This document shows positions 1 through 64,000 of a stretch of 64,000 bases of DNA, piece after piece (the stretch's first letter is position 1; every line of letters begins with the position of its first letter). The DNA is taken from contig JAKULF010000010.1 in the NCBI GenBank assembly GCA_022661535.1, positions 2,542,001-2,606,000 of the forward strand. Reading direction: 5' to 3'. Below the pieces are notes generated by a model. It was not told the DNA's origin. It was given only the letters and a program-made list of their open reading frames with translations, and did no database searches. The DNA comes from Eutypa lata (lineage: Eukaryota; Ascomycota; Sordariomycetes; Xylariales; Diatrypaceae). A program made the position numbers and the translations under genes.

Positions 1-397
1 CTAGCTGTCGGTACTTCCTCGCTTGCATCTTTCATATCGATGCACCATAGACCAAACTTGGTTATTCATACTCGCGATGTCTATAATCGGAACTTCTAGG
101 CGGGAAATATTAAGACGTGCGGTCACCTTAGAAAGTATAGGATGACTAAGTAAATTTGGTATTAATCACTGATACACTTCTCGCTAGACCTCGTAGGCAA
201 TGTGAAGTTAGAGTTAGATCTTTAGATGACTTAAAAGTTAGGTACATACAATCTATGTAGGTCACTACTATATCATTAAATACATGTGTACAGATCTACC
301 TCATTGTACCTCCTTCAGTATGAGTAGGTGTATGTGCGTTGACTAGAGCTAGAGTCTGGTATTCAAGGTTGGCGTCGTAAGCCTCGTTCTGGTGGTA
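1..397. other. Gene-free flank
   Basis: No open frame with coding character is visible on either strand. The sequence is moderately AT-rich and ends in the TA dinucleotide (396-397) that flanks the adjacent inverted-repeat element. Confidence 0.5.
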
Positions 398-974
398 CAG
401 TCGGGGAGCAAAAGTCTCGGTCTTTACCCACTTTTACACCAAAACTCATCATGTTTAACATTAAATATCTTTATAACTTTATATGTAATAAAAATAATAA
501 AAATAAGTTTTAATTATAGAATTATAAAAGTAAAAAAGTTACAAATTTAAATCTTTTAAAAAACCTTATATTTATGTAATAATATTTAATTTTATAAAAC
601 GTAAAATTTTGTAAAATATTAAATCTTTAATAATTTTTTAATTATAATATATTTGTAAAAAGAAAAGTTATAATTATATAAAATACGATATAATTTATAA
701 GTTTTTAATATAAAAGATGAAAAATATTATATAATATAAAAGTTATTAAAAGTTTTATTTTTTATAAAATTTTACGTTTTTTTATATTTTATATTATATA
801 AGTAATTTATAAGATAATTATATAATTTTAAGTTATATTAAACTAAGTGTAAATGTAAATATAAAACATAATTTTTGGATTTTTTATAAGCTTTTATTTT
901 GGAGATATTTAATGTTAAACATGATGAGTTTTGGTGTAAAATGAGGAAAAACCGAGACTTTTGCTCCCCCACTG
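398..974. mobile_element. AT-rich MITE with TA target duplication
   Basis: A 577-bp element bounded by inverted repeats of about 70 bp. The left end starts CAGTCGGGGAGCAAAAGTCT and the right end is its near-perfect complement. Both arms continue inward through a segment reading CACCAAAACTCATCATG on the left. A TA dinucleotide lies directly outside each end (396-397 and 975-976), as expected for Tc1/mariner-type insertion. The interior (about 470-900) is almost entirely A and T and carries no ORF, so this is a non-autonomous element. The extreme AT content could reflect repeat-induced point mutation, but that is inference. Confidence 0.8.
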
Positions 975-976
975 TA

Positions 977-2470
977 GGTAGATGTAGGTAGTATTGTACC
1001 TGTAGGTATGTAGGATAGGGTCAGAGATTTAGTTAAATGTAGGAGTCGAAACTGTAGTCGGCGGTCGATGGCCCGTGCTTCGTCCGTGCACCCGAGTGAC
1101 CCAGGACCTAGCCTCTAGAGGAGAGCTCTAGACTAAAGGCCATCCCCAACACAAAACCTAGACACAGTTTGTTTTGTGCGTTAGCCAAAGGCCAACGTCT
1201 TGTGTGTACTCAGATCGTAACAATCATAATCATTTGCTTGGGCATCATAGTCATGTTTGTCATCATTGTACACACCTTTTAGGAGAGAAGCAATAGCAAG
1301 GTAGCCTTAGTTCTAGCTTGGGTGATTCCGGCAGGCAAGGCTCGATGACGAGACGTGGCGATAAGACTAATGATGAAAGGCAACGGATCGCCGACAGAGC
1401 TAGTATCGAAAGGTCTAGCATACGGGATCAAAGCTGACTGAAGTCTCAATAACAACATGGGGATGATAAAGGCAAATGTATACGTTGACGACAGGTGTGA
1501 GGTGAAGGACTGGGCTGGAGAACAGAAGAGAGCAAAGACCTATGAAGATATCTTGTGCATTTCATGTATGATAGGTGTCCGTGTTCGATGGTGTTTTGGA
1601 AGATACAGACAGGAGATGGAAGAGGGGGAGAGGATGAAGTCGAATTCATGCAGACTTCATACCATCAACAAGGCTCTTACAAATTATTTCAATTCAGAGA
1701 ATTGGGGAAAGGACATCGTGAATCTTGACACAGAAAAGGAGACCCAAGCCACTCCGAAGCAGGTTTCCACGACATATCAAGGTGACTACGAGCTTACATG
1801 GCAATAGTTAGATGCATGATCGGGGTGGTCAACGAGTCAACAAGGTCCTAGGTAGGTTAAATATACCTAAGTAATGCTCGTGCCTGCATGGTAACACTTG
1901 GATTTTTCTACAACTAGAGGTAGGTAGGTATACACATATAAGCACAGAGTACATATATTTAATTCGAAATATCTCAATAATGATATTAAATGACACAATG
2001 CACAATGCACAATGCACAATGCATACACTCCTCAAGTACTAGCTCTATGAACCGTAGAATCAAAAAGGGGATATTGATTTAGTAAAAAAAAAAGCTAGTT
2101 TCATGAACCTCACCTCACATAAGCAAATATACTGGACGGAAGCGGCACAGGCACGAAGACTGCATTCATCTTCCTCTTGTGCCTGCAGAGATGATTCAAT
2201 AGACCCGAGGATTGCCGTTCGCCTGACGTCACTCGAACTCTCCTAAAACAAGCTCCCACTTTGCCAATTCATCTGATCAAAGTCCATCGATGACGCACTT
2301 CCCATGATAATTTCTTTCGGCGTATCCTACAACTAAACTACCTTTTGAAAGGAGACAACATACTCCGTCCCCTCACCTTCCTAGCACCGGAGACAGTGTT
2401 AACGACACTCGTATTTCCAACCTGAGACCTCCACCTCCCCCTAAACTCAACACCACCACTACCACCAGCC
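977..2470. other. Intergenic region without a convincing gene
   Basis: A 116-codon plus-strand frame at 1457-1807 is the only sizeable one. It shows no recognisable domain, has no supporting splice context and is not called. A tandem array of the 7-mer CACAATG lies at 1994-2021. The stretch just before 2471 is the probable promoter and 5' leader of the next gene. Confidence 0.45.
1994..2021. repeat. 4 x 7-bp tandem repeat (CACAATG)
   Basis: Four perfect head-to-tail copies of CACAATG followed by a partial CA(T). It is a simple minisatellite in intergenic DNA with no evident function. Confidence 0.9.
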
Positions 2471-3253
2471 ATGGTGTTCGTCAGACGCCAGGTCGACCCC
2501 GCCCTAAAGCAAGCCAAGATCAACATCAGTCTCTCGGCATCGCCCACGCTATCACTCAGCGACCCGGGCGCGGTACTCCGCCTCACGCTGACGCTGTCCA
2601 TCGCGTCGGCGGCACGGGGCCGCGAGGGCAACCCGCTCACCTTCTGCACGGAGCGGTCCGTCTTCGAAGCGGTGCGTCCGGGCGACGGCGGCATAGACGT
2701 GTTCGCGCGCCGCGGCTTCGGCCAGCTATGCAGCGCCACCGGCGACCCCCAGAAGCACATCTCGCTCGGTTACTTCCACGTGAGCGGCCGCGACAAGAGC
2801 GACTCCCCCGACCTGCGGGAGCGCGAATATCGATTTGTGACTGTGCCCGGAGGAGGCGGAGGAGGTGAAGGTGAAGAACACGGCGGCGGTACTAGTAGTG
2901 GAAGTAGTAGTAGGGCCGGGCCGTCCGTCGCCACCATCACCCACGGACTGGACTGGGAGCGCATCTTGAGGTACGAAGAAAAGCGAAAAAGGGAAGACCT
3001 CGTCCCGGGAGAGAGGTTTGAGGTAATCCTCAAGCCGGGGTTTGTCGGGACGCTGTGGTGGTGTTGGGGCGACCTGGAAACGGACCTCAAAGATAAGAGA
3101 TTGCATATGTGGCACGGAGGCCGAAAGGGAGAAGAGAGGCCGGACGACGACTTCCTGAGCGAGGGGAATTGGGTTCTTGGCGAAGATCCCGCACTTCTGG
3201 ACTGGGAGGATGTCACGGAGGGCGGAAAAACAAGTTTCGAGATTGTGGAATAA
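2471..3253 (+). CDS. Conserved-looking hypothetical protein, 260 aa
   Basis: Single-exon gene. The start ATG sits in a good fungal context (CCAGCCATGG) and codon use is GC-rich, unlike the AT-rich surroundings. I do not recognise the family. The N-terminal half (residues 1-125) resembles a beta-rich domain with alternating hydrophobic residues. It is followed by a Gly/Ser linker (about 128-150) and a C-terminal part with Trp-rich segments (LWWCWGD near residue 195). No signal peptide or membrane segment is visible. The C-terminus is acidic (LDWEDV...). Coding status is likely; function unknown. Confidence 0.75.
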   Translation: MVFVRRQVDPALKQAKINISLSASPTLSLSDPGAVLRLTLTLSIASAARGREGNPLTFCTERSVFEAVRPGDGGIDVFARRGFGQLCSATGDPQKHISLGYFHVSGRDKSDSPDLREREYRFVTVPGGGGGGEGEEHGGGTSSGSSSRAGPSVATITHGLDWERILRYEEKRKREDLVPGERFEVILKPGFVGTLWWCWGDLETDLKDKRLHMWHGGRKGEERPDDDFLSEGNWVLGEDPALLDWEDVTEGGKTSFEIVE

Positions 3254-3462
3254 TCAGAATCATAATTTAGCATGCTGTTTGCCATGTCGACATTGCCCTC
3301 GGGCTTTAGACCAGCATAATTGGTCATTCGGCACAGATGTTCCTGCTTATTCATCATGGATTGACCTCCTATATTTAATACAACTAAGATTGTACCTTTC
3401 CAACTCGCAGCATTCTACATAATAGCATGACAACAAATCGTACGACCTTCTGGCTTAAGAAC

Positions 3463-5813
3463 TTAACCTAGACTACCTAGACGACGCTCGTCACAGGTCT
3501 GCGATTTCCTAGCAGGGTGTAACGGCATGTCCATGATAAAGTGTCGCAGAGGGTTGAACTCATCTACTACCTGGGATACCATCTGAGAGACGAAGTGGTT
3601 CCGCAAGTCATGGTACGAGGCCATGATGTCCAGCTCCTCCAGCGTGTGCTCTTCAGGGGTACCTTCACTAGCATCGAAAGACGTCCAGGGGTTCTCGTTG
3701 CATTCACAAGTCGCCCAGTCGCCCTCATCCTCCGAGCTGAACTTCGGAGGAGGTGGCAGGGTCCCCTCGTTGATGTACGCTCTGACGTGTCCGATTGTGC
3801 AGGCCGAGATGCAAGAGATGGTACAGTGCCCGTCTGCGACCTGTTCCACGATGCTTGCGTTCGAGAACTTGCGCGTCATCTTGAGAGCGGCGTGAAGGGG
3901 GGTCACGGGGTCGCGGCGGTTAGACAGGAAGAGAAGGGGGAAGTCGGTGTCGATAGGAGTCGGCTTATGCGATGGGTGGTCATCCCATCTCATCGGAGGG
4001 TCTTTGGTCTCAATTTCCCAGCCGTTGCAGCCAAGGTTTATTCCCATCCACTGAAGTTTAAGTTAGCGGGAGGTTGATCTCTAGTTCGACGAGGGATTAC
4101 TAACGCCGTCTGCGAACCAAGAGTAGGAAGCCATCTTCTCGAATAGCTCTCCCAGTGCTGGGACATCTTCGTTTAACTAGGTAGTAGTTTGTTAGAATTA
4201 CTATGTGTGGAATAAATCAAAACACGGAATGGTTCCTTACTTTATAGCGCTTGTCACTGCACATCACCGTGGCCTGCGCGTCGGTTGGCCACATAGGTAG
4301 CTCGATGTCATGACAGAGCATGGGTATGACTGGACGCCCTGTGACTTGGTCCAGACGACCCTCTAGGATCACATCTAGGAAATTTGCTATTCCAGAAAAC
4401 GCAGTTATGGGTGCGTACAAAGAAGAAAACACGATCATTTTCACATCGCTAGCGGTTATCAAGACCGGTAGGTTCGCATCCAGCAAAGGTGATATCGCGA
4501 TTGCAGGCTGTTTCTGAAGTTGATCCATAAGGGCATAAAATCGATCTCGAACGTCTTCGACTTCATCGCCAGGGCGGAATAGTTTGCAGCTCGGCCCTGC
4601 TTCGTGGCAGCCGACGAAGAACTGATCCCATATCGCATCAGTGTCGATTAGGCTATCGACCCAAGTGGGCCCAACATAATGGTCCGCGTCGACAACACCA
4701 TCCAATATGACACGGCCAACTTTATCAGGAAACATAGCGGCGAATGTTGCTCCTAGTAAAGTCCCGTAGCTGAAGCCCCAGTAGACAAGTTTGCCCTTCG
4801 TGCTACGAGTAGAATCTACACCAGATTGTTCATCACGAGCTGATGTCTCATCGACCGAAGGCTCCCGTTTGGGCTGTGATTGTAGAAACTCCGATGTTTC
4901 TCTCCATTCGTCCCACGCGTTGATGATTGAAAGCATATCGCGAGCAACGTTTGCGGTGTTAGAATAACGGAATATGCTGTTTTCACCCTCATAGTCATCA
5001 ACCTTCTTACACAACTTCCCCAGTGCTCTAGCTCGTGAGTCGATCTTACTCAAAGCAACATTACTAGAGTTAATGAGTCCGACATCATGTCCAGACATGA
5101 TCCAGCTCAGCCGATTTATCAGGGCGATGTTTTTCCCATTAAGTCCCTGGGGATCATCGGGCGCTGCAAAGCAATTGGCAGAGGGTGTCGTAGCTCCGAC
5201 ACCCCTCGGATCGAACCCAATGACATCGTGATGATTGCCAATTACGTTCTGGATCAACCGGCCGCCTTGTAGCGCAAAGCTAACACCACTTCCACCTGGA
5301 CCACCTGGATTCAAGAGCATAGGTGACTCCGAAAAAGATGCAGGATCTCTACTGCGATTTTCCCCAGGTACCATCAACAAGGCCAGGTGGACTTTCGGGT
5401 TATCGGCCGATTCATTCAATGGGCGATGATAGTCCATTGGAACCGTGAGCCGAGCACATTGGTACGGATAACCACAGGGGTGCCACACAAGGTGCTCGCT
5501 TGGGATTATCTACGTCGAGAATCGCTTTAGTCATATTCGTTGTTTCATCAACTAAACAGGGTATCACTGTGAGACTCACATTGTCCCAATCGGTCTCGGA
5601 TGCCGTAACACTATCATCTCTAGATCTATAGCTGAGAGTGCCATGAAAGAAGGTCCCGCCATATCGCCCTAACATCCATATGCTAAGAGCTAAGACAGCT
5701 ATCTTCCATAGAAACCCTCGATTGTTCCCTCTCTGTAAAGAATGAGATGATACCGACTCGGCGCTCGGCCGCTTCTCCGTAGTAGACTCTGTCACTGGAT
5801 TATGGCCTGCCAT
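3463..5813 (-). CDS. Membrane-anchored S33 / TAP-like serine peptidase
   Basis: Four exons on the minus strand: 5580-5813, 4241-5509, 4105-4176 and 3463-4050, all joined in phase 0, giving about 720 residues. The three introns (5510-5579, 4177-4240, 4051-4104) are GT-AG; the last has a clear CTAAC branch site. The protein starts with a short cytoplasmic tail and one hydrophobic anchor (about residues 33-52). An alpha/beta-hydrolase follows, with an oxyanion-type LNPGGPGGSG motif and nucleophile GFSYG (Ser near 325). A TAP-like C-terminal domain carries RDPVTP (Asp near 572) and ADGHC (His near 600), completing the triad. Family members remove N-terminal di/tripeptides or related substrates; the actual substrate here is unknown. 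It lies about 6 kb from the RiPP precursor, so a trimming role is possible but unproven. Confidence 0.85.
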
Positions 5814-6774
5814 CTTCTAGTCGTTGTGGATACTTGGTTGCAGTCAGGTGAAGTTAATCTTGAGGCGCATGTCGAGTGAACTTCTTGTTCATTAATGGGG
5901 CTGGGCTGAGAAAGAGGGGCAGGTGTAATGGGGCGCAGCCCTAATCCGACATGGCGATCTGCTTGGCGATCATTTAGGCAGATGAAACATTATTAATCAG
6001 TGTAACCTTTCCCGCCGGGTTGTATAATCGGGTAGCTATAATTCACTGCCGGTTTTCCTTAGTTAAGTACATTTATGCGCCAGCTATCTATCCTGCTAAC
6101 TGAGTTACTCACAGATCGACTTTATAAAGTTGTGATGAGATATAGTGGTTTATTAAAGGGGTTGGGTTAGCGGTTAGAGGTAGTTCTAGGATAATTGTAG
6201 TTACATAGGTTGTCTGCCCATACACCCCTATTTGTAACAACGTCTATAATATTTGTCAAGTCATTAAAGATTGTTTACTTCCTTTTCTAGTCCGAGATAA
6301 TCTGCTGTGTATTTATTTGCTACGTTTATCCAATGCTACCAGAAGTCACGCAGTACCGTTGAAAGGACTACGCATAACGTACGGATTGCAGTGCCTCGTT
6401 CCATTAGCCAATAATAAGCCTTACATGTTGAGGGCTATGGTCGCGTGGTCTCTTGAAGTTATGCACTCAGCCGGGTTCCGTAATCCTTTGATCAACGACT
6501 ATCTTGGCCCTATCTAACTATAATAGGTAGGTTAATCAAGTACACCATCCCCAATTAAGCATGATGTCACTTTATGTAATCAACCACTCCAAGTCATAAA
6601 CTCAATAGCAACCTCACGGCCTAGAGTAAAAACGCTCGGAAGGACATCTAGCCATCTCTATCCCAAGCATTTTAGACCCTACTAAAGATGCTTGCATTAT
6701 GGCGGTGGTCAAAAGCTACTATACACACAACACCACACACCTAAGCTAGCGAACTGAACCAATAGGGGGCAAGG
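5814..6774. other. Divergent intergenic region
   Basis: Separates the minus-strand peptidase from the plus-strand gene beginning at 6775, so it probably holds both promoters. A 66-codon frame at 6317-6517 has no recognisable domain and was not called. Confidence 0.45.
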
Positions 6775-7593
6775 ATGACTTCCCCGCCACCACCTGAAGC
6801 CGAAAGCGCTCCTCCTCCCTACATCAGCGCAAATCAGATTGTAGCCGAAGATGAAGTAGTCCAGCCTACAATTCTTGTAATTTCGCAACATTTCATCCGC
6901 GCACAGTCAAGTGTCGGGGCCGTACTGTACGAGCTCTCCCAGGACATCACGCAATCCTCGGACGGCGAGTCCAAAGCCTCGCTCTCACGCGTAGTCCGCG
7001 GCGTGCGGATGAGCGCGAGCGGCGCCCCCCGCGCGACGCAGCGCAGCAGGCACATCTACGATCTCAAGCGCCTGCCGTCGCTGCTCGCCAACGGGTTCCC
7101 ATACTGCTTGGATGCCACGTCGCGAAGCGCCACCACCGGACACCTCGGGTTGAAAATCATGTCCTTCCCGCGGACGGGAGCCAAGATCTTGAGGATGGAA
7201 TCCGATAAGGCCGGGGGAAGCTTTCCCAAGGGATACAAGGCGAGGAGGGAGACGGCCAAGCACAACGGAAGCATGTTCGAGCTGCGCAAGGCGCATGACC
7301 ACTATGAATGGGTCGACTCCGAAGGCCATCGGATCGCGGTGGAAGATCACACGACCGATCATTTTCAGTTGATAGTCACGACACCTCTGAGCAGGCCCGT
7401 AATCGACGCCCTGGTTGCTAGCTGGTGTCTTAAAATATGGCATGACCGGATCGAGTTAAGTATCGGGAAGCCACAAGGATGTGAGTTTACTTATTATCTG
7501 ACCTTTTTATCATAAATAGTACGCCGTGCTAATGTTCTTATAGCCAGGACTCATGTTCGTAGGTCACGCGAAATTCTACCAAGATTTTGGTGA
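6775..7593 (+). CDS. Hypothetical protein, Pro-rich N-terminus
   Basis: Two exons, 6775-7480 and 7544-7593. The intron (7481-7543) starts GTGAGT, has a GCTAAT branch site and ends TTATAG; joining in phase 1 gives a C-terminus ending ILPRFW. Unspliced, the frame would end at 7515. The first 20 residues are Pro/Ser-rich (including APPPY), followed by a basic, globular-looking domain. The segment LVASWCLKIWHD (about residues 220-231) is the strongest helix. No signal peptide, transmembrane segment or catalytic motif is evident. I do not recognise the family. Codon use is GC-rich and coding-like. Confidence 0.7.
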
Positions 7594-7906
7594 TGAATAT
7601 ATCATTGCGTCATAGAATCCGAATATCTGTAATTCACTCTAGTGATTCATTAGGCAATGCCTACGGCAGCCCATAAAATCATATTCCTAAATATCACATT
7701 GTTCAAGAACCAGCACAAGCTGTTACACGGGGTTTTGGGGGGAAGGGGGCCGTCTTAATAGTGTAGGAAGTTGTAGGCGGAGAAACTGGACGAATCGAGC
7801 GAGGCCAATTTAACGGAGGACAATATAAGCCTAGATCATTTATTCAGACACATATCGAAACTCCCATCACCAGAACCGATATCTCCAGGCAGCCATTGTT
7901 CATGCT
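7594..7906. other. Short convergent intergenic region
   Basis: Lies between the 3' ends of two converging genes. Nothing is visible beyond likely 3' untranslated sequence. Confidence 0.4.
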
Positions 7907-10900
7907 TTATTTCCCGTCTCCCACAATTCGAATTCCCACCTTGTTAGGCAGGCATAATCCTGTTGTTAAAGTCAAGTAAGTAAGTACGATACGTTAGTCT
8001 TAGAATCTATTTTGACTTACTTTTGGGTGGCGGAGAAAATGGTTCAATATCATCAGAATGATCTATGTCAATGGGTGAGTCTTCAGATTCATTAGTATCA
8101 CCGACAGTGCTAGTTAGGCAGCTGCTGTTGCAGTCGCGGAAATCGCTGTACTCGGATAATCCGGATGATCTAGAGTTATCAGAGGTCCAATTTGTCGAAG
8201 TCTCGCTATCGAATGGCACATTTAGTTGGCTGAATATCTTGGGCGTAATTGAAATGTGCCCCTTTGCAAGCCGCTTCCACACACTGCCAGATTCGCCCAC
8301 AATGATAGCTCCGTTCAGCTTAGGAAGCTCCGGTGCACAGACTCGCCCAATGGATGTGCTCTTGGATATTTGCGATAATCTGTCACACGGGCATCCTTTT
8401 TCGTTGGGATTGGGACAAGGTTCAAACAGCGACGTGCTTCTGCTGTGTAGTTGAAGACCGGTCGCCGTCAGCTGCTTCTTCGTCTGACAGCTTCCTGCTA
8501 GAGAATAAAGATGCATGAGTCTCTCTACTGGAACGGCCATGTAGTCCTTGTCTCCGGGCACATGCCTACATTGGCGACAAAGAGTTTCCTGCTCATTGGC
8601 TGGGCGTATCAGATCTCCGAAGCCACTTGCTAGTAGGACTACTGCATTGATGTCCGGTATGAGTTTTGGCCAGCCTCCAGATGTCTTAAGTATCTCTAAT
8701 TCCTTCGGGGGCATGGGGGACAAATCCTTTACGACGGCCATGTATTCGTATCCTGATAAGCGGTCTTGCCAACTTGTGTGTATCTCAAGTTGCTTATTCT
8801 TTTCTGAACAAATTATCTCTGCCTGCAGCAATTCAATGATGGACCAGATTTCCGAAATGATCTCCTCGACTAAGAGGGGTTCGTCATCCTGTGATGAAAC
8901 GTTCACTTTTCCGTTTCGCATTAGTGTCTCCGTGAAGTCCTTAGATGGCGTAAGCTTGACTTTGGTTACAGGAACCCCACCCAAGCCTAGCAACATGCGA
9001 TGGTATAGAATAAGTAACAACACCCCAGAGGCAGGCAAAAGGTACCCGCGGCGTTCCCCCGTGTCAAATAAGGCTACAGACATGGTCTCGGAAGCATTAA
9101 TAATCCGGCGGTATCTTGAGTTGCGTTGGAAATGGCATTTCCCATCTCGTTTGCCGAATGTCACATCGAGCTGAGCCAAGCCAAACTGCTGGAAACCTAC
9201 ACTACCACTCTGAATCCGGAATAGCGACTTCACTTCTGCCGCGTCTGAAAACTTGATATTTCTGAAGTCGATTCCTTCTTGGCCAAGTTGTATATCAACT
9301 AGACCATTCCAGCCAATGAAACAGCGTACTGTTTTCAGTGTACTCATATCCAGAACCGGCAAAAATAACCGGTTTGGACATTGCTTCACCCCATCTTCGT
9401 ATGAGAGTCGATCATCAGGGTCGCTGTTGGCTACGTAGTGCCATTGTATCCCTTCATAAGTCTTCTTCACTGGTACGAACATTGACGAGAAGCCCTTGAT
9501 GACCACACCACCATCATAAATAACTGCATGGCAAGCTCCTATTATTCCAGCCATGAGTTCTATGGACATCTCCAAGCCCACTTCATTTGCCCTTGCTGGG
9601 ATTGTAGACCCATAAGCAATAACTGAGTTCGAGAAGAGTGAGAGCCAACACCAGTCCTTTTCGCCAACTGGAAGCTTTTCGAAACGGGGTTTAATGAGAA
9701 CATTATACTCTGATCCAGGAAAATGTGTTGGCTCAAGCACTGGCCTACAATAAGTGATATTCCCGTACCCAGGAGGAGAGGTCGCAAATGTTGCAGAAAT
9801 CCAAGCAACTTGTTGCATGATATCATGAACGAACGATGTTGGGCCTTCGGGTTGTACTTTAAGCGTACCGTCCTCAAGTATCACAAGAGATATAGTGACA
9901 CCGTGGCTTGTTTCTATCTAGATATCAGGACTAGCATGCATACAGGAGTATAAAATACGTACCGTGAAAACAACTAATATTCGATCCCGGCTGGTTGTGA
10001 GCTTTCGTGATTGCCTCCTGTAGAGTAGGAAGTAAGACCTTTCCTGTGCTAGGCCACGTCTTCTCAAGGTATTCAGAACATGTCGTGGCATAAGCCGAAG
10101 CTGCCGATCCCGTAATAGTGATCAATGAAGATAGTTCCACACATTGGTTGGAGTAATTAGACTTAAGGAAATCTAACAAGCGAAGTGTTGTCTTGATGGT
10201 AGTCTTTAAAGACCTAGAAATAGGAGCCTGCGATTCTGTATGTTTCGGTTCTATGGAATTTGCTGTCGACGGTTCATTATTAGTCAGATCGCGTACACTA
10301 CTGGATTCTGCTGAAGTAATCGTAGCCATAGGGTAAAGGTGACAACTACTTGATTCCAAAGTATCATCGTCAACCTGATTCTCATTAGCCAACAGAGTTG
10401 CAAAATCGGTACTACCATTGTCATTATCGGCGTGTACATTGTCCGAGCGATGGTCGTACTGCTGTCGCTGATATTTCTTGGGTTTATCGGTGCTACTAGG
10501 AATCCTGGCTTCTCCCTCCCCCCCTGTTGGTACCTTAGTACCTAGAAGGTCGTTGTAATCACCCCAAATCTCATGATCATCAAAAGAAACGGTACGCTCC
10601 GAGTTCCCTGGATTTAGGGGCTCGGAATGGAAGCCAATATCGTTAGTGCCAGGAGAACGTAAAGAGCGTACGGGTTTCATACCGGGATGGTATGGGTGTC
10701 TGAGGGAATCCACTACTAGCTGCCTGTGACCGTAAATCGAGGCTGTGTCGAACGGGTTGACGAATGAAGCGATATTGCGCGGAATTGCGGACGGCGATAT
10801 GGCGGGGTCTGTGAGCTGATAGTCGTTCATTTGAACTCCGCTATTGATACCAACGATAGCGCCCTCTGAAGGCTGTTCGGGTGGGTTTGGGTCCTTCGAT

Positions 10901-11597
10901 GCTAAGTGAGGCAGGAGACTGCTGTTACTACTATGGCTATGGCTACGGAGGTGCTTGCGGCCCTCAGTAGGGTGGCTCTTCAAGTAGCCTTCCTCTAGCT
11001 TACTGAAGTCGTGGCAGTCGCACTGAAAAGGCAGATTAACAAAACACCTTCGAGTAAAATATCTTAATATAATGAATTACCAACGGTCGTCTTTTTTCTG
11101 CGATGTTTGTCGCACGAAAGCTTCAACTTCCGCTTAAGAGCCGTGTGTAATCTGATGTCCGCATCGAGTGCCTTGTTTCTCCTCCCGCGCGGTCGTCGCG
11201 CCTGGCTATTCTCTGGAACGGCCGCTGCTTGAGTTGGAAGTATATGCAGATCCTCGGACCCAAAGCAATTAGAACTATCATAGCTCTCTGTAGAATTACT
11301 GGCCGTAGAAGGCGTCGAGTTAGGGGGACTGAGGCCGTATTTAGTATGAGATGAAAGATGGACGCGGTTCTGCTCTTCTCGGGTCTGGTTATATATGTTT
11401 TGGTTGGTTTCATTTGGCGGGATTACGATCTTAAGGGGACTGAGGCCGTCGTTAGTATGAGATCGGCTCTGCTCTTTTCGGGCCTGGTAAGGTGTTGGAG
11501 ATCGGCCAACGACGCTAGATAACGGCGTAGTTTCGCGCGAATGTGAGTTGTTCGAGCCATCGTTAGAGTCATCGTCAGAGTCATATAGTGGCCGCAT
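7907..11597 (-). CDS. Large protein with basic Cys/His segment, possible DNA-binding
   Basis: Four exons on the minus strand: 11085-11597, 9963-11022, 8021-9913 and 7907-7959, giving about 1172 residues with consistent phases. The introns are 62, 49 and 61 bp; the first donor (GTTGGT) is non-consensus and therefore least certain. The N-terminal 170 residues are Ser/Asn-rich and disordered. The first junction brings SCDKHRRKKTT next to CDCHDFSKLEEGYLKSH and a downstream KHLRSH. This makes a Cys/His-rich basic segment of the kind seen in fungal zinc-binding regulators. Residues from about 525 form a long globular region with the segment WCWLSLFSNSV that I cannot place in a named family. A later Cys-rich stretch (LCRQCRH...CPNPNEKGCPC) may also bind metal. 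It lies beside the RiPP precursor and could be its regulator; this is inference from position only. Confidence 0.75.
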
Positions 11598-12264
11598 AGT
11601 CGGAAGTGCTGTAGCAATAAAGTACTACTTCAAGTAAACCATAAGCCGCACAGAATGAACATTCAGATTTCTTGAAGCAGTGACATTTCAAGATGCGGGG
11701 ATTTGAGGGAATTGGTATTGGTAAGGAATAATCTATAGACTTGGTTGTTTCTGCAGGGATTTTTGGTGAAGTTAAAAGCAAAAATGATTATGGATGAGAT
11801 ATGAATGTCGCGTATCTACCCCGCCGAGGCAGCCAGCAAGGCAAACAACAAGGCAGACAACAAGGCAGATAGTTTATTTATAGTACTTATAAATTTCTAC
11901 CCTTGAATCTTACTTAATGAATCAGTAATCTCAACAGTGAACAACAGTCTTTATTATAACTTTACGTACTTGAAACAATTTAATAACATGTGAAAATAAA
12001 TCAAATTTAATAGATTTTTGTTTCATTTCTTATTTTGAAAGGACTGATAAGATAATAAATGACACCAGATGAAGTCCCTATTTGCATATTTATATATAGC
12101 TTAGCTTGATAGTAGAACTTAACTAAATAGCACTAGGAATGACAAGACATTTAAGCTTTTATGTTATGTTACGGCATAGTTGCAGTATAGTAAACAGTTC
12201 CCTAATCCTCCGTTGATATCAGAATGGCCAAATGCCACCGCCGTCCTGCCCAAAGCTCGCCATT
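11598..12264. other. AT-rich intergenic region
   Basis: Lies between the start of the large minus-strand gene and the stop codon of the precursor gene. It is strongly AT-rich around 11870-12060, with no coding signal. It probably contains the promoter of the 7907-11597 gene and the precursor 3' untranslated region. Confidence 0.45.
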
Positions 12265-12858
12265 TCACCAGAGCCAAATGTCATCGCTGTCCTTCTCAAG
12301 CTGACCGCGCTTCTGAAGTTCGGCGCGCTTCTTCCAAAGCCAGATGTTATCGGCATCTTTGTCCTTCTTCCAGAGCCAGACATCATCACTGTCCTTCCCA
12401 AGCTCGGCTTTCTTCCAAAGCCAAACGTTATCACTATCCATCTCGAGCTTTCCCTTCTTCCACAACCAAACGTCGTCGGAATCCGAGTCCCTCTTCCAAA
12501 GCCAGATGTTGTCAGCATCCTTGTCCTTCTTCCAGAGCCAGACATCGTCACTGTCCTTCTGGAGCTCGCCCTTCTTCCAGAGCCAAACGTCATCGGAATC
12601 CTTGTCCTTCTTCCAAAGCCAGACGTCGTCAGAGTCCTTGTCCTTCTTCCACAGCCAGACATCATCGCTGTCCTTCTCGGGCTGTCGGACTTCTACATCC
12701 CCTGCTTCGTAGTTTAGTCACTGCTCTTTCCGAGATTAAGTTTCTTCTCTATGCAACGCCTTGTGGAATTTTCACTTACTAGTAACGTCTCCAACCGGAG
12801 AGGCAGAGGCAAAAGCGAGGATCAATGGCGCCACGAAGGCGAGTTGTTTGAACTGCAT
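12265..12858 (-). CDS. Secreted repeat precursor peptide with ten WLW cores (candidate RiPP)
   Basis: Two exons, 12780-12858 and 12265-12701. The intron 12702-12779 (GTAAGT...GCAG, 78 bp) joins in phase 1 and gives 171 residues. Residues 1-20 (MQFKQLAFVAPLILAFASAS) are a textbook secretion signal. After a short leader, ten copies of D(S/A)D(D/N)(V/I)WLW follow. Each except the last is followed by KK or KR, the type of dibasic site used by the Golgi protease Kex2. Spacers are DK, DS, GELQK, GKLEM, AELGK and one longer one. Counts are six DSDDVWLW, two DADNIWLW, one DSDNVWLW and one DSDDIWLW. The last copy ends at Trp directly before TGA. This layout matches precursors of fungal dikaritin RiPPs such as ustiloxin, phomopsin and asperipin. 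A UstYa-family gene starts 839 bp away on the opposite strand. The product has not been shown and no function should be assumed; a plain Kex2-processed secreted repeat protein is the alternative. Confidence 0.88.
12268..12672 (-). repeat. Tandem core-peptide repeats (10 copies, 36-66 nt spacing)
   Basis: The coding repeats run from the first GAC-AGC-GAT core (12672) to the last TGG before the stop. The leucine codon between the two invariant TGG codons differs among copies (CTG, CTT, CTC, TTG). The V/I, S/A and D/N positions also vary while W-L-W is fixed. That pattern of synonymous drift around a fixed motif suggests selection on the peptide rather than a fresh DNA expansion. Confidence 0.9.
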
Positions 12859-13697
12859 GTTGGGATAGGGTAGAGAAGTCGAGGGTGAAATTCGCAGTGT
12901 GTTCCTCGGGGAGAGGCTGGTGAGGAGGGTCTTAGAAGACTTGAAGTACGGGTACCAACTTATATCTTCGACCAAGGTCCGCCCTAAACCCGGACGACTA
13001 GGAACCGGTATTGCGGGCCCTTTCGACCCGGCGCTAAGGATCATGTTATGCGAGTCAAGGGTCAGTCACGAGAAAGCGTTCCAATACACTATACCCAATT
13101 GGCTAAGCGATTGCAACGTCCCCCGGATCGTCTGTCCAATCCGATAAACCGGAATTATCTATACTCTTGTATGACATACGTTGAAGTTTTTGTTTTAGGA
13201 AGGTAGGTTGTTTAAGTGAATCCTTCGGGCTTGCTGGGAATTGATATCACGGCGCATCTAGGCCACTGATACGAGCTTATGCATGTCTTAGATCTCTTTG
13301 ACAAGCTTGGGTGAGCTCATGCACGACCAATTAGACATGAGAATTGGAGATAGAAACTTCTCACCAGGGCTGCCATGTTACAGTACAGCTCCCCATCACG
13401 GCTTTCTCCATTCTCCACGTGTGGCGTTTGTACTTCCGATGATACCGGTTATCTATACTCTAATGATTAACGGTTGCATATTATAAACAGGGAAATTGTT
13501 TTGGGAAAATGGGGGAGTGACGTGAGCTTATTAAATCCCTCGAGAAGTCATTCTTCTCTCATCTATCAGGACGAGCCGCTCACCCCTCGTTCTCTTCATC
13601 CTCGGCCGTTTCCCACCCTACTCCCCCCCTTCATCTTCTAATCCCGCCTACACTTTATACGCAGTGACTCTTGCTTTCAGTCACCTTGTTAAAGACA
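12859..13697. promoter_or_regulatory. Shared divergent promoter of precursor and UstYa genes
   Basis: An 839-bp region between the start codons of two divergently transcribed genes. The half next to 13698 has CT-rich stretches (about 13600-13660) typical of fungal core promoters. No specific operator was identified. The divergent layout would allow co-regulation. Confidence 0.5.
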
Positions 13698-16040
13698 ATG
13701 GCAATGTTAGAAAAGACTACCACACCAGCGTATTCACGTGTCTCGGACGATGAGTCTTCTCAGTCTGCCACCGAGTCAGATGGCTTCATATACGGAGGTT
13801 ATCAGGCCAAGAAGACTTCTCGTAGAAAGAAGATCTTGATTGCACTTGTGGGGTTCTCGGTTTTCGTGGCATACTCTGCCCTCCTTACCACAGCTACATC
13901 AATGTGGTGGAAGAAGGAAAGGTTACACGGCGCTAATGTTGTTGACAGTAAGTTCCACACCAAGGTCCATTCATGTCCCATTAGCACTGCTGACTCCCTC
14001 TTTAGCTCCTATAAGACCGTACATAAAAGTGAGTAATATCTAGGGTCATTGCTAGCTTCACGGCTTGTTTCGATAGCAAGCCACTTAGAGAAGCTGTTAA
14101 GTTGTTTAGAATGAGACAATACTGACTCTTGATGCCCATAGTACGAGCCTACATTCTTTGATCATACGGAGACGTCCAAAGATTATAAGCTCGTCGGAAA
14201 GCCAAGTGAGGAGCTGGATAAAAACTGGAGCAACATAATGCAATACTTCTACGCCGAAATCCCCGTAGAGTATATGGAGAAGCTCGGGCGCACGAAAGAT
14301 GGCATTCAGCTGCCCAACGGAAACTACCTCGCCAACTATGCATTCATTCACCAGCTGCACTGCTTGGTATGTACCTTTTCCCGGCACCCCAATTTCTGCG
14401 TTGAAACAGAACCTGTTCAGAGCTAATGAATGCAACAAGTGTCGCAACCAATATGCCCTTGTATTTGCTCTGCTATAGCTCTAGAGAAGAAAAGAGGAAA
14501 GAAAGCATCTAGGACCTGAAGGGGGGCGCTCCCACCCTTTATAGGGCTCTGTGGAGCTACTCCACCACCTAGACCAGGGGGTCTGCTATCGTGACACACC
14601 CTCTCTTCTTTGACGGCAGGCACGGAAGACTATACACGGAGAGCAGGCAACTATTTACACTTTTTTATATTTGCGTCGACGACCTATCGTCGTCGACGAG
14701 ACCTAAGGAAAGATCTAAAGAATGGTCGTCGATACAGCCGACGACACCCTCCATTTCGGGCTAAGCGGCGGCACCCTCCACTGTTTGGGCGCCGTCTACA
14801 CCGCTTGATAGTGCTCGTCGATCGACTGTCGATCTGTGACGACGACGACGAGCTTTGCCCAAGGGTCTTGACCCTCTTAGGTGCGTCGGCTGTATCGATT
14901 CGTCGAGCCCCTTTTTGCCAAGGGGAATAGCGCTCTCCACTGTGGATGACGCTATTCCCAATCCTGATCCGGCCGCGTGTGGGCTCAGGATCTTCCACCC
15001 TCCAGGAGCCTTTGCCCCTCATCATTAAGCGCCCCCTCTCTTGGAGCGCTACTACCACCATAGCTGTCGGATGGGACATGGCCTTTGTCCCCTTGCTATA
15101 CAAGCAGTTGCTCCCGAACCGCCTACTATGGCGCCGGCAGAAGCGGGCTAACAAATCCGCGTTGCTAAAGACCTTATTAAGGCCCTGGTGGTCTTTGGAT
15201 GTATAAGGGTGGAAGGGCTTGTCGGCTCGACGATCGACGACTCGGTCGTCGAGCCTAGCTGGTCAAAGGACCAGCTCGTCGATTGGCGACCAGCTATAGA
15301 GAAAGCCAGCCGCCTTGCTGCTTTACTAGAGCGCCGATGAGGTCGACGCTCTAGGAGAGTAGCAGAGCAGGGCTTGCGACAGCGGAAGTTGGCACGGGTA
15401 TAGAAACTCCGAGTCCATGCGGACCCGGGCTCATAACTGTCGCAACCAATATGCCCTTGTATTTGCTCTGCTATAGCTCTAGAGAAGAAAAGAGGAAAGA
15501 AAGCATCTAGGACCTGAAGGGGGGCGCTCCCACCCTTTATAGGGCTCTGTGGAGCTACTCCACCACCTAGACCAGGGGGTCTGCTATCGTGACAACAAGA
15601 AACGCCTTCACCAATCCTACTTCCAGGACCACTACTTCCCCAACCTGACCGAGGATGAGAAGGAACTACAGCTAGAGCACAACCGTAAGTTTGCCTTCCC
15701 CTCGGCTGTGTGCCAGCAAAACTGACTTGTTATGCCAGTGCATTGCCTGCAAATGCTCATCGAGGGTATCATGTGCAAAGCCGATGAGACACCTCTCACC
15801 ATGATATGGTTCAACGAGAGCATTCTGCCTGGAGGTAACCGAACCATCGCCCACGAATGCGTGAACTGGGAATTACTTCTGGAGGGCATGGAGAAGAATA
15901 AAGTGGATCCCTTCACACCGGGGCTACTTGTTCACCCCAAGTTTGGCCCTGTAGTCCCTGATGGTAGACAAACAGTGTTAGATAATAGAATAGGCTACGT
16001 CAAGTTTGCTACGCCGTTGGACAGGGACCAGTGGCCCTAA
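13698..16040 (+). CDS. UstYa-family (DUF3328) oxidase-type protein, gene split by an LTR element
   Basis: Five exons: 13698-13947, 14006-14028, 14142-14366, 15600-15684 and 15739-16040. Phases are consistent and give about 294 residues. Layout: a cytoplasmic Ser-rich tail, a basic stretch (KTSRRKK) and one membrane segment (about 46-68). A luminal domain follows, with both diagnostic HxxHC motifs: HQLHC (161-165) and HNLHC (193-197, the second split by intron 4). UstYa/UstYb proteins are required for oxidative macrocyclisation of dikaritin RiPPs and related peptides in the secretory pathway. The divergent repeat precursor at 12265-12858 is the obvious substrate. Intron 3 (14367-15599) is 1233 bp because a 1155-bp LTR element sits inside it; without the element it would be 78 bp. 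The coding frame is intact, but splicing efficiency is uncertain. Confidence 0.87.
14440..14596 (-). repeat. LTR (3' LTR in element orientation)
   Basis: 157 bp, by eye identical to the copy at 15438-15594. It starts TGTCGCAACC and ends CTATCGTGACA on the plus strand. Read on the minus strand it contains a TATAAAGGG box. Confidence 0.9.
14597..14611 (-). other. Polypurine tract
   Basis: On the minus strand this reads AAAGAAGAGAGGGTG, immediately before the 3' LTR. This is the expected position and composition for the plus-strand primer of an LTR element. Confidence 0.7.
15421..15437 (-). other. Primer-binding site (initiator tRNA-Met half-molecule)
   Basis: Directly inside the 5' LTR the minus strand reads GTTATGAGCCCGGG. 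Its complement (GGGCTCATAAC) matches the anticodon arm of initiator tRNA-Met through the CAU anticodon, ending at about nucleotide 39. Priming by a cleaved 5' half of this tRNA is known for Drosophila copia and relatives. This sets the element type and orientation. Confidence 0.75.
15438..15594 (-). repeat. LTR (5' LTR in element orientation)
   Basis: 157 bp, by eye identical to the copy at 14440-14596. It is followed by the second ACAAG target duplication at 15595-15599. Confidence 0.9.
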
Positions 16041-18398
16041 ATGGTCATGAGTAGCGATTTCGAAGGGAAAATATTCCGAAGCAAGATGGTTATTCAACTG
16101 ACACGATAATATTTGACGGTTGAAAGACCGTGGCATCATGACGGTCACGCTACACATTCTATGATATTATTTAAGTAGAAATTGCTATAGCGTGGATTAA
16201 GTAGCATTGCAATATAATATTCTGGTGTGTATGTTGACTAGTATAGTGACTGTTTTGTGCCTCAATGCGTTTCGTTTAAAGATGCGAAAGGGACTTAACG
16301 CGGGGGGGGAACGCGGGGGGGGGGGGGGTCATCGAAGTTCACGTTGCAGTTTAGATAAGCTTCCACGTGGAAGATTGGCATCCGCAGAAAAGCTTAAACA
16401 TGAGAGAGAAAAGGAAGGTGAGAACGATGAAGTTCCAGGACACTATCCACACTCAATCACACGGTCCCACATGGCAGGTATCGCTAAGATGGGCGCAGGC
16501 GTGCCATCGTGCCAAGGTGTCCAGACTAGCGGATGGTGTCACCAACGGCAGTTCCCGTTTACCCCACGGCTGGCCTCGGCTAGTGCCGTCACAATTTCCT
16601 AAAGAAGAAATTTCCACTTTGTGTTAGATAAGGGATCCCAGTCGATATCGTCCTAACACCAATGGCGTAACTGCAAGTAGGTTCGCTAAAGCTACTTTTG
16701 CCATGAGATAACTCGTTTGTCTTCAAGGAATTTGACTTGACTAACTACATAGTTGCCGCCTTGCCTAACGCTATCACGGCCGCCGGGCTAGCCACCCATG
16801 GATTACCTGCTGGATCCATAGGGGGAAGGGCGGTACTAACCGTCTAGCCGTAGTATCAGATAAGGCAGTATCCCATCCATCACTTGATTAGTTAAATTTA
16901 GTGTATACCTAGTAGTTGATATAGAGGATTTGTGACGGACGCTATTTTGTAGCCCGTTTGCGGGAAATATTCAACCAACCGCTACATTCGTGCCTAACCA
17001 GACCTTGCTTGCTCAGCTCACACCCCATATACTTGGAGAACTCGGGTTCTTTCCGGAATTCAGGTTCTCTTAAGGCGGCTATGGAAATATTTGCTTTCTC
17101 CAAACCCCCTCACAAAGAGAATCGTCTCTCACTTTGTCGGTCTCTTCTATGATATCATAAGGGAAAGGGGGGGGATCCGCCTAAACCTTAAGTCCTCGTT
17201 CGTAGACTCCCATCACCTGGTTTTGCACTAGAGAGTTAATGGGATCCTATTCATGATCTTCAACACCTTTTAGGTTGACAGGGCAATGCATGTAATCGAT
17301 GCCCATTGATGAACATATAATTCCGTGTTTGAAACCCCTAAATGTCATCTTGGTCACATCTTTACTATATAACTTCTAGTCTTAATACTTTATAAACGGT
17401 GTAGTTATACAAGCGAATCTTTTTCTGGTCATAATTTATGATCTAGCGAACACTTGATTATTTTCAATTATTTAGAAGCCTTTCGTCGAAAATACTTTAA
17501 CGAGGATAACTAACTACGTTCCAACATCTACGCCCACAACAATCTCCAAGTCGAGTGGATCTATTAGCTTCAGATGTCGTAGTTGTTGAAACATGAGAGC
17601 TGGAAGTTATAGTGCTCCTAGAAGAGCTTCGAAAACTCAGTACTTACAACTATCAGACAATATTTTATTACTATATTGGTTAAATAAAAGTCCCGGAGCA
17701 CTACAGACATAGTATTAACCATGTTATATCGGGTAGTATGGTTCTCTCAACAACCTAATTACCCAAGCCATAGTTAATATATGTCTTACAACTCAAAGTG
17801 GAACTCAGTCGTAACATTCAGGGGTTGCAGAAGCATCATTAGACCGTAACTAAATAGTAGCAGTCGCCATCCCTCTAGATCTGATGCATACGACCCCCTT
17901 ACGCTACCCTCCAAAGCAATTTCTGTTTTAATACCTGATACGGGAACCCTGAGAAAATGATAAAAATGCTATGTCAAATTGAAAGATGTGTGACATTCCG
18001 CATGGAAAAACCACACAACTCTAGTTGGCGCCACAGTGAAGAGAGGTTCATTTTTTCCAATTTGTTTTATCTCAGATCCAACCCTGAACCACTTAAAATG
18101 CCTGGGTAGAATACACTCCTATCTCCTAATAGCGGAAAGTACACTCTTGTTTAACCGACGAATTCCTGTCTATCCGCTATATAATGCATGAAGGTGTTTG
18201 CACATAGTTGGTTTTAATTTGTGCTTCATCGATGAGCTGGCGAAACTCCTAATGGTTGCAGAAAGGGCAGGTGTAACCACTCACGTAGATCTTTGATCTT
18301 TCATAGTCGTCCAGAAGTTCGTGAAAATAGGTTATTCGCATTTAACATAGATATTTAGTGTTGAGAGGTAGTTATTGTTTGAGTCAGCAGCACTAGAA
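16041..18398. other. Intergenic region with no convincing gene
   Basis: Frames here are short and lack domain character. A run of 14 guanines lies at 16315-16328. The part from 17300 to 18380 is AT-rich and has no coding signal. Confidence 0.45.
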
Positions 18399-18764
18399 AT
18401 GTTCACATCGACAAACCAAGCTTTCAGCACACCGACCTCGACTTATATTCATCTCGCCGCCACTACACAGCCACCTCCAAAATCAACGTACGGGTTGTCC
18501 TTGATGCCGGGGATGGTGGTAATAGTTGCGTCATTTATCCTGGCCCTCAGGATCCGCAACGCCCGTGGGACCTGCTGGATTCCCGAGTAATACCTGATAT
18601 CCTCCTATATATACGTGCTGTCTGATCCCGAGACTGGACAGGCGGACTTCCCCAAGTTGGAAGAGGATGCGATGTGTCCAGGAGAGGGCGAGCTCTTCAA
18701 GCTGTGGATGAAATGCAAGCACACATCTGACACATCAGGGGTTGAGTCAAGCGATCCCGAGTAG
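18399..18764 (+). pseudogene. Small membrane-type ORF interrupted by an in-frame TAA
   Basis: From ATG 18399 the frame reads a Thr/Ser-rich N-terminus, one hydrophobic segment (LMPGMVVIVASFILALRI) and a basic stop-transfer. It then meets TAA at 18588-18590. The same frame continues without another stop for 57 codons, reading an acidic tail (DPETGQADFPKLEEDA...) to TAG at 18762-18764. The TAA could come from CAA by a single C-to-T change, the type of change RIP makes. I found no GT-AG intron that removes the stop in frame. It may be a decayed gene or chance; function unknown. Confidence 0.35.
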
Positions 18765-19553
18765 AGCGACGTGCCCCTATTTGTGCGGATCAATTCTGCA
18801 GACATGGGAAACCTAAGGCAGCTCCATGCAAACTCTAGCTAAATGGGTCTAATAGGAACAATAGATTCATCTATTGCATGCAGTAATCCTGCCTGACGAC
18901 CCCCGCGGAGGCATTGACCTAAGACAGGCCGTCTACGAGACTGCCACGTGCTGATAGACTAGTAGCAAGTAATTGTTGCAGCCCTAGATCACCTACCAGC
19001 TACCTCCAGGTAGATAGACATTCGGGCCACTATGACGTTATTCTCCCCGTAGAGAATATAATGCCATACCTTCCCATTACAGATGCTCCTACAATTTCAC
19101 ATATTATCTAGCAACCAATTTACTCCATTTACCGATATTAGCCTCTTTATATGACATAACAGGTGTACTTTTTTTTACCCCAATATTTCATAAAATGGAA
19201 GCGATTGATTACAGCCGTAATGCTGACATATACCCCACGACTGTCGGAGGACTTCATATTCAAGTTAGTAATAATGTAAAATATTCCAGGTCAGTACACC
19301 TACTTCTCAGTTATATAGTTATAGTGTATGATGCTGAGTGCAAATAACTTCTTTCTTTCATTACCTAGGTAGGTCCTACATGCTTATCTCCAAGTCGGAC
19401 GCATTAAACATTAGATACATCAAATAATATAAGGTCAAAAGCTAAGTCTAAGAGTTGGTATAGCGACGCACAAACAACAGATATAACCAAAAAATACGAA
19501 CAAATTAGACAAGCCCCTCAAAATGCACACAACCAGAAGCACCTTCTTCAACC
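18765..19553. other. Intergenic region
   Basis: No gene-like frame is seen. It probably contains the 3' untranslated region of the minus-strand oxidoreductase gene near 19500-19553. Confidence 0.4.
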
Positions 19554-20741
19554 TCAAGGCCATGCACCATTACTTCCCTTCAGCCCCGCAGCGTATGCTG
19601 CCGAGTAATTCGTGCCAATGTGCCTGCCCTTGAGGGCCCAGACGACCCAGCTCCACGGCTTCATCGAGCCCATCTGCCCGGTGCCGCGGTCCCGCCCGAT
19701 CGTCAGGCCGATCATGACCTTGTTAGCGTCAAACTTGTACTCCTCGGCCACCTTGCCCGTCTGCAGGTACGCGTCCAGCTGCTTCATAAAGTGTCGTAGC
19801 TGGGGTTCCGAGTTGGCCGCCTGCGACGTCTGCAGGTTCCCCGCGTCGCCGAGCACGAAGACATTATCGTAGCCCGGCGCGCGCAGGTACTTGTCCTGGC
19901 GCAGCTGGCCGGAGTCGTCCCTCATGCTCTCCGGCGCGAACTCGGTGTTCGGGACGACGCCGTAGGTCGGGATGACTAGGTCCGCCCTGATGGTCTGGGT
20001 GGTGCCGTCGGTCTTGGTGAGCTCGAGCGTCTTGTTCTTCTTCTGCTGCTGCTGTTCGCCGTCCGCGGTGCCGCCGGTGATGCGCGCGCCCCCGACGAAC
20101 TTGACGCCGAGCTTCTCGAGCTCGTGCTTCGCCGTCTTCCGGACGCTCTCCATGATCCGGGATTCAAGCGGGAGGGAGTCTGTCGACACGATGGTGATGT
20201 TCTTCTTCCCGTCCTTGGCGAACTCCGAGCCCAGCTCGCCGGCGAACTCAACGCCCGTCACGCCGGCGCCGGCCACCACGATCGACTTGGCGGCCTTGAT
20301 GTCCTGCTGCAGCCGGGCGATCGCGGCCCGCGTCTGCTGCGATGTGTCAAGGTCTTTCCAAGGCATGTTCTCTCTGTACCGCGAGCCCGTGGCGATCACC
20401 ACCGTGTGGTAGTCGATCGTGCGAGCCCCGCCGTCGTTTAGTGCGACGGTGACGGAGTTGGTGGCTGGGTCTAGGGCCTGGGCCTTGCCGAGGACGAACT
20501 CGAACTTGTCCTTGGGGTATTTGGCAAACTCCTTCGCGATGGAGAATAAGTACTTCTCTTCCGGGATCAGCGCCGGGGCGGCGATGAAGCGGACTGATGC
20601 TAGTTTCCAGTAGAACTCCTCGTTCGGCGAGACAAGCACGACCCGGATATCGCTGTGTTTAGATGCTGTCCTGCTCAGGAGGTAGTGTGCTAATGGTATG
20701 CCCACTAGGCCGGCACCAAGAACTACTATGGTCTTTGTCAT
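19554..20741 (-). CDS. AMID/AIF-like FAD-dependent oxidoreductase, 395 aa
   Basis: Single exon. An N-terminal FAD-binding Rossmann motif (VVLGAGLVGIPLA, residues 6-18), ATGS near 115 and a second NAD(P)H-binding motif (VVAGAGVTGVEFAGEL, about 155-170) are present. So is the FAD-contacting VFVLGDAG near 295. This is the pyridine nucleotide-disulphide oxidoreductase fold of AIF/AMID/FSP1-type NAD(P)H oxidoreductases. A hydrophobic, Trp-containing C-terminus (PWSWVVWALKG) may associate with membrane. There is no clear mitochondrial presequence. Strong GC bias at third positions supports coding. It lies 3.5 kb beyond the UstYa gene; any link to the peptide pathway is speculative. Confidence 0.9.
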   Translation of the reverse strand: MTKTIVVLGAGLVGIPLAHYLLSRTASKHSDIRVVLVSPNEEFYWKLASVRFIAAPALIPEEKYLFSIAKEFAKYPKDKFEFVLGKAQALDPATNSVTVALNDGGARTIDYHTVVIATGSRYRENMPWKDLDTSQQTRAAIARLQQDIKAAKSIVVAGAGVTGVEFAGELGSEFAKDGKKNITIVSTDSLPLESRIMESVRKTAKHELEKLGVKFVGGARITGGTADGEQQQQKKNKTLELTKTDGTTQTIRADLVIPTYGVVPNTEFAPESMRDDSGQLRQDKYLRAPGYDNVFVLGDAGNLQTSQAANSEPQLRHFMKQLDAYLQTGKVAEEYKFDANKVMIGLTIGRDRGTGQMGSMKPWSWVVWALKGRHIGTNYSAAYAAGLKGSNGAWP

Positions 20742-21798
20742 GATGGTGATGAGTGAAGAAGGGATAGGAACAAACTACTTAATAGAGTGGCAGGCGAAAC
20801 GACGGTGGTAATTGTTCTCAGATGAGATATTGTTAGAGAAACAGTCGACTGGTTTCTTGGCCCTTGTATACCTTGAATACTAGTTATGATATAGACATAT
20901 AACTTACAAGTTCATTAACATCTCGGCGATTATATAGTCTCTTATACCTAGTGGAACTTATACCTGAAGGAATGAGATAGCGTTAGACATGTTGTCTTCC
21001 GATGACAGAGACTTACAAAGCAGCCTGTTCAGCTTAGAAGAGCCGCTTGGCTTATTAAAGGAATTAGCAATACTAGGGCACTTTTTTCATTTTGGTTTTG
21101 CAATGCTGAGAGAACATGATTCAAAAATGACATTCCTAGATCCTTCATCTTTCCGCTTCGGGCATTTGTCAGGGCGCTTTCGTTCATAAACCCCTAATAC
21201 CATAGCTAGTGGGCGCTGGCTGGCTGGCTAGAGCCAAGCCAACCGGGTTAGGTTTAGTTGTTACCCTTGTAAGCCCGCGCGGTAATTATCTAAGCATCCG
21301 ATTCAAGGCATGTAGTCTAGAAAGAGTAGGTAACCCGCGCTGTAATTAATAAGCGATCTAGACTCCTCTTCCTCCAACCCCTAAATTGTCTTAGACCAGT
21401 TTAATAATTAGGCTTACCTCCAGCCCTGACATTGTTATACAACAAAGGTTGGATTTCGTTGAGGAAGGTTAACCGTTAAACCAAGTGGTCTAGGGTTTCT
21501 TATGAAAGAAAATAAGATGAATGGGTAGATATGTTTTCATAAGTATCGTTATACCTTTAGTCATTTGAAGTCTTTTCTAGTGTGGGAAAAATGACGAGCT
21601 TGATATTTCCACAGCAAGGGCATTGTGACGCAAATGAGAGAAATATCACGTAATAACAGCAATATATTGATTGCTTCCATGTTACTCTTAGTGAACCAAC
21701 TATCCTGCACCTGATACTACACACATTTGACCCGAACTCTCCTAGGCCGCCAACGCGATCGAGCGAGAGAGAGCCCTATCTCAGGGCAAAGGACCCCT
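20742..21798. other. Intergenic region
   Basis: Contains the probable promoter of the oxidoreductase gene (next to 20742). The 66-codon frame at 20989-21189 has no recognisable features and was not called. Confidence 0.4.
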
Positions 21799-22335
21799 TC
21801 AGAGATCTGCCCCTTGAACGTGAAGACCATCATCATCGTCATATGACATGGTATAGATGATCGAGTCTTCTACACCTTCCTCCCTTTCATAATCTTCCGT
21901 CGTGGTCGGTCCACCACGAAACACGTATCCGAACCAGAACCGACCGCCCGAACCACTGTTTGTGGCTGTAGTATCATGTAGTCACCAGTTAGCTCGTGTC
22001 TTTCTCACTTTCTCTCCCGCTCTTTTGGTAATCTGTCACCTGAACAGAATAATAGAGAGAAATGTACGGTACGTACCCTGGAAGCTACTAGTTGAAGTGC
22101 AGGCACTGAACTGCTTGCACTGGCCGAGTATGTAATCGGCCCATCCTTCGGCGTCGTACTGTGACAGTTCAGAGTTGAATCCCGCAATGACGTTGGCGGG
22201 GAAGAGCCGGCTGCTCGCGATCCAGTTCAAGGGCTTCTCAAGCTCAAGCTTCTTATAGTCCTCTTTCACTGACTCTCTGCCAAAGCTGAGAGAGCGGAAA
22301 GCGGCGCCCGTAACCAGAGTCTTGACCAGCTTCAT
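21799..22335 (-). CDS. Small secreted-type hypothetical protein, 141 aa
   Basis: Two exons, 22077-22335 and 21799-21965, with an 111-bp intron (21966-22076) from GTACGT to CTACAG, joined in phase 1. The N-terminus MKLVKTLVTGAAFRSLSFG looks like a weak signal peptide. The mature part has two cysteines (CKQFSAC) and a Gly/aromatic segment after the junction (GRFWFGYVFRGG), then an acidic tail. I recall similar short secreted fungal proteins ending with a WFGY-F-GG segment, but give no family name. Without the intron the frame ends early at 22036. Confidence 0.65.
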
Positions 22336-24721
22336 GGCGTAGAATGTACTGACGTAACTGGAAGTTATGTTGGGGTTCTGTCCAAAAGGGAAAGGAGATC
22401 AAGGCGGGAGGATTTGGAAGGACTGAGTATGTTATGTTGAGGTCCTCTGCTCGAATCACTGACGCTCTTCTGAACAACCTGGATGCGAAATATCAGCCCC
22501 TTATATAGAAATCATGGCTACCTCGTTACGCAAATGCAACATGCTTCACAGATCTTAGCACAGTGAGGCCACTCTATTCTCGATAAACCCCCTTTGCCTC
22601 TAAAACGATGACGTGGTCTCGGAATGTGGTTGACAATAGTACTCATGATGATATCACCATATAGTGGTTCGCTCTAGCACGGGACCAGAGGGCAGAAGAC
22701 TATTGACTATTGAATGGTTGCCTCCAAGACACAACGAAACTAGGCTAAGGCTACCGGAATACGAGTTATAAGACAAGTATGAAACGAATTTTAGTAGCTG
22801 AGTAGCTACTGGCAAATCCACCCGTTGTAAGACATTTGATGATTCCAGCTGTTCTCTAGACCCTCCTGCCTCCCTAGGTGCCACAATAACTACAGGATCA
22901 TGTGTCACAAACATCAATATTCTATAACGCTGTCCTAGACACCGTTCAGACAAAAGGGTAAGTGCAGAGCTGACTTTCCCGATGCTAGCTATATATATTC
23001 CAGCAAGTATAGTATTTTGAGACAGACATACATTGCTCTTTCGTTTCTCGATTCCCTTTTCGATCTAGAATCCTTAATCTCAAACGAATCGTATATGCGG
23101 CTGTAACGATCTTTTTCGCCTCAAATAAGAAGCCATTCTGTTGTAATGCATGGATTTTCACATCCCCTTTTAGCCTACTTTATTCTCTATCAGCGTGTCT
23201 ACCACGAAGATGCGTATCATGTATTAGGTCTAGATTTGGTACATAATAAAGTGGTACCGGATATGCAAAGGTCTAGGAAAAGGGGGGCTGTTAGGCTTAC
23301 CGGGCGCTCGGTACCTAGACTCCAGATAGAAAATGAAAGCAATAGCTACCTCTATATATTAGAAATAGCGGTGACGGCACTTTTAGACTAGTAATATCTA
23401 TCGACTTGTTGGCCGCATGCTAGATCTTTGTAGATCACATGTGATAATTACGAGAAGGCCAAGGTGATTGATTATTAACAGTGAACGACCGGTTCGCACC
23501 AACAAGCTCTAGAGAGAAGATAGCGATTCTATTGTCCAACCCGTCAACGTCTTCTTAGCAGGCCGAATCATACTCCATAGAAATATTGATGGCAATACCC
23601 TATCAATGCCTCCCCTTTTCGCACCTCACACTGATATAGAGACACTTTACCAGCTTGAAGTCACCGATTGCATTAACTTACACATAACGCGTAATACATA
23701 TATATCTAACTATTTTCTTGTTAACCAGTCTACTTCTTTGCTCATCGACCTACTAAAGAAGAAAGGAAGAAGGGAAGAAAGAAAGAAAGCCAAGAGTAGC
23801 TAGATATATGTACTTACTCCATGTGTGCAAGTCAATCTGCAGAACCTCGCTCGCCGTCACGTTGAAAAGAAAGAGGTTCCTGGTGAACAACCCTATACAA
23901 ACCAGCCAGCCACTAACGTAATACTGCCATGTACGCCTGTCGCAAGCGTAACAACATACCTAGTGGCTAGAACACCTCTTAATAACGTCACCTGTGCGTG
24001 ACGTTAGGCTGAGCGAGCTTGAGTAAAAGGATGGACCGGTGGACAGATTGATTGCTCGCGTCTGGCTTGAACAAGGGAATTTCGACATGCCGCCTACACC
24101 TAGCTCAGGCTATGGTCTGGGACTCAGTCGTTTCCTTACCTACCTAGGTACCTATATAACCACAGGGTTCTACCGAGAACACGGTGCAGTCTTTTGAGTA
24201 GGTCTTGTCGACATTTGGAGTCTGATATCACTGACGAGTTGTATGGTCTTATATGCTTCTGTCATATTTTGATCGCGAGATAAGCGGATTTGGATATTAT
24301 ATATCTTCCCTGGCATGAGACCGTCCTATGCTACAGATGGACCATCCGATACGACGACACCAGATGCGCCCGCTCTAATCGTTACAACCCGCCCATACAA
24401 TTGTCCTCCAGAAACAACTCCCTCTTCCCACCCAAATCCATTATCCCGTTTTGAGTGCTTCTAGCCACCGGGCATAGTATAGATATCGAAAACCAGACCC
24501 GACGGAAGTTAATATACTGGTGTAGTACGTAATTAGTAGTGATACTAGCATAACCAAGCTAGGTAGTAGAGAGGCCGCCGTAACGAGATTCCTAATAGAC
24601 ACCCCACCTCTTTGGGCGATCAAGCGTCATCGGTGTCCCCTAACCTTGTTCGCAGATGAGATTCCGGAAACCTCGGTGGGCCGCAAGGAGCTGACAAGGA
24701 TAAATCACTAGATAGCGATTT
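22336..24721. other. Intergenic region without a visible gene
   Basis: Short frames only, none with splice support or domain character. The part next to 22336 is the likely promoter of the small secreted protein; the far end holds the 3' flank of the CTD kinase gene. Confidence 0.45.
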
Positions 24722-27700
24722 CTAATTTACTACTATTTTACTCGGATCTGCCTCAGCGGGCGGCATAGTATTTGATTCCGAGGGGCGTTCGTCTAGATGC
24801 GGCCGCTTGGTATCCGGCTGAATGTCATGTGTTGAAGGTGGGCGTTTCTTCTCCTTTTCGCGGTTGGCGGCCTCTCTCGCTTTGCGCGCTTCACGGTCTT
24901 GCTTCTCCTTTTCACGACGAAGCGCTTTGGATTCAAACTCATGCCAGTCGCCCTCAACAGCTTGGAGTCTATAATCATGGTTAGAATAAGTGGAAGGAAT
25001 TGAAGATACAATAGGCGAGTAGGTTTGGGGGTGGATGCGAGAACAGAAAGTACGTACTCAATCGCTTGCCTTGGTGATGGCTGCTCCGTCGTAAAGTACG
25101 GATGCTCCAATACCTCAGCAGCAGACGGACGCTTAACAGGGTCGTATTGAAATGTAGAGGCAAGTAGCTCGAACGCCGCAGCTGGTACTTTCTCTTTATA
25201 CTTTTCTGCAAAAAGATTAGGTTTCCGATAGCCCGGTCTTAACAACTCGAACCAAGGCATATCGACGAGGCCGGGCCATTCCGTCTTATTGGGGGTTCCG
25301 AGTACGGCATAGATCTTCTCGAGCTGGTTGATCTCGCCACCATCGCCAGGGAAGATGGCATGGCGAGTGAATATCTCCACCAGAACACAGGCGGCGCTCC
25401 AGATATCACAAGCGGCCCCATACCGGGTCTCGCCATATAATAACTCGGGAGACCTATACCATATTGTGACAACGCGGTTAGTATAATCGTATTGGTGGCG
25501 CTTTGCGTAGAAGCGAGCCAGACCAAAATCTGCCAACTTCAAAACCCCGTCGCTACTGACAAGGATATTGGCCGCTTTGATATCACGATGCAATACGCCG
25601 CGTTTGTGAAGATAGTCTAGGCCTTCAAACATTTGCATGGCAAGATGTTTCCGGTGCGCTGGTTCAAGCTTGAATGATGGGTGGTTTAGTAGACCCGTGA
25701 GGTCATGAGCAAGGTACTCGAAAACCATATAACAGTCATTTTTTTCGACCATGACTTCACGTAGGTCAACGATATTCTCGTGCTTGAGGGACTGGAGGAG
25801 TTTGATCTCCCGCACAGCAGTGACCGGAAATCCGTCTCTCTCCCCTTCCATGCGGATCTTCTTCAGGGCGACAAGCTTCTTGGTGTATACATTCAAGCCT
25901 TTGAAGACTTTTCCATACGTACCGGAACCGATGACAGACTCATTACCTGGCTTCCGAAAGTATACCGAATCAGATACCTTGAGATCATCGGGAAGTTCAG
26001 GCTTTGGCTTTAGTTTCTTATGGATCTTCTTCACCAAACGGGTCCTTGGCCGTTCGGGCTGATGATGCCTGTTATGATGGTAATCATCGCGGGCATCTGC
26101 TCGTGACCTCGAGGAAGCAGGTCCCCGCGGTGTATCCCGAGGTAGATTTCGTTCACGGTCGTCTAGAGGTTGTTGTAATTCCTTCTTAGGGGCTGCACTG
26201 AACTTTTGAGAGATTTCTGGCTTAGGCATCGCAACAGGGGTCTTAGTTGTTGCTTTGAACGCGAAGCTGAACTTAGAATTGGCAGGGCCGGTAGGTGGTG
26301 CACGAGCTGGCGGAGGCATTTGCTCGTTTGCGGGTTGGCTCTCGGTATTCTCATCTTCCACCTCAAGCTCTTTAGATGGTCCAATCTGGTCATCGTCTTC
26401 CCCTTGCTCTCCTGTGATAGTAGTAGGCTCTAAATCATCCGGAGCAGCATGCTCAGGACTATGCTCCCCCAAGTCATCTGTATGGCCTTGACTATGGCTT
26501 GCTGAGCCGCTTGGATCCCACTGTACATCACTACGCTCAGTATCTGCTTCATGGCCACTACGGGCTGGGTTGAAGCTGCCTCGGAAACCAGCTCTTGAAA
26601 AACCACGCGCCTGTTGCATCGGGCCTGTTGGAGGATGTGGGGGTGATTGATCCGAGGGGTGATGGTCTTGAGGCCCTGTCGGGGGAGCAAATTTGGATGA
26701 GGGATGCTCAGACACGTAATGACTATATGATATTAGCATGATTCTCCAATATAGATAAATACTGCAGCATGACCTACTCGTCAGGAGAGTACTGAGCTTG
26801 CCCATTTCGGCTGCCTCGGCGACTTCCATGTGGTGATTGCGAGCCGGGAGAGCCATGAAATGATGAACCCGAATTGGGATGAGGAGACTGTCCATATCGA
26901 GTTTCATCATAACGAGATCTTGTAGGATGTGACGGGGCCATTTGTGAACCAAAGCTCCCACGAAAATCTCCCCGGCGGGACATGTTGACCTCAACACTAT
27001 TCGCACCAGAGGCTATGTCCACACCGGGGAAGAACCTTGAGTCATCGCGACGTTTCCCTCTCTTGCGTGACCGACGGGATCCGCGCTCTCGCGGTGAGCG
27101 AGGTGGGTGATCAGATCTAGGTGGAGGGTCGAAAGGTAGGGGTGAGCGACGGGAATGCGAACCAACTTCGCCTAAGCCAGGATGCGATCGAGTAGGTGGA
27201 CGAGGCGATGAATGGGCACGCGAAAAGGATGAACGTCGTGAATTCGACCGTGGCGAGTGGCTCCGATCTCGAGATGGGAAGTCGTTGCGAGGATGGGATG
27301 GGGGAGGTGGACCCCACTCGAAATCTCCTGGGGGGCCGAAAGGCGACCGGCTTCGATGCCGGCTACGACGGGGTCCAGAGGATTCAACTCGATCAGCGTA
27401 TCTATCGCGATGGTCGTGATTAGGTGAAGGTGAGCGTACACCGAAGGGCGATATCGGACGTTCGTGTCGTGGATGCCCAGGTTTCTTAGGTGGCCCTCTC
27501 TCTGCTCGACGGTTACGATCACGTCTGGACTTCTTCGGTCGATTTGGTGGAAAGGGGGGAGGGCTCCTGCTTCGCCGCCTCTTCCCCGACGCAGGACCGT
27601 GTCTAGGGGAGGTAGGTATTGGGCGAGTTCTATCTATATCATCTTGAGGTTCGCCACGAAGAGGCGGGAGTTGTGATGCACGTGTTCCTTCTGGACGGTG

Positions 27701-28060
27701 ATTATCACCACTTTGATGATTAGCTCCAAACGCGCGGGACTTCTCGTCTCCTTCTTTCGTGGGTCTCTCTTCATGATGATCTTCGTCTCTATAACCTCGT
27801 GGTCGCCGTGAATAGGGGGACGGCGAGCGCACCCTATGATGCGAATCGGAAGCTGCAATTCGAGGCTCTCGACCAAGGTTACCTCGATCTTCGCGCTCGT
27901 CGCCATGGATACTCCTATCGCGTTTCATCGCGACATGCCTATGTGGTTTCAGCGCATGTAAGGAGCTGTTGTTGTCGTTGTTGTTATTATCATTATTGTA
28001 GGAGTTCGCATTAGCTGATGAAGGGGTATCATCCCAATCCAGTCCCAGGTTATGGCTCAT
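24722..28060 (-). CDS. ctk1: CTD kinase catalytic subunit Ctk1 / CDK12-type kinase
   Basis: Three exons: 26778-28060, 25058-26722 and 24722-24968, about 1064 residues. Introns are 26723-26777 (55 bp) and 24969-25057 (89 bp). The first 430 residues are Asn-rich, then Arg/Ser/Pro-rich (RS-like). An acidic disordered stretch follows, then a CDK domain from about 680 to 990. It has the Gly loop GSGTYGKV, catalytic LHRDIKAAN (Asp near 810), DFGLARFY, and a T-loop with YTNRVVTIWYRSPELL. The PITAIRE-position helix reads PVTAVREIKLL, as in the CDK9/12 group. The basic C-terminal extension is typical of filamentous Ctk1. The family phosphorylates Ser2 of the RNA polymerase II CTD with a cyclin (Ctk2) and Ctk3, in the nucleus. 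Confidence 0.93.
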
Positions 28061-31000
28061 TTTGGGGGAAGAGAGAAAGCGGCAAATTTATGGAAATAAG
28101 GGCCGCCTGAGACATGGGTCAGGCCACCTTAGCAGCAGCAACACCAGCAGCCTCGTCAACTAAAAATCCGATACCTCATCCAGGAACTTACTCAATTGAT
28201 GGATGGTTAGTCAAATTGATAAAAGGTTGCGCGCAAATATAGACAGACGGCTGTCCTGTGGTTGACGCTTTGGGTGAATGATCCCAATAACAATCAGTGT
28301 TTCCAAGCCTCTCCTTTTCTCCGAGTTGTCCTTGTTCTCCAGGCTGTGAAAACTTGTGGAGTAACTTGGCCTATTGGAAAGGAAAAGTCGCACTGCTCAC
28401 TGCTCGTAATGAACTGAGTTACTGATGGTAGTTGTTAAGCTGTGCATGCAGTTCGGTAACGGCGCGGTGCTTTTTGCGCACTGACTGAGCTTCAATTCTA
28501 AAGTTTTTAGACAGCCCAAATTTTTGACAGCAGTTCTTGCTCAGGCACCTGATGAGTGCCCCCAGCACTCTGTAGGTAGGTAGTTCGGTGTCACCTCTTG
28601 TGGGGCAACGTTGGTGTTGTACCGCGTAGTATAATAATAAGTTATTCTTCCGTAAAATAACTAGCAAGTCAGCCGAGAAAGCCTAAAAATGTAGGGCGTT
28701 TCTGTTGACTCCATAAAGGTTAGGAATTCAACTTGTTAGTCTTTTTTCTTTTGATAAGGCTGATTTGAGACGCTGCCAGATGATTGACTTGAAAGTTCAA
28801 TCAAAGCTCAGAGCTCAAGCCTCAAGGTTTTCCGGCGGAATTTCGGTTCCGGTTCCGAGACATAAGTATTTAGGTGGCCCGGGAACTGATACTTGTTGAT
28901 ATCAAGAACCCTTGATAGCAAGCAATTACCTCAACCCAGGACAAGTCCCGAGTCTATTCAGGCTTATTTATCACCTGTTCCCGGCTTGCATTACTGCTTT
29001 TACTAACCATTTGTAGTGGTGGCAGTAAGTCGCAGCTGTAGCAACAGTGGAATACGCAATCAAACGGAAGCAAAGAGGAAGCTATCTACGCGATGCTTAA
29101 GGCAACATCAACCCCCACTTTCTCCCACTTGACTTCATGTTGTACTATCTTCAGCAAATACCCCCAAGTACTTCATAGGCTTGATAGGTAGATGCTGATT
29201 TAATCTGACCAATGCCCCTTATAACCATCTAGCCCATTTCCGTATAACAATGTGAAAAGCCAGCATTTATCTCCTCATCTGTACGAAGTAGTTGAACGCT
29301 ATTAAAGCGCACTTTGTAGGCCGCTACCACTGGCGGCCCGTGCAGCGTATTTATTTTTGTTTGTTTCGCTAGAACGAAGCATAATGTTATTCCACCGTGT
29401 GACCATTAGAGATGATATCTTCCAAGGTCGTTAGCGCCATGATTGGCGAAGTCCAATCAGAGTAGGATTGAGCTGAAGGTAGATGCCCTTCAGAACCCTG
29501 AGTAAAAAGACCTGCTCCTCATCTTAAAATGAGACGGTATCGGCAAGCTCGGGAGTTGTCGAGCTTGCGATAGCATTTACACTGACTTGAGTGGGACTCC
29601 CCAAGGCCAATAACGTAAGCTCCGGATGGCGACTTCAAAAATTTGAACAAACGTAAAGCTATCTGCAAACCCCTTGCAACCCATCGAACAATGTGTAAAA
29701 AGGCTGTCCAATTGGTTGTCAATATTAGAAGCATGTAATAAGTCGGTACCATATTTCGCATGAGGACCTATTGGGAGAGCGCTGTGAGCAAGGCTGTGGG
29801 GGAGAACCATGTCGGCGCTGGCGATGGCAAGAGCATCATGCTGTCACCACACAAGTAGAACAAGATACGTCCGAAACAAATGTAGCCCAGAACCTATGTA
29901 CCCTATATGAGCACGTAGCAGCCCATTAACTGACCGGATCTGAAAGGAACAATATGTTATGCGTTTGTAGACCCGTCTCTATCCACCATCATCTGCATTA
30001 TATACCATGTATGGTGGTATTGTACCACAATGCGATGGACTGAGAAGCCTCCCATTTCATTATATAATGGCGATTCAGTATTTGAAGATATTCAAGTATT
30101 CGGAATAGTTGCGACAAGGCTGAAATGTTAGATCGGAAAGAGTAGAAGTAACTACTCTAGTAGTTAAAGGTAGTGTAGGAACTGTTCGAAGTGGGACGAT
30201 ATGGGAGTCGACAAGAATTGACGCTGCAATCCTGCGCAAGCCATGTTCATGTAAAAGCCATTCTATCTGCCCTAGATAGACTCTTAGGTTGTGGGAATAT
30301 GGGTTTTGGAATTGGTTGAAAAGTAATAGGTTGCATCATGAATGATTTGCTTAGGGAGTCATGGCGTGTTGATTGATATCGGTCGTGAGGGCCAGCTCGA
30401 GTTGGGCGATGAATGTTTGTCGGAAAATAGAAGGGATAATAGAAAATCTGAAGAAACCAAACAGATCTACGTTAGAGGCGAATAAGTAACCTCTAGGTGT
30501 TATGTTCGTAAACCAAGTTGGGATCTTGCATGCCATTCAAACAAAGACCTTGGAATATGGGGGAAAAGGCCTCAGCTGCTAAAAGAACAGAACTGCCACG
30601 GTCATCCATCAGATGGATAAGGCTTTGTTGGGGCTTGATACACCCCGCTGACAGCACCTACATACATTCCTAACTAAATATAGCATGTGCGGCATACGGT
30701 GCATACATGGTAATTGGACTGTGCTTGCATCAAGATACTTACAACAATCAAGTCCCTATTAACTCAATACATTTCTGTATTCTTGAGCGGCAGAGAATTT
30801 CCCAAAAAATTTGGAGAAGTTCGTTCAAGAAGGATCTTTTGATAATTACATCTATCCTTTGAATCCTTCTAAGTGTTCATTTGTAGTCTAGAAGGAAGGT
30901 TGACAGGCCTATTAGAATGTGCAAACCTCGTTGCCTTCATAACTACCTTCGGGCATCTCTTTTAATTACATGTCAACGAACTATAATGCATATTGGTATA

Positions 31001-32623
31001 TTCTACACAGTTCATTATATAAACATATTGGATAAACATCGCTGAGATAGAAGATCTACTATCATGTGCAAGGAATCTCTCTTACCAGGTACTGAGGTAG
31101 ATGATTGCAGACTTTAACACGTCCATGATATGTGCAGTGGTGGACATAACTACGTAGAGAGCCCGTGTCGACGTGGTTGCAAGGCTGGAATGACAATCCA
31201 TCCAAGCATTGAATACCAAATACAGAGCAGAGGAATGTATGCATAGGTAGTAGGAAGTTGAACTGCACGGTAGGTTCAACGATTTCAAATAGATAAAGTA
31301 CGTACGTATGCCCAGCAAATTAGTGTAAGCACTGATATAATCGAAGTTCGATTATCGAACTCAGATGCCGGTGCGTTGCGATGCCGATTCAGTTCCTGAT
31401 CCTCACAGGGTTCTTGCGCACGGAGCATTTTACACGTTCTAGGCGCATTGACTCCTCTCATCTCGGATCGACAGACTTCCCGCCAGCCCCAGCAGTGAGG
31501 ATGGCAAGGATACATCCCTGCTATAGAACAAAAAACACCCGAGAAACAGACTTCGCTATCTATCACGTACAGTCACTATCACACTCTTTTAATGTATGCA
31601 CAACACATATCACGAGCTTCAGGAGAGGGAAGAAGGCAAGATTGATTCGACACAATACATACAACGTTCTACGTAGCTATCTCGTGATGATAATGGCAAT
31701 ATCCTCTAACTCTCGCTATCGATAACTTATCCTTGACAATACCATCGTGGGGTGTTACCGATCTACGAGTTGGATCATCATGAGTCATGACTACGTATAA
31801 GACATAGTTATTTCTTATGACTACTTATTCATGTGACTTATTTCTATATTGTATATTTGTCAAGATGATACACTTTCCGTCGTTTAAGAATCATGAAAGT
31901 ACGCAAAAGATGCATTGGCAGATTGGTCTTTAAGGAGTAGAGTTTTTTTTACTAATATATCGCAATTGATTCTGAAAGTTTTAGCCTAGTCTCGTAGAAT
32001 AAAGAGCATCCACACGTTCCCTTCGTCACTACTACTGGAATCATACCAAAGCATCATTAAACCCATCACTTTGTATAGCTAGTGCTCTTAAGGTTATCGC
32101 ACCGAGAGATTGATGTTTGAATAGGGTAGTGACGTACAATCCCCTCTCTTACTTGGTATGTACAGGCTTCATGCCGAGTCTTGACGAGTGTAACCTCACG
32201 AGACGTTTATTGAAAGTTTCGAGTTCATAAATAGTTAGGAGAATGCTTACTCTTTCCCACTTACACCAGCAGTAGTGATAGACGATGTGTCAGTTAAACT
32301 TGATTGCATGAGTTACCTATCCCCGAGTAGATCTCAACCTCCTCGCCGAAGAACAAACTGGTGTGATGTTTGTGTTGCACGGGCTGAATGGCTGCTACAT
32401 ATATGAAATCTAGCTAGTAAGCTATCGTCGCCTCGAATCTAGTAAGCTGTCTGTATGCGACTAGTTAAAGTGAATATCCGATTTCATATTCAGTTGTGGC
32501 TTAGAAGGAGGTTGTAAGCTGCATTGGAAGGAAGTCATCGTCAAATGATGTCAAATGTGCATCGACACCTAACCCATCAGAAAAGAATAAACTACATATG
32601 TCGTCAGATAAGTACGATGGTAA
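28061..32623. other. Gene-free region
   Basis: About 4.6 kb with only short, low-quality frames. The part next to 28061 is the promoter region of the kinase gene. No RNA gene or repeat beyond short simple sequences was recognised. Confidence 0.45.
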
Positions 32624-33476
32624 CAATAGCGCGCCAGGGGGTATTTTTAATATGGTTATCAGTACCGTTTTAAGGATCGATAGTCATTGCGACGACAATA
32701 CATAACCGTCCCTAAGGAAAATGGTCTTCAGTGCTATATATAAAGTAAATTTACCTACATTTTGATGATTACCAGTTATCCAAAGGTATATACGTCTAGA
32801 TAACTATATGTAAATCTAATGGTACCCTTTAAGTTATAATTATTACAAATCTAGATGATGGTCTAGGACCTAGGGCCGTCTTCCACCCATTTTAGGCCGA
32901 TTTTGCTGGTGGTGACTAAGGGCTCCTTCCATTTCACGATGCACCTGCCGAGCGCATATATATCTAGATAAATGCAGTTGCAATTGTCCCTAATTGTGAC
33001 ACCCGTAGCTCAGCTGTATAATCTGTAGACCTGTAGACCTAGCCAGTAATCCGTAGACCTAGCGTTCGATTCCTTGACGTAAAAAAAAGTGAAGCTATAA
33101 AATTGTAGGTATGTAGATAGTTAGTAATTGAAATACGGTGATATGTGGTGGTGTAGGTGTAGGTGTAGGTGGTAGGTGCTTCTATATAATATGGGAGCAC
33201 CACCACCTTTTTACAAAATACGGTACAAAATCACCTCCAAGATCATCTTCAGAAATTATGTCCATCTCGGTCAAATGGCCCTTGCCGGCTGTATTATAAC
33301 TATCTATTCTTAAGGATTATCAAAATTAATGGGCATTTGACCGGCTTAAGCATTACTGTCACCTTAATGCTTAAAGGTCCTAATTTCCTTAGTAGACTGC
33401 TTTATATTCGTGACCGTCTCGGAGCTTCAAAACGGTGCTGATAATCGTTTTATAAATACCCCCTGGCGCGCTATTG
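32624..33476. mobile_element. Inverted-repeat element (MITE-like)
   Basis: The ends are mutually complementary. The left arm starts CAATAGCGCGCCAGGGGGTA and the right arm ends with its complement. Both arms share an identical 23-bp terminus, then matching TTATCAG and ACCGTTTT blocks, giving about 50 bp of imperfect TIR. The length is 853 bp and no transposase frame lies inside. Exact termini are uncertain: if the target duplication is TA (627-628 style on the left, 33472-33473 on the right) the element would be a few bases shorter at each end. Confidence 0.65.
33005..33076 (+). other. tRNA-like fragment (A-box and B-box similarity)
   Basis: GTAGCTCAGCTGTA resembles a tRNA D-arm/A box, and about 50 bases on, GTTCGATTCC resembles a T-arm/B box. 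The acceptor ends do not pair and the middle holds duplicated GTAGACCT units, so this is not a functional tRNA as read. It lies inside the inverted-repeat element and may be a SINE or tRNA remnant. Confidence 0.3.
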
Positions 33477-34568
33477 AAGCTCTGAGAACTCGAGGGAGGA
33501 CCCTTCTTACAGGGGACTGTCTGACATGGCCCCCAGCCCGTTTGATCCCCAGTCTTGGCATCGCAAGTCTAAGCCCCTTATAGTCTAGCGCTTTCAAATG
33601 GGGCTCAACTCTTGATCTTATCACGAATATCTGAAGCCATTTAGCGGCATGACGAAACAACTACCTGTTCCACCTTTGCTTCAAACTCCACTGCGCCCAT
33701 GGTGCTTCTCCTATAGCACCGGCATCACAACATGGTCCAGCCCCCCCGTATGTTCTACATGGCGCCCTGGATGCTACCTTGGGCCTGCGCCTTCTTGAGG
33801 TTTGGTAGCTCTCGCTTGCTTCAGGGTTCTCATAGTTCCGTGTAGAACCCTCGCTCGAAAGAAGATACATCGACTACAGTATACTTCCTTTACAGTGGTG
33901 TTGCAAGCGGCTTCACTTGTGTGGATTCTATCTGGTTTCCACTTACACTTGCGAGCCAATCATCGAGCATGGATGTCAACCACTTCCACGGCTCGCCTCC
34001 TACGCCAAGGTGATGCGTTCAGATGGGTGGTATTCTAGGCTTATTGCCTGCAGCATGGGGGTTCCGAATCGAGGATTGGTTAGTCAACCCACGTCCCGCG
34101 GGGAGCGACCACAATCGCCGACAGGCTTTCTTTTCGGGAATGCTGCCTTATCTCTGATTCATGCGTTCTTTTTGCTTCACCACCTCTTCTGGAAGAGACT
34201 TACTTGCGGCCAGGTGTACGCCTTCATTTCTTAGGTCGCAGTAGTCCGTGACGTCTGTTGCCTCTTCGTTTCTGCCATCTGCTGGTACAGACTTTGTTTC
34301 GTCTGTTCTGTGAACGGCCTCTAGATTATTGTATAGTTCATCATTATTCTTTTTCTTTCTTGCCTCTGACTCTGGTTCTCTGTCTACACCACGTTTGACT
34401 TATGCCCCATCGCGACTTAATGAGCGTTATCAAGTGACATATTGTTAATATATGGCATCGATGAATTGAAGGAAGACGATAGGCAGCCTCAGGCTCAGCG
34501 CCACCGTTAATCTCGGTTGACTTCAACCACCATATACTCAGACGAGAAATCGTCTATCAATCGACAGT
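33477..34568. other. Intergenic region
   Basis: Several short overlapping frames between 33660 and 34240 show no consistent coding signal. The last 200 bases are the probable leader of the membrane-protein gene. Confidence 0.4.
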
Positions 34569-36735
34569 ATGGATCACGGTTGGCAGAGAAATCTGAGTTT
34601 AATGGGCAACGCGACGGACCTCTCCATGGCGGCGGCGGATGGCGGTAACTCGACTTTTATGGTCATCAACGAATTCAAGTTCCTCGCTGCAAGGTCTATA
34701 CGGACATCAACCATCATCCTCTCGATCTTCAATATAGTATCGGCCTTTGCGACAGCAGCCGGTATCCTATTCGATTGCTACCTCAAAGCTAAGAGATCGG
34801 ATCCGAGACGGCTTCAAAAGTGAGTTGGAATGTGCCAGGTAGAAGTCGAGGACAGTGGGCTGATTCCATACAGAGTAAACATTTTCACATGCGTCCGTGG
34901 ACCTGATATCTTCCCATTCATCCTATCAATAGGTATCACAGCTCAGGGCATCATTTTTGCGGTTTCCCAGTCTCAAGGCCTGGATGGCTTGTTCAAAGCT
35001 GGATGTTCCTTAATATCACAGTTTATGTGGCCAGGTAGGAATTCCTATGAAGCATTCGCTGTCTGTCTGGGGGAAAGCTAATCCATCTTAGCGATCTTCA
35101 TCGTGCCATACATCCAGCTAGTATTTGGACTTGAACTCACCATTCGAGGTCTCAGAACCAAACCGTTTCCACCGAGGGGCAAGTGGGACGTCGTGATTTG
35201 CCTTGTGGTTATAAAGATTTTACTCGTTGTCACTGGCCTGGTTGCCCTTTTCATTCGTGCTCCAAACTTTTGCTTTGCGTCTCTGTTTTGGTTTGTTGCT
35301 AAGTGGGCGGAAGGTGCATTTGCCTTACTTTTACTCATCGCTGTTGTCTTGGCATGTTGCATTGCTTCTATATACGTAAAACTGACAAGGCACTCTACGA
35401 TCGAAAATTCCGAGCGAGTTGATGCCTCCAGGATGATCTACTACCTTGTAGTGGGTGTATTATCAAATGTAAGCACTGAAATCCCACATGCCCACCTTTA
35501 TGACTAAACTAACCTTCGAGAAGGCTCTTATGATACCGTTTTTTGTTAGTTTGACGTTTACGAACACGATGGATGGCGGAAGCAACTCTAGTTTGACATT
35601 AGCTACAATTGCTAGTGTGGTTGCTAATGTTTCCGGTCTCCTAACCGGTGGGCTCTACCTATTCCTTCGATCGAGCACCATCTCTACCATAAGCCCTAGA
35701 GACAAAGTCTCCGAATATGAACGTCAAAGGATGAAGTACAATATACGACTTCAGAGCCCAGAGACCATGGAACTCGATGGACAAATTATACAGTCATTAC
35801 CGAGTCCTCGATCTCTTCGAGAAAGAGGAAGCCAGGAGAATTTAATCGCCGTGGGGAAGGGAAACTCTATGGAGCTGGGGAACTCGAATCCTTTGAACTC
35901 GAACCCCTTCACCATGAATGATTTCAACCCACGAAACTCATATGCCGTGTTCAACTCTGCAGCGATGCCAAGAGCTCCAGAACCGGCCCAGATACCGACA
36001 ACGATCGGTCGGCCCCAGGGCCGCCGACCATCGACATCCTACTCGCTATTCCCAAGCAACCAAGCAAATTCAAATCCAGCAGCGCTACTCCCATCCACAA
36101 CATACTCCCCCGATCCGAACCTCGGCATGCCGGAACCCAAGTTCCTACTTGCGCCTAACTCCGCTGGCACGCTCCAGCTGCCACCCTCGATAGGGCCGGA
36201 AGGATTCCGCCATCATCGAAGAGACTCTTCGCTAGCATCACATGCCACGGTCCAAATCGGGCTACGGTTCTCAAACGTCAATGAAATTGGGCCCATGGGA
36301 ACCAAAACCTCCATAGAAATGGAGAGAGTCCATAGCCTGGGTTGCCCCAACGACTCGGCGCCGGGGTTCTCTCAACGGCCTAGCCCACTTGCTAGGGCAC
36401 AGCAGGCCGAGTCGGTGGTGTCGAATGCAGGCAGCGGCGGCGAAAGGTCGGAAAGGCCCGAAACGATGACGTCCGAAATAAGAAGCCGACCGTCGGTTCT
36501 GACACCATCTCCGACACAACAATCGGCAGGACCTACCCTAAGCCCTACCGTATATACACCCCCCGGCACTGCGTCTACGAGCCCCACGAAGGGAAAGATA
36601 ATAAGTCCCAGGGGAGTGGGTTTCAATATGCCTAAGAGGATAAATACCACACCGGAGCCGAGCGTCGCAGTGCCTGCACCGCTCAGAATCCGCGGCCTCT
36701 CAAATGCCGAGAAAGGTAGAGAGGAGTGGATATGA
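34569..36735 (+). CDS. Seven-transmembrane protein with long Ser/Pro-rich tail
   Basis: Four exons: 34569-34819, 34874-35034, 35092-35468 and 35524-36735, about 666 residues. Introns are 54-57 bp. The last acceptor is ambiguous by three bases (35520 or 35523), adding or omitting one Lys. Seven hydrophobic segments can be followed across exons 1-4, after an extracellular N-terminus with possible N-glycosylation sites (NLS, NAT, NST). A disordered cytoplasmic tail of about 370 residues rich in Ser, Pro and Asn follows. The topology resembles orphan 7-TM receptors of filamentous ascomycetes. There is no CFEM domain (so not Pth11-type) and no family name that I can support. Ligand and role unknown. 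Confidence 0.82.
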
Positions 36736-38780
36736 TTTTGCTGAAGGATTATAATCACCCATCGACTATCAACTTCACCCTCATCTCAACGGCATGGCTG
36801 TCTCGGTACAATACGCGGTACTCTTGATCAGTTGCCTTCCATGGTACATACATTTCGTGAGCGACATCGCGTCCCAGTGATCACTCGCTTTGGGCCTGAT
36901 CAGTACCTCCGTACACATGTACTGGCAAACATCTTCTCCCCCTATGCTTTCCCTCTATTTCTATGTCTATATTTCTATTATCACGACAGCTGGCGTTTCG
37001 AGAAAGAGAGAGTCATCTGGTACCCGAAAAAAAGAGAAGGCCAACGGCGGCGCTTAGAAGAATTTTTTTTTTCGTTTGTGTACCATACGGTCAGGAGTTT
37101 CTTCGAGAGGCAGACCACGATCTTTTTGACTTCTTTTTCTACTTCTTTCTATTTCGTCATTTTTTTTTCCTTCTTCCTTCTTTCTATTAGCACATGAGGG
37201 AAACCAAAGGGCAATGTTCAAAAGAGAGGAGGGAGGGACACTGGGCCATACCAACGAGTCGAGCCTTTGCACGCTTCGCTCTTCACACACTTAACCTAGA
37301 TTCCGGGTGTGGCGCATAAATATGATGACGGTGGCTGATGCCTTAGGTGGCTTACGCGAGTAGGCCTTGCCGTTTGTAAACTAGACGACGACAACAAATC
37401 AAATAATGAGGTGCTGGCGATGGGCTCTGGCGATCAGGTTGGCGGAACGGGAGAAAGTTGACGACCGAACACGGCATGGTCATAGATAGGGTGGGGGGAA
37501 TATGTCGTGTTAGGTAACTTAGCTAGGATATCCAGCCGAATTCCCAAAAACTCTTATGACTTGATTCTCGATTCTTCTTCCCTCCTTGACCTTGTCTAGA
37601 CTACGCCTTCGCTTGTGATAGTGAGTAGAAGTGATAGTCCCTGTTTCTGCAGATTGATGTTTCGAGGGGATCCCGAGCTATGTTTCATGGGTTACCTAGC
37701 TCCAAGATGTTTCCATTACTAGCTGCTTCATATAGTTTTTGGCCTCCTCGTGCCCCACGTAAACCTGTAAACATACGATCTGTCTTAACCCGCGCTACTG
37801 TGGTTTAATCAAGACATGAACCATCTTCGTTAAAAGGAAAGGGCTCCTATACTCAGCCCGTGGGCTTTTTTACTTAGCAGCCAGCGCGGAGGACGCCGGG
37901 GATAGGCCCGGTGTGGGTCGCTAGAAATATTTTTCGGTAAGCTTCGTCATGAAACTCCCGAGATATTAGCTACTGAATATGTACCTAGTTAATGAGGTGA
38001 GTTGATAAGTTTTGAATCTATCGATACTCGTCTATCGTGATAAGGAATGACCAAACATCATCAAGTTTCGCAAACAGATAGGAAGCCGCGTAGTAATTCC
38101 CAAGTAGATATACCAATTGAGGTTATTTATATCCAACTAGTATAAGTAAATACTCAGCGTGAATAGAGTCTGTACATAGGAATATATCTAGATTTCCTCT
38201 ATAGACATACCTAATCTTTGCAAAGTGCGTGAAAAGCAGCCCACCTAGGCTTTCTTAGCAAACTTTGAGGCAGAGTGTCCTATAACAGCCTAAGTAGTAG
38301 CTGATTGGGAAACTACTTGAGAAGACGTAGAGATCCTTATGGCTCCTTAATGCTTCAGCTGCGTACCCTCAGGCGTTCTTGCGGTTCACTAAGGTTCAGA
38401 AGGGGTTCGTACACTGAGCAAGTTAAGTATGAGCCTGGAAAACTGATGGATCCCTTGATATCCAATATGGGTTTCAGAGTGCCTGGCTTAGAAATTGCAC
38501 CCAGCAGGAGTTAACTGTATATCAGAAGAATTCATGCCGTGGATATTTTCTTGAGCTGCTCGTAGTCTACAAGTCAGGTAGAAATGTGACAAGCCAGCAT
38601 CTTTTCTAAGGCCAGGGCTAAGCAAATCGCATTCAGGATTGGAAGCGTTCAACTTAACTGCACAGCGACTTTGATAGGATTTGAGCATAGCATGCGAAGA
38701 GCAGAAAAAGTAGCTAACTCAAAAACTCCACGCATGCATAGATAGGTATTTGTCCGGGTGTACGCCATGCTCCTTCTTCT
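36736..38780. other. Intergenic region between convergent genes
   Basis: Pyrimidine-rich stretches (about 37060-37190) and short frames only. No gene is supported. Confidence 0.45.
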
Positions 38781-39601
38781 CTACTTTTCTTTTTTCTTGC
38801 CCTGCGCTTTGAGCGCCACCATCCTATCGTCCCACTTCTCCCAGCCCGCCTGACACAGATCTTCCTCGACGACCAAGTCCCTGACTCTCAGCCACCTGGC
38901 CAACGGCAAGTCGACGGCCCAGAGCAGCCAGCCGCTCTGGCGCACGATGCTCGTGATGACGAACCAGCCGACGGCGCTGACGGTGCCGGCGGCGGATCCC
39001 ATGAACACCTGCCGAGTGGTATGGTAGTTGAGGTAGACCCTGCTCCAGGCGACGGCAGCGGCCATGGCCAGGCCGAGCAGGCTCCACAGCGTCCTCTCGA
39101 GCATCGACATCGGGGTGTGGTTGCGGCGGCGGACGCCGGGATGGGGCGGGCGGTGGCGGACGAGCAGGAATAAGGCCATGGAGACGGCGAAGTAGGCGAC
39201 GAACTGGGCGTGGCTGCTGGGCATGCCATACCCCTTGCCGTTCATGCGGGGGGGTCGCTCTTCCTTGATCAGACGCTTGAGCGCAAGGTTGATAGCCTCG
39301 CACGCCAGCTGCCCCGCGAAGAGCACCGCAATCTCCACCTCCCGCGTCGACCAGATCAGGGTAGCGTATGCGACGCAGAGCCCCTGCGGGACGAGGGCCA
39401 GCCACGCACAGAGGTACGATACCGGGTCCGTAGGATCCTACGTAGACAGACTTGGGCGTTAGTAAATTGAGAGGATGGGTTTGGTAGGTGATGGTGGTCA
39501 CACAGCAGCATAGAACAAAAAGGGACGAAGACACAGCTTATGCTTACATAATGAACATGTGTGAGCGACAAGGATGCCAAAGGGGTAGGGTCGTCAGCCA
39601 T
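38781..39601 (-). CDS. cax4: Dolichyldiphosphatase (PAP2 family)
   Basis: Two exons, 39548-39601 and 38781-39437, with an 110-bp intron (39438-39547); 236 residues. Family motifs are in order: KRLIKEERP, the PAP2 phosphatase motif PSSHAQFVAYF, and SRVYLNYHTTRQV. The Gln after the last motif, in place of the usual Asp, is normal for this subfamily. Four to five hydrophobic segments place it in a membrane, expected to be the ER. The enzyme removes a phosphate from dolichyl diphosphate on the luminal side and recycles the lipid carrier for N-glycosylation. The first exon encodes only 18 residues (MADDPTPLASLSLTHVHY). The C-terminus is Lys-rich (KGKKKEK-type), compatible with an ER-retention signal. 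The yeast homologue is Cax4/Cwh8. Confidence 0.9.
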
Positions 39602-40668
39602 TTGCGAAACGAGAATTGAGGTATACGGTTTTCGGAGCTAGGCGGCGTGTGGCGGAATCGATCGTTCTAGGAGACAGACACTGGCTGGCACTCTCACCAT
39701 CTACTGGAATTCATGATAAGGAGTGGGATCGGGTGTTTTTACGAGGCGTATAAAAAAGGTATTTTAACTCCAGGAGTACAACTTTTGTCGAATTCTTTAA
39801 GCAATTGTTGTTGTATGACAAAAGTAATACCTCTTGAGGACGACGTTAGTTAGGTTCAGAAGCTTTAGCAAGCTTTACTCTAGTTGAGAGGTCAAAGACG
39901 CCAAGTGTCAAATGCCGCTGAATTAATTACGACCGCTAGCCAGGTGTCGCCATGTCGGTGTCTGAGGGGTTTTAGTGCTTTAGTACATGCAAAACTTGTA
40001 CTAAAGCCCAGAAGTAGCTTCCAATTGGTGCTATAATAACTGGAAAGTTCTCCACTCTAACGTCAACTACATACCTAGTTCTTTGAGATAACTAGTTACA
40101 TATCAGTTATCGGAGGGTCGGAGGATGGTGTTTGCCATCAAGAGTCATCTCAGATCTTGTCCATGGATATCCGCCACGGCGTCGAAGAGGCTGCCTAACA
40201 TTAAAATATATAATCATCAAATCAAATTGGCCAGAAGAACTTCGCCATTTTTGACATCACAATACCGATACACACTCTGAGCTCAGTCATGCCGTACATC
40301 AATATGACTATCCCTGCAGCGCCGATATCAAACTCTACAATTTGGACTATGAACTCTGGCACCTTGTTCATCTTAACTCGTTGACTTCCCATACAATATA
40401 CTTTGTTCGTCTTAACTCATTGATTTTTCATACAATACAATACACCTTGTTTGTCTTAACTCATCGACTTTCCATACGACACGCAACATTTTGGTTATAA
40501 ATAGCGTAGTCCAATCAATGAATATCTACTAGATCTCCAGCTGCCGTGCAGAAGCTTAGATAAGCAGTAACGAACATCACCAAAACTCGCCACATAGACC
40601 GACTTTCAGATTTCACTTTTCATTTCGCACAGTTTCGTACAAGTGAGAGAAGGTAGCATCAGGTCACG
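39602..40668. promoter_or_regulatory. Divergent promoter region
   Basis: Lies between the starts of the dolichyldiphosphatase and RBR ligase genes. It contains an imperfect repeated unit around TTCGTCTTAACTCATTGA (about 40360-40480) with three related copies. No specific binding site was identified. Confidence 0.4.
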
Positions 40669-42869
40669 ATGGACGAGGAGGATCCGCGTCAAGTTGAATT
40701 ATCCATCTTGACAGCCATATATCCCGAGCTACATGTTGATGAACAAGACTCTCACACGGTTTCTATTGAGCTCCCTGTGAGCTTAACAAACCCTCTCACC
40801 GTACTCTTCCCAGCGGCGAGCGAAGCAAAACCAACACTAGAGCCGCCAGCTGCTACTGCTTCTTCGGTGGTAAATGTGGATTCGCAGTCCTTATCTCACT
40901 TGCCCTCTCTGCAACTTCGCATAACGCTTCCTGAAGGGTATCCAGAGAAAAGGCCTCCTCAGGTCGTCATCTCAACTTCGCCTCCGTGGCTTCCTAGGGA
41001 TATTCTTCAAAAGTTAGCGCACGATGCCGAACGATTATGGGAGGATATTGGCCGTGACCAGGTCGTCTTCGCTTATATAGACGATGTCCAGCAGTCGACG
41101 GACAATGTCTTCGGCCTGGTTGATGGTGAAGGCACTTTGGAAGTAGCACCTGAGCACAAGATTGCCATTCTTGACTACGACATCAAGGCTAAACGAAAGG
41201 CTTTTGAAAAGGAGACTTTCATTTGTGGAATTTGCTTAGATCCCAAGAAAGGTTCGACGTGTCACAGAATGCTGGATTGTGGCCATGTCTTCTGTGTTCA
41301 GTGTCTGCAGGACTTCTACAATAATGCTATAACCGAAGGCGATGTTGCCTCCGTTCAATGTCTAGAACCCAAGTGTGCGCATGAGCGAGAGAAGCGTGAG
41401 ACTACACCGGGTCCATCTTCTAAAAAACAAAGGAAAGCGAAGACATTCATCAGTCCCAGTGAATTACTACAGATCCCTCTAGACCAGGATATGGTTAAGC
41501 GCTATGTTGCGCTAAAGTACAAGAATGAACTCGAGTCAGACAAGAACACAATTTATTGCCCTAGACCGTGGTGCCAAGGGGCGGCTCGGTCAAAGAAGCA
41601 CAAGAAGCCGGAAGGTCTCGACTTTGCACAAGACTCCGGCGAAGAATCCGATGTAGACGAACTTTCAGAGAAGACTGATGAGGCGTCAAAAAAGAACTTC
41701 GACGCAAACAAAGAGCTGCTGTCTATCTGCGACGACTGTAGTTTTGCGTTCTGTTCGCGTTGCGGACAATCTTGGCATGGAGAGTTCAAATACTGCAGTC
41801 CGAAAGAAAGAACAAGCGAGGTCACGGAAGAGGAGGTGGCATCGCTGGAGTATTTGAAAATGCACACGACACCGTGCCCCACCTGCGCTGCTCCGAGCCA
41901 AAAGACCATGGGATGCAATCATATGAGGTGCTTCCGCTGCCAGACGCATTTCTGCTACCTCTGTTCAGCTTGGCTGGACCCTGCCAACCCCTATAAACAC
42001 TTCAATACCCAGCCAAATGGCGAGGTGACCAGCTGTTTCATGAGATTGTGGGAGCTCGAAGGGGGAGACGGTGATGATATCGGCATTGGATTTGCCGGTG
42101 GCGATGCGATGCCTCATGCTAATGGGCAGGCCGGAGAATACGGACAGCACCTAGAAATACTAGCAAGGGCAGGTGACGAGCACCACGAAGACGAACCAAA
42201 TGCTGCTGTTCCTGCCGAAGAAGCCGCAGCACCACAAGTCCAGGGGCAAGGGGAAGACCAAGCACAGCAACAGCAACGAGGACCGCAAGCCAACGGAAGA
42301 GCTGCTGTCGCTCGCGAAGGACCTCTCGTTCTCCGAATCGAGGGTGGCCCGCCCGCACCTCAGCGTGCGCCAGCCCCTGTTGCTGTTGGTCGTGGCGGTC
42401 GTGGCGGAGCGGCGGCGAATAGAGGTGGACGGGGAGCCGGCCGGGGAGGCCGGGGCAATAGGAGAGGAGGTGGAGGCCCAGGTCCAGCTCCAAGGCTCAA
42501 TCGACCCAACAACAGGGTCCAGATGCAACAGCAGGGCCAAAATCAGCGACCACACAATAACAACGCTCTCAATAGGCAAGGGATCGGTGATATACTCCGC
42601 CAAGAAGGCGAGCTCGACCCGAATCAGGCTGCTTGGTAAGCACTCAGAGTCCTTTATTTCCTTTCTTAGCCTGTCTCGAGAGTTCTTTGTCTCTGGCAAT
42701 ACCGTTTTAGTGTGCCCAGACTCTTTTAGACTCTCCAGATGGTGCTGCAAGCTCCCGAAACATACGAAGAACAGTATTTTACTAACTCCGAGAGTTGGGA
42801 AGGATCCGCCAGTTCGTACAGCTTGCACTTGCCGACCAAGAGGATTTGGCAGATGACGACGAGCTTTGA
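40669..42869 (+). CDS. RBR-type E3 ubiquitin ligase with RWD domain (RNF14/Itt1-like)
   Basis: Two exons, 40669-42635 and 42803-42869, about 677 residues. An N-terminal RWD domain (about 1-155) is followed by RING1 (CGIC...CGHVFC...C, about 186-240) and an IBR region (about 285-365, with an acidic insert). RING2 starts near 403 (CPTC), and the catalytic-type Cys lies in GCNHM (near 416). RBR ligases take ubiquitin from an E2 onto this Cys before passing it to substrate. The tail is Gln/Gly/Arg-rich (RGG-like, about 560-610), suggesting RNA or nucleoprotein contact. The last intron (42636-42802) joins in phase 2 and restores an acidic end (FVQLALADQEDLADDDEL) seen in fungal homologues. Without it the protein stops after PNQAAW at 42639. 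Yeast Itt1 links this family to translation termination. Confidence 0.9.
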
Positions 42870-44023
42870 CCCGTGATTAAAGGACTACTAGTTACCTACT
42901 ATAGAGGCCCGGTCACAAAAAAGGGACGGATATTCTGTTATGGCGACATAATGACCTCGTACCGCCAGATTGGGTCATCTAACTGCGTACAGGTAACGTG
43001 TTGGTTTGGCCCTCTCCGAGTCGCTAAGACCGGCGTGATTGTGTGCCATGTTTCGTAGCATTGGTGATGATGACGGGCTTGGCGTTGCATTGGGCGCGCC
43101 CACGGCCCACGGCAGCTGTCACAAAAGCGATAGTTTGCCTGTCACTCGCATGGAACTACAGAGATAGGCAGATCTTGCGCGCCCCCAAAAAGGAGTCCCA
43201 AAGGGGGTTGCGATATGCACCCTGTCGAGGGACGGACAGCCAGCCAGCCATTCAATCGCCCCTGCATTAGCACGGGTAACACGGAGATCTATTATCTTCT
43301 GGATGATGGGGTTGCAGCTTTGTTAGTTTAGTTTAGAAGACGAGGAGATCAACGACAGAAAGAGAGAGAAATCTTCCTGGTAAGAGCTCAAGCTCATCAT
43401 CACTATCATCCCATCGTCATTATTCTCGTCACATCCCACCTCTCTTGCCTCCTTGTCATTCCTAATTATGCTTAAGTATGTATGTACGTATATATGCACA
43501 CATCCTGAATTCTGTATGTATGTCAGGTAGCGTTTCACCGTAACCATCGAAACAAGGCCCGTGGCTCTCTCCTACGAACCGACCTGGTCCAGTGCGAAGC
43601 AAGTTGACGTTCGTTTCCCTTCTAGAGTGAAATGGATACTTGGTTACTCACTTACGCTTACGTTGTTTCTTTTCTCGTCTTCGCGCGTCTAATATAGTTC
43701 TTACCCCCTTTAACAAACGAGGCTCGAGACCATAAGCGGACGTATTACCCGAGGGTGAGGCACGTACGATGCGCGGCAAGGCGCGGCTATTCCTCCCTAC
43801 ATACCCGTCGAACATTTTTATCCCCCGAAAAAAATTAGGTATCTCCTTAGTGGTGGTATGTGAGGTGTGAGAGTGGGAGTGAGTACGAGAGTAACCAGAG
43901 GGCCAGGGCCCACTGACCAGAATAGGTTACATGTCACATCCGTTGATATTGCCTGCAGTATTATATTGCCTTTTGGGGGCGTGTTGGAATATTGGGGAAA
44001 TGCCTAGTCTTGAGGGCTATCAA

Positions 44024-44074
44024 TTATTATTATTATTATTATTATCATCATCATCATCATCATCATTATTATTT
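44024..44074. repeat. Trinucleotide microsatellite (TAT/CAT)
   Basis: A run of ATT/TAT units grades into ATC/CAT units and back. Simple repeat with no coding frame assigned. Confidence 0.9.
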
Positions 44075-47000
44075 TCATCTTCGGTTTGATGGAACGCTCC
44101 TGCGTTGCTACATGAATACCTAATCTCGTTCACACATTGCCTACGGAACAGGATACAGGGACTCTTCTGCAGCTGCGTAGTATTCTCGCTCGATTGTTTC
44201 GTAGCATTATGGCCCTGTTGCTTCAAGGCAATCCTCTCGTCGTTGTTTCGTAGATGTTTTGAAGCGGGATATTTTATGCCTTTGATTTCTAGGCAGGCAA
44301 CCTGGAAACCTTTCTCTCATCTCCCCCCATCATCCTTCCTGTCTGTCCCCCCCACAGGCAGATATTGCCTTGTATCAAACGGACCGACACTACCAAAGTA
44401 TTTGATATCTAGAACATATGTGATCCGCATACTAACAGCCGTGGTAGTACTGTTTCTAATGCCTTCAAGTGATTTACCTGGTTTGACAAAAGAATGCATA
44501 TAAACACCAATATATGCGTTTCATCCCTGTTGTATAGTCATCTCCTATGAATTAATACTATGCGAGGTACTTCTTTATACGTGCATTAGGGGGGAGCAGA
44601 ACTGGAGCCAGGTCATATGCGCAGCCGCAATAAACTAACTAATGTGCCAAGTTAGAGCGCAGATTGGGTCAATGTTAAAAATAAGAGCCAACCACAACTC
44701 CGGAGCCCGTCTAGGCTAAAGAGATAGTTGCATATCAGCGGCGCATGTTATTTGCATTCAGGAGAGAGGTCAAATCACCGCTCGGCAGGCGGACTCGACA
44801 GAGGGACTTGGTTGGGGGCCGAATGACGGGTTTTCGATAGTCTGGGGTAGGGCTTACTGACAAATTCTTCACAGGGGAGTAAGGGGATAGGATAGGATGG
44901 ACAAGGGATGGCTTGAGGGGGGTTAAAGGTTAAAGGTGGGGGTCGTCACTCTTTTTCCTGCTGAGATGTAGGTAATGATCGTCTTGTCATCATCAGTCAG
45001 CCCAGGCAGTCTTTCTCGTTTCCTACCGAAACGACGTAAACGAAAGCGGGAAGGAAAGAAAGTAGTCAGGCAGTCAGGTAGTCAGGCTGTCTGTCTATTA
45101 CCAGTATCGAGCTCGTGCTGGGGGGACGTCCAAAACCTGACAAAGTGGATCCTGTGTAACGCCGGGGAACGCTGATTCGCCTGGCATCACGCTCCCTCGC
45201 CGCTTTGAGGGTGTGCAGCCTGCTTGCCGCTTTCCTGTGTCGATCATATAGTTCTCGACCTCATGACGAGCGTGGGCGAGGAGGGCACGGGTCCCGCTCG
45301 GCACCTGGACACAGCCCGCGTCTAGCAAGGAGGATTCGTCGCAAGCAGAACAGTCGAGGCCGGTGGCCGGCCCAAAACGAGCCTGCTACCTACATACTTA
45401 AGCTGCTAAGCTAGCCTTTTATTTTATTTTAATTCGCCTCGGAAGGATGGTTGCACGACGTCGGCGAACGATCGCGGACGAGCGGGTTTGCCATTGGTCC
45501 AAACCACAACAGGAAAAGAAAGAAGGGAGAGAAGGGGGAAAAAAAACCCAAGTCCAGTATGTCAGTTGACCGCCATCCCGCTGAAGAAGAATCCAGGAGG
45601 CTGGACTGTCGAAGAAGAAATCCGGGGAAAATGTAGCGTTAGGTACCTACCTACCTACTCAGCTACCTCCCCTCACCTTACTTGACCTAACCTAACCTAC
45701 CACTACCACTACTACTACCACTGCCACTGCCACTACGACCTATGCGCCAACACCGTTGGAAGTAAGTGCTAATAATAGGGCTGCATCATTGGCACCTCCA
45801 TAGTTACGTCGTAGTGAATGGCGCTGAATATGTGTAGGTATGATAGTGCGTAGTATGCGTGCCGGGTTGTCCTCGTGGTGGTGTTACAAAGCGGGTGAGC
45901 CCGCGCTGAGAGTTAACTTATAGTGGTTAAGTTGCATGTGGTCAGCATATCCTCGATTACCTTAGTTAGCTATTATTAACCAACTGCATGCGGCCTTAAA
46001 CTATCTCTATAAATGTATCCATATATTCGTATCCAACGTCAAAGTAGGTATGTATGTACACATAGTTATCTACGATATTCTTTACATAACTACCTATACA
46101 CGTACCTCTTAGTGTACATACATACATTATGTAGGTACGGTATGTACAGCATCCCGAGAAAGCGCCATATCTCTCTCTCACCAGGGGAGGGGATCACGGA
46201 CTTACTTCCCCTGTCGGCGAAATTCCAGTTCGAGATTCATAAAACCTGAGGAATCCTCACTGAAGCCCCCATCCGAGGGGCCTTAGTAAGTAAGTTCCCC
46301 TCAACGTGGTGATCGGAGATATTTTTATGTTTGAGACTGGGCGGATGGTATCATCCACGTTGTACAAGTAGGAATGATGGTGTAGTAGGTAGTACTGGAC
46401 GTATGTATGTAAGAAATGCCGTCGCCGCAGCACGGGAGCAACCTTGCACATCACTTACTATACAGATGTATGTACCGAACATGTATTATAGGAGGTTGTG
46501 TATGCACCATCCAACCTACCTTGCCGTATTGAGGTAATGTTATAGTAACTCTAATGAATAAGCGCCAGCTCCGGTCAATCTCCATAGAGGATAAAGCCAA
46601 CTTAGCGGGCAGGCTAGTATGTAGTAGAGGTAGGCTAGCGGCAAAGGCCCCCCCTCCCCCTCTCCCCCTTGTAGGCCCTTGAACCCTTGAACGTTGAAAG
46701 CCAAGACGATGAAGTCAGTTTATTTGCTATAGTACAGGCTGCATATAGCCCCGTTGTACCTTGAATTTTACGACTTGAAATCTGTAGATAGTCTTTTTTC
46801 ATGTAACTTCCTTCTTGGGCTCCTTATCCCGAGGCGGCCTTTTTTCTATCTACCTGTTCTGAGACATACAGGATAAAAAGTCAGCACTCAGCATCTAGCA
46901 GCGGGCGGCCGTCGTGGGGTGGGTCTACGGCATCTGGTTCAAGCTACGCCGCCGGGCTCGCTTCCAACTCTTTTCAGCCACCACCCATATCCTCGCTAAC

Positions 47001-48643
47001 GACATGTCCTGTTATAACATCATCTAGTAGCTGCTCTATGCCCCTCTTTCTCTGGTTAAATTTGTCATGGGACTGATGGGATCGCCCAATTCGTCTTTCC
47101 TTACTTCGGTCATTGATGTACGTACGTACGCACATGTACATAGTTGCCTACTCAGCAGTTATATGCAGCTGCGGCGCTTGTAAACGACGTCAAAGCCGCC
47201 AGATCGACGTAACTTTCGAGGTTGGTATGCAGTACGTCTACGAAGTAGAAAAATATGTATGCGGATATCCTTGTAATCAAGCACGGAGACAGATGCCCTT
47301 GAATCCTCCCGCAATACTGGCATTTAGATCCGGACGAGGAGGGTCTTGGGGGGACCCAGCATCATAGAGAGCCCCGCATCAACGTTAATATTCTCACGCC
47401 TCTTTTTATAACTTCCTCTAGTTATTATTACTATTATATGCTGCTGCTGTTTTTTTCTCTCTTTTTCTTCCCGTGTTATCAACATTGACCACTTTCCAGA
47501 GCACCCCACCACCATCAGCGCCATGACCAGCCGTCGTATGCATCGGCTGATGCCAAGTTTGTCAAGCTTTCCCCTGTCCACTTTCTATCGGCCCCTCACA
47601 TCGAGGGGAGGAGTTCCGTATCTCTCCAGGTTGCTACTTCGTACATCTAGCACGCATGCGCCCCTGAGTCTCAGTGAGGCTCACCCGCTGCTTATTGGCC
47701 TAGAAAATTCCATAGACGCACTGACAGATTACATAGGTGTGCAGACAATACGTGCGTACATATTATATTGTACAATACATGCTACTACGCCATCTAGTAA
47801 TTGCGTATATCGCGTATAGGTGGGCACAGATTGGCAGCTTGCGTGCAGCAGCGGGTATCTATCGGCCGAGTTTACCGAGATTACCGGTATCTACCTAAAG
47901 TTACAGCTGGGAAATGCCAGGGACGCAACCCCAAAAGGATTGCAACTGCAGTGGCCACCTCTTACTGTATTGTGCATAGTAAATCATCAATCGCTCTTCT
48001 CTATTGTATATCTAGATTCTACTCTTCCTGTGCGCGCATGGCGAGAAAGGTACTTGTTTAGCAACTGTCGTCCTAGCTCGAGGGGCCATGTAAGCCTTTG
48101 CCGTTCCGTTCCGGATCATCGTGTTCGGTTGAGCTTCGGTTACTGTATCCTGGCAAGATCAACTACATAGGTAGGTAGGTATTGTATTGTACTGATCCAG
48201 ATAGAGGTGACTAGTTAGCTAGCCACTCAGGGTTTTGCTAGTTACACTGTCTGAGGAGGGAGGCGCAAGACGCCTCACGGGCTCCCCCAGACTTCTTGGA
48301 GCCGCTCCGTCGTTCGGGCAGAACGGGTTCCTGAACTAACTATCGCGGTTGTCAAAGTTCAGGGTTGCATAATCCCACGGCTTTGTCGCGGCAAGCACCT
48401 GGCAGCGTACCAGCAGGATCTAGCACTACCTAGCTCGAGATATCGGTTGCCACCATGAGGCGTAGCGATGTCGTACATGATACAGAAGGACGCGCCATTC
48501 GGCTTGTAACCTGATTGGAGTAGAAAACCCCCATCTCCTCTCATCTATCGTACATCGATTACCCTTATACACACATATATGGGCATCCATGTATGTACCG
48601 TCGACTGTACGGTACTCGACTAGGGGCCACACTGCGGAACGGC

Positions 48644-48658
48644 GGGGGGGGGGGGGGG
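48644..48658 (+). repeat. Homopolymer G tract (15 G)
   Basis: Fifteen consecutive guanines. Such runs can form G-quadruplexes or be assembly artefacts; the length should be treated as approximate. Confidence 0.8.
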
Positions 48659-51600
48659 CCAAGCTCGTTCTTTCTCGACAGGGTCAAGGTGCAATCACGG
48701 CTAGATCGAAACTGCAACCGGCCAGCGGAGCCGGAGATCTTTATTCAAATGGGGTCTGCCGGCCGGTCTAACAACCTTGGACGGGCTAGTCTAGGTGGAG
48801 TCGTGTGCAAGGCTCCCGCTGTCTAGGCTCTAACCGCGATCTTCATTGGTGGCATTAGGAAATCATCCCTGTATATCGAAACCAGGGATCCCTGGATCGA
48901 TACCAATCTACATTCATACCTAGTTCGCTATGTACATAACTTATCTATCACCGTCGACAGGCGGGAAATATGTATGTCGACAACGCATCTTAAAGATCTG
49001 AGAGCAGTCGAAACATCTATCTACCCTGGGATCTTTGCGTAAAACATCGCAAACGCCGATGAACGATGATAACTCCCACCCAGCCTGCTTTGAGATCCCT
49101 GTGAAAGGCCCCCTGGACTGGGGCCAGGACAAGGCGTGTAAATCTGCCGCGATCTGGCTACATAGTACATACAATACGCTCTCCACCTCGTGTTGCCTGT
49201 CGATCCCTGAAAAGCCTCCCGCGTGGAACGTTTGTAGCTCAATCCTGCGTTTCCTATTCTACCTATTATGTGTGCTTCCGGCTACGTGCGCATCAGCCTC
49301 TACTTTGCGCAGCAAGATAGCTTGGAACTGCATCTAGTCAACCTTGCTAGCTAGCACTTATATACTGATGTTCGGCTGTTGAGACAACTTCTATTTTCAT
49401 CTGCGTAAGAAGCATTGCGTAGGGGTTTGGTAATGGAGCACGTCGTGGCTGAAGCTATGAGACATCGATCTCGTATGTACGAAGTATGTAAGTGTGTATT
49501 GTCGCGTCACGGTTGGATATAACTTAATAGTACCTGTGTAAGCTATGGCCCGCACGTTATCGGGTAGCTTTCAAAGCTCCAAATCCTTGAATAGTAACCT
49601 CAAGCTCTCAAAATAGGCAAGACCTTCGTACTCTGTTTTAAGGTAGTTGAGTCAGTAGGTACTAAGTAGGTGGTAGGTATGTATATTAATTAGCATCTAT
49701 AGCCCTATTGAGTGGATCCTGTTAAGTACAAAGACGGCCTGCTTTTGGGGTTAATTTCGGGTTTGCAGGTCCCCACGCAAGTCCTCAGGCTCAGCGACCT
49801 CATCACACCCTTCATCCACCAACGGAGTCCAGGACGACCAGTCACCTACTCCGTTCCAAGCGCTCCCGAAAGCGAAGTTAATCAAGAAAAGCTTTTCTTC
49901 TTCAGGTCTTGTCTAAAACAAATTAATTCTCTGCCTTACTATGCCACAGACGTGCGTCTTTGCCCCCATCCCATCCTACGAATTGGTGAGCTTCTCAGAA
50001 AGGATTTACATACGAATAACTAGTTACCTAGAGTAACTACTTGCCAGTGATTGCAGAACTAGCGGGGCATATCTGGATGGACCATCTAGACATCTGGGCA
50101 GGCTTGGCCTTTTTTTCCCGGTCTTAACATCCGCAACCCCCATGCGTTCAACGGTTGTGGAGCCGACACGGCTTCCTTGCGCTCCCTTGATCACGCTGTC
50201 CCCTGGGCCAATCAGCCGACGTATTTTGGCGCATCATCTGGGCCAAGTTGAGAAAATTAACCCAATGTTACTCAAATTATGTTTTGGCGCTTTTTTTTGG
50301 CCTTAGGCATGTAATCCGATCTGAGCATGCCCAAACGTTTGAAACAGACACGGTTCCGTCGATCATCTGATCCAGGAACATGACTGAGGGAACGTAATTA
50401 GTTACCTCTAGTCGGTCCCTAATAAAACTACCGCTCCTCCTTGTCTGTCTACTTACGTCGTTCTGCAAGTAGGCAGGAGAGGTAGGTAGGTAGGTAGGCA
50501 GGTAGGTATGTAAAAGCTACAGTCCAGGCGGCGTGCACATGTCGACAATCCTTCTGGCTTCTCATATCCTCTTTTTGCTGACCTTTTCTCTCCAATGAGC
50601 TGATCTCATTGCTGCCAAGCTGATAAAAATCTTCTAGCCCATTTACAATTATAGCCATGTAACACCAAACGTAATCGTCATCTCACGATATCTACATAGA
50701 GAAAAATAACGATGTAATATGTTCTACAGGCAGGTTTGTGCTACCCACCGCACGCGTCCTCAGCTGGGCAGAAGGCCAATCAGTAAGTACCTAGGTAGGA
50801 TAGGCTGCCTGGCTGGTGCCATGCTCACGCCAAGGAACTTCTATTTTGGAAACCACTCTTTTCGCTTTTAGCAACACTTCATTTATCATTACAGTAATAA
50901 AACGAAAACCTGCGGCTGTTGCTTGTGTTGCCCGTTGGAAGCGCGGCGGTTGAGTTGAGGTGGGCTCCCCTGCGGGTGCAGACTCTCTTTCTCTTTGCTT
51001 TCTGCATTCCGTTTCTGGGGTTTTCCCATATCAGAAAAGATCTGATTTGTGTATATGTATGTTGCTGTAGTGAGCACCTAGCAATTGGCCCGTCGTAGAG
51101 GTGTTATGTTAGTGCCGGCATAAGATGCCTGTTCCTATAGCAGTGTGTCGATTTCCTCATCACCATTTTTTGTCCAATCAAAAGGGGGGAGGGTGTCAGT
51201 TGTTCGCGCGCAGTCAAGCAGGCAGTTCAGAATTACCGCGCCGTATTTTGCCCACCTTTGTACGTACCGTATTTGAGGGTTTGTGTGCAATGCGGTTGCG
51301 AGATATCTGCATATGTATGTGCTGCTAATTATTAGTCTAGTGACCCGTTATTGCAAGAATAGCCCCCTTTGGAATAGTATAGCGTTTATTTCCCCTCCCC
51401 CTTTATAATTGGGCTTGTCATGAAGTCTATCAGTCAGTGGGTCTGTTATGGAGTTCCCACCCACACTGCTCTGAATCGGGAATGTGGTCATGGCGCAAAT
51501 CTGTAAGTTAGTTATCGTCTGCGTGTGTTCTCTCGATAACTAACCGTCAGGAAACAAAAAGGCAGCTCCTTTTTTTGATGGGTTTTGATATGCTCCAGGG

Positions 51601-51730
51601 TTGCTCATTGACTTTGATCGGAGAAACATAAATCATATGCAATAGCTGTTCCTTCCCAAGCGCATACGTCCAGTATGGTTACTCTCCGCTGCGCGATGCG
51701 ATGATCATGGATATTGTATGCATAGCATAG

Positions 51731-51766
51731 CATACATACATACATACATACATACATACATACATA
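51731..51766. repeat. CATA tetranucleotide microsatellite
   Basis: About nine perfect CATA units in the gene-free region. Confidence 0.9.
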
Positions 51767-54436
51767 GCATGTACGTTTTCCATTCTGGGCTGGATAGCCG
51801 AAACGATGACCCTAAATTGATCTTAGACAGTGGACAGGAATCGTTCTTTTCAGCTTGGATGTTGGTTCCTCCAACGGAATCCAATCACAAAAATTACCGG
51901 CTCCCGCTCACGCAGGATGACTTCCTACAAAGCTTTGACTCAGTTACTTAGCTAGTGAGCTCTCATATCATCCCATCACCTTCTTCCTGAAACTCCAAGA
52001 TTTTACGGCAGGAAAAGAGAGAGGAGGAGTACTTATCGCATCGACCGTTGTTAACCAGGCTATTGACCACTGGACTGTCTATCATTATACAAATGGCGCG
52101 CTTTCTTCCGGTGAGTCGAATTAATAGTAGTAGTAGAGTTCTGACACGAGCCGGGGTTAAAATAAAATAAAAAAGTAGTGTCGTCGGTACATGTCGCTTT
52201 TTTGCTTTTTCCTTTCATCGAAGCGAGGCTACTGGGTCTCCGCTATCCGCCGCCGTAAATCCCTTAGACCCCGGTCGGTCTCAATCTCACGAACCGATAT
52301 TTTTTTATTTTAATAAATGCTTCTCTTAACTTGCTAGACCAGATCATCTACAAATACCTAATACATGTACGAAACCACTTATCTCCATACCACATACCAC
52401 ATACCTACGTAGCTACATACATCTGCGTTATATGTAAGGTCCTATATACAGTACGTACATATGTATGTAGTTACATACATACATAGGCGAAATGTCCCCT
52501 GTCGGTTGCGCTATTCCCTTCTAGCTCTTCTCAACTCCACCGGTCCCCGTTGTGGCCCAACGGTTTTCTTAGAAATAGCGGGACCCTCTATCCTAGATTC
52601 CTACTAGGAAGAGATGTCGGAGGATTTGCTTTTTAGACTGTTCAGGGCCACCCTGTTCTGTTTTGGGGGCCAGGGCCGATATTGCTCAGGTAGACAGGGC
52701 AAGGCAGGCCAGGCTAGCGCCACAAGAACAGCAGCAGCGGCGGGCAGACTTGCTGAATTGCGGTTATTGCTGCTGCTGCCATTGCACGTAGTCAGGGAGT
52801 TAGTTAGTAGATACTCCCAATTCCGTCTCTGTCCCTGATGAAGTTCAGAGTGACGAGTGCGGGCTCCCGGCCCTTTCCTGTTCGATGAGTGGAGGGGTCC
52901 TTGCCACCCCCATGTCTCCATATTGATCTATGCCCTACCTGCCTAGTCGGGCCCTCCCATCTACATTACATAGGCTAACATTACATACATACCTTGCCCG
53001 CTCTGTTTCTCAATTCCTACATAGTATGTAGTTTAATGCTTGCGGTAGAGGAGAGGGGAGGGGTGGTGGTGGTAATAGTAGTGGTAGTGGTAGCGGTAGT
53101 AGTAGTCGCCCCTTTGCCGTTGTTTCTTCGCCAATGACGAGGCTAGGTCCTCCATTACGGTTCTTCATCCTCCCCTTCTTTGTACTTAACTAGATAGGTA
53201 CTCTTATTACTAGCTTAACTAGGCACCGCATCCCCTGTCAAGAATCGGCAGACGAAGAAGGTTATGTAGGGATGGAGCGGGCCCTGCCTTAGATATACAT
53301 GACGGCTTGCAACTTACCTCCACATCCACACACACCACCCCCCGTTCCTCTTGAGTGATAGTAATAACTCTGTATGTCATTTTCATTTTGCTGCCGACGC
53401 GTGAGATTTCTAGGGCGGACTAGTATTGCTACGCGTGTTGTGATATATACATAATATGCTCTGTCGTCTTTGAGGTCTTCTAGCTCGTCGTATAAATATA
53501 TGTTGGCATCGAAATAGACCTTGAAACACAATAATTTATTGACGCCGTACCGAGGCATATTCGACCAAGAGAGAAAGGTCGCGACCAGGGGAAGACTAGA
53601 TACGGCCCTGTTGTATCCCCCCCAAACTAGATCGCCATCACCCCCGTCTCCTTCCCAGTCCGGCTACATGCAACGTCCTTAAACATGCCGATGTACTAAA
53701 ATTCTGTATCCGACCCCAAAGTCGCCTCTCTTTTCGCTCTACACCAGGTAGCAGCAGGAGCAGCAACAACAAAAAAAGAGCTCGTCCGCAGCCTTCTGGG
53801 GCACATAACAAACTGAGACCTTGAAGAACCTTGTCTTTCCCTCCCGCAGTTGAGTGAGTGGGCTTCTCTCCCGTTCGTTCATAGGTTTTGCGTCCCATCC
53901 ACCGCAAGGAAAATTATAGTAGTGGGCTGGTAGGCAGGCAGGCAGGCAGTGTGTGTGCACCCTGCGGGATCTGTTCAAAAATAATCCCCCCCCCCCTCCG
54001 ACTGGCGACGTCTGCCGCCGCGAAAACGCCCTTTTCCCCATAAAGTAGTACCTTTTGGTTGCAACCTTAAAAGCCTACTCACAACGGCTACTTTATTCTA
54101 ACGCCGCCCCGTGTTGTTCTTCACACGCGCGGAACTTTTTTTCTCTTTCACCTTACGCCAGGAATTGCGATTATAGTAAACAACAGCAAACGGGAGTCAG
54201 ACAGACCAGAAGACAGATAGAGAACGAAAGCGACAGTGAGAGAGAAAAAGTGTTGGTCGACGGCGTTTATTGCGAGCTCTATTACCCTATGCTTGACCAC
54301 TAATAAGGTAGTGTGTTTGTGTATGTGTACTGGTGAGACAAGCACTTACTAGTCGACGGCGAGCTCTTAGCGAAGCAAAAGAGAGGAAAATCTTGGGAGG
54401 AGGGTCATTTTTGAAAAGAAGAACTGGCTAGAAGAT

Positions 54437-54466
54437 ATGTTCCCATGTCAACCACGGCGACTCTAA
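54437..54466 (+). promoter_or_regulatory. Overlapping upstream ORF (9 codons plus stop)
   Basis: An ATG at 54437 opens a 9-codon frame (MFPCQPRRL) ending TAA at 54464-54466, out of frame with the main gene. It overlaps the first in-frame ATG (54445) but stops before the better-placed ATG at 54475 (context CGACCATGG). This would repress initiation at 54445 and favour 54475. Confidence 0.5.
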
Positions 54467-57017
54467 CGGCGACCATGGCAGAGTTGAAGTCGGAGCCAGC
54501 GCATGGGAGCCTTTGGTCGAGTTATGGCGGATCTGTGCCCCTATCAACCCTTTCGCATCCTTCGACGGCATCATCGCAACACTCGGCGCGGCCTAGGAGT
54601 AGTCATCCTACAATCGACCATCCGTACCCGTATCCACGATATTCTCAGGAGGGATCTGAGTCTTTCGACAGACACCCGCAGCCCCCTCTAACACAACACC
54701 ACAGTTATCCCAACTTGAAGCGGCCTTACCAGCAGGATGACCACCCACCGTACCAGGAGATCGTCCAGGACCTGCGGGACGACGGCTCCAAGCTGACGGT
54801 CAACCACGACCAGAAGCTTCTGTCCTTCCGCCGGACCCAGGACAAGCACACCATCGTCGACCAGCACGGGCGCATGCAGCAGCTCGAGCTCTCGGCCCAG
54901 CTCCACGGCATGTTCTTCCTGTCGGAGATGCCCTCGAGCACGAACGACGGGTCCATGCTGCAGCCCGAGCTGACGTGCTACCGCCGGAACCTGTTCCAGA
55001 TCAGCGGCTCGCTGATCACGCCACGGGGGCAGCTGTCCGTCATCCTGACCGAGACGGGCGAGACCGTCCCCGTCAGCAACACCGAAGTCACGATCTCCGC
55101 CATCGAATCCGTCGATGGGCACGCCGTGCGCCTCATCGTCATCCCCTGGAAGACGCCTCCGCCGAACTCGCCGGAACTCCCGCAGACGGCAGACCAAGAA
55201 CCGCCGCCGTTGCCCTTGATCCCGTTCCCGGACGATGGGCAGGAGGCCGATGGCGAGTACGCGGTGTATCCTATCGGGTGGCGGCGTCTGCAGTTTCGAA
55301 TGTAGGTTTTGACCATGTTCGATGAATCCCACCCACACACCCCTTTTAAATTTTAGGGTTGTTGTTGTTGAAAGACGCCGCCTGCACACTACGAACTTAA
55401 GACTGACAGACTAACGCATTTTTTCTCCTGCATAGCGCGACCGCTAATAACGGGAGGCGGAAAGAGCTGCAACAGCACTTCGTGCTGCACCTAAAAGTAG
55501 TAGGAACGCTAGCGAACGGGTCCAAGGTCATCCTGTCGGAATCTACGACCGCGCCGATAGTGGTACGGGGGCGAAGCCCGCGGAACTTCCAGGCTAGGAA
55601 GGAGATCCCTCTCCTGGGGTCGAGCGCCGGCTCGCGGGGCCAGGCGCTCGTCGAGACGGGGCTAGGAATCGTGGCCGGCCCGCTGGCCGTGAAGCCTCAG
55701 GACCCGAAGGTGCGGGGGATGAACCTCGAACTCCCTAGGACGGCGTTCACGTTCAACGCCTCGAAGATGCCAGGCAGTCCGATGACGATGAGATCAAAGT
55801 AGGTGATATTCCACGTAGTATTTCTGAAGAGAGCAAGAGAAAACGCCACAATGGGAATCTACCCCTGAACGCAGTTTTGCCTATTTTATCACAAAACAGG
55901 AGTTGAGCGTGGGATAATGAGGGGAGAACTGGTATCAACTAGAAGAGAGAAGGAAACTGACAGGGAAAACAGCTCTTATCCGACCTGGACTTCGTCTACT
56001 CAGCTTCCACTAGCCCAAGTGCCATCATCAGCCACGGCCAGCTACCCACCATCAAGCATTCCGGCAGAGTCTTATCAAAAACTACCGTTATCAGGAGCTC
56101 CTAGCTACTCAACGGAGCCACAGGACATGTCAATCCAGACGTCTATGCCATCCATGCAGCTACCTCTCGTATCGAGCGAGCACCACCAACCGCCACCGCC
56201 GCCACCATCGCAACAGCATCAGCAACATCAGCAACAGCACCATCAACATCAACATCAACATCAACACCAACATCAACATCAGCACTCACACTCACACCAA
56301 CAGCAGCAACAGCAGCAGCAGAGTCAACAGCCGCCCATCCGGACTCAGTACACGTATACGTCAGCACCACCACCCCTCTCCGTTTCGACGACGGCCCTCA
56401 GCAACTCCGCGGCCGCGGCCACCGACCACAGCCTCAGCATACCGCGGTACGTGGACCCGAACCCGCGACCGAACAAGAGCCCGCGGCACGCGAGCCACTC
56501 TTCGATCCCGAGCGTGTCCAGCTCGCTGACGAACAACGAGTCGGCATCCGAGTACCGGTACGGGCCGGCCTCGGGCTACGTGTCCGTGACCACCCACGGT
56601 GGTGGCAGCAGCAGCTCCGGCGGGGGCGGCGAGGTCCCTTCATCGACGTATAGCAGCAGTGGTAGCGGCGGCGGCGGCAGTAGTTCCGAGAGCGGTCATC
56701 ATTCGCAACAGCAACAGCAACAGCAGCAGCAACAGCAGCAGCAACCACCGCCACCCCCTGCCCGCGACTACTACCCGCCCTCGAGTTCGTGGACGAGCAC
56801 GGCGGGCGAGTCAAGCGCGTCCGTCTCGAGCTATGCCAATGGCATTAGCAGCGGCGGCAGCGGTGCGAGTTCCAGCGAGAGCAGACCCTATGGGTTCCCG
56901 GACCATTACAAGACGGGGCACTCGCTGCCATCGCAGCAGCCGAAGAGCGAGCATACACCCGCTACAGCGGTTAGCTATTCTTCGACGCTGAACCATTACT
57001 CTTGGAGCCCGTCGTAG
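54445..57017 (+). CDS. vib-1: NDT80/PhoG-family transcription factor, VIB-1/XprG-like
   Basis: Three exons: 54445-55301, 55436-55798 and 55973-57017, about 754 residues. Introns of 134 and 174 bp join in phase 2. The p53-like NDT80 DNA-binding fold spans about residues 105-410. It includes LTCYRRNLFQISGS, ATANNGRRKELQQHF just after the first intron, and the hallmark RGRSPRNFQARKEI. These features match Neurospora VIB-1 and Aspergillus XprG. They control heterokaryon incompatibility, starvation-induced secreted proteases and cell death. The last exon is a low-complexity activation-type tail with alternating Gln/His, poly-Gln and Gly/Ser runs. Translation may start at 54475 rather than 54445 because of a short overlapping uORF and a stronger context at the second ATG. 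Confidence 0.92.
56194..56745 (+). repeat. Gln/His and Gly/Ser coding low-complexity tracts
   Basis: Within the last exon of the NDT80-type gene, CAT/CAA and CAG/CAA triplets encode alternating His-Gln, then poly-Gln. After a Ser-rich stretch come Gly/Ser runs and a second poly-Gln tract of about 13 (56707-56742). Such tracts are length-variable in populations. Confidence 0.85.
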
Positions 57018-59315
57018 TGCGGTGATGTGTGGAGTGTGGAGTGTGTATATTCATCCTTACGCGCGGAGACTGCGAGGGGTGAGTGATGAAGGGAGGAGAG
57101 CAGGGCGGATGGGTCACGCTCGGTACCTAGGAGTAGGCAGTTGCTGCAGCGAGGGGAGGGGGACTAGCTCACTTTGAGCAGGTGTGTCATGGAGCATTTC
57201 CTCTTCCCCAAGTTGCGTGTATAATATCTTTGATATCGTTCATTCCGTTGTTTTGTTTTCATTGTTAAGGAGAAATACGGGTGGAAGAGGAGGGGAAGAA
57301 CGAAAGAGGTGAATTTAAATTTACCTCGAAAGAGAGAACGGGAAAGGGGGGAGGACAACACCAACGGAGGGGGGAAAAAAGGACAAGAGCTTTCAGAAAA
57401 AAATATACGAGGGAGGGATCCGTGTGCCTACCTACCTACTTATCGGTATAGGTTTCTAGTCACGGACGCCCGTGGATTTCGTTTCGGTAATATGTCTTTT
57501 CTCTCCACTATCCTCCGATTCGGGCTAGGAAGGAAACACTTGTAACAAAGAGAGGGCGGAAGGGACGGTCATGTTGCATATATATATTATCGCCGCATGA
57601 AAGCGGCGAAGGATGAAGATAAGGACGAAGGCGGCGAAGGTTAGGAAAGATATCCGAAGTCGGCCTTTGTCGAGTTGAGCATTTTGTCTGATCTGATATC
57701 CACCCGATACCACCACCACGCGCATCATCATTACCATCATCATCATTATCATTATAGCATGACTTACAAAGGGGCGGCAATCTGTCTTTGGGATATCCTG
57801 CTTGGGTTTTTATGTTTTGGAGAAGCGAGGGAAGGAAATGTTGGTTTCTTCTTTTTTTTTAATTTCTTTTTTATATCTTTTCCTTCGTCTTCTTACTGTT
57901 ATCTCTGTTTTTTTTTATGGCATGGAACGAATGATGGATTGATGGATCGATGGGACGGGGTGGGTGGAATGATTGCTTGTTTGCTTGCTTGCTTGCTTGA
58001 AAAGAAAGGGAGCATAGGATGTTGGATGATACAAGCGTGGGCGATGAAGGGACGAAAGGGAGTTCTTATACCGTTATTAGTGTAGGGCTTAGGCTCAAAA
58101 TTTTCCCTTTGCTTTCTCTTCTTCCTCACATCGACAAACTGTCAATACAAGACAAAAATTAATCTGTCCGGAGCCTGAAAACGTCCGTCTTGTTCCTCAA
58201 TACTTCATTCCCGAGATCGTGTTATAAGGCCCTTCCTAGCTGGTGAGAGGTGAACCGAGATCTGGCACTAGGCATGACAGAGAAACTGGATGGTTAGCTG
58301 GCTACCTCGTAGCTATGAGCCATTGAACCAGTATAAGATCATCTGTTCGCTATGGTAACACAAACGCATCCTTCAATGACATTCTGTGTATAAGGTTAGG
58401 TCCCTAGAAACATCCATAAGATCCATTGAGCCTATATTCCATAGATCCAGAGCTCTCGTGATATATTTTTGGGAAATTGGGAGATTTCTTCTGCTCAGTG
58501 TGCTGGATGATCTACTTATAGCTTAGTCATTGTATATCACTGACAACGAGACAACCTTAGGACCCATTAAGGCGCAGAGTAGCATGGAAGGATTGGGTTT
58601 CTGCCACACGAATCCTCTTAGAATGAATGTGCACGGGCTTTTTACCATAGTGGGCAGCCCGAAATGTAAAACAATGACAACAGCAATACCACCAAAAGAT
58701 ACCAGGGCAGCACAATAAGATTTGATTAATATGCAGTGATTCTCGAACTGCATTAGATCCTGTCAGTACGGCCGTGTCACGACTTTAATAAATTGGTTCC
58801 GAGACTTTGGTCTATCTATGTACCTAGGTAAGGTAAGGTAGGATTTAGGTCGGGTATATGTACATATACGAAGTATGTAGTACTGGGTTGACAAGGAGGA
58901 AGTACTACTATCTGACTTACAAGATCAGCTGGCAGATTCTGACGAATGACAAGCAGAGCCTCGAGAGCCAGCTGGCGAGTGGGGCTTAGTCTAAGTGGGT
59001 CGATACCTAGCTTATGGGCAACGCCTACATAAGTTAACTATCAAACCTTATTAGCCAGCAGTGCAATTCCTCCATGCACCATTCGGAAAGAGTCCCCGGC
59101 ATCTACCCACCTCCTTGCGTTATCTAGTCTAGTTACATCGTGAGTGTCTTTTCCTAGGAAGTGTCTATTAATCTTCTCTGGGGATGAGATCGGGCATCAA
59201 GGCTTTTTAAAGGAATTCTTCATCTTCACGACACATTATTTCATGCGGATTGGTTAGTGGTGGATGACCCCACCCTGGAAAAAAAGATCGATCCGCACCG
59301 TGAGAATCTTCTACC
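57018..59315. other. Intergenic region and 3' flank
   Basis: Contains the 3' flank of the NDT80-type gene and CT- and T-rich stretches (about 57840-57920). It also has a CAT-type simple repeat near 57720 and the upstream region of the next gene. No gene is supported. Confidence 0.45.
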
Positions 59316-60204
59316 ATGTTTGAGTTCCCGGACGCAAAACGGTAAGAGTTTCATTTAACTTCCTTCCCGGCTGTGACCTCTCGCGAGTTAACATCTATGG
59401 TATAGCGTACGTCGAGAGGATCTATATGATTCCTCTGTAGGCGAAGAAGAGGAAGATCGGGATGAGGAGGTTGACGCGGCCCTGCGCGACAAATTGAATG
59501 CGCAGCTATCCGGTCTCTTTGATTTCAGCTTTGCAGATACGAGCAACGACGCGCAGCAGCAGAATCAGGATCAGCAGCAGCAGCAGCAACCCGAAAATGT
59601 TGATGACGCTGCTGAGGACCTTGGATTCTCGTTTCGCCTGTTTCGGAACGAAGCGCCTTCGCACAAAGTTGTTCTCGAGCAGGACGACGGTCTGGAACAA
59701 GCTGGCGAGGGAGGGTTTGTTGTCGCTAGACGGCCGGATTCATATTATATAGCTGAGGAGCCCTCGTCAGACGTCATGACAAAGTTCCGCGCTACGGCCG
59801 TAACTGCCGATTACCTTTTCCAAGATGCTAAGAAGAGGCGGTGGGGGCTAGAGAAGCCGTGGAGAGTCACGAGCATCACTGTCACCACTAAGAGCGCCGG
59901 GGAAGACCTAGCGAGCAGCCATGCCGAGGCTGCAGCAACAGCGGAGTCGGCGAATAGGAAGAAGCGACCCGGCAAGAGGCGGAGAATAATCCTACGGACT
60001 CGGCAGAAGGCAAGGAAAGAGCGGGAGGAGGCTGAGAAATCGAAGCTTGTAGAAAAGGAGCAGCACCTTCAAGATAAGAAGAAAAGACTTAACAGAGAGA
60101 AGAAGCTCAAGCGAAGAGCTAAGGAGAGGGAGAAGAAACTTGGATCGAAAGGCGAAGGCGCAGCATCCGAACATAATAGTAGCAGAGCGACGAGTCCGGA
60201 ATAG
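59316..60204 (+). CDS. Basic nuclear-type protein, DUF2011-like
   Basis: Two exons, 59316-59341 and 59406-60204, with a 64-bp intron joined in phase 2; 274 residues. The 26-nt first exon encodes MFEFPDAK plus part of an Arg; the second continues VRREDLYDSS. This MFE-PDAKRVRR-DL start is what I associate with the fungal DUF2011 family. A Gln-rich insert (about 50-65) is followed by a conserved-looking core (FSFRLF near 80, TAVTADYLF and WGLEKPWR near 140-160). The last 80 residues are Lys/Arg/Glu-rich, probably a coiled coil with nuclear localisation signals (RKKRPGKRRR). Function is not established. Confidence 0.82.
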
Positions 60205-60733
60205 CTTGGTTATTAGTTATACGATAAGAAAGTTGTTAACAATGACACATGACCATACACTTAAGTAACAGTATGTGTCATTCAATCAAGAAATAGGTTT
60301 TTTCCCCCAAACTTGATTTAAAGGATTGCTTCGTCTATACACTTCCAAATTATTTTAGAAGAGTAAGGTAAGCTGAATAAAAGGGGAAGGGGCAGTGTAC
60401 CTACTTGCTACTCGAACTTACTGCCAGCCACACGTGAATACCTTGACCCTGCCAACTGTGGCTGAATTCAATTAAGCTGAGGCTGAAGCTTAAGTATTAT
60501 CCCCACCCTTTTATCCCACTTTGGTCGCGTCCCATAGCAACCAACGGCCGCGATTTCGACATTTTTTTGATAACTCTTGAACTTTGAACGACTTCACAAA
60601 TTCCGTTCGTCTTTTCAGGCCATTTGTCAGCTTATGAAGGAGGCAGTGACAGAACTTAACCCAAAACTTCGAATATGACATCCTGAAGCAAGATTCAACC
60701 CCAATCCCACTCGGTGAACTATCACGAGGCACC
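60205..60733. other. Intergenic region, probable far11 promoter
   Basis: Tandemly oriented genes flank it. No frame of note is visible; the sequence before 60734 reads GGCACCATGA, a good start context. Confidence 0.4.
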
Positions 60734-63700
60734 ATGAACTCACTGTGGCCGTCGAGAGCTCCTAGTGACGGCGCTGGTAGTGCAGAAAATGCAGAGATTA
60801 CCGAAGTTGTTCAAGGGCCAATAGATACAACGGAAACGGTGGGTGTTGCCGATGTTGGGCCTATATTGGAAGGGGCTGCACCGAACCCGAAGCCAAACCC
60901 TCCTCCGATGCGACCCGGACTACAGAGAAACCAGAGCCAGCCCAACCCACCTACGCAACCGCCCCCTCTCCCAGCCAACCAGCCGAATCAACCGCCAGAC
61001 TCGCTCTCTCTTGCACAGTTGAGGCGCATAGTATCCGAGATCCGTGGAACCGAAGCCGTCGCATATGATTTCGTCTACTCCGACACCGGACCCCACGCCG
61101 AAGAGATCGATGAATGGTTTGTCTACCAGTTTTGGCAATGGGTTCGCCTAAATGCTGCCCAGAGGGCCTTTGAATGGCAATGGGAGTTGCTTGTTGGCGC
61201 AACCACAACCCAAGTCTCGTGGGAAGAAGCGAGCGCGGAGACTAGGTTGAGATTCGTGCAGGAAGCTCTCGAAAGCGTCTCGAACGAGGCCACGGTCCCG
61301 TCAAATGAGGCCACGACCCGTGCTAATGCTGTGGGACAGCTTGCATATCTCATATTAGGGCGCTGGGCTGACACGGCTGGGCAGACCCAGCTTCAGCTAG
61401 ACAAGTCTAAGGTCCGTACCGTTGCGACCCAGGATCAACTAGAGGCCATGAAGTCTAGCGTAAAACTTATTGCTGAAGTTGGTGGAATCCCCATCATATG
61501 GAAGGCATTACGCGATTCCTACGAGGCCCTACGGTAAGTTGAACTTGTAGCTTATGTCTCTGTTCTTTACTCATGCGTATATAGGTCGGATGATCCACCG
61601 AGGTCGCCAGGCGGTTCGATACAGGAAGCACAAGACCTGCTTATAAATTTAATGACAATCATGTACATCTGCATTCAGGAAACGTTAGCTGATCCTGAAG
61701 GGTTAGGATATGTTTATGAGAAACTTAGTAAGTATAGGCATAGGTCATCTCTATTTGCCTAGATTACTGACCGATTCTATAGCAAGCCTAGAACCTAATC
61801 TAGTAACCTTTATGCTCACAGCTTCCGCAAGATTACGATGGCAAGAAGTAAATGTCATACCCATCCCTCAGGTATGTCTCCGCAGTGCTGTTGTGTGTCG
61901 GTGAGGTTATTGACTTTGACAAGACGCTCCTCTTACTATGGAAATCAATCCTCCTGGTTTTCGGCGGAACCGATAAGATCGAAGAGACCAAGGAAGCCCT
62001 CCGAGAGACCCCTGGAGGTGATAAGGATAAGGACACAATTACTGCATCACCACTGGACTATCATGTTTTCCGACAAGAAATAACATCCAAATACCCTGCT
62101 TATGTACCTCCCCAGTCAGCGATACCCCTAGAGGCAGAGAATACATCGATTCTGCCACCACTACCAAATCATCCTACAAGAAATAATGGTGCAAATGGCA
62201 TTCTACCTGCTCCACCAGGCACACAGAGTGGAGGAGCGTCTATTCTACACCAACCTGTCCACATCGCCACTCCAGCTCCGTCACCTCCCCCCTCTCCTGC
62301 TGTTGGTGGCAAGGGAGGGAAGAAGCAAAACTACCAGACAAACCAGAATTTTCCTTTCATGTACCCACCACTAGATGCTACTAGCAACAGTGCTGGTGGT
62401 AAGGGGGGTGCTGGTCTTCAAGATGTCCTCGTTGGCCGGAGATGGGAAGGCAGTGATGTCCCCGCTTCCATTCTTGAAGCCGGCGAGTTGTTCTCAAGGC
62501 GTGTACGTATGACTCGAGCAACCCGGCAGCTGTGGGAAGAGCGCGAGAGGTTCTTGAAATTTGAAAGGGGTTGGGACCCGTCGGACGATGACATAGAAGA
62601 ACTCGACTTAGACTCTCTATCACTAGAAGATGACATCGATGATGACAAACTTCTCGAAAAGATTGAGATGCGGAGAAAGAAAGCTCAGGGGACCGGGATT
62701 GACCGCGGTCCAAATTCAAACTTGGACGAGAAAATCGTAAAGCGCCTTGAAGCTATAGAAGCCTTCTATGTAAGTTACGCCTTTTGATTTTAGTATCTGG
62801 CGCATTTGTTGACCCTCTACAGGAAGCGTCTCTACCGCAGTTTCAGTCTTTAATTATCGTCCTTATGAAAGGTGTGTTACAGAATGTGACTGCGGCCATC
62901 ACATCGGCCAACGGCCAGCAGCACCCGGGTATGCCTGGATCGGGTAATAATACGCGTATCAACGGTGGTGGACCTGCGTTAAATAGGTCACACGATAGTG
63001 GTGCTGGTCTTAATGGCTCGGCGACCTCAGACAGTGATTCGTCTTTAGAAGATTTAGACGCTGCGAGAGGTCGTGAGGTCGAGTCCAAAGCTGCTACCGG
63101 TATCATCCTACTTCTCCTTAAATGGCTCAAGGTGTCTCGTAAGTATCATGAGTAATCCCTCTAGCGATTCTAGCGTCTTACTGACCACGATATCTTAGAT
63201 GTTCTCAAATACGAGTATATGACACAGCTTTTACTAGATTCTAACTATCTTCCCTTGGTTCTCAAGCTGTTTGCACATCAAGATGTTCAGCAGGCCGTTG
63301 ATAGCAAAACGGACCGGCTTGAACACAGGTAAGTCTTCCTATTATTCAACCAGAAGACGAAAGTCGTTGCTAACAGGTTGTAGCTTCTTTTACTTCTGCA
63401 ACCACCGTGCTCACCCATCAAATAAAATGAAAGAGCCCACGGAAATTGACGGTCCGGATGATGAAAGCGAAGAGGACGAAGCGGCACCACCGCCTATTAA
63501 GCGCAGGCGATCGCCGAGTCCCAAAGCGCCGCCACAAGATGGCGAGCCAGCATCTGACTCAGAGGGTGAGGCACCGACGCGGCCAGAAGTTGATGAGCTC
63601 GGGTTACCCATCAACCCGCTCCCGAAGGAGCCCATCACAGAGTTCTCGCGGCGCAACTTCTTCGCGCTGATTAACTACCTGCGGATCATGCAGAAGATCT

Positions 63701-64000
63701 GCAAGGGCAAGTCGCACCGGAACCTGCTGCTGGTGCAGTACAAGTCGTCGAACATCATCCGCAAGTCGCTCAAGGTGCCGCAGCCCGAGCTGCGGCTCTA
63801 CACGCTGAAGCTGTTCAAGAACCAGGTCCCCTACTGCGGCCGCAAGTGGCGCCAGAGCAACATGCGCGTTATCACCGCGGTGTACCTGCACTGCCGCCCG
63901 GAGCTGCGCGACGAGTGGCTGGCCGGGTCCGACGTCGACGCCGACATCGAGGAGGCCCTGCCCCTCGAGCAGGCCCTCCGCAGCCTCACCCACTGGTTCA
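60734..64000 (+). CDS. ham-2: STRIPAK component Far11/HAM-2/PRO22 (STRIP1/2), 5' part
   Basis: Seven exons are visible: 60734-61533, 61585-61727, 61783-61871, 61924-62769, 62823-63138, 63199-63328 and 63384-64000. The reading frame stays open to the end of the window, so the 3' part is missing. About 980 residues are present. A Pro-rich N-terminus (1-90) precedes the N1221 domain, with EWFVYQFWQWVRLNAAQRAFEW-like segments and, after intron 3, the conserved TLLLLWKSILLVFGGT. The middle has low-complexity and acidic loops. The last exon enters the C-terminal DUF3402-type region (PITEFSRRNFFALINYLRI). Striatin-interacting proteins scaffold the STRIPAK phosphatase-kinase complex at the nuclear envelope and ER. 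In Neurospora and Sordaria, ham-2/pro22 mutants fail in hyphal fusion and fruiting-body development. Confidence 0.92.

What the first reader, a model, noticed from the sequence alone, without database searches (positions are those of the whole stretch)
12265..12858. Repeat precursor with ten D-x-D-x-V/I-W-L-W cores: candidate new fungal RiPP family
Signal peptide, short leader and ten near-identical cores each bounded by KK/KR give the architecture of dikaritin RiPP precursors. The core is Trp-Leu-Trp preceded by acidic residues, unlike the Tyr/Phe-containing cores of ustiloxin, phomopsin or asperipin that I know. If cyclised, the chemistry would have to involve Trp or the acidic residues. The frame was read base by base and the leader intron joins cleanly.
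Basis: partly seen in the sequence, partly recalled or inferred. Interest (0 to 1): 0.92.

Follow-up and report, generated by a model that had tools for sequence, protein, structure and literature searches.

The report
Tryptophan-core fungal peptide precursor with UstYa
A fungal gene encodes ten near-identical copies of a short peptide ending in Trp-Leu-Trp and sits beside a gene for a UstYa-family protein; relatives with the same cores occur in a dozen other sequence records, and the peptides are likely cut out and predicted to be chemically cross-linked at their tryptophans, which would be new chemistry for this class of fungal natural products.

Summary
On the minus strand, 12858-12265 encodes a 171-aa precursor with a predicted signal peptide, one 78-nt intron and ten D-[SA]-D-[DN]-[VI]-W-L-W cores; nine are followed by KK or KR, the tenth by the stop. 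A divergent UstYa (PF11807) gene starts 839 bp away. Searches found 12 related precursors, 8 of 11 named ones in Xylariales. Over 13 precursors, V or I precedes WLW in 55 of 55 cores and every precursor ends in WLW. In two Xylaria genomes precursor and UstYa homologue have consecutive numbers and equal contig lengths, so the pair probably recurs. A tyrosinase gene lies about 15 kb away, outside the window; whether it belongs is open. Cyclisation, expression and product are untested. Against function here: a 1,155-bp LTR element with identical LTRs lies in an intron of the UstYa gene, directly before exon 4. Surveys already report W-containing Kex2-repeat precursors beside UstYa genes, so this is a new variant of a known kind; six core strings were not found in any relevant paper.

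The parts
12780..12858 (-). precursor exon 1: start codon, predicted signal peptide MQFKQLAFVAPLILAFASAS and start of the leader
   Evidence: hydrophobic 12-mer, mean hydropathy 2.6; MQx[KR][QKN][LF]A present in 13 of 13 precursors
12702..12779 (-). precursor intron, 78 nt, GTAAGT...CAG (predicted)
   Evidence: no RNA evidence
12265..12701 (-). precursor exon 2: rest of the leader, ten cores, stop codon 12265-12267
12649..12672 (-). core 1 DSDDVWLW
   Evidence: worked out from the residue numbers
12613..12636 (-). core 2 DSDDVWLW
   Evidence: as core 1
12577..12600 (-). core 3 DSDDVWLW
   Evidence: as core 1
12532..12555 (-). core 4 DSDDVWLW
   Evidence: as core 1
12496..12519 (-). core 5 DADNIWLW
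   Evidence: as core 1
12460..12483 (-). core 6 DSDDVWLW
   Evidence: as core 1
12415..12438 (-). core 7 DSDNVWLW
   Evidence: as core 1
12370..12393 (-). core 8 DSDDVWLW
   Evidence: as core 1
12334..12357 (-). core 9 DADNIWLW
   Evidence: as core 1
12268..12291 (-). core 10 DSDDIWLW, directly before the stop
   Evidence: as core 1
13698..13947 (+). UstYa-type gene, exon 1 (predicted): tail and predicted membrane helix ILIALVGFSVFVAYSALLT
   Evidence: similar N-terminus in P0013-P0020
14006..14028 (+). UstYa-type gene, exon 2 (predicted, 23 nt)
   Evidence: PIR.YI.YEP conserved in homologues
14142..14366 (+). UstYa-type gene, exon 3 with first HxxHC motif (HQLHC)
   Evidence: PF11807 E 2e-10, 41.4 bits against cut-off 25 for the frame 14142-14426
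14440..15594 (.). LTR element inside UstYa intron 3: identical 157-bp LTRs 14440-14596 and 15438-15594, target duplication ACAAG on both sides; no Pfam match in its one long frame tested
15600..15684 (+). UstYa-type gene, exon 4 (predicted), 5 bases right of the insert
   Evidence: read on its own; KRLHQSYF... conserved in homologues
15739..16040 (+). UstYa-type gene, exon 5 with stop; the second HxxHC motif (HNLHC) spans the ordinary intron 15685-15738
   Evidence: PF11807 E 7.4e-10 for the frame 15726-16040; junction HNLHC; 76-84 of 100 residues identical to seven homologues

Best explanation
The gene encodes a repeat precursor with ten D-x-D-x-[V/I]-W-L-W cores beside a gene for a UstYa-family protein; the cores are likely cut out by a Kex2-type protease, and the UstYa protein is predicted to be a copper enzyme that oxidatively modifies them, most likely by cross-linking a tryptophan ring. 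Shown: the cores, the KK/KR sites, the neighbouring UstYa gene with both HxxHC motifs, the conserved precursor family and the LTR insert. Inferred: the precursor enters the secretory pathway, Kex2-type and trimming proteases free peptides ending in Trp, and the membrane-bound UstYa protein acts on the V/I-W-L-W end in a secretory organelle. The most likely bond joins the beta-carbon of the V/I to an indole three residues on, or joins the two indoles. The acidic residues would be the recognition element. In this genome the LTR element within the UstYa gene may lower or abolish the activity.
For: Ten cores in frame. UstYa gene 839 bp away, divergent. Twelve homologous precursors. V or I before WLW in 55 of 55 cores, D at each of two acidic positions in 54 of 55, WLW at the C-terminus of 13 of 13 precursors. 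Cores were collected by the string WLW, so WLW itself is by selection; a search of the same 13 proteins for D.D.[VIL] not followed by WLW found none. Consecutive numbers and equal contig lengths of precursor and UstYa homologue in Xylaria scruposa (F4680DRAFT_445704/445705, 894,332) and Xylaria sp. CBS 124048 (GGR50DRAFT_690495/690496, 858,724). The exon-3 query matches one place in the 54.5-Mb genome, next to the only WLW precursor found there. Of 24 UstYa homologues 7 hold both HxxHC motifs, 15 one (many records are short pieces) and 2 none; the window holds both. PMC12435403 (first of three parts read) reports that this motif pair forms a binuclear copper site in a membrane-bound DUF3328 dimer and that the family is implicated in macrocyclisation. 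A tyrosinase gene lies about 15.2 kb from the precursor; a tyrosinase is also needed for ustiloxin and phomopsin and lies 7-8 genes from their precursors. The 23 tyrosinase exon matches fall into about 13 places, so one within 15.2 kb on either side would be expected by chance in under 1% of loci (my arithmetic, after the fact).
Against: No RNA, mass-spectrometry or enzyme data. UstYa-family proteins also hydroxylate, halogenate, isomerise and desaturate, so cross-linking is one of several outcomes. Only 2 of the 11 NCBI precursor records had a UstYa hit from the same organism (proteins much over 290 aa were outside that search's length limit, so the other 9 are not informative). Six named organisms gave a UstYa hit but no precursor hit. 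KK, the commonest site here, counts as a Kex2 site in PMC7329392 but is recalled to be weaker than KR; the two internal cores of P0012 lack an adjacent dibasic site. The LTR element lies in the UstYa gene, 5 bases before exon 4. No second UstYa match lies in the window, and among 23 stretches of the window and 7 of L036 scanned for Pfam domains none matched a methyltransferase or an S41 peptidase; not every frame was scanned. A tyrosinase makes little obvious sense for a core without Tyr.
Confidence: 0.7

Rival explanations
1. The precursor releases a linear, unmodified secreted signalling peptide, like ascomycete pheromones, and the UstYa neighbour serves something else.
For: [quoted passage not shown] Trp content is about the same with (20.5%) and without (24.5%) UstYa neighbours. 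The last core has a free C-terminal Trp.
Against: The pair probably recurs in two other genomes, and the same survey says that pheromone-type precursors, with three exceptions, lack UstYa neighbours. In the window's own genome a crude scan found a repeat precursor near only 1 of 30 UstYa match loci within about 1.5 kb (L003), so such neighbourhood is not automatic. No pheromone family matched in Pfam.
Confidence: 0.15
2. The UstYa enzyme modifies the core without a ring: hydroxylation, halogenation or desaturation of V/I or Leu, or oxidation of Trp.
For: Hydroxylation, halogenation and desaturation are reported for the family in other pathways. One UstYa gene only in the window.
Against: For Kex2-repeat substrates the role described is mainly cyclisation. 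An invariant V/I next to two Trp suits a bond between side chains (inference).
Confidence: 0.25
3. In this genome the locus is decaying: the precursor is intact but the UstYa gene is disabled or poorly spliced because of an LTR insertion, so no modified product is made here.
For: Element 14440-15594 with identical LTRs and a 5-bp target duplication lies in intron 3, directly before exon 4, and makes the intron 1,233 bp long. No other copy of this UstYa type was found in the genome.
Against: The insert is within an intron, and the exon pieces keep open frames and high identity to homologues. The ten precursor cores are intact.
Confidence: 0.35
4. Low-complexity repeat artefact without a coding function.
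For: Four further frames are open for 131-200 aa over the same DNA.
Against: Homologues in other genera, excess of synonymous over nonsynonymous differences between copies, clean intron and hydrophobic start.
Confidence: 0.02

Closest known systems
Dikaritins (ustiloxin, phomopsin, asperipin-2a, epichloecyclin and victorin are the five named in PMC10512285, passages)
   Same: Predicted signal peptide, repeated cores separated by dibasic sites, UstYa gene as neighbour. Acidic residues before the aromatic/branched segment recall the EDYxI core of ustiloxin and phomopsin (PMC6339444, passages). A tyrosinase gene some genes away, as in ustiloxin and phomopsin.
   Different: No Tyr in any core; two Trp in every core; V/I comes before the aromatic residues instead of after; the last core ends at the stop; mostly KK sites; one UstYa gene; membership of the tyrosinase, 15 kb off, is unknown.
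Kex2-processed repeat proteins (KEPs) with DUF3328 neighbours, type P-3 of Umemura 2020 (PMC7329392)
   Same: Trp-containing repeats beside DUF3328 genes.
   Different: P-3 is described as W accompanied by P; the 8-residue cores here hold no Pro. P-3 genera (Fonsecaea, Cladophialophora, Galerina, Psilocybe, Coprinellus) are not among those found here. The type tables in the supplement could not be opened.
Plant BURP-domain cyclopeptides such as moroidin
   Same: Copper enzymes with four planar histidines, likened to DUF3328 in PMC12435403; moroidin's Trp bond to an aliphatic beta-carbon is recalled, not from a call.
   Different: Unrelated enzyme family and organism; used here only as a chemical precedent.
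Tyr-core precursor beside UstYa on contig C2 of the same genome (L003)
   Same: Six E-[VI]-D-Y-x-x-L-G repeats before KR sites, near the genome's best UstYa match.
   Different: Tyr core, KR sites, no Trp in the repeats.

Membership tests
Kex2-processed repeat protein (KEP) | Signal peptide | tested here: inconclusive
   Hydrophobic N-terminal segment, start conserved in 13 of 13 precursors; SignalP not available
Kex2-processed repeat protein (KEP) | At least 3 tandem repeats of at least 8 aa between KR, KK, RK or RR sites (PMC7329392, section 13) | tested here: met
   Ten cores; nine followed by KK/KR
Dikaritin | KEP-type precursor | tested here: met
   As above; definition from PMC10512285 passages
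Dikaritin | UstYa/DUF3328 gene in the cluster | tested here: met
   PF11807 over its cut-off in two pieces, 839 bp from the precursor; an LTR element lies in intron 3
Dikaritin | Core cyclised by the UstYa homologue | not testable with these tools
   Needs LC-MS/MS or NMR
Dikaritin | Tyr in the core (ustiloxin, phomopsin, asperipin-2a; frequent, not defining) | tested here: not met
   No Tyr in any of 55 cores; in the survey 65.6% of repeats with DUF3328 neighbours hold Tyr, so 34.4% do not
Dikaritin | Tyrosinase gene in the cluster (ustiloxin, phomopsin; not defining) | tested here: inconclusive
   PF00264 gene about 15.2 kb from the precursor, outside the window; no evidence that it is co-regulated
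UstYa/DUF3328 copper enzyme | HxxHC(x)nHxxHC motif | tested here: met
   HQLHC in exon 3; HNLHC at the exon 4/5 junction; both motifs in P0017, P0018, P0021, P0026, P0030, P0032, P0035
UstYa/DUF3328 copper enzyme | N-terminal membrane helix | tested here: met
   Mean hydropathy 2.3 over 19 residues in exon 1; no topology program was run
Ascomycete alpha-type pheromone precursor | Match to a known pheromone family | tested here: not met
   Only one chance Pfam match at E 6.5, a phage tail family

The most novel reading that the evidence does not exclude
A fungal RiPP family built on Trp alone, in which a copper-dependent UstYa enzyme forges an indole cross-link (V/I beta-carbon to Trp, or Trp to Trp) in a D-x-D-x-[V/I]-W-L-W core: a fungal counterpart, by an unrelated enzyme, of the Trp-linked plant peptides.
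Probability: 0.4. Interest if true: 0.82.

Novelty: new variant of a known kind. Interest (0 to 1): 0.64.

Why it matters
Reported dikaritins are few (five named in PMC10512285, passages), and ustiloxin, phomopsin and asperipin-2a are cyclised through Tyr. A conserved family with two Trp, one strictly V/I residue and a UstYa gene next door would be a compact system for asking what bonds UstYa copper enzymes can make. If an indole bond forms, it widens the known chemistry of the family.

Tried and rejected
Artefact of a repeat: rejected by homologues and codon pattern. Pheromone precursor: no family match. A second WLW precursor or a second UstYa of this type in the genome: none found. Solved structures related to the UstYa homologue P0017: none (one chance match, E 0.83). 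Relatives of P0017 in genome contigs and viral contigs: none (15 and 2 pattern matches, none confirmed), as expected for collections without fungi. NCBIfam on four proteins: no real match. PF28562, listed for P0011 by a newer Pfam, is not in the library here, so I cannot say whether Pfam already holds this family. Core strings in print: six strings searched anywhere in the text, two unrelated papers. In the lists of the searches on dikaritin, UstYa, DUF3328, Xylariales and Trp-Leu-Trp (lists cut at 20-40 rows in some) no title or abstract start speaks of a WLW core; supplements could not be opened, so an unlabelled entry in the 2020 survey tables is possible. One search was mostly noise. It also said five other open frames where one search shows four.

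Not run: structure prediction of the UstYa protein; identification of the fungus.

Full report
What is there. The minus strand from 12858 to 12265 encodes a 171-residue protein in two exons split by a 78-nt intron with a standard donor, a TGACTAAAC branch-like motif and a CAG acceptor. It starts with a hydrophobic stretch that I take as a signal peptide; no signal-peptide program was available. After a short leader come ten cores: six DSDDVWLW, two DADNIWLW, one DSDNVWLW and one DSDDIWLW. Nine are followed by KK or KR; the tenth ends at the stop. The ten copies differ mostly at silent positions (pS 0.95, pN 0.115 over all pairs), a sign of selection on the peptide. Residue shuffles of exon 2 never gave more than four WLW in 20,000 tries. 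Four other frames over the same DNA are open too.

The neighbour. On the plus strand, 839 bp from the precursor start, a gene begins whose pieces match Pfam UstYa (PF11807) above its cut-off: exon 3 at E 2e-10 and the frame of exon 5 at E 7.4e-10. It has a predicted membrane helix near its N-terminus, HQLHC in exon 3 and HNLHC across the ordinary intron between exons 4 and 5. The exon-3 query finds no second place in the 54.5-Mb genome, although the family as a whole gave 37 exon matches there.

The insert. Inside intron 3, 5 bases before exon 4, lies a 1,155-bp element with two identical 157-bp LTRs and the target duplication ACAAG. The DNA search with its middle part gave 57 matches in the genome, three of them in the element itself. 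Identical LTRs point to a recent insertion. I kept the two sides of the gene apart. Whether the 1,233-bp intron is spliced is open, and this is the main doubt about function in this genome.

Wider surroundings. A tyrosinase (PF00264) gene lies at C14:2538135-2539048, left of the window and about 15.2 kb from the precursor (two of its frames score above the cut-off). Between it and the precursor lie a TAP-like alpha/beta hydrolase (3463-5816) and frames without a clear domain. On the tyrosinase's far side the frame L037:2779-3909 looks like an elongation factor Tu (by eye). To the right are an oxidoreductase, a protein kinase, an RBR-type ring protein and others that look like ordinary cell genes.

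The family. A search with the precursor gave 5 proteins, and a profile search gave 12 in all, of 7,990 candidates scored. Eleven are NCBI records: Xylariaceae sp. FL1272 and FL0255, Xylariomycetidae sp. FL0641, Thyridium curvatum, Biscogniauxia (three records), Camillea tinctor, Xylaria scruposa, Xylaria sp. CBS 124048 and Naviculisporaceae sp. PSN 640. Eight of the eleven are Xylariales; Thyridium is Thyridiales, Naviculisporaceae is Sordariales, and FL0641 is named only to subclass (names; lineages). One record comes from an unnamed assembly. All 13 precursors hold MQx[KR][QKN][LF]A at the start, after 44 residues in P0001 and one in P0002, and all end in WLW. They have 3 to 10 WLW each, 55 in total; the window has the most. 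Because cores were collected by the string WLW, WLW in 55 of 55 is by selection; independent of that, V or I precedes it in 55 of 55 and D stands at each of two places in 54 of 55, and no D.D.[VIL] lacking WLW was found. After the 42 internal cores KK follows in 31, KR in 3, KE in 4, KT in 2, and no lysine in 2 (both in P0012). No core holds Tyr.

The pair in relatives. A search with the left part of the UstYa protein gave 24 hits among 68 candidates. In Xylaria scruposa the precursor is F4680DRAFT_445704 and the UstYa homologue F4680DRAFT_445705, both on a contig of 894,332 bases. In Xylaria sp. CBS 124048 they are GGR50DRAFT_690495 and 690496, both on 858,724 bases. Adjacency is inferred from these numbers; their DNA is not held here. 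For the other nine NCBI precursor records no UstYa hit came from the same organism, but that search admits proteins only up to about 290 aa, near the full length of this enzyme, so absence says little. Conversely, six named organisms gave a UstYa hit and no precursor hit; such small genes are often not annotated (general knowledge). As a control in the window's own genome, a crude scan of 30 UstYa match loci (L003-L032, about 1.5 kb on each side of the match) flagged a repeat precursor in one, L003, with Tyr cores.

How it likely works. PMC10512285 (passages) defines dikaritins as products of Kex2-processed repeat proteins cyclised by UstYa homologues. PMC12435403 (first of three parts read) reports that the HxxHC pair of a DUF3328 enzyme forms a binuclear copper site facing an organelle lumen, and likens it to plant BURP cyclases. 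By that model the precursor would be cut by a Kex2-type protease, trimmed, and oxidised by the UstYa enzyme. Which bond forms is my inference. The V/I offers a tertiary beta-carbon, as the Ile of ustiloxin and phomopsin does (recalled), and lies three residues before the last Trp, the spacing I recall for the Leu-Trp bond of moroidin. A Trp-Trp bond is the alternative. The acidic residues are probably recognition elements, by analogy with EDYxI.

What is known. PMC7329392 (abstract, section 6 part 1, sections 7 and 13) reports 7,878 such repeat proteins, 22% with DUF3328 neighbours; 20.5% of repeats in that group contain W, and one type, P-3, is W with P. So a Trp core beside UstYa is not new as a class. 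The D-x-D-x-[V/I]-W-L-W family was not found by six core strings in the paper library, and WLW does not occur in the main text of PMC7329392 or PMC6339444. A survey of Hypoxylaceae and Xylaria hypoxylon (PMC8403587, passages) mentions, in the passages shown, only ustiloxin-like RiPP clusters. Supplements were out of reach.

Verdict. A real, conserved precursor with its likely enzyme next door: a new variant of the dikaritin-type system, with untested chemistry and a possible handicap in this genome.

Noticed in passing
G000:C14:2538135-2539048 (L036 about 3937-5192, minus strand), left of the window: Tyrosinase gene (PF00264) about 15.2 kb from the precursor; could be part of the cluster, as tyrosinases are in ustiloxin and phomopsin clusters.
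   Followed up: partly
window 14440-15594: Short LTR element (identical 157-bp LTRs, 5-bp target duplication) inside the UstYa gene; related pieces across the genome (57 matches, three of them itself).
   Followed up: yes
L003 1-370 (G000:C2, from 3455575): A second repeat precursor with six Tyr cores (E[VI]DYxxLG before KR), about 1.1 kb before the genome's best UstYa match.
   Followed up: partly
P0004: This WLW precursor alternates with a second repeat type, GDEWKDEGGPSVIWPAKR, so one precursor may give two peptides; P0003 has a single TMFWAG stretch.
   Followed up: no
P0012: The two internal WLW cores have no dibasic site next to them; another protease may be involved.
   Followed up: no
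P0030 against window 14142-14366 and 15735-16040: The UstYa homologue of Karstenula rhodostoma (Pleosporales, Dothideomycetes) is closer in exon 3 (60 of 67) and slightly closer in exon 5 (84 of 100) than those of Xylaria (57-61 of 75; 81-83 of 100); horizontal transfer or the unnamed fungus's own placement could explain it.
   Followed up: no
P0011: Precomputed Pfam PF28562.1 on this WLW precursor, from a Pfam newer than the copy here.
   Followed up: partly
window 3463-5816 (-): TAP-like alpha/beta hydrolase (Abhydrolase_4 E 1.7e-15, Abhydrolase_1 E 7.6e-14) with a hydrophobic N-terminal stretch, 6.4 kb beyond the precursor's end; perhaps a trimming peptidase, perhaps unrelated.
   Followed up: no
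window 19554-20774 (-): FAD/NAD-dependent oxidoreductase (Pyr_redox_2, E 7.6e-34).
   Followed up: no
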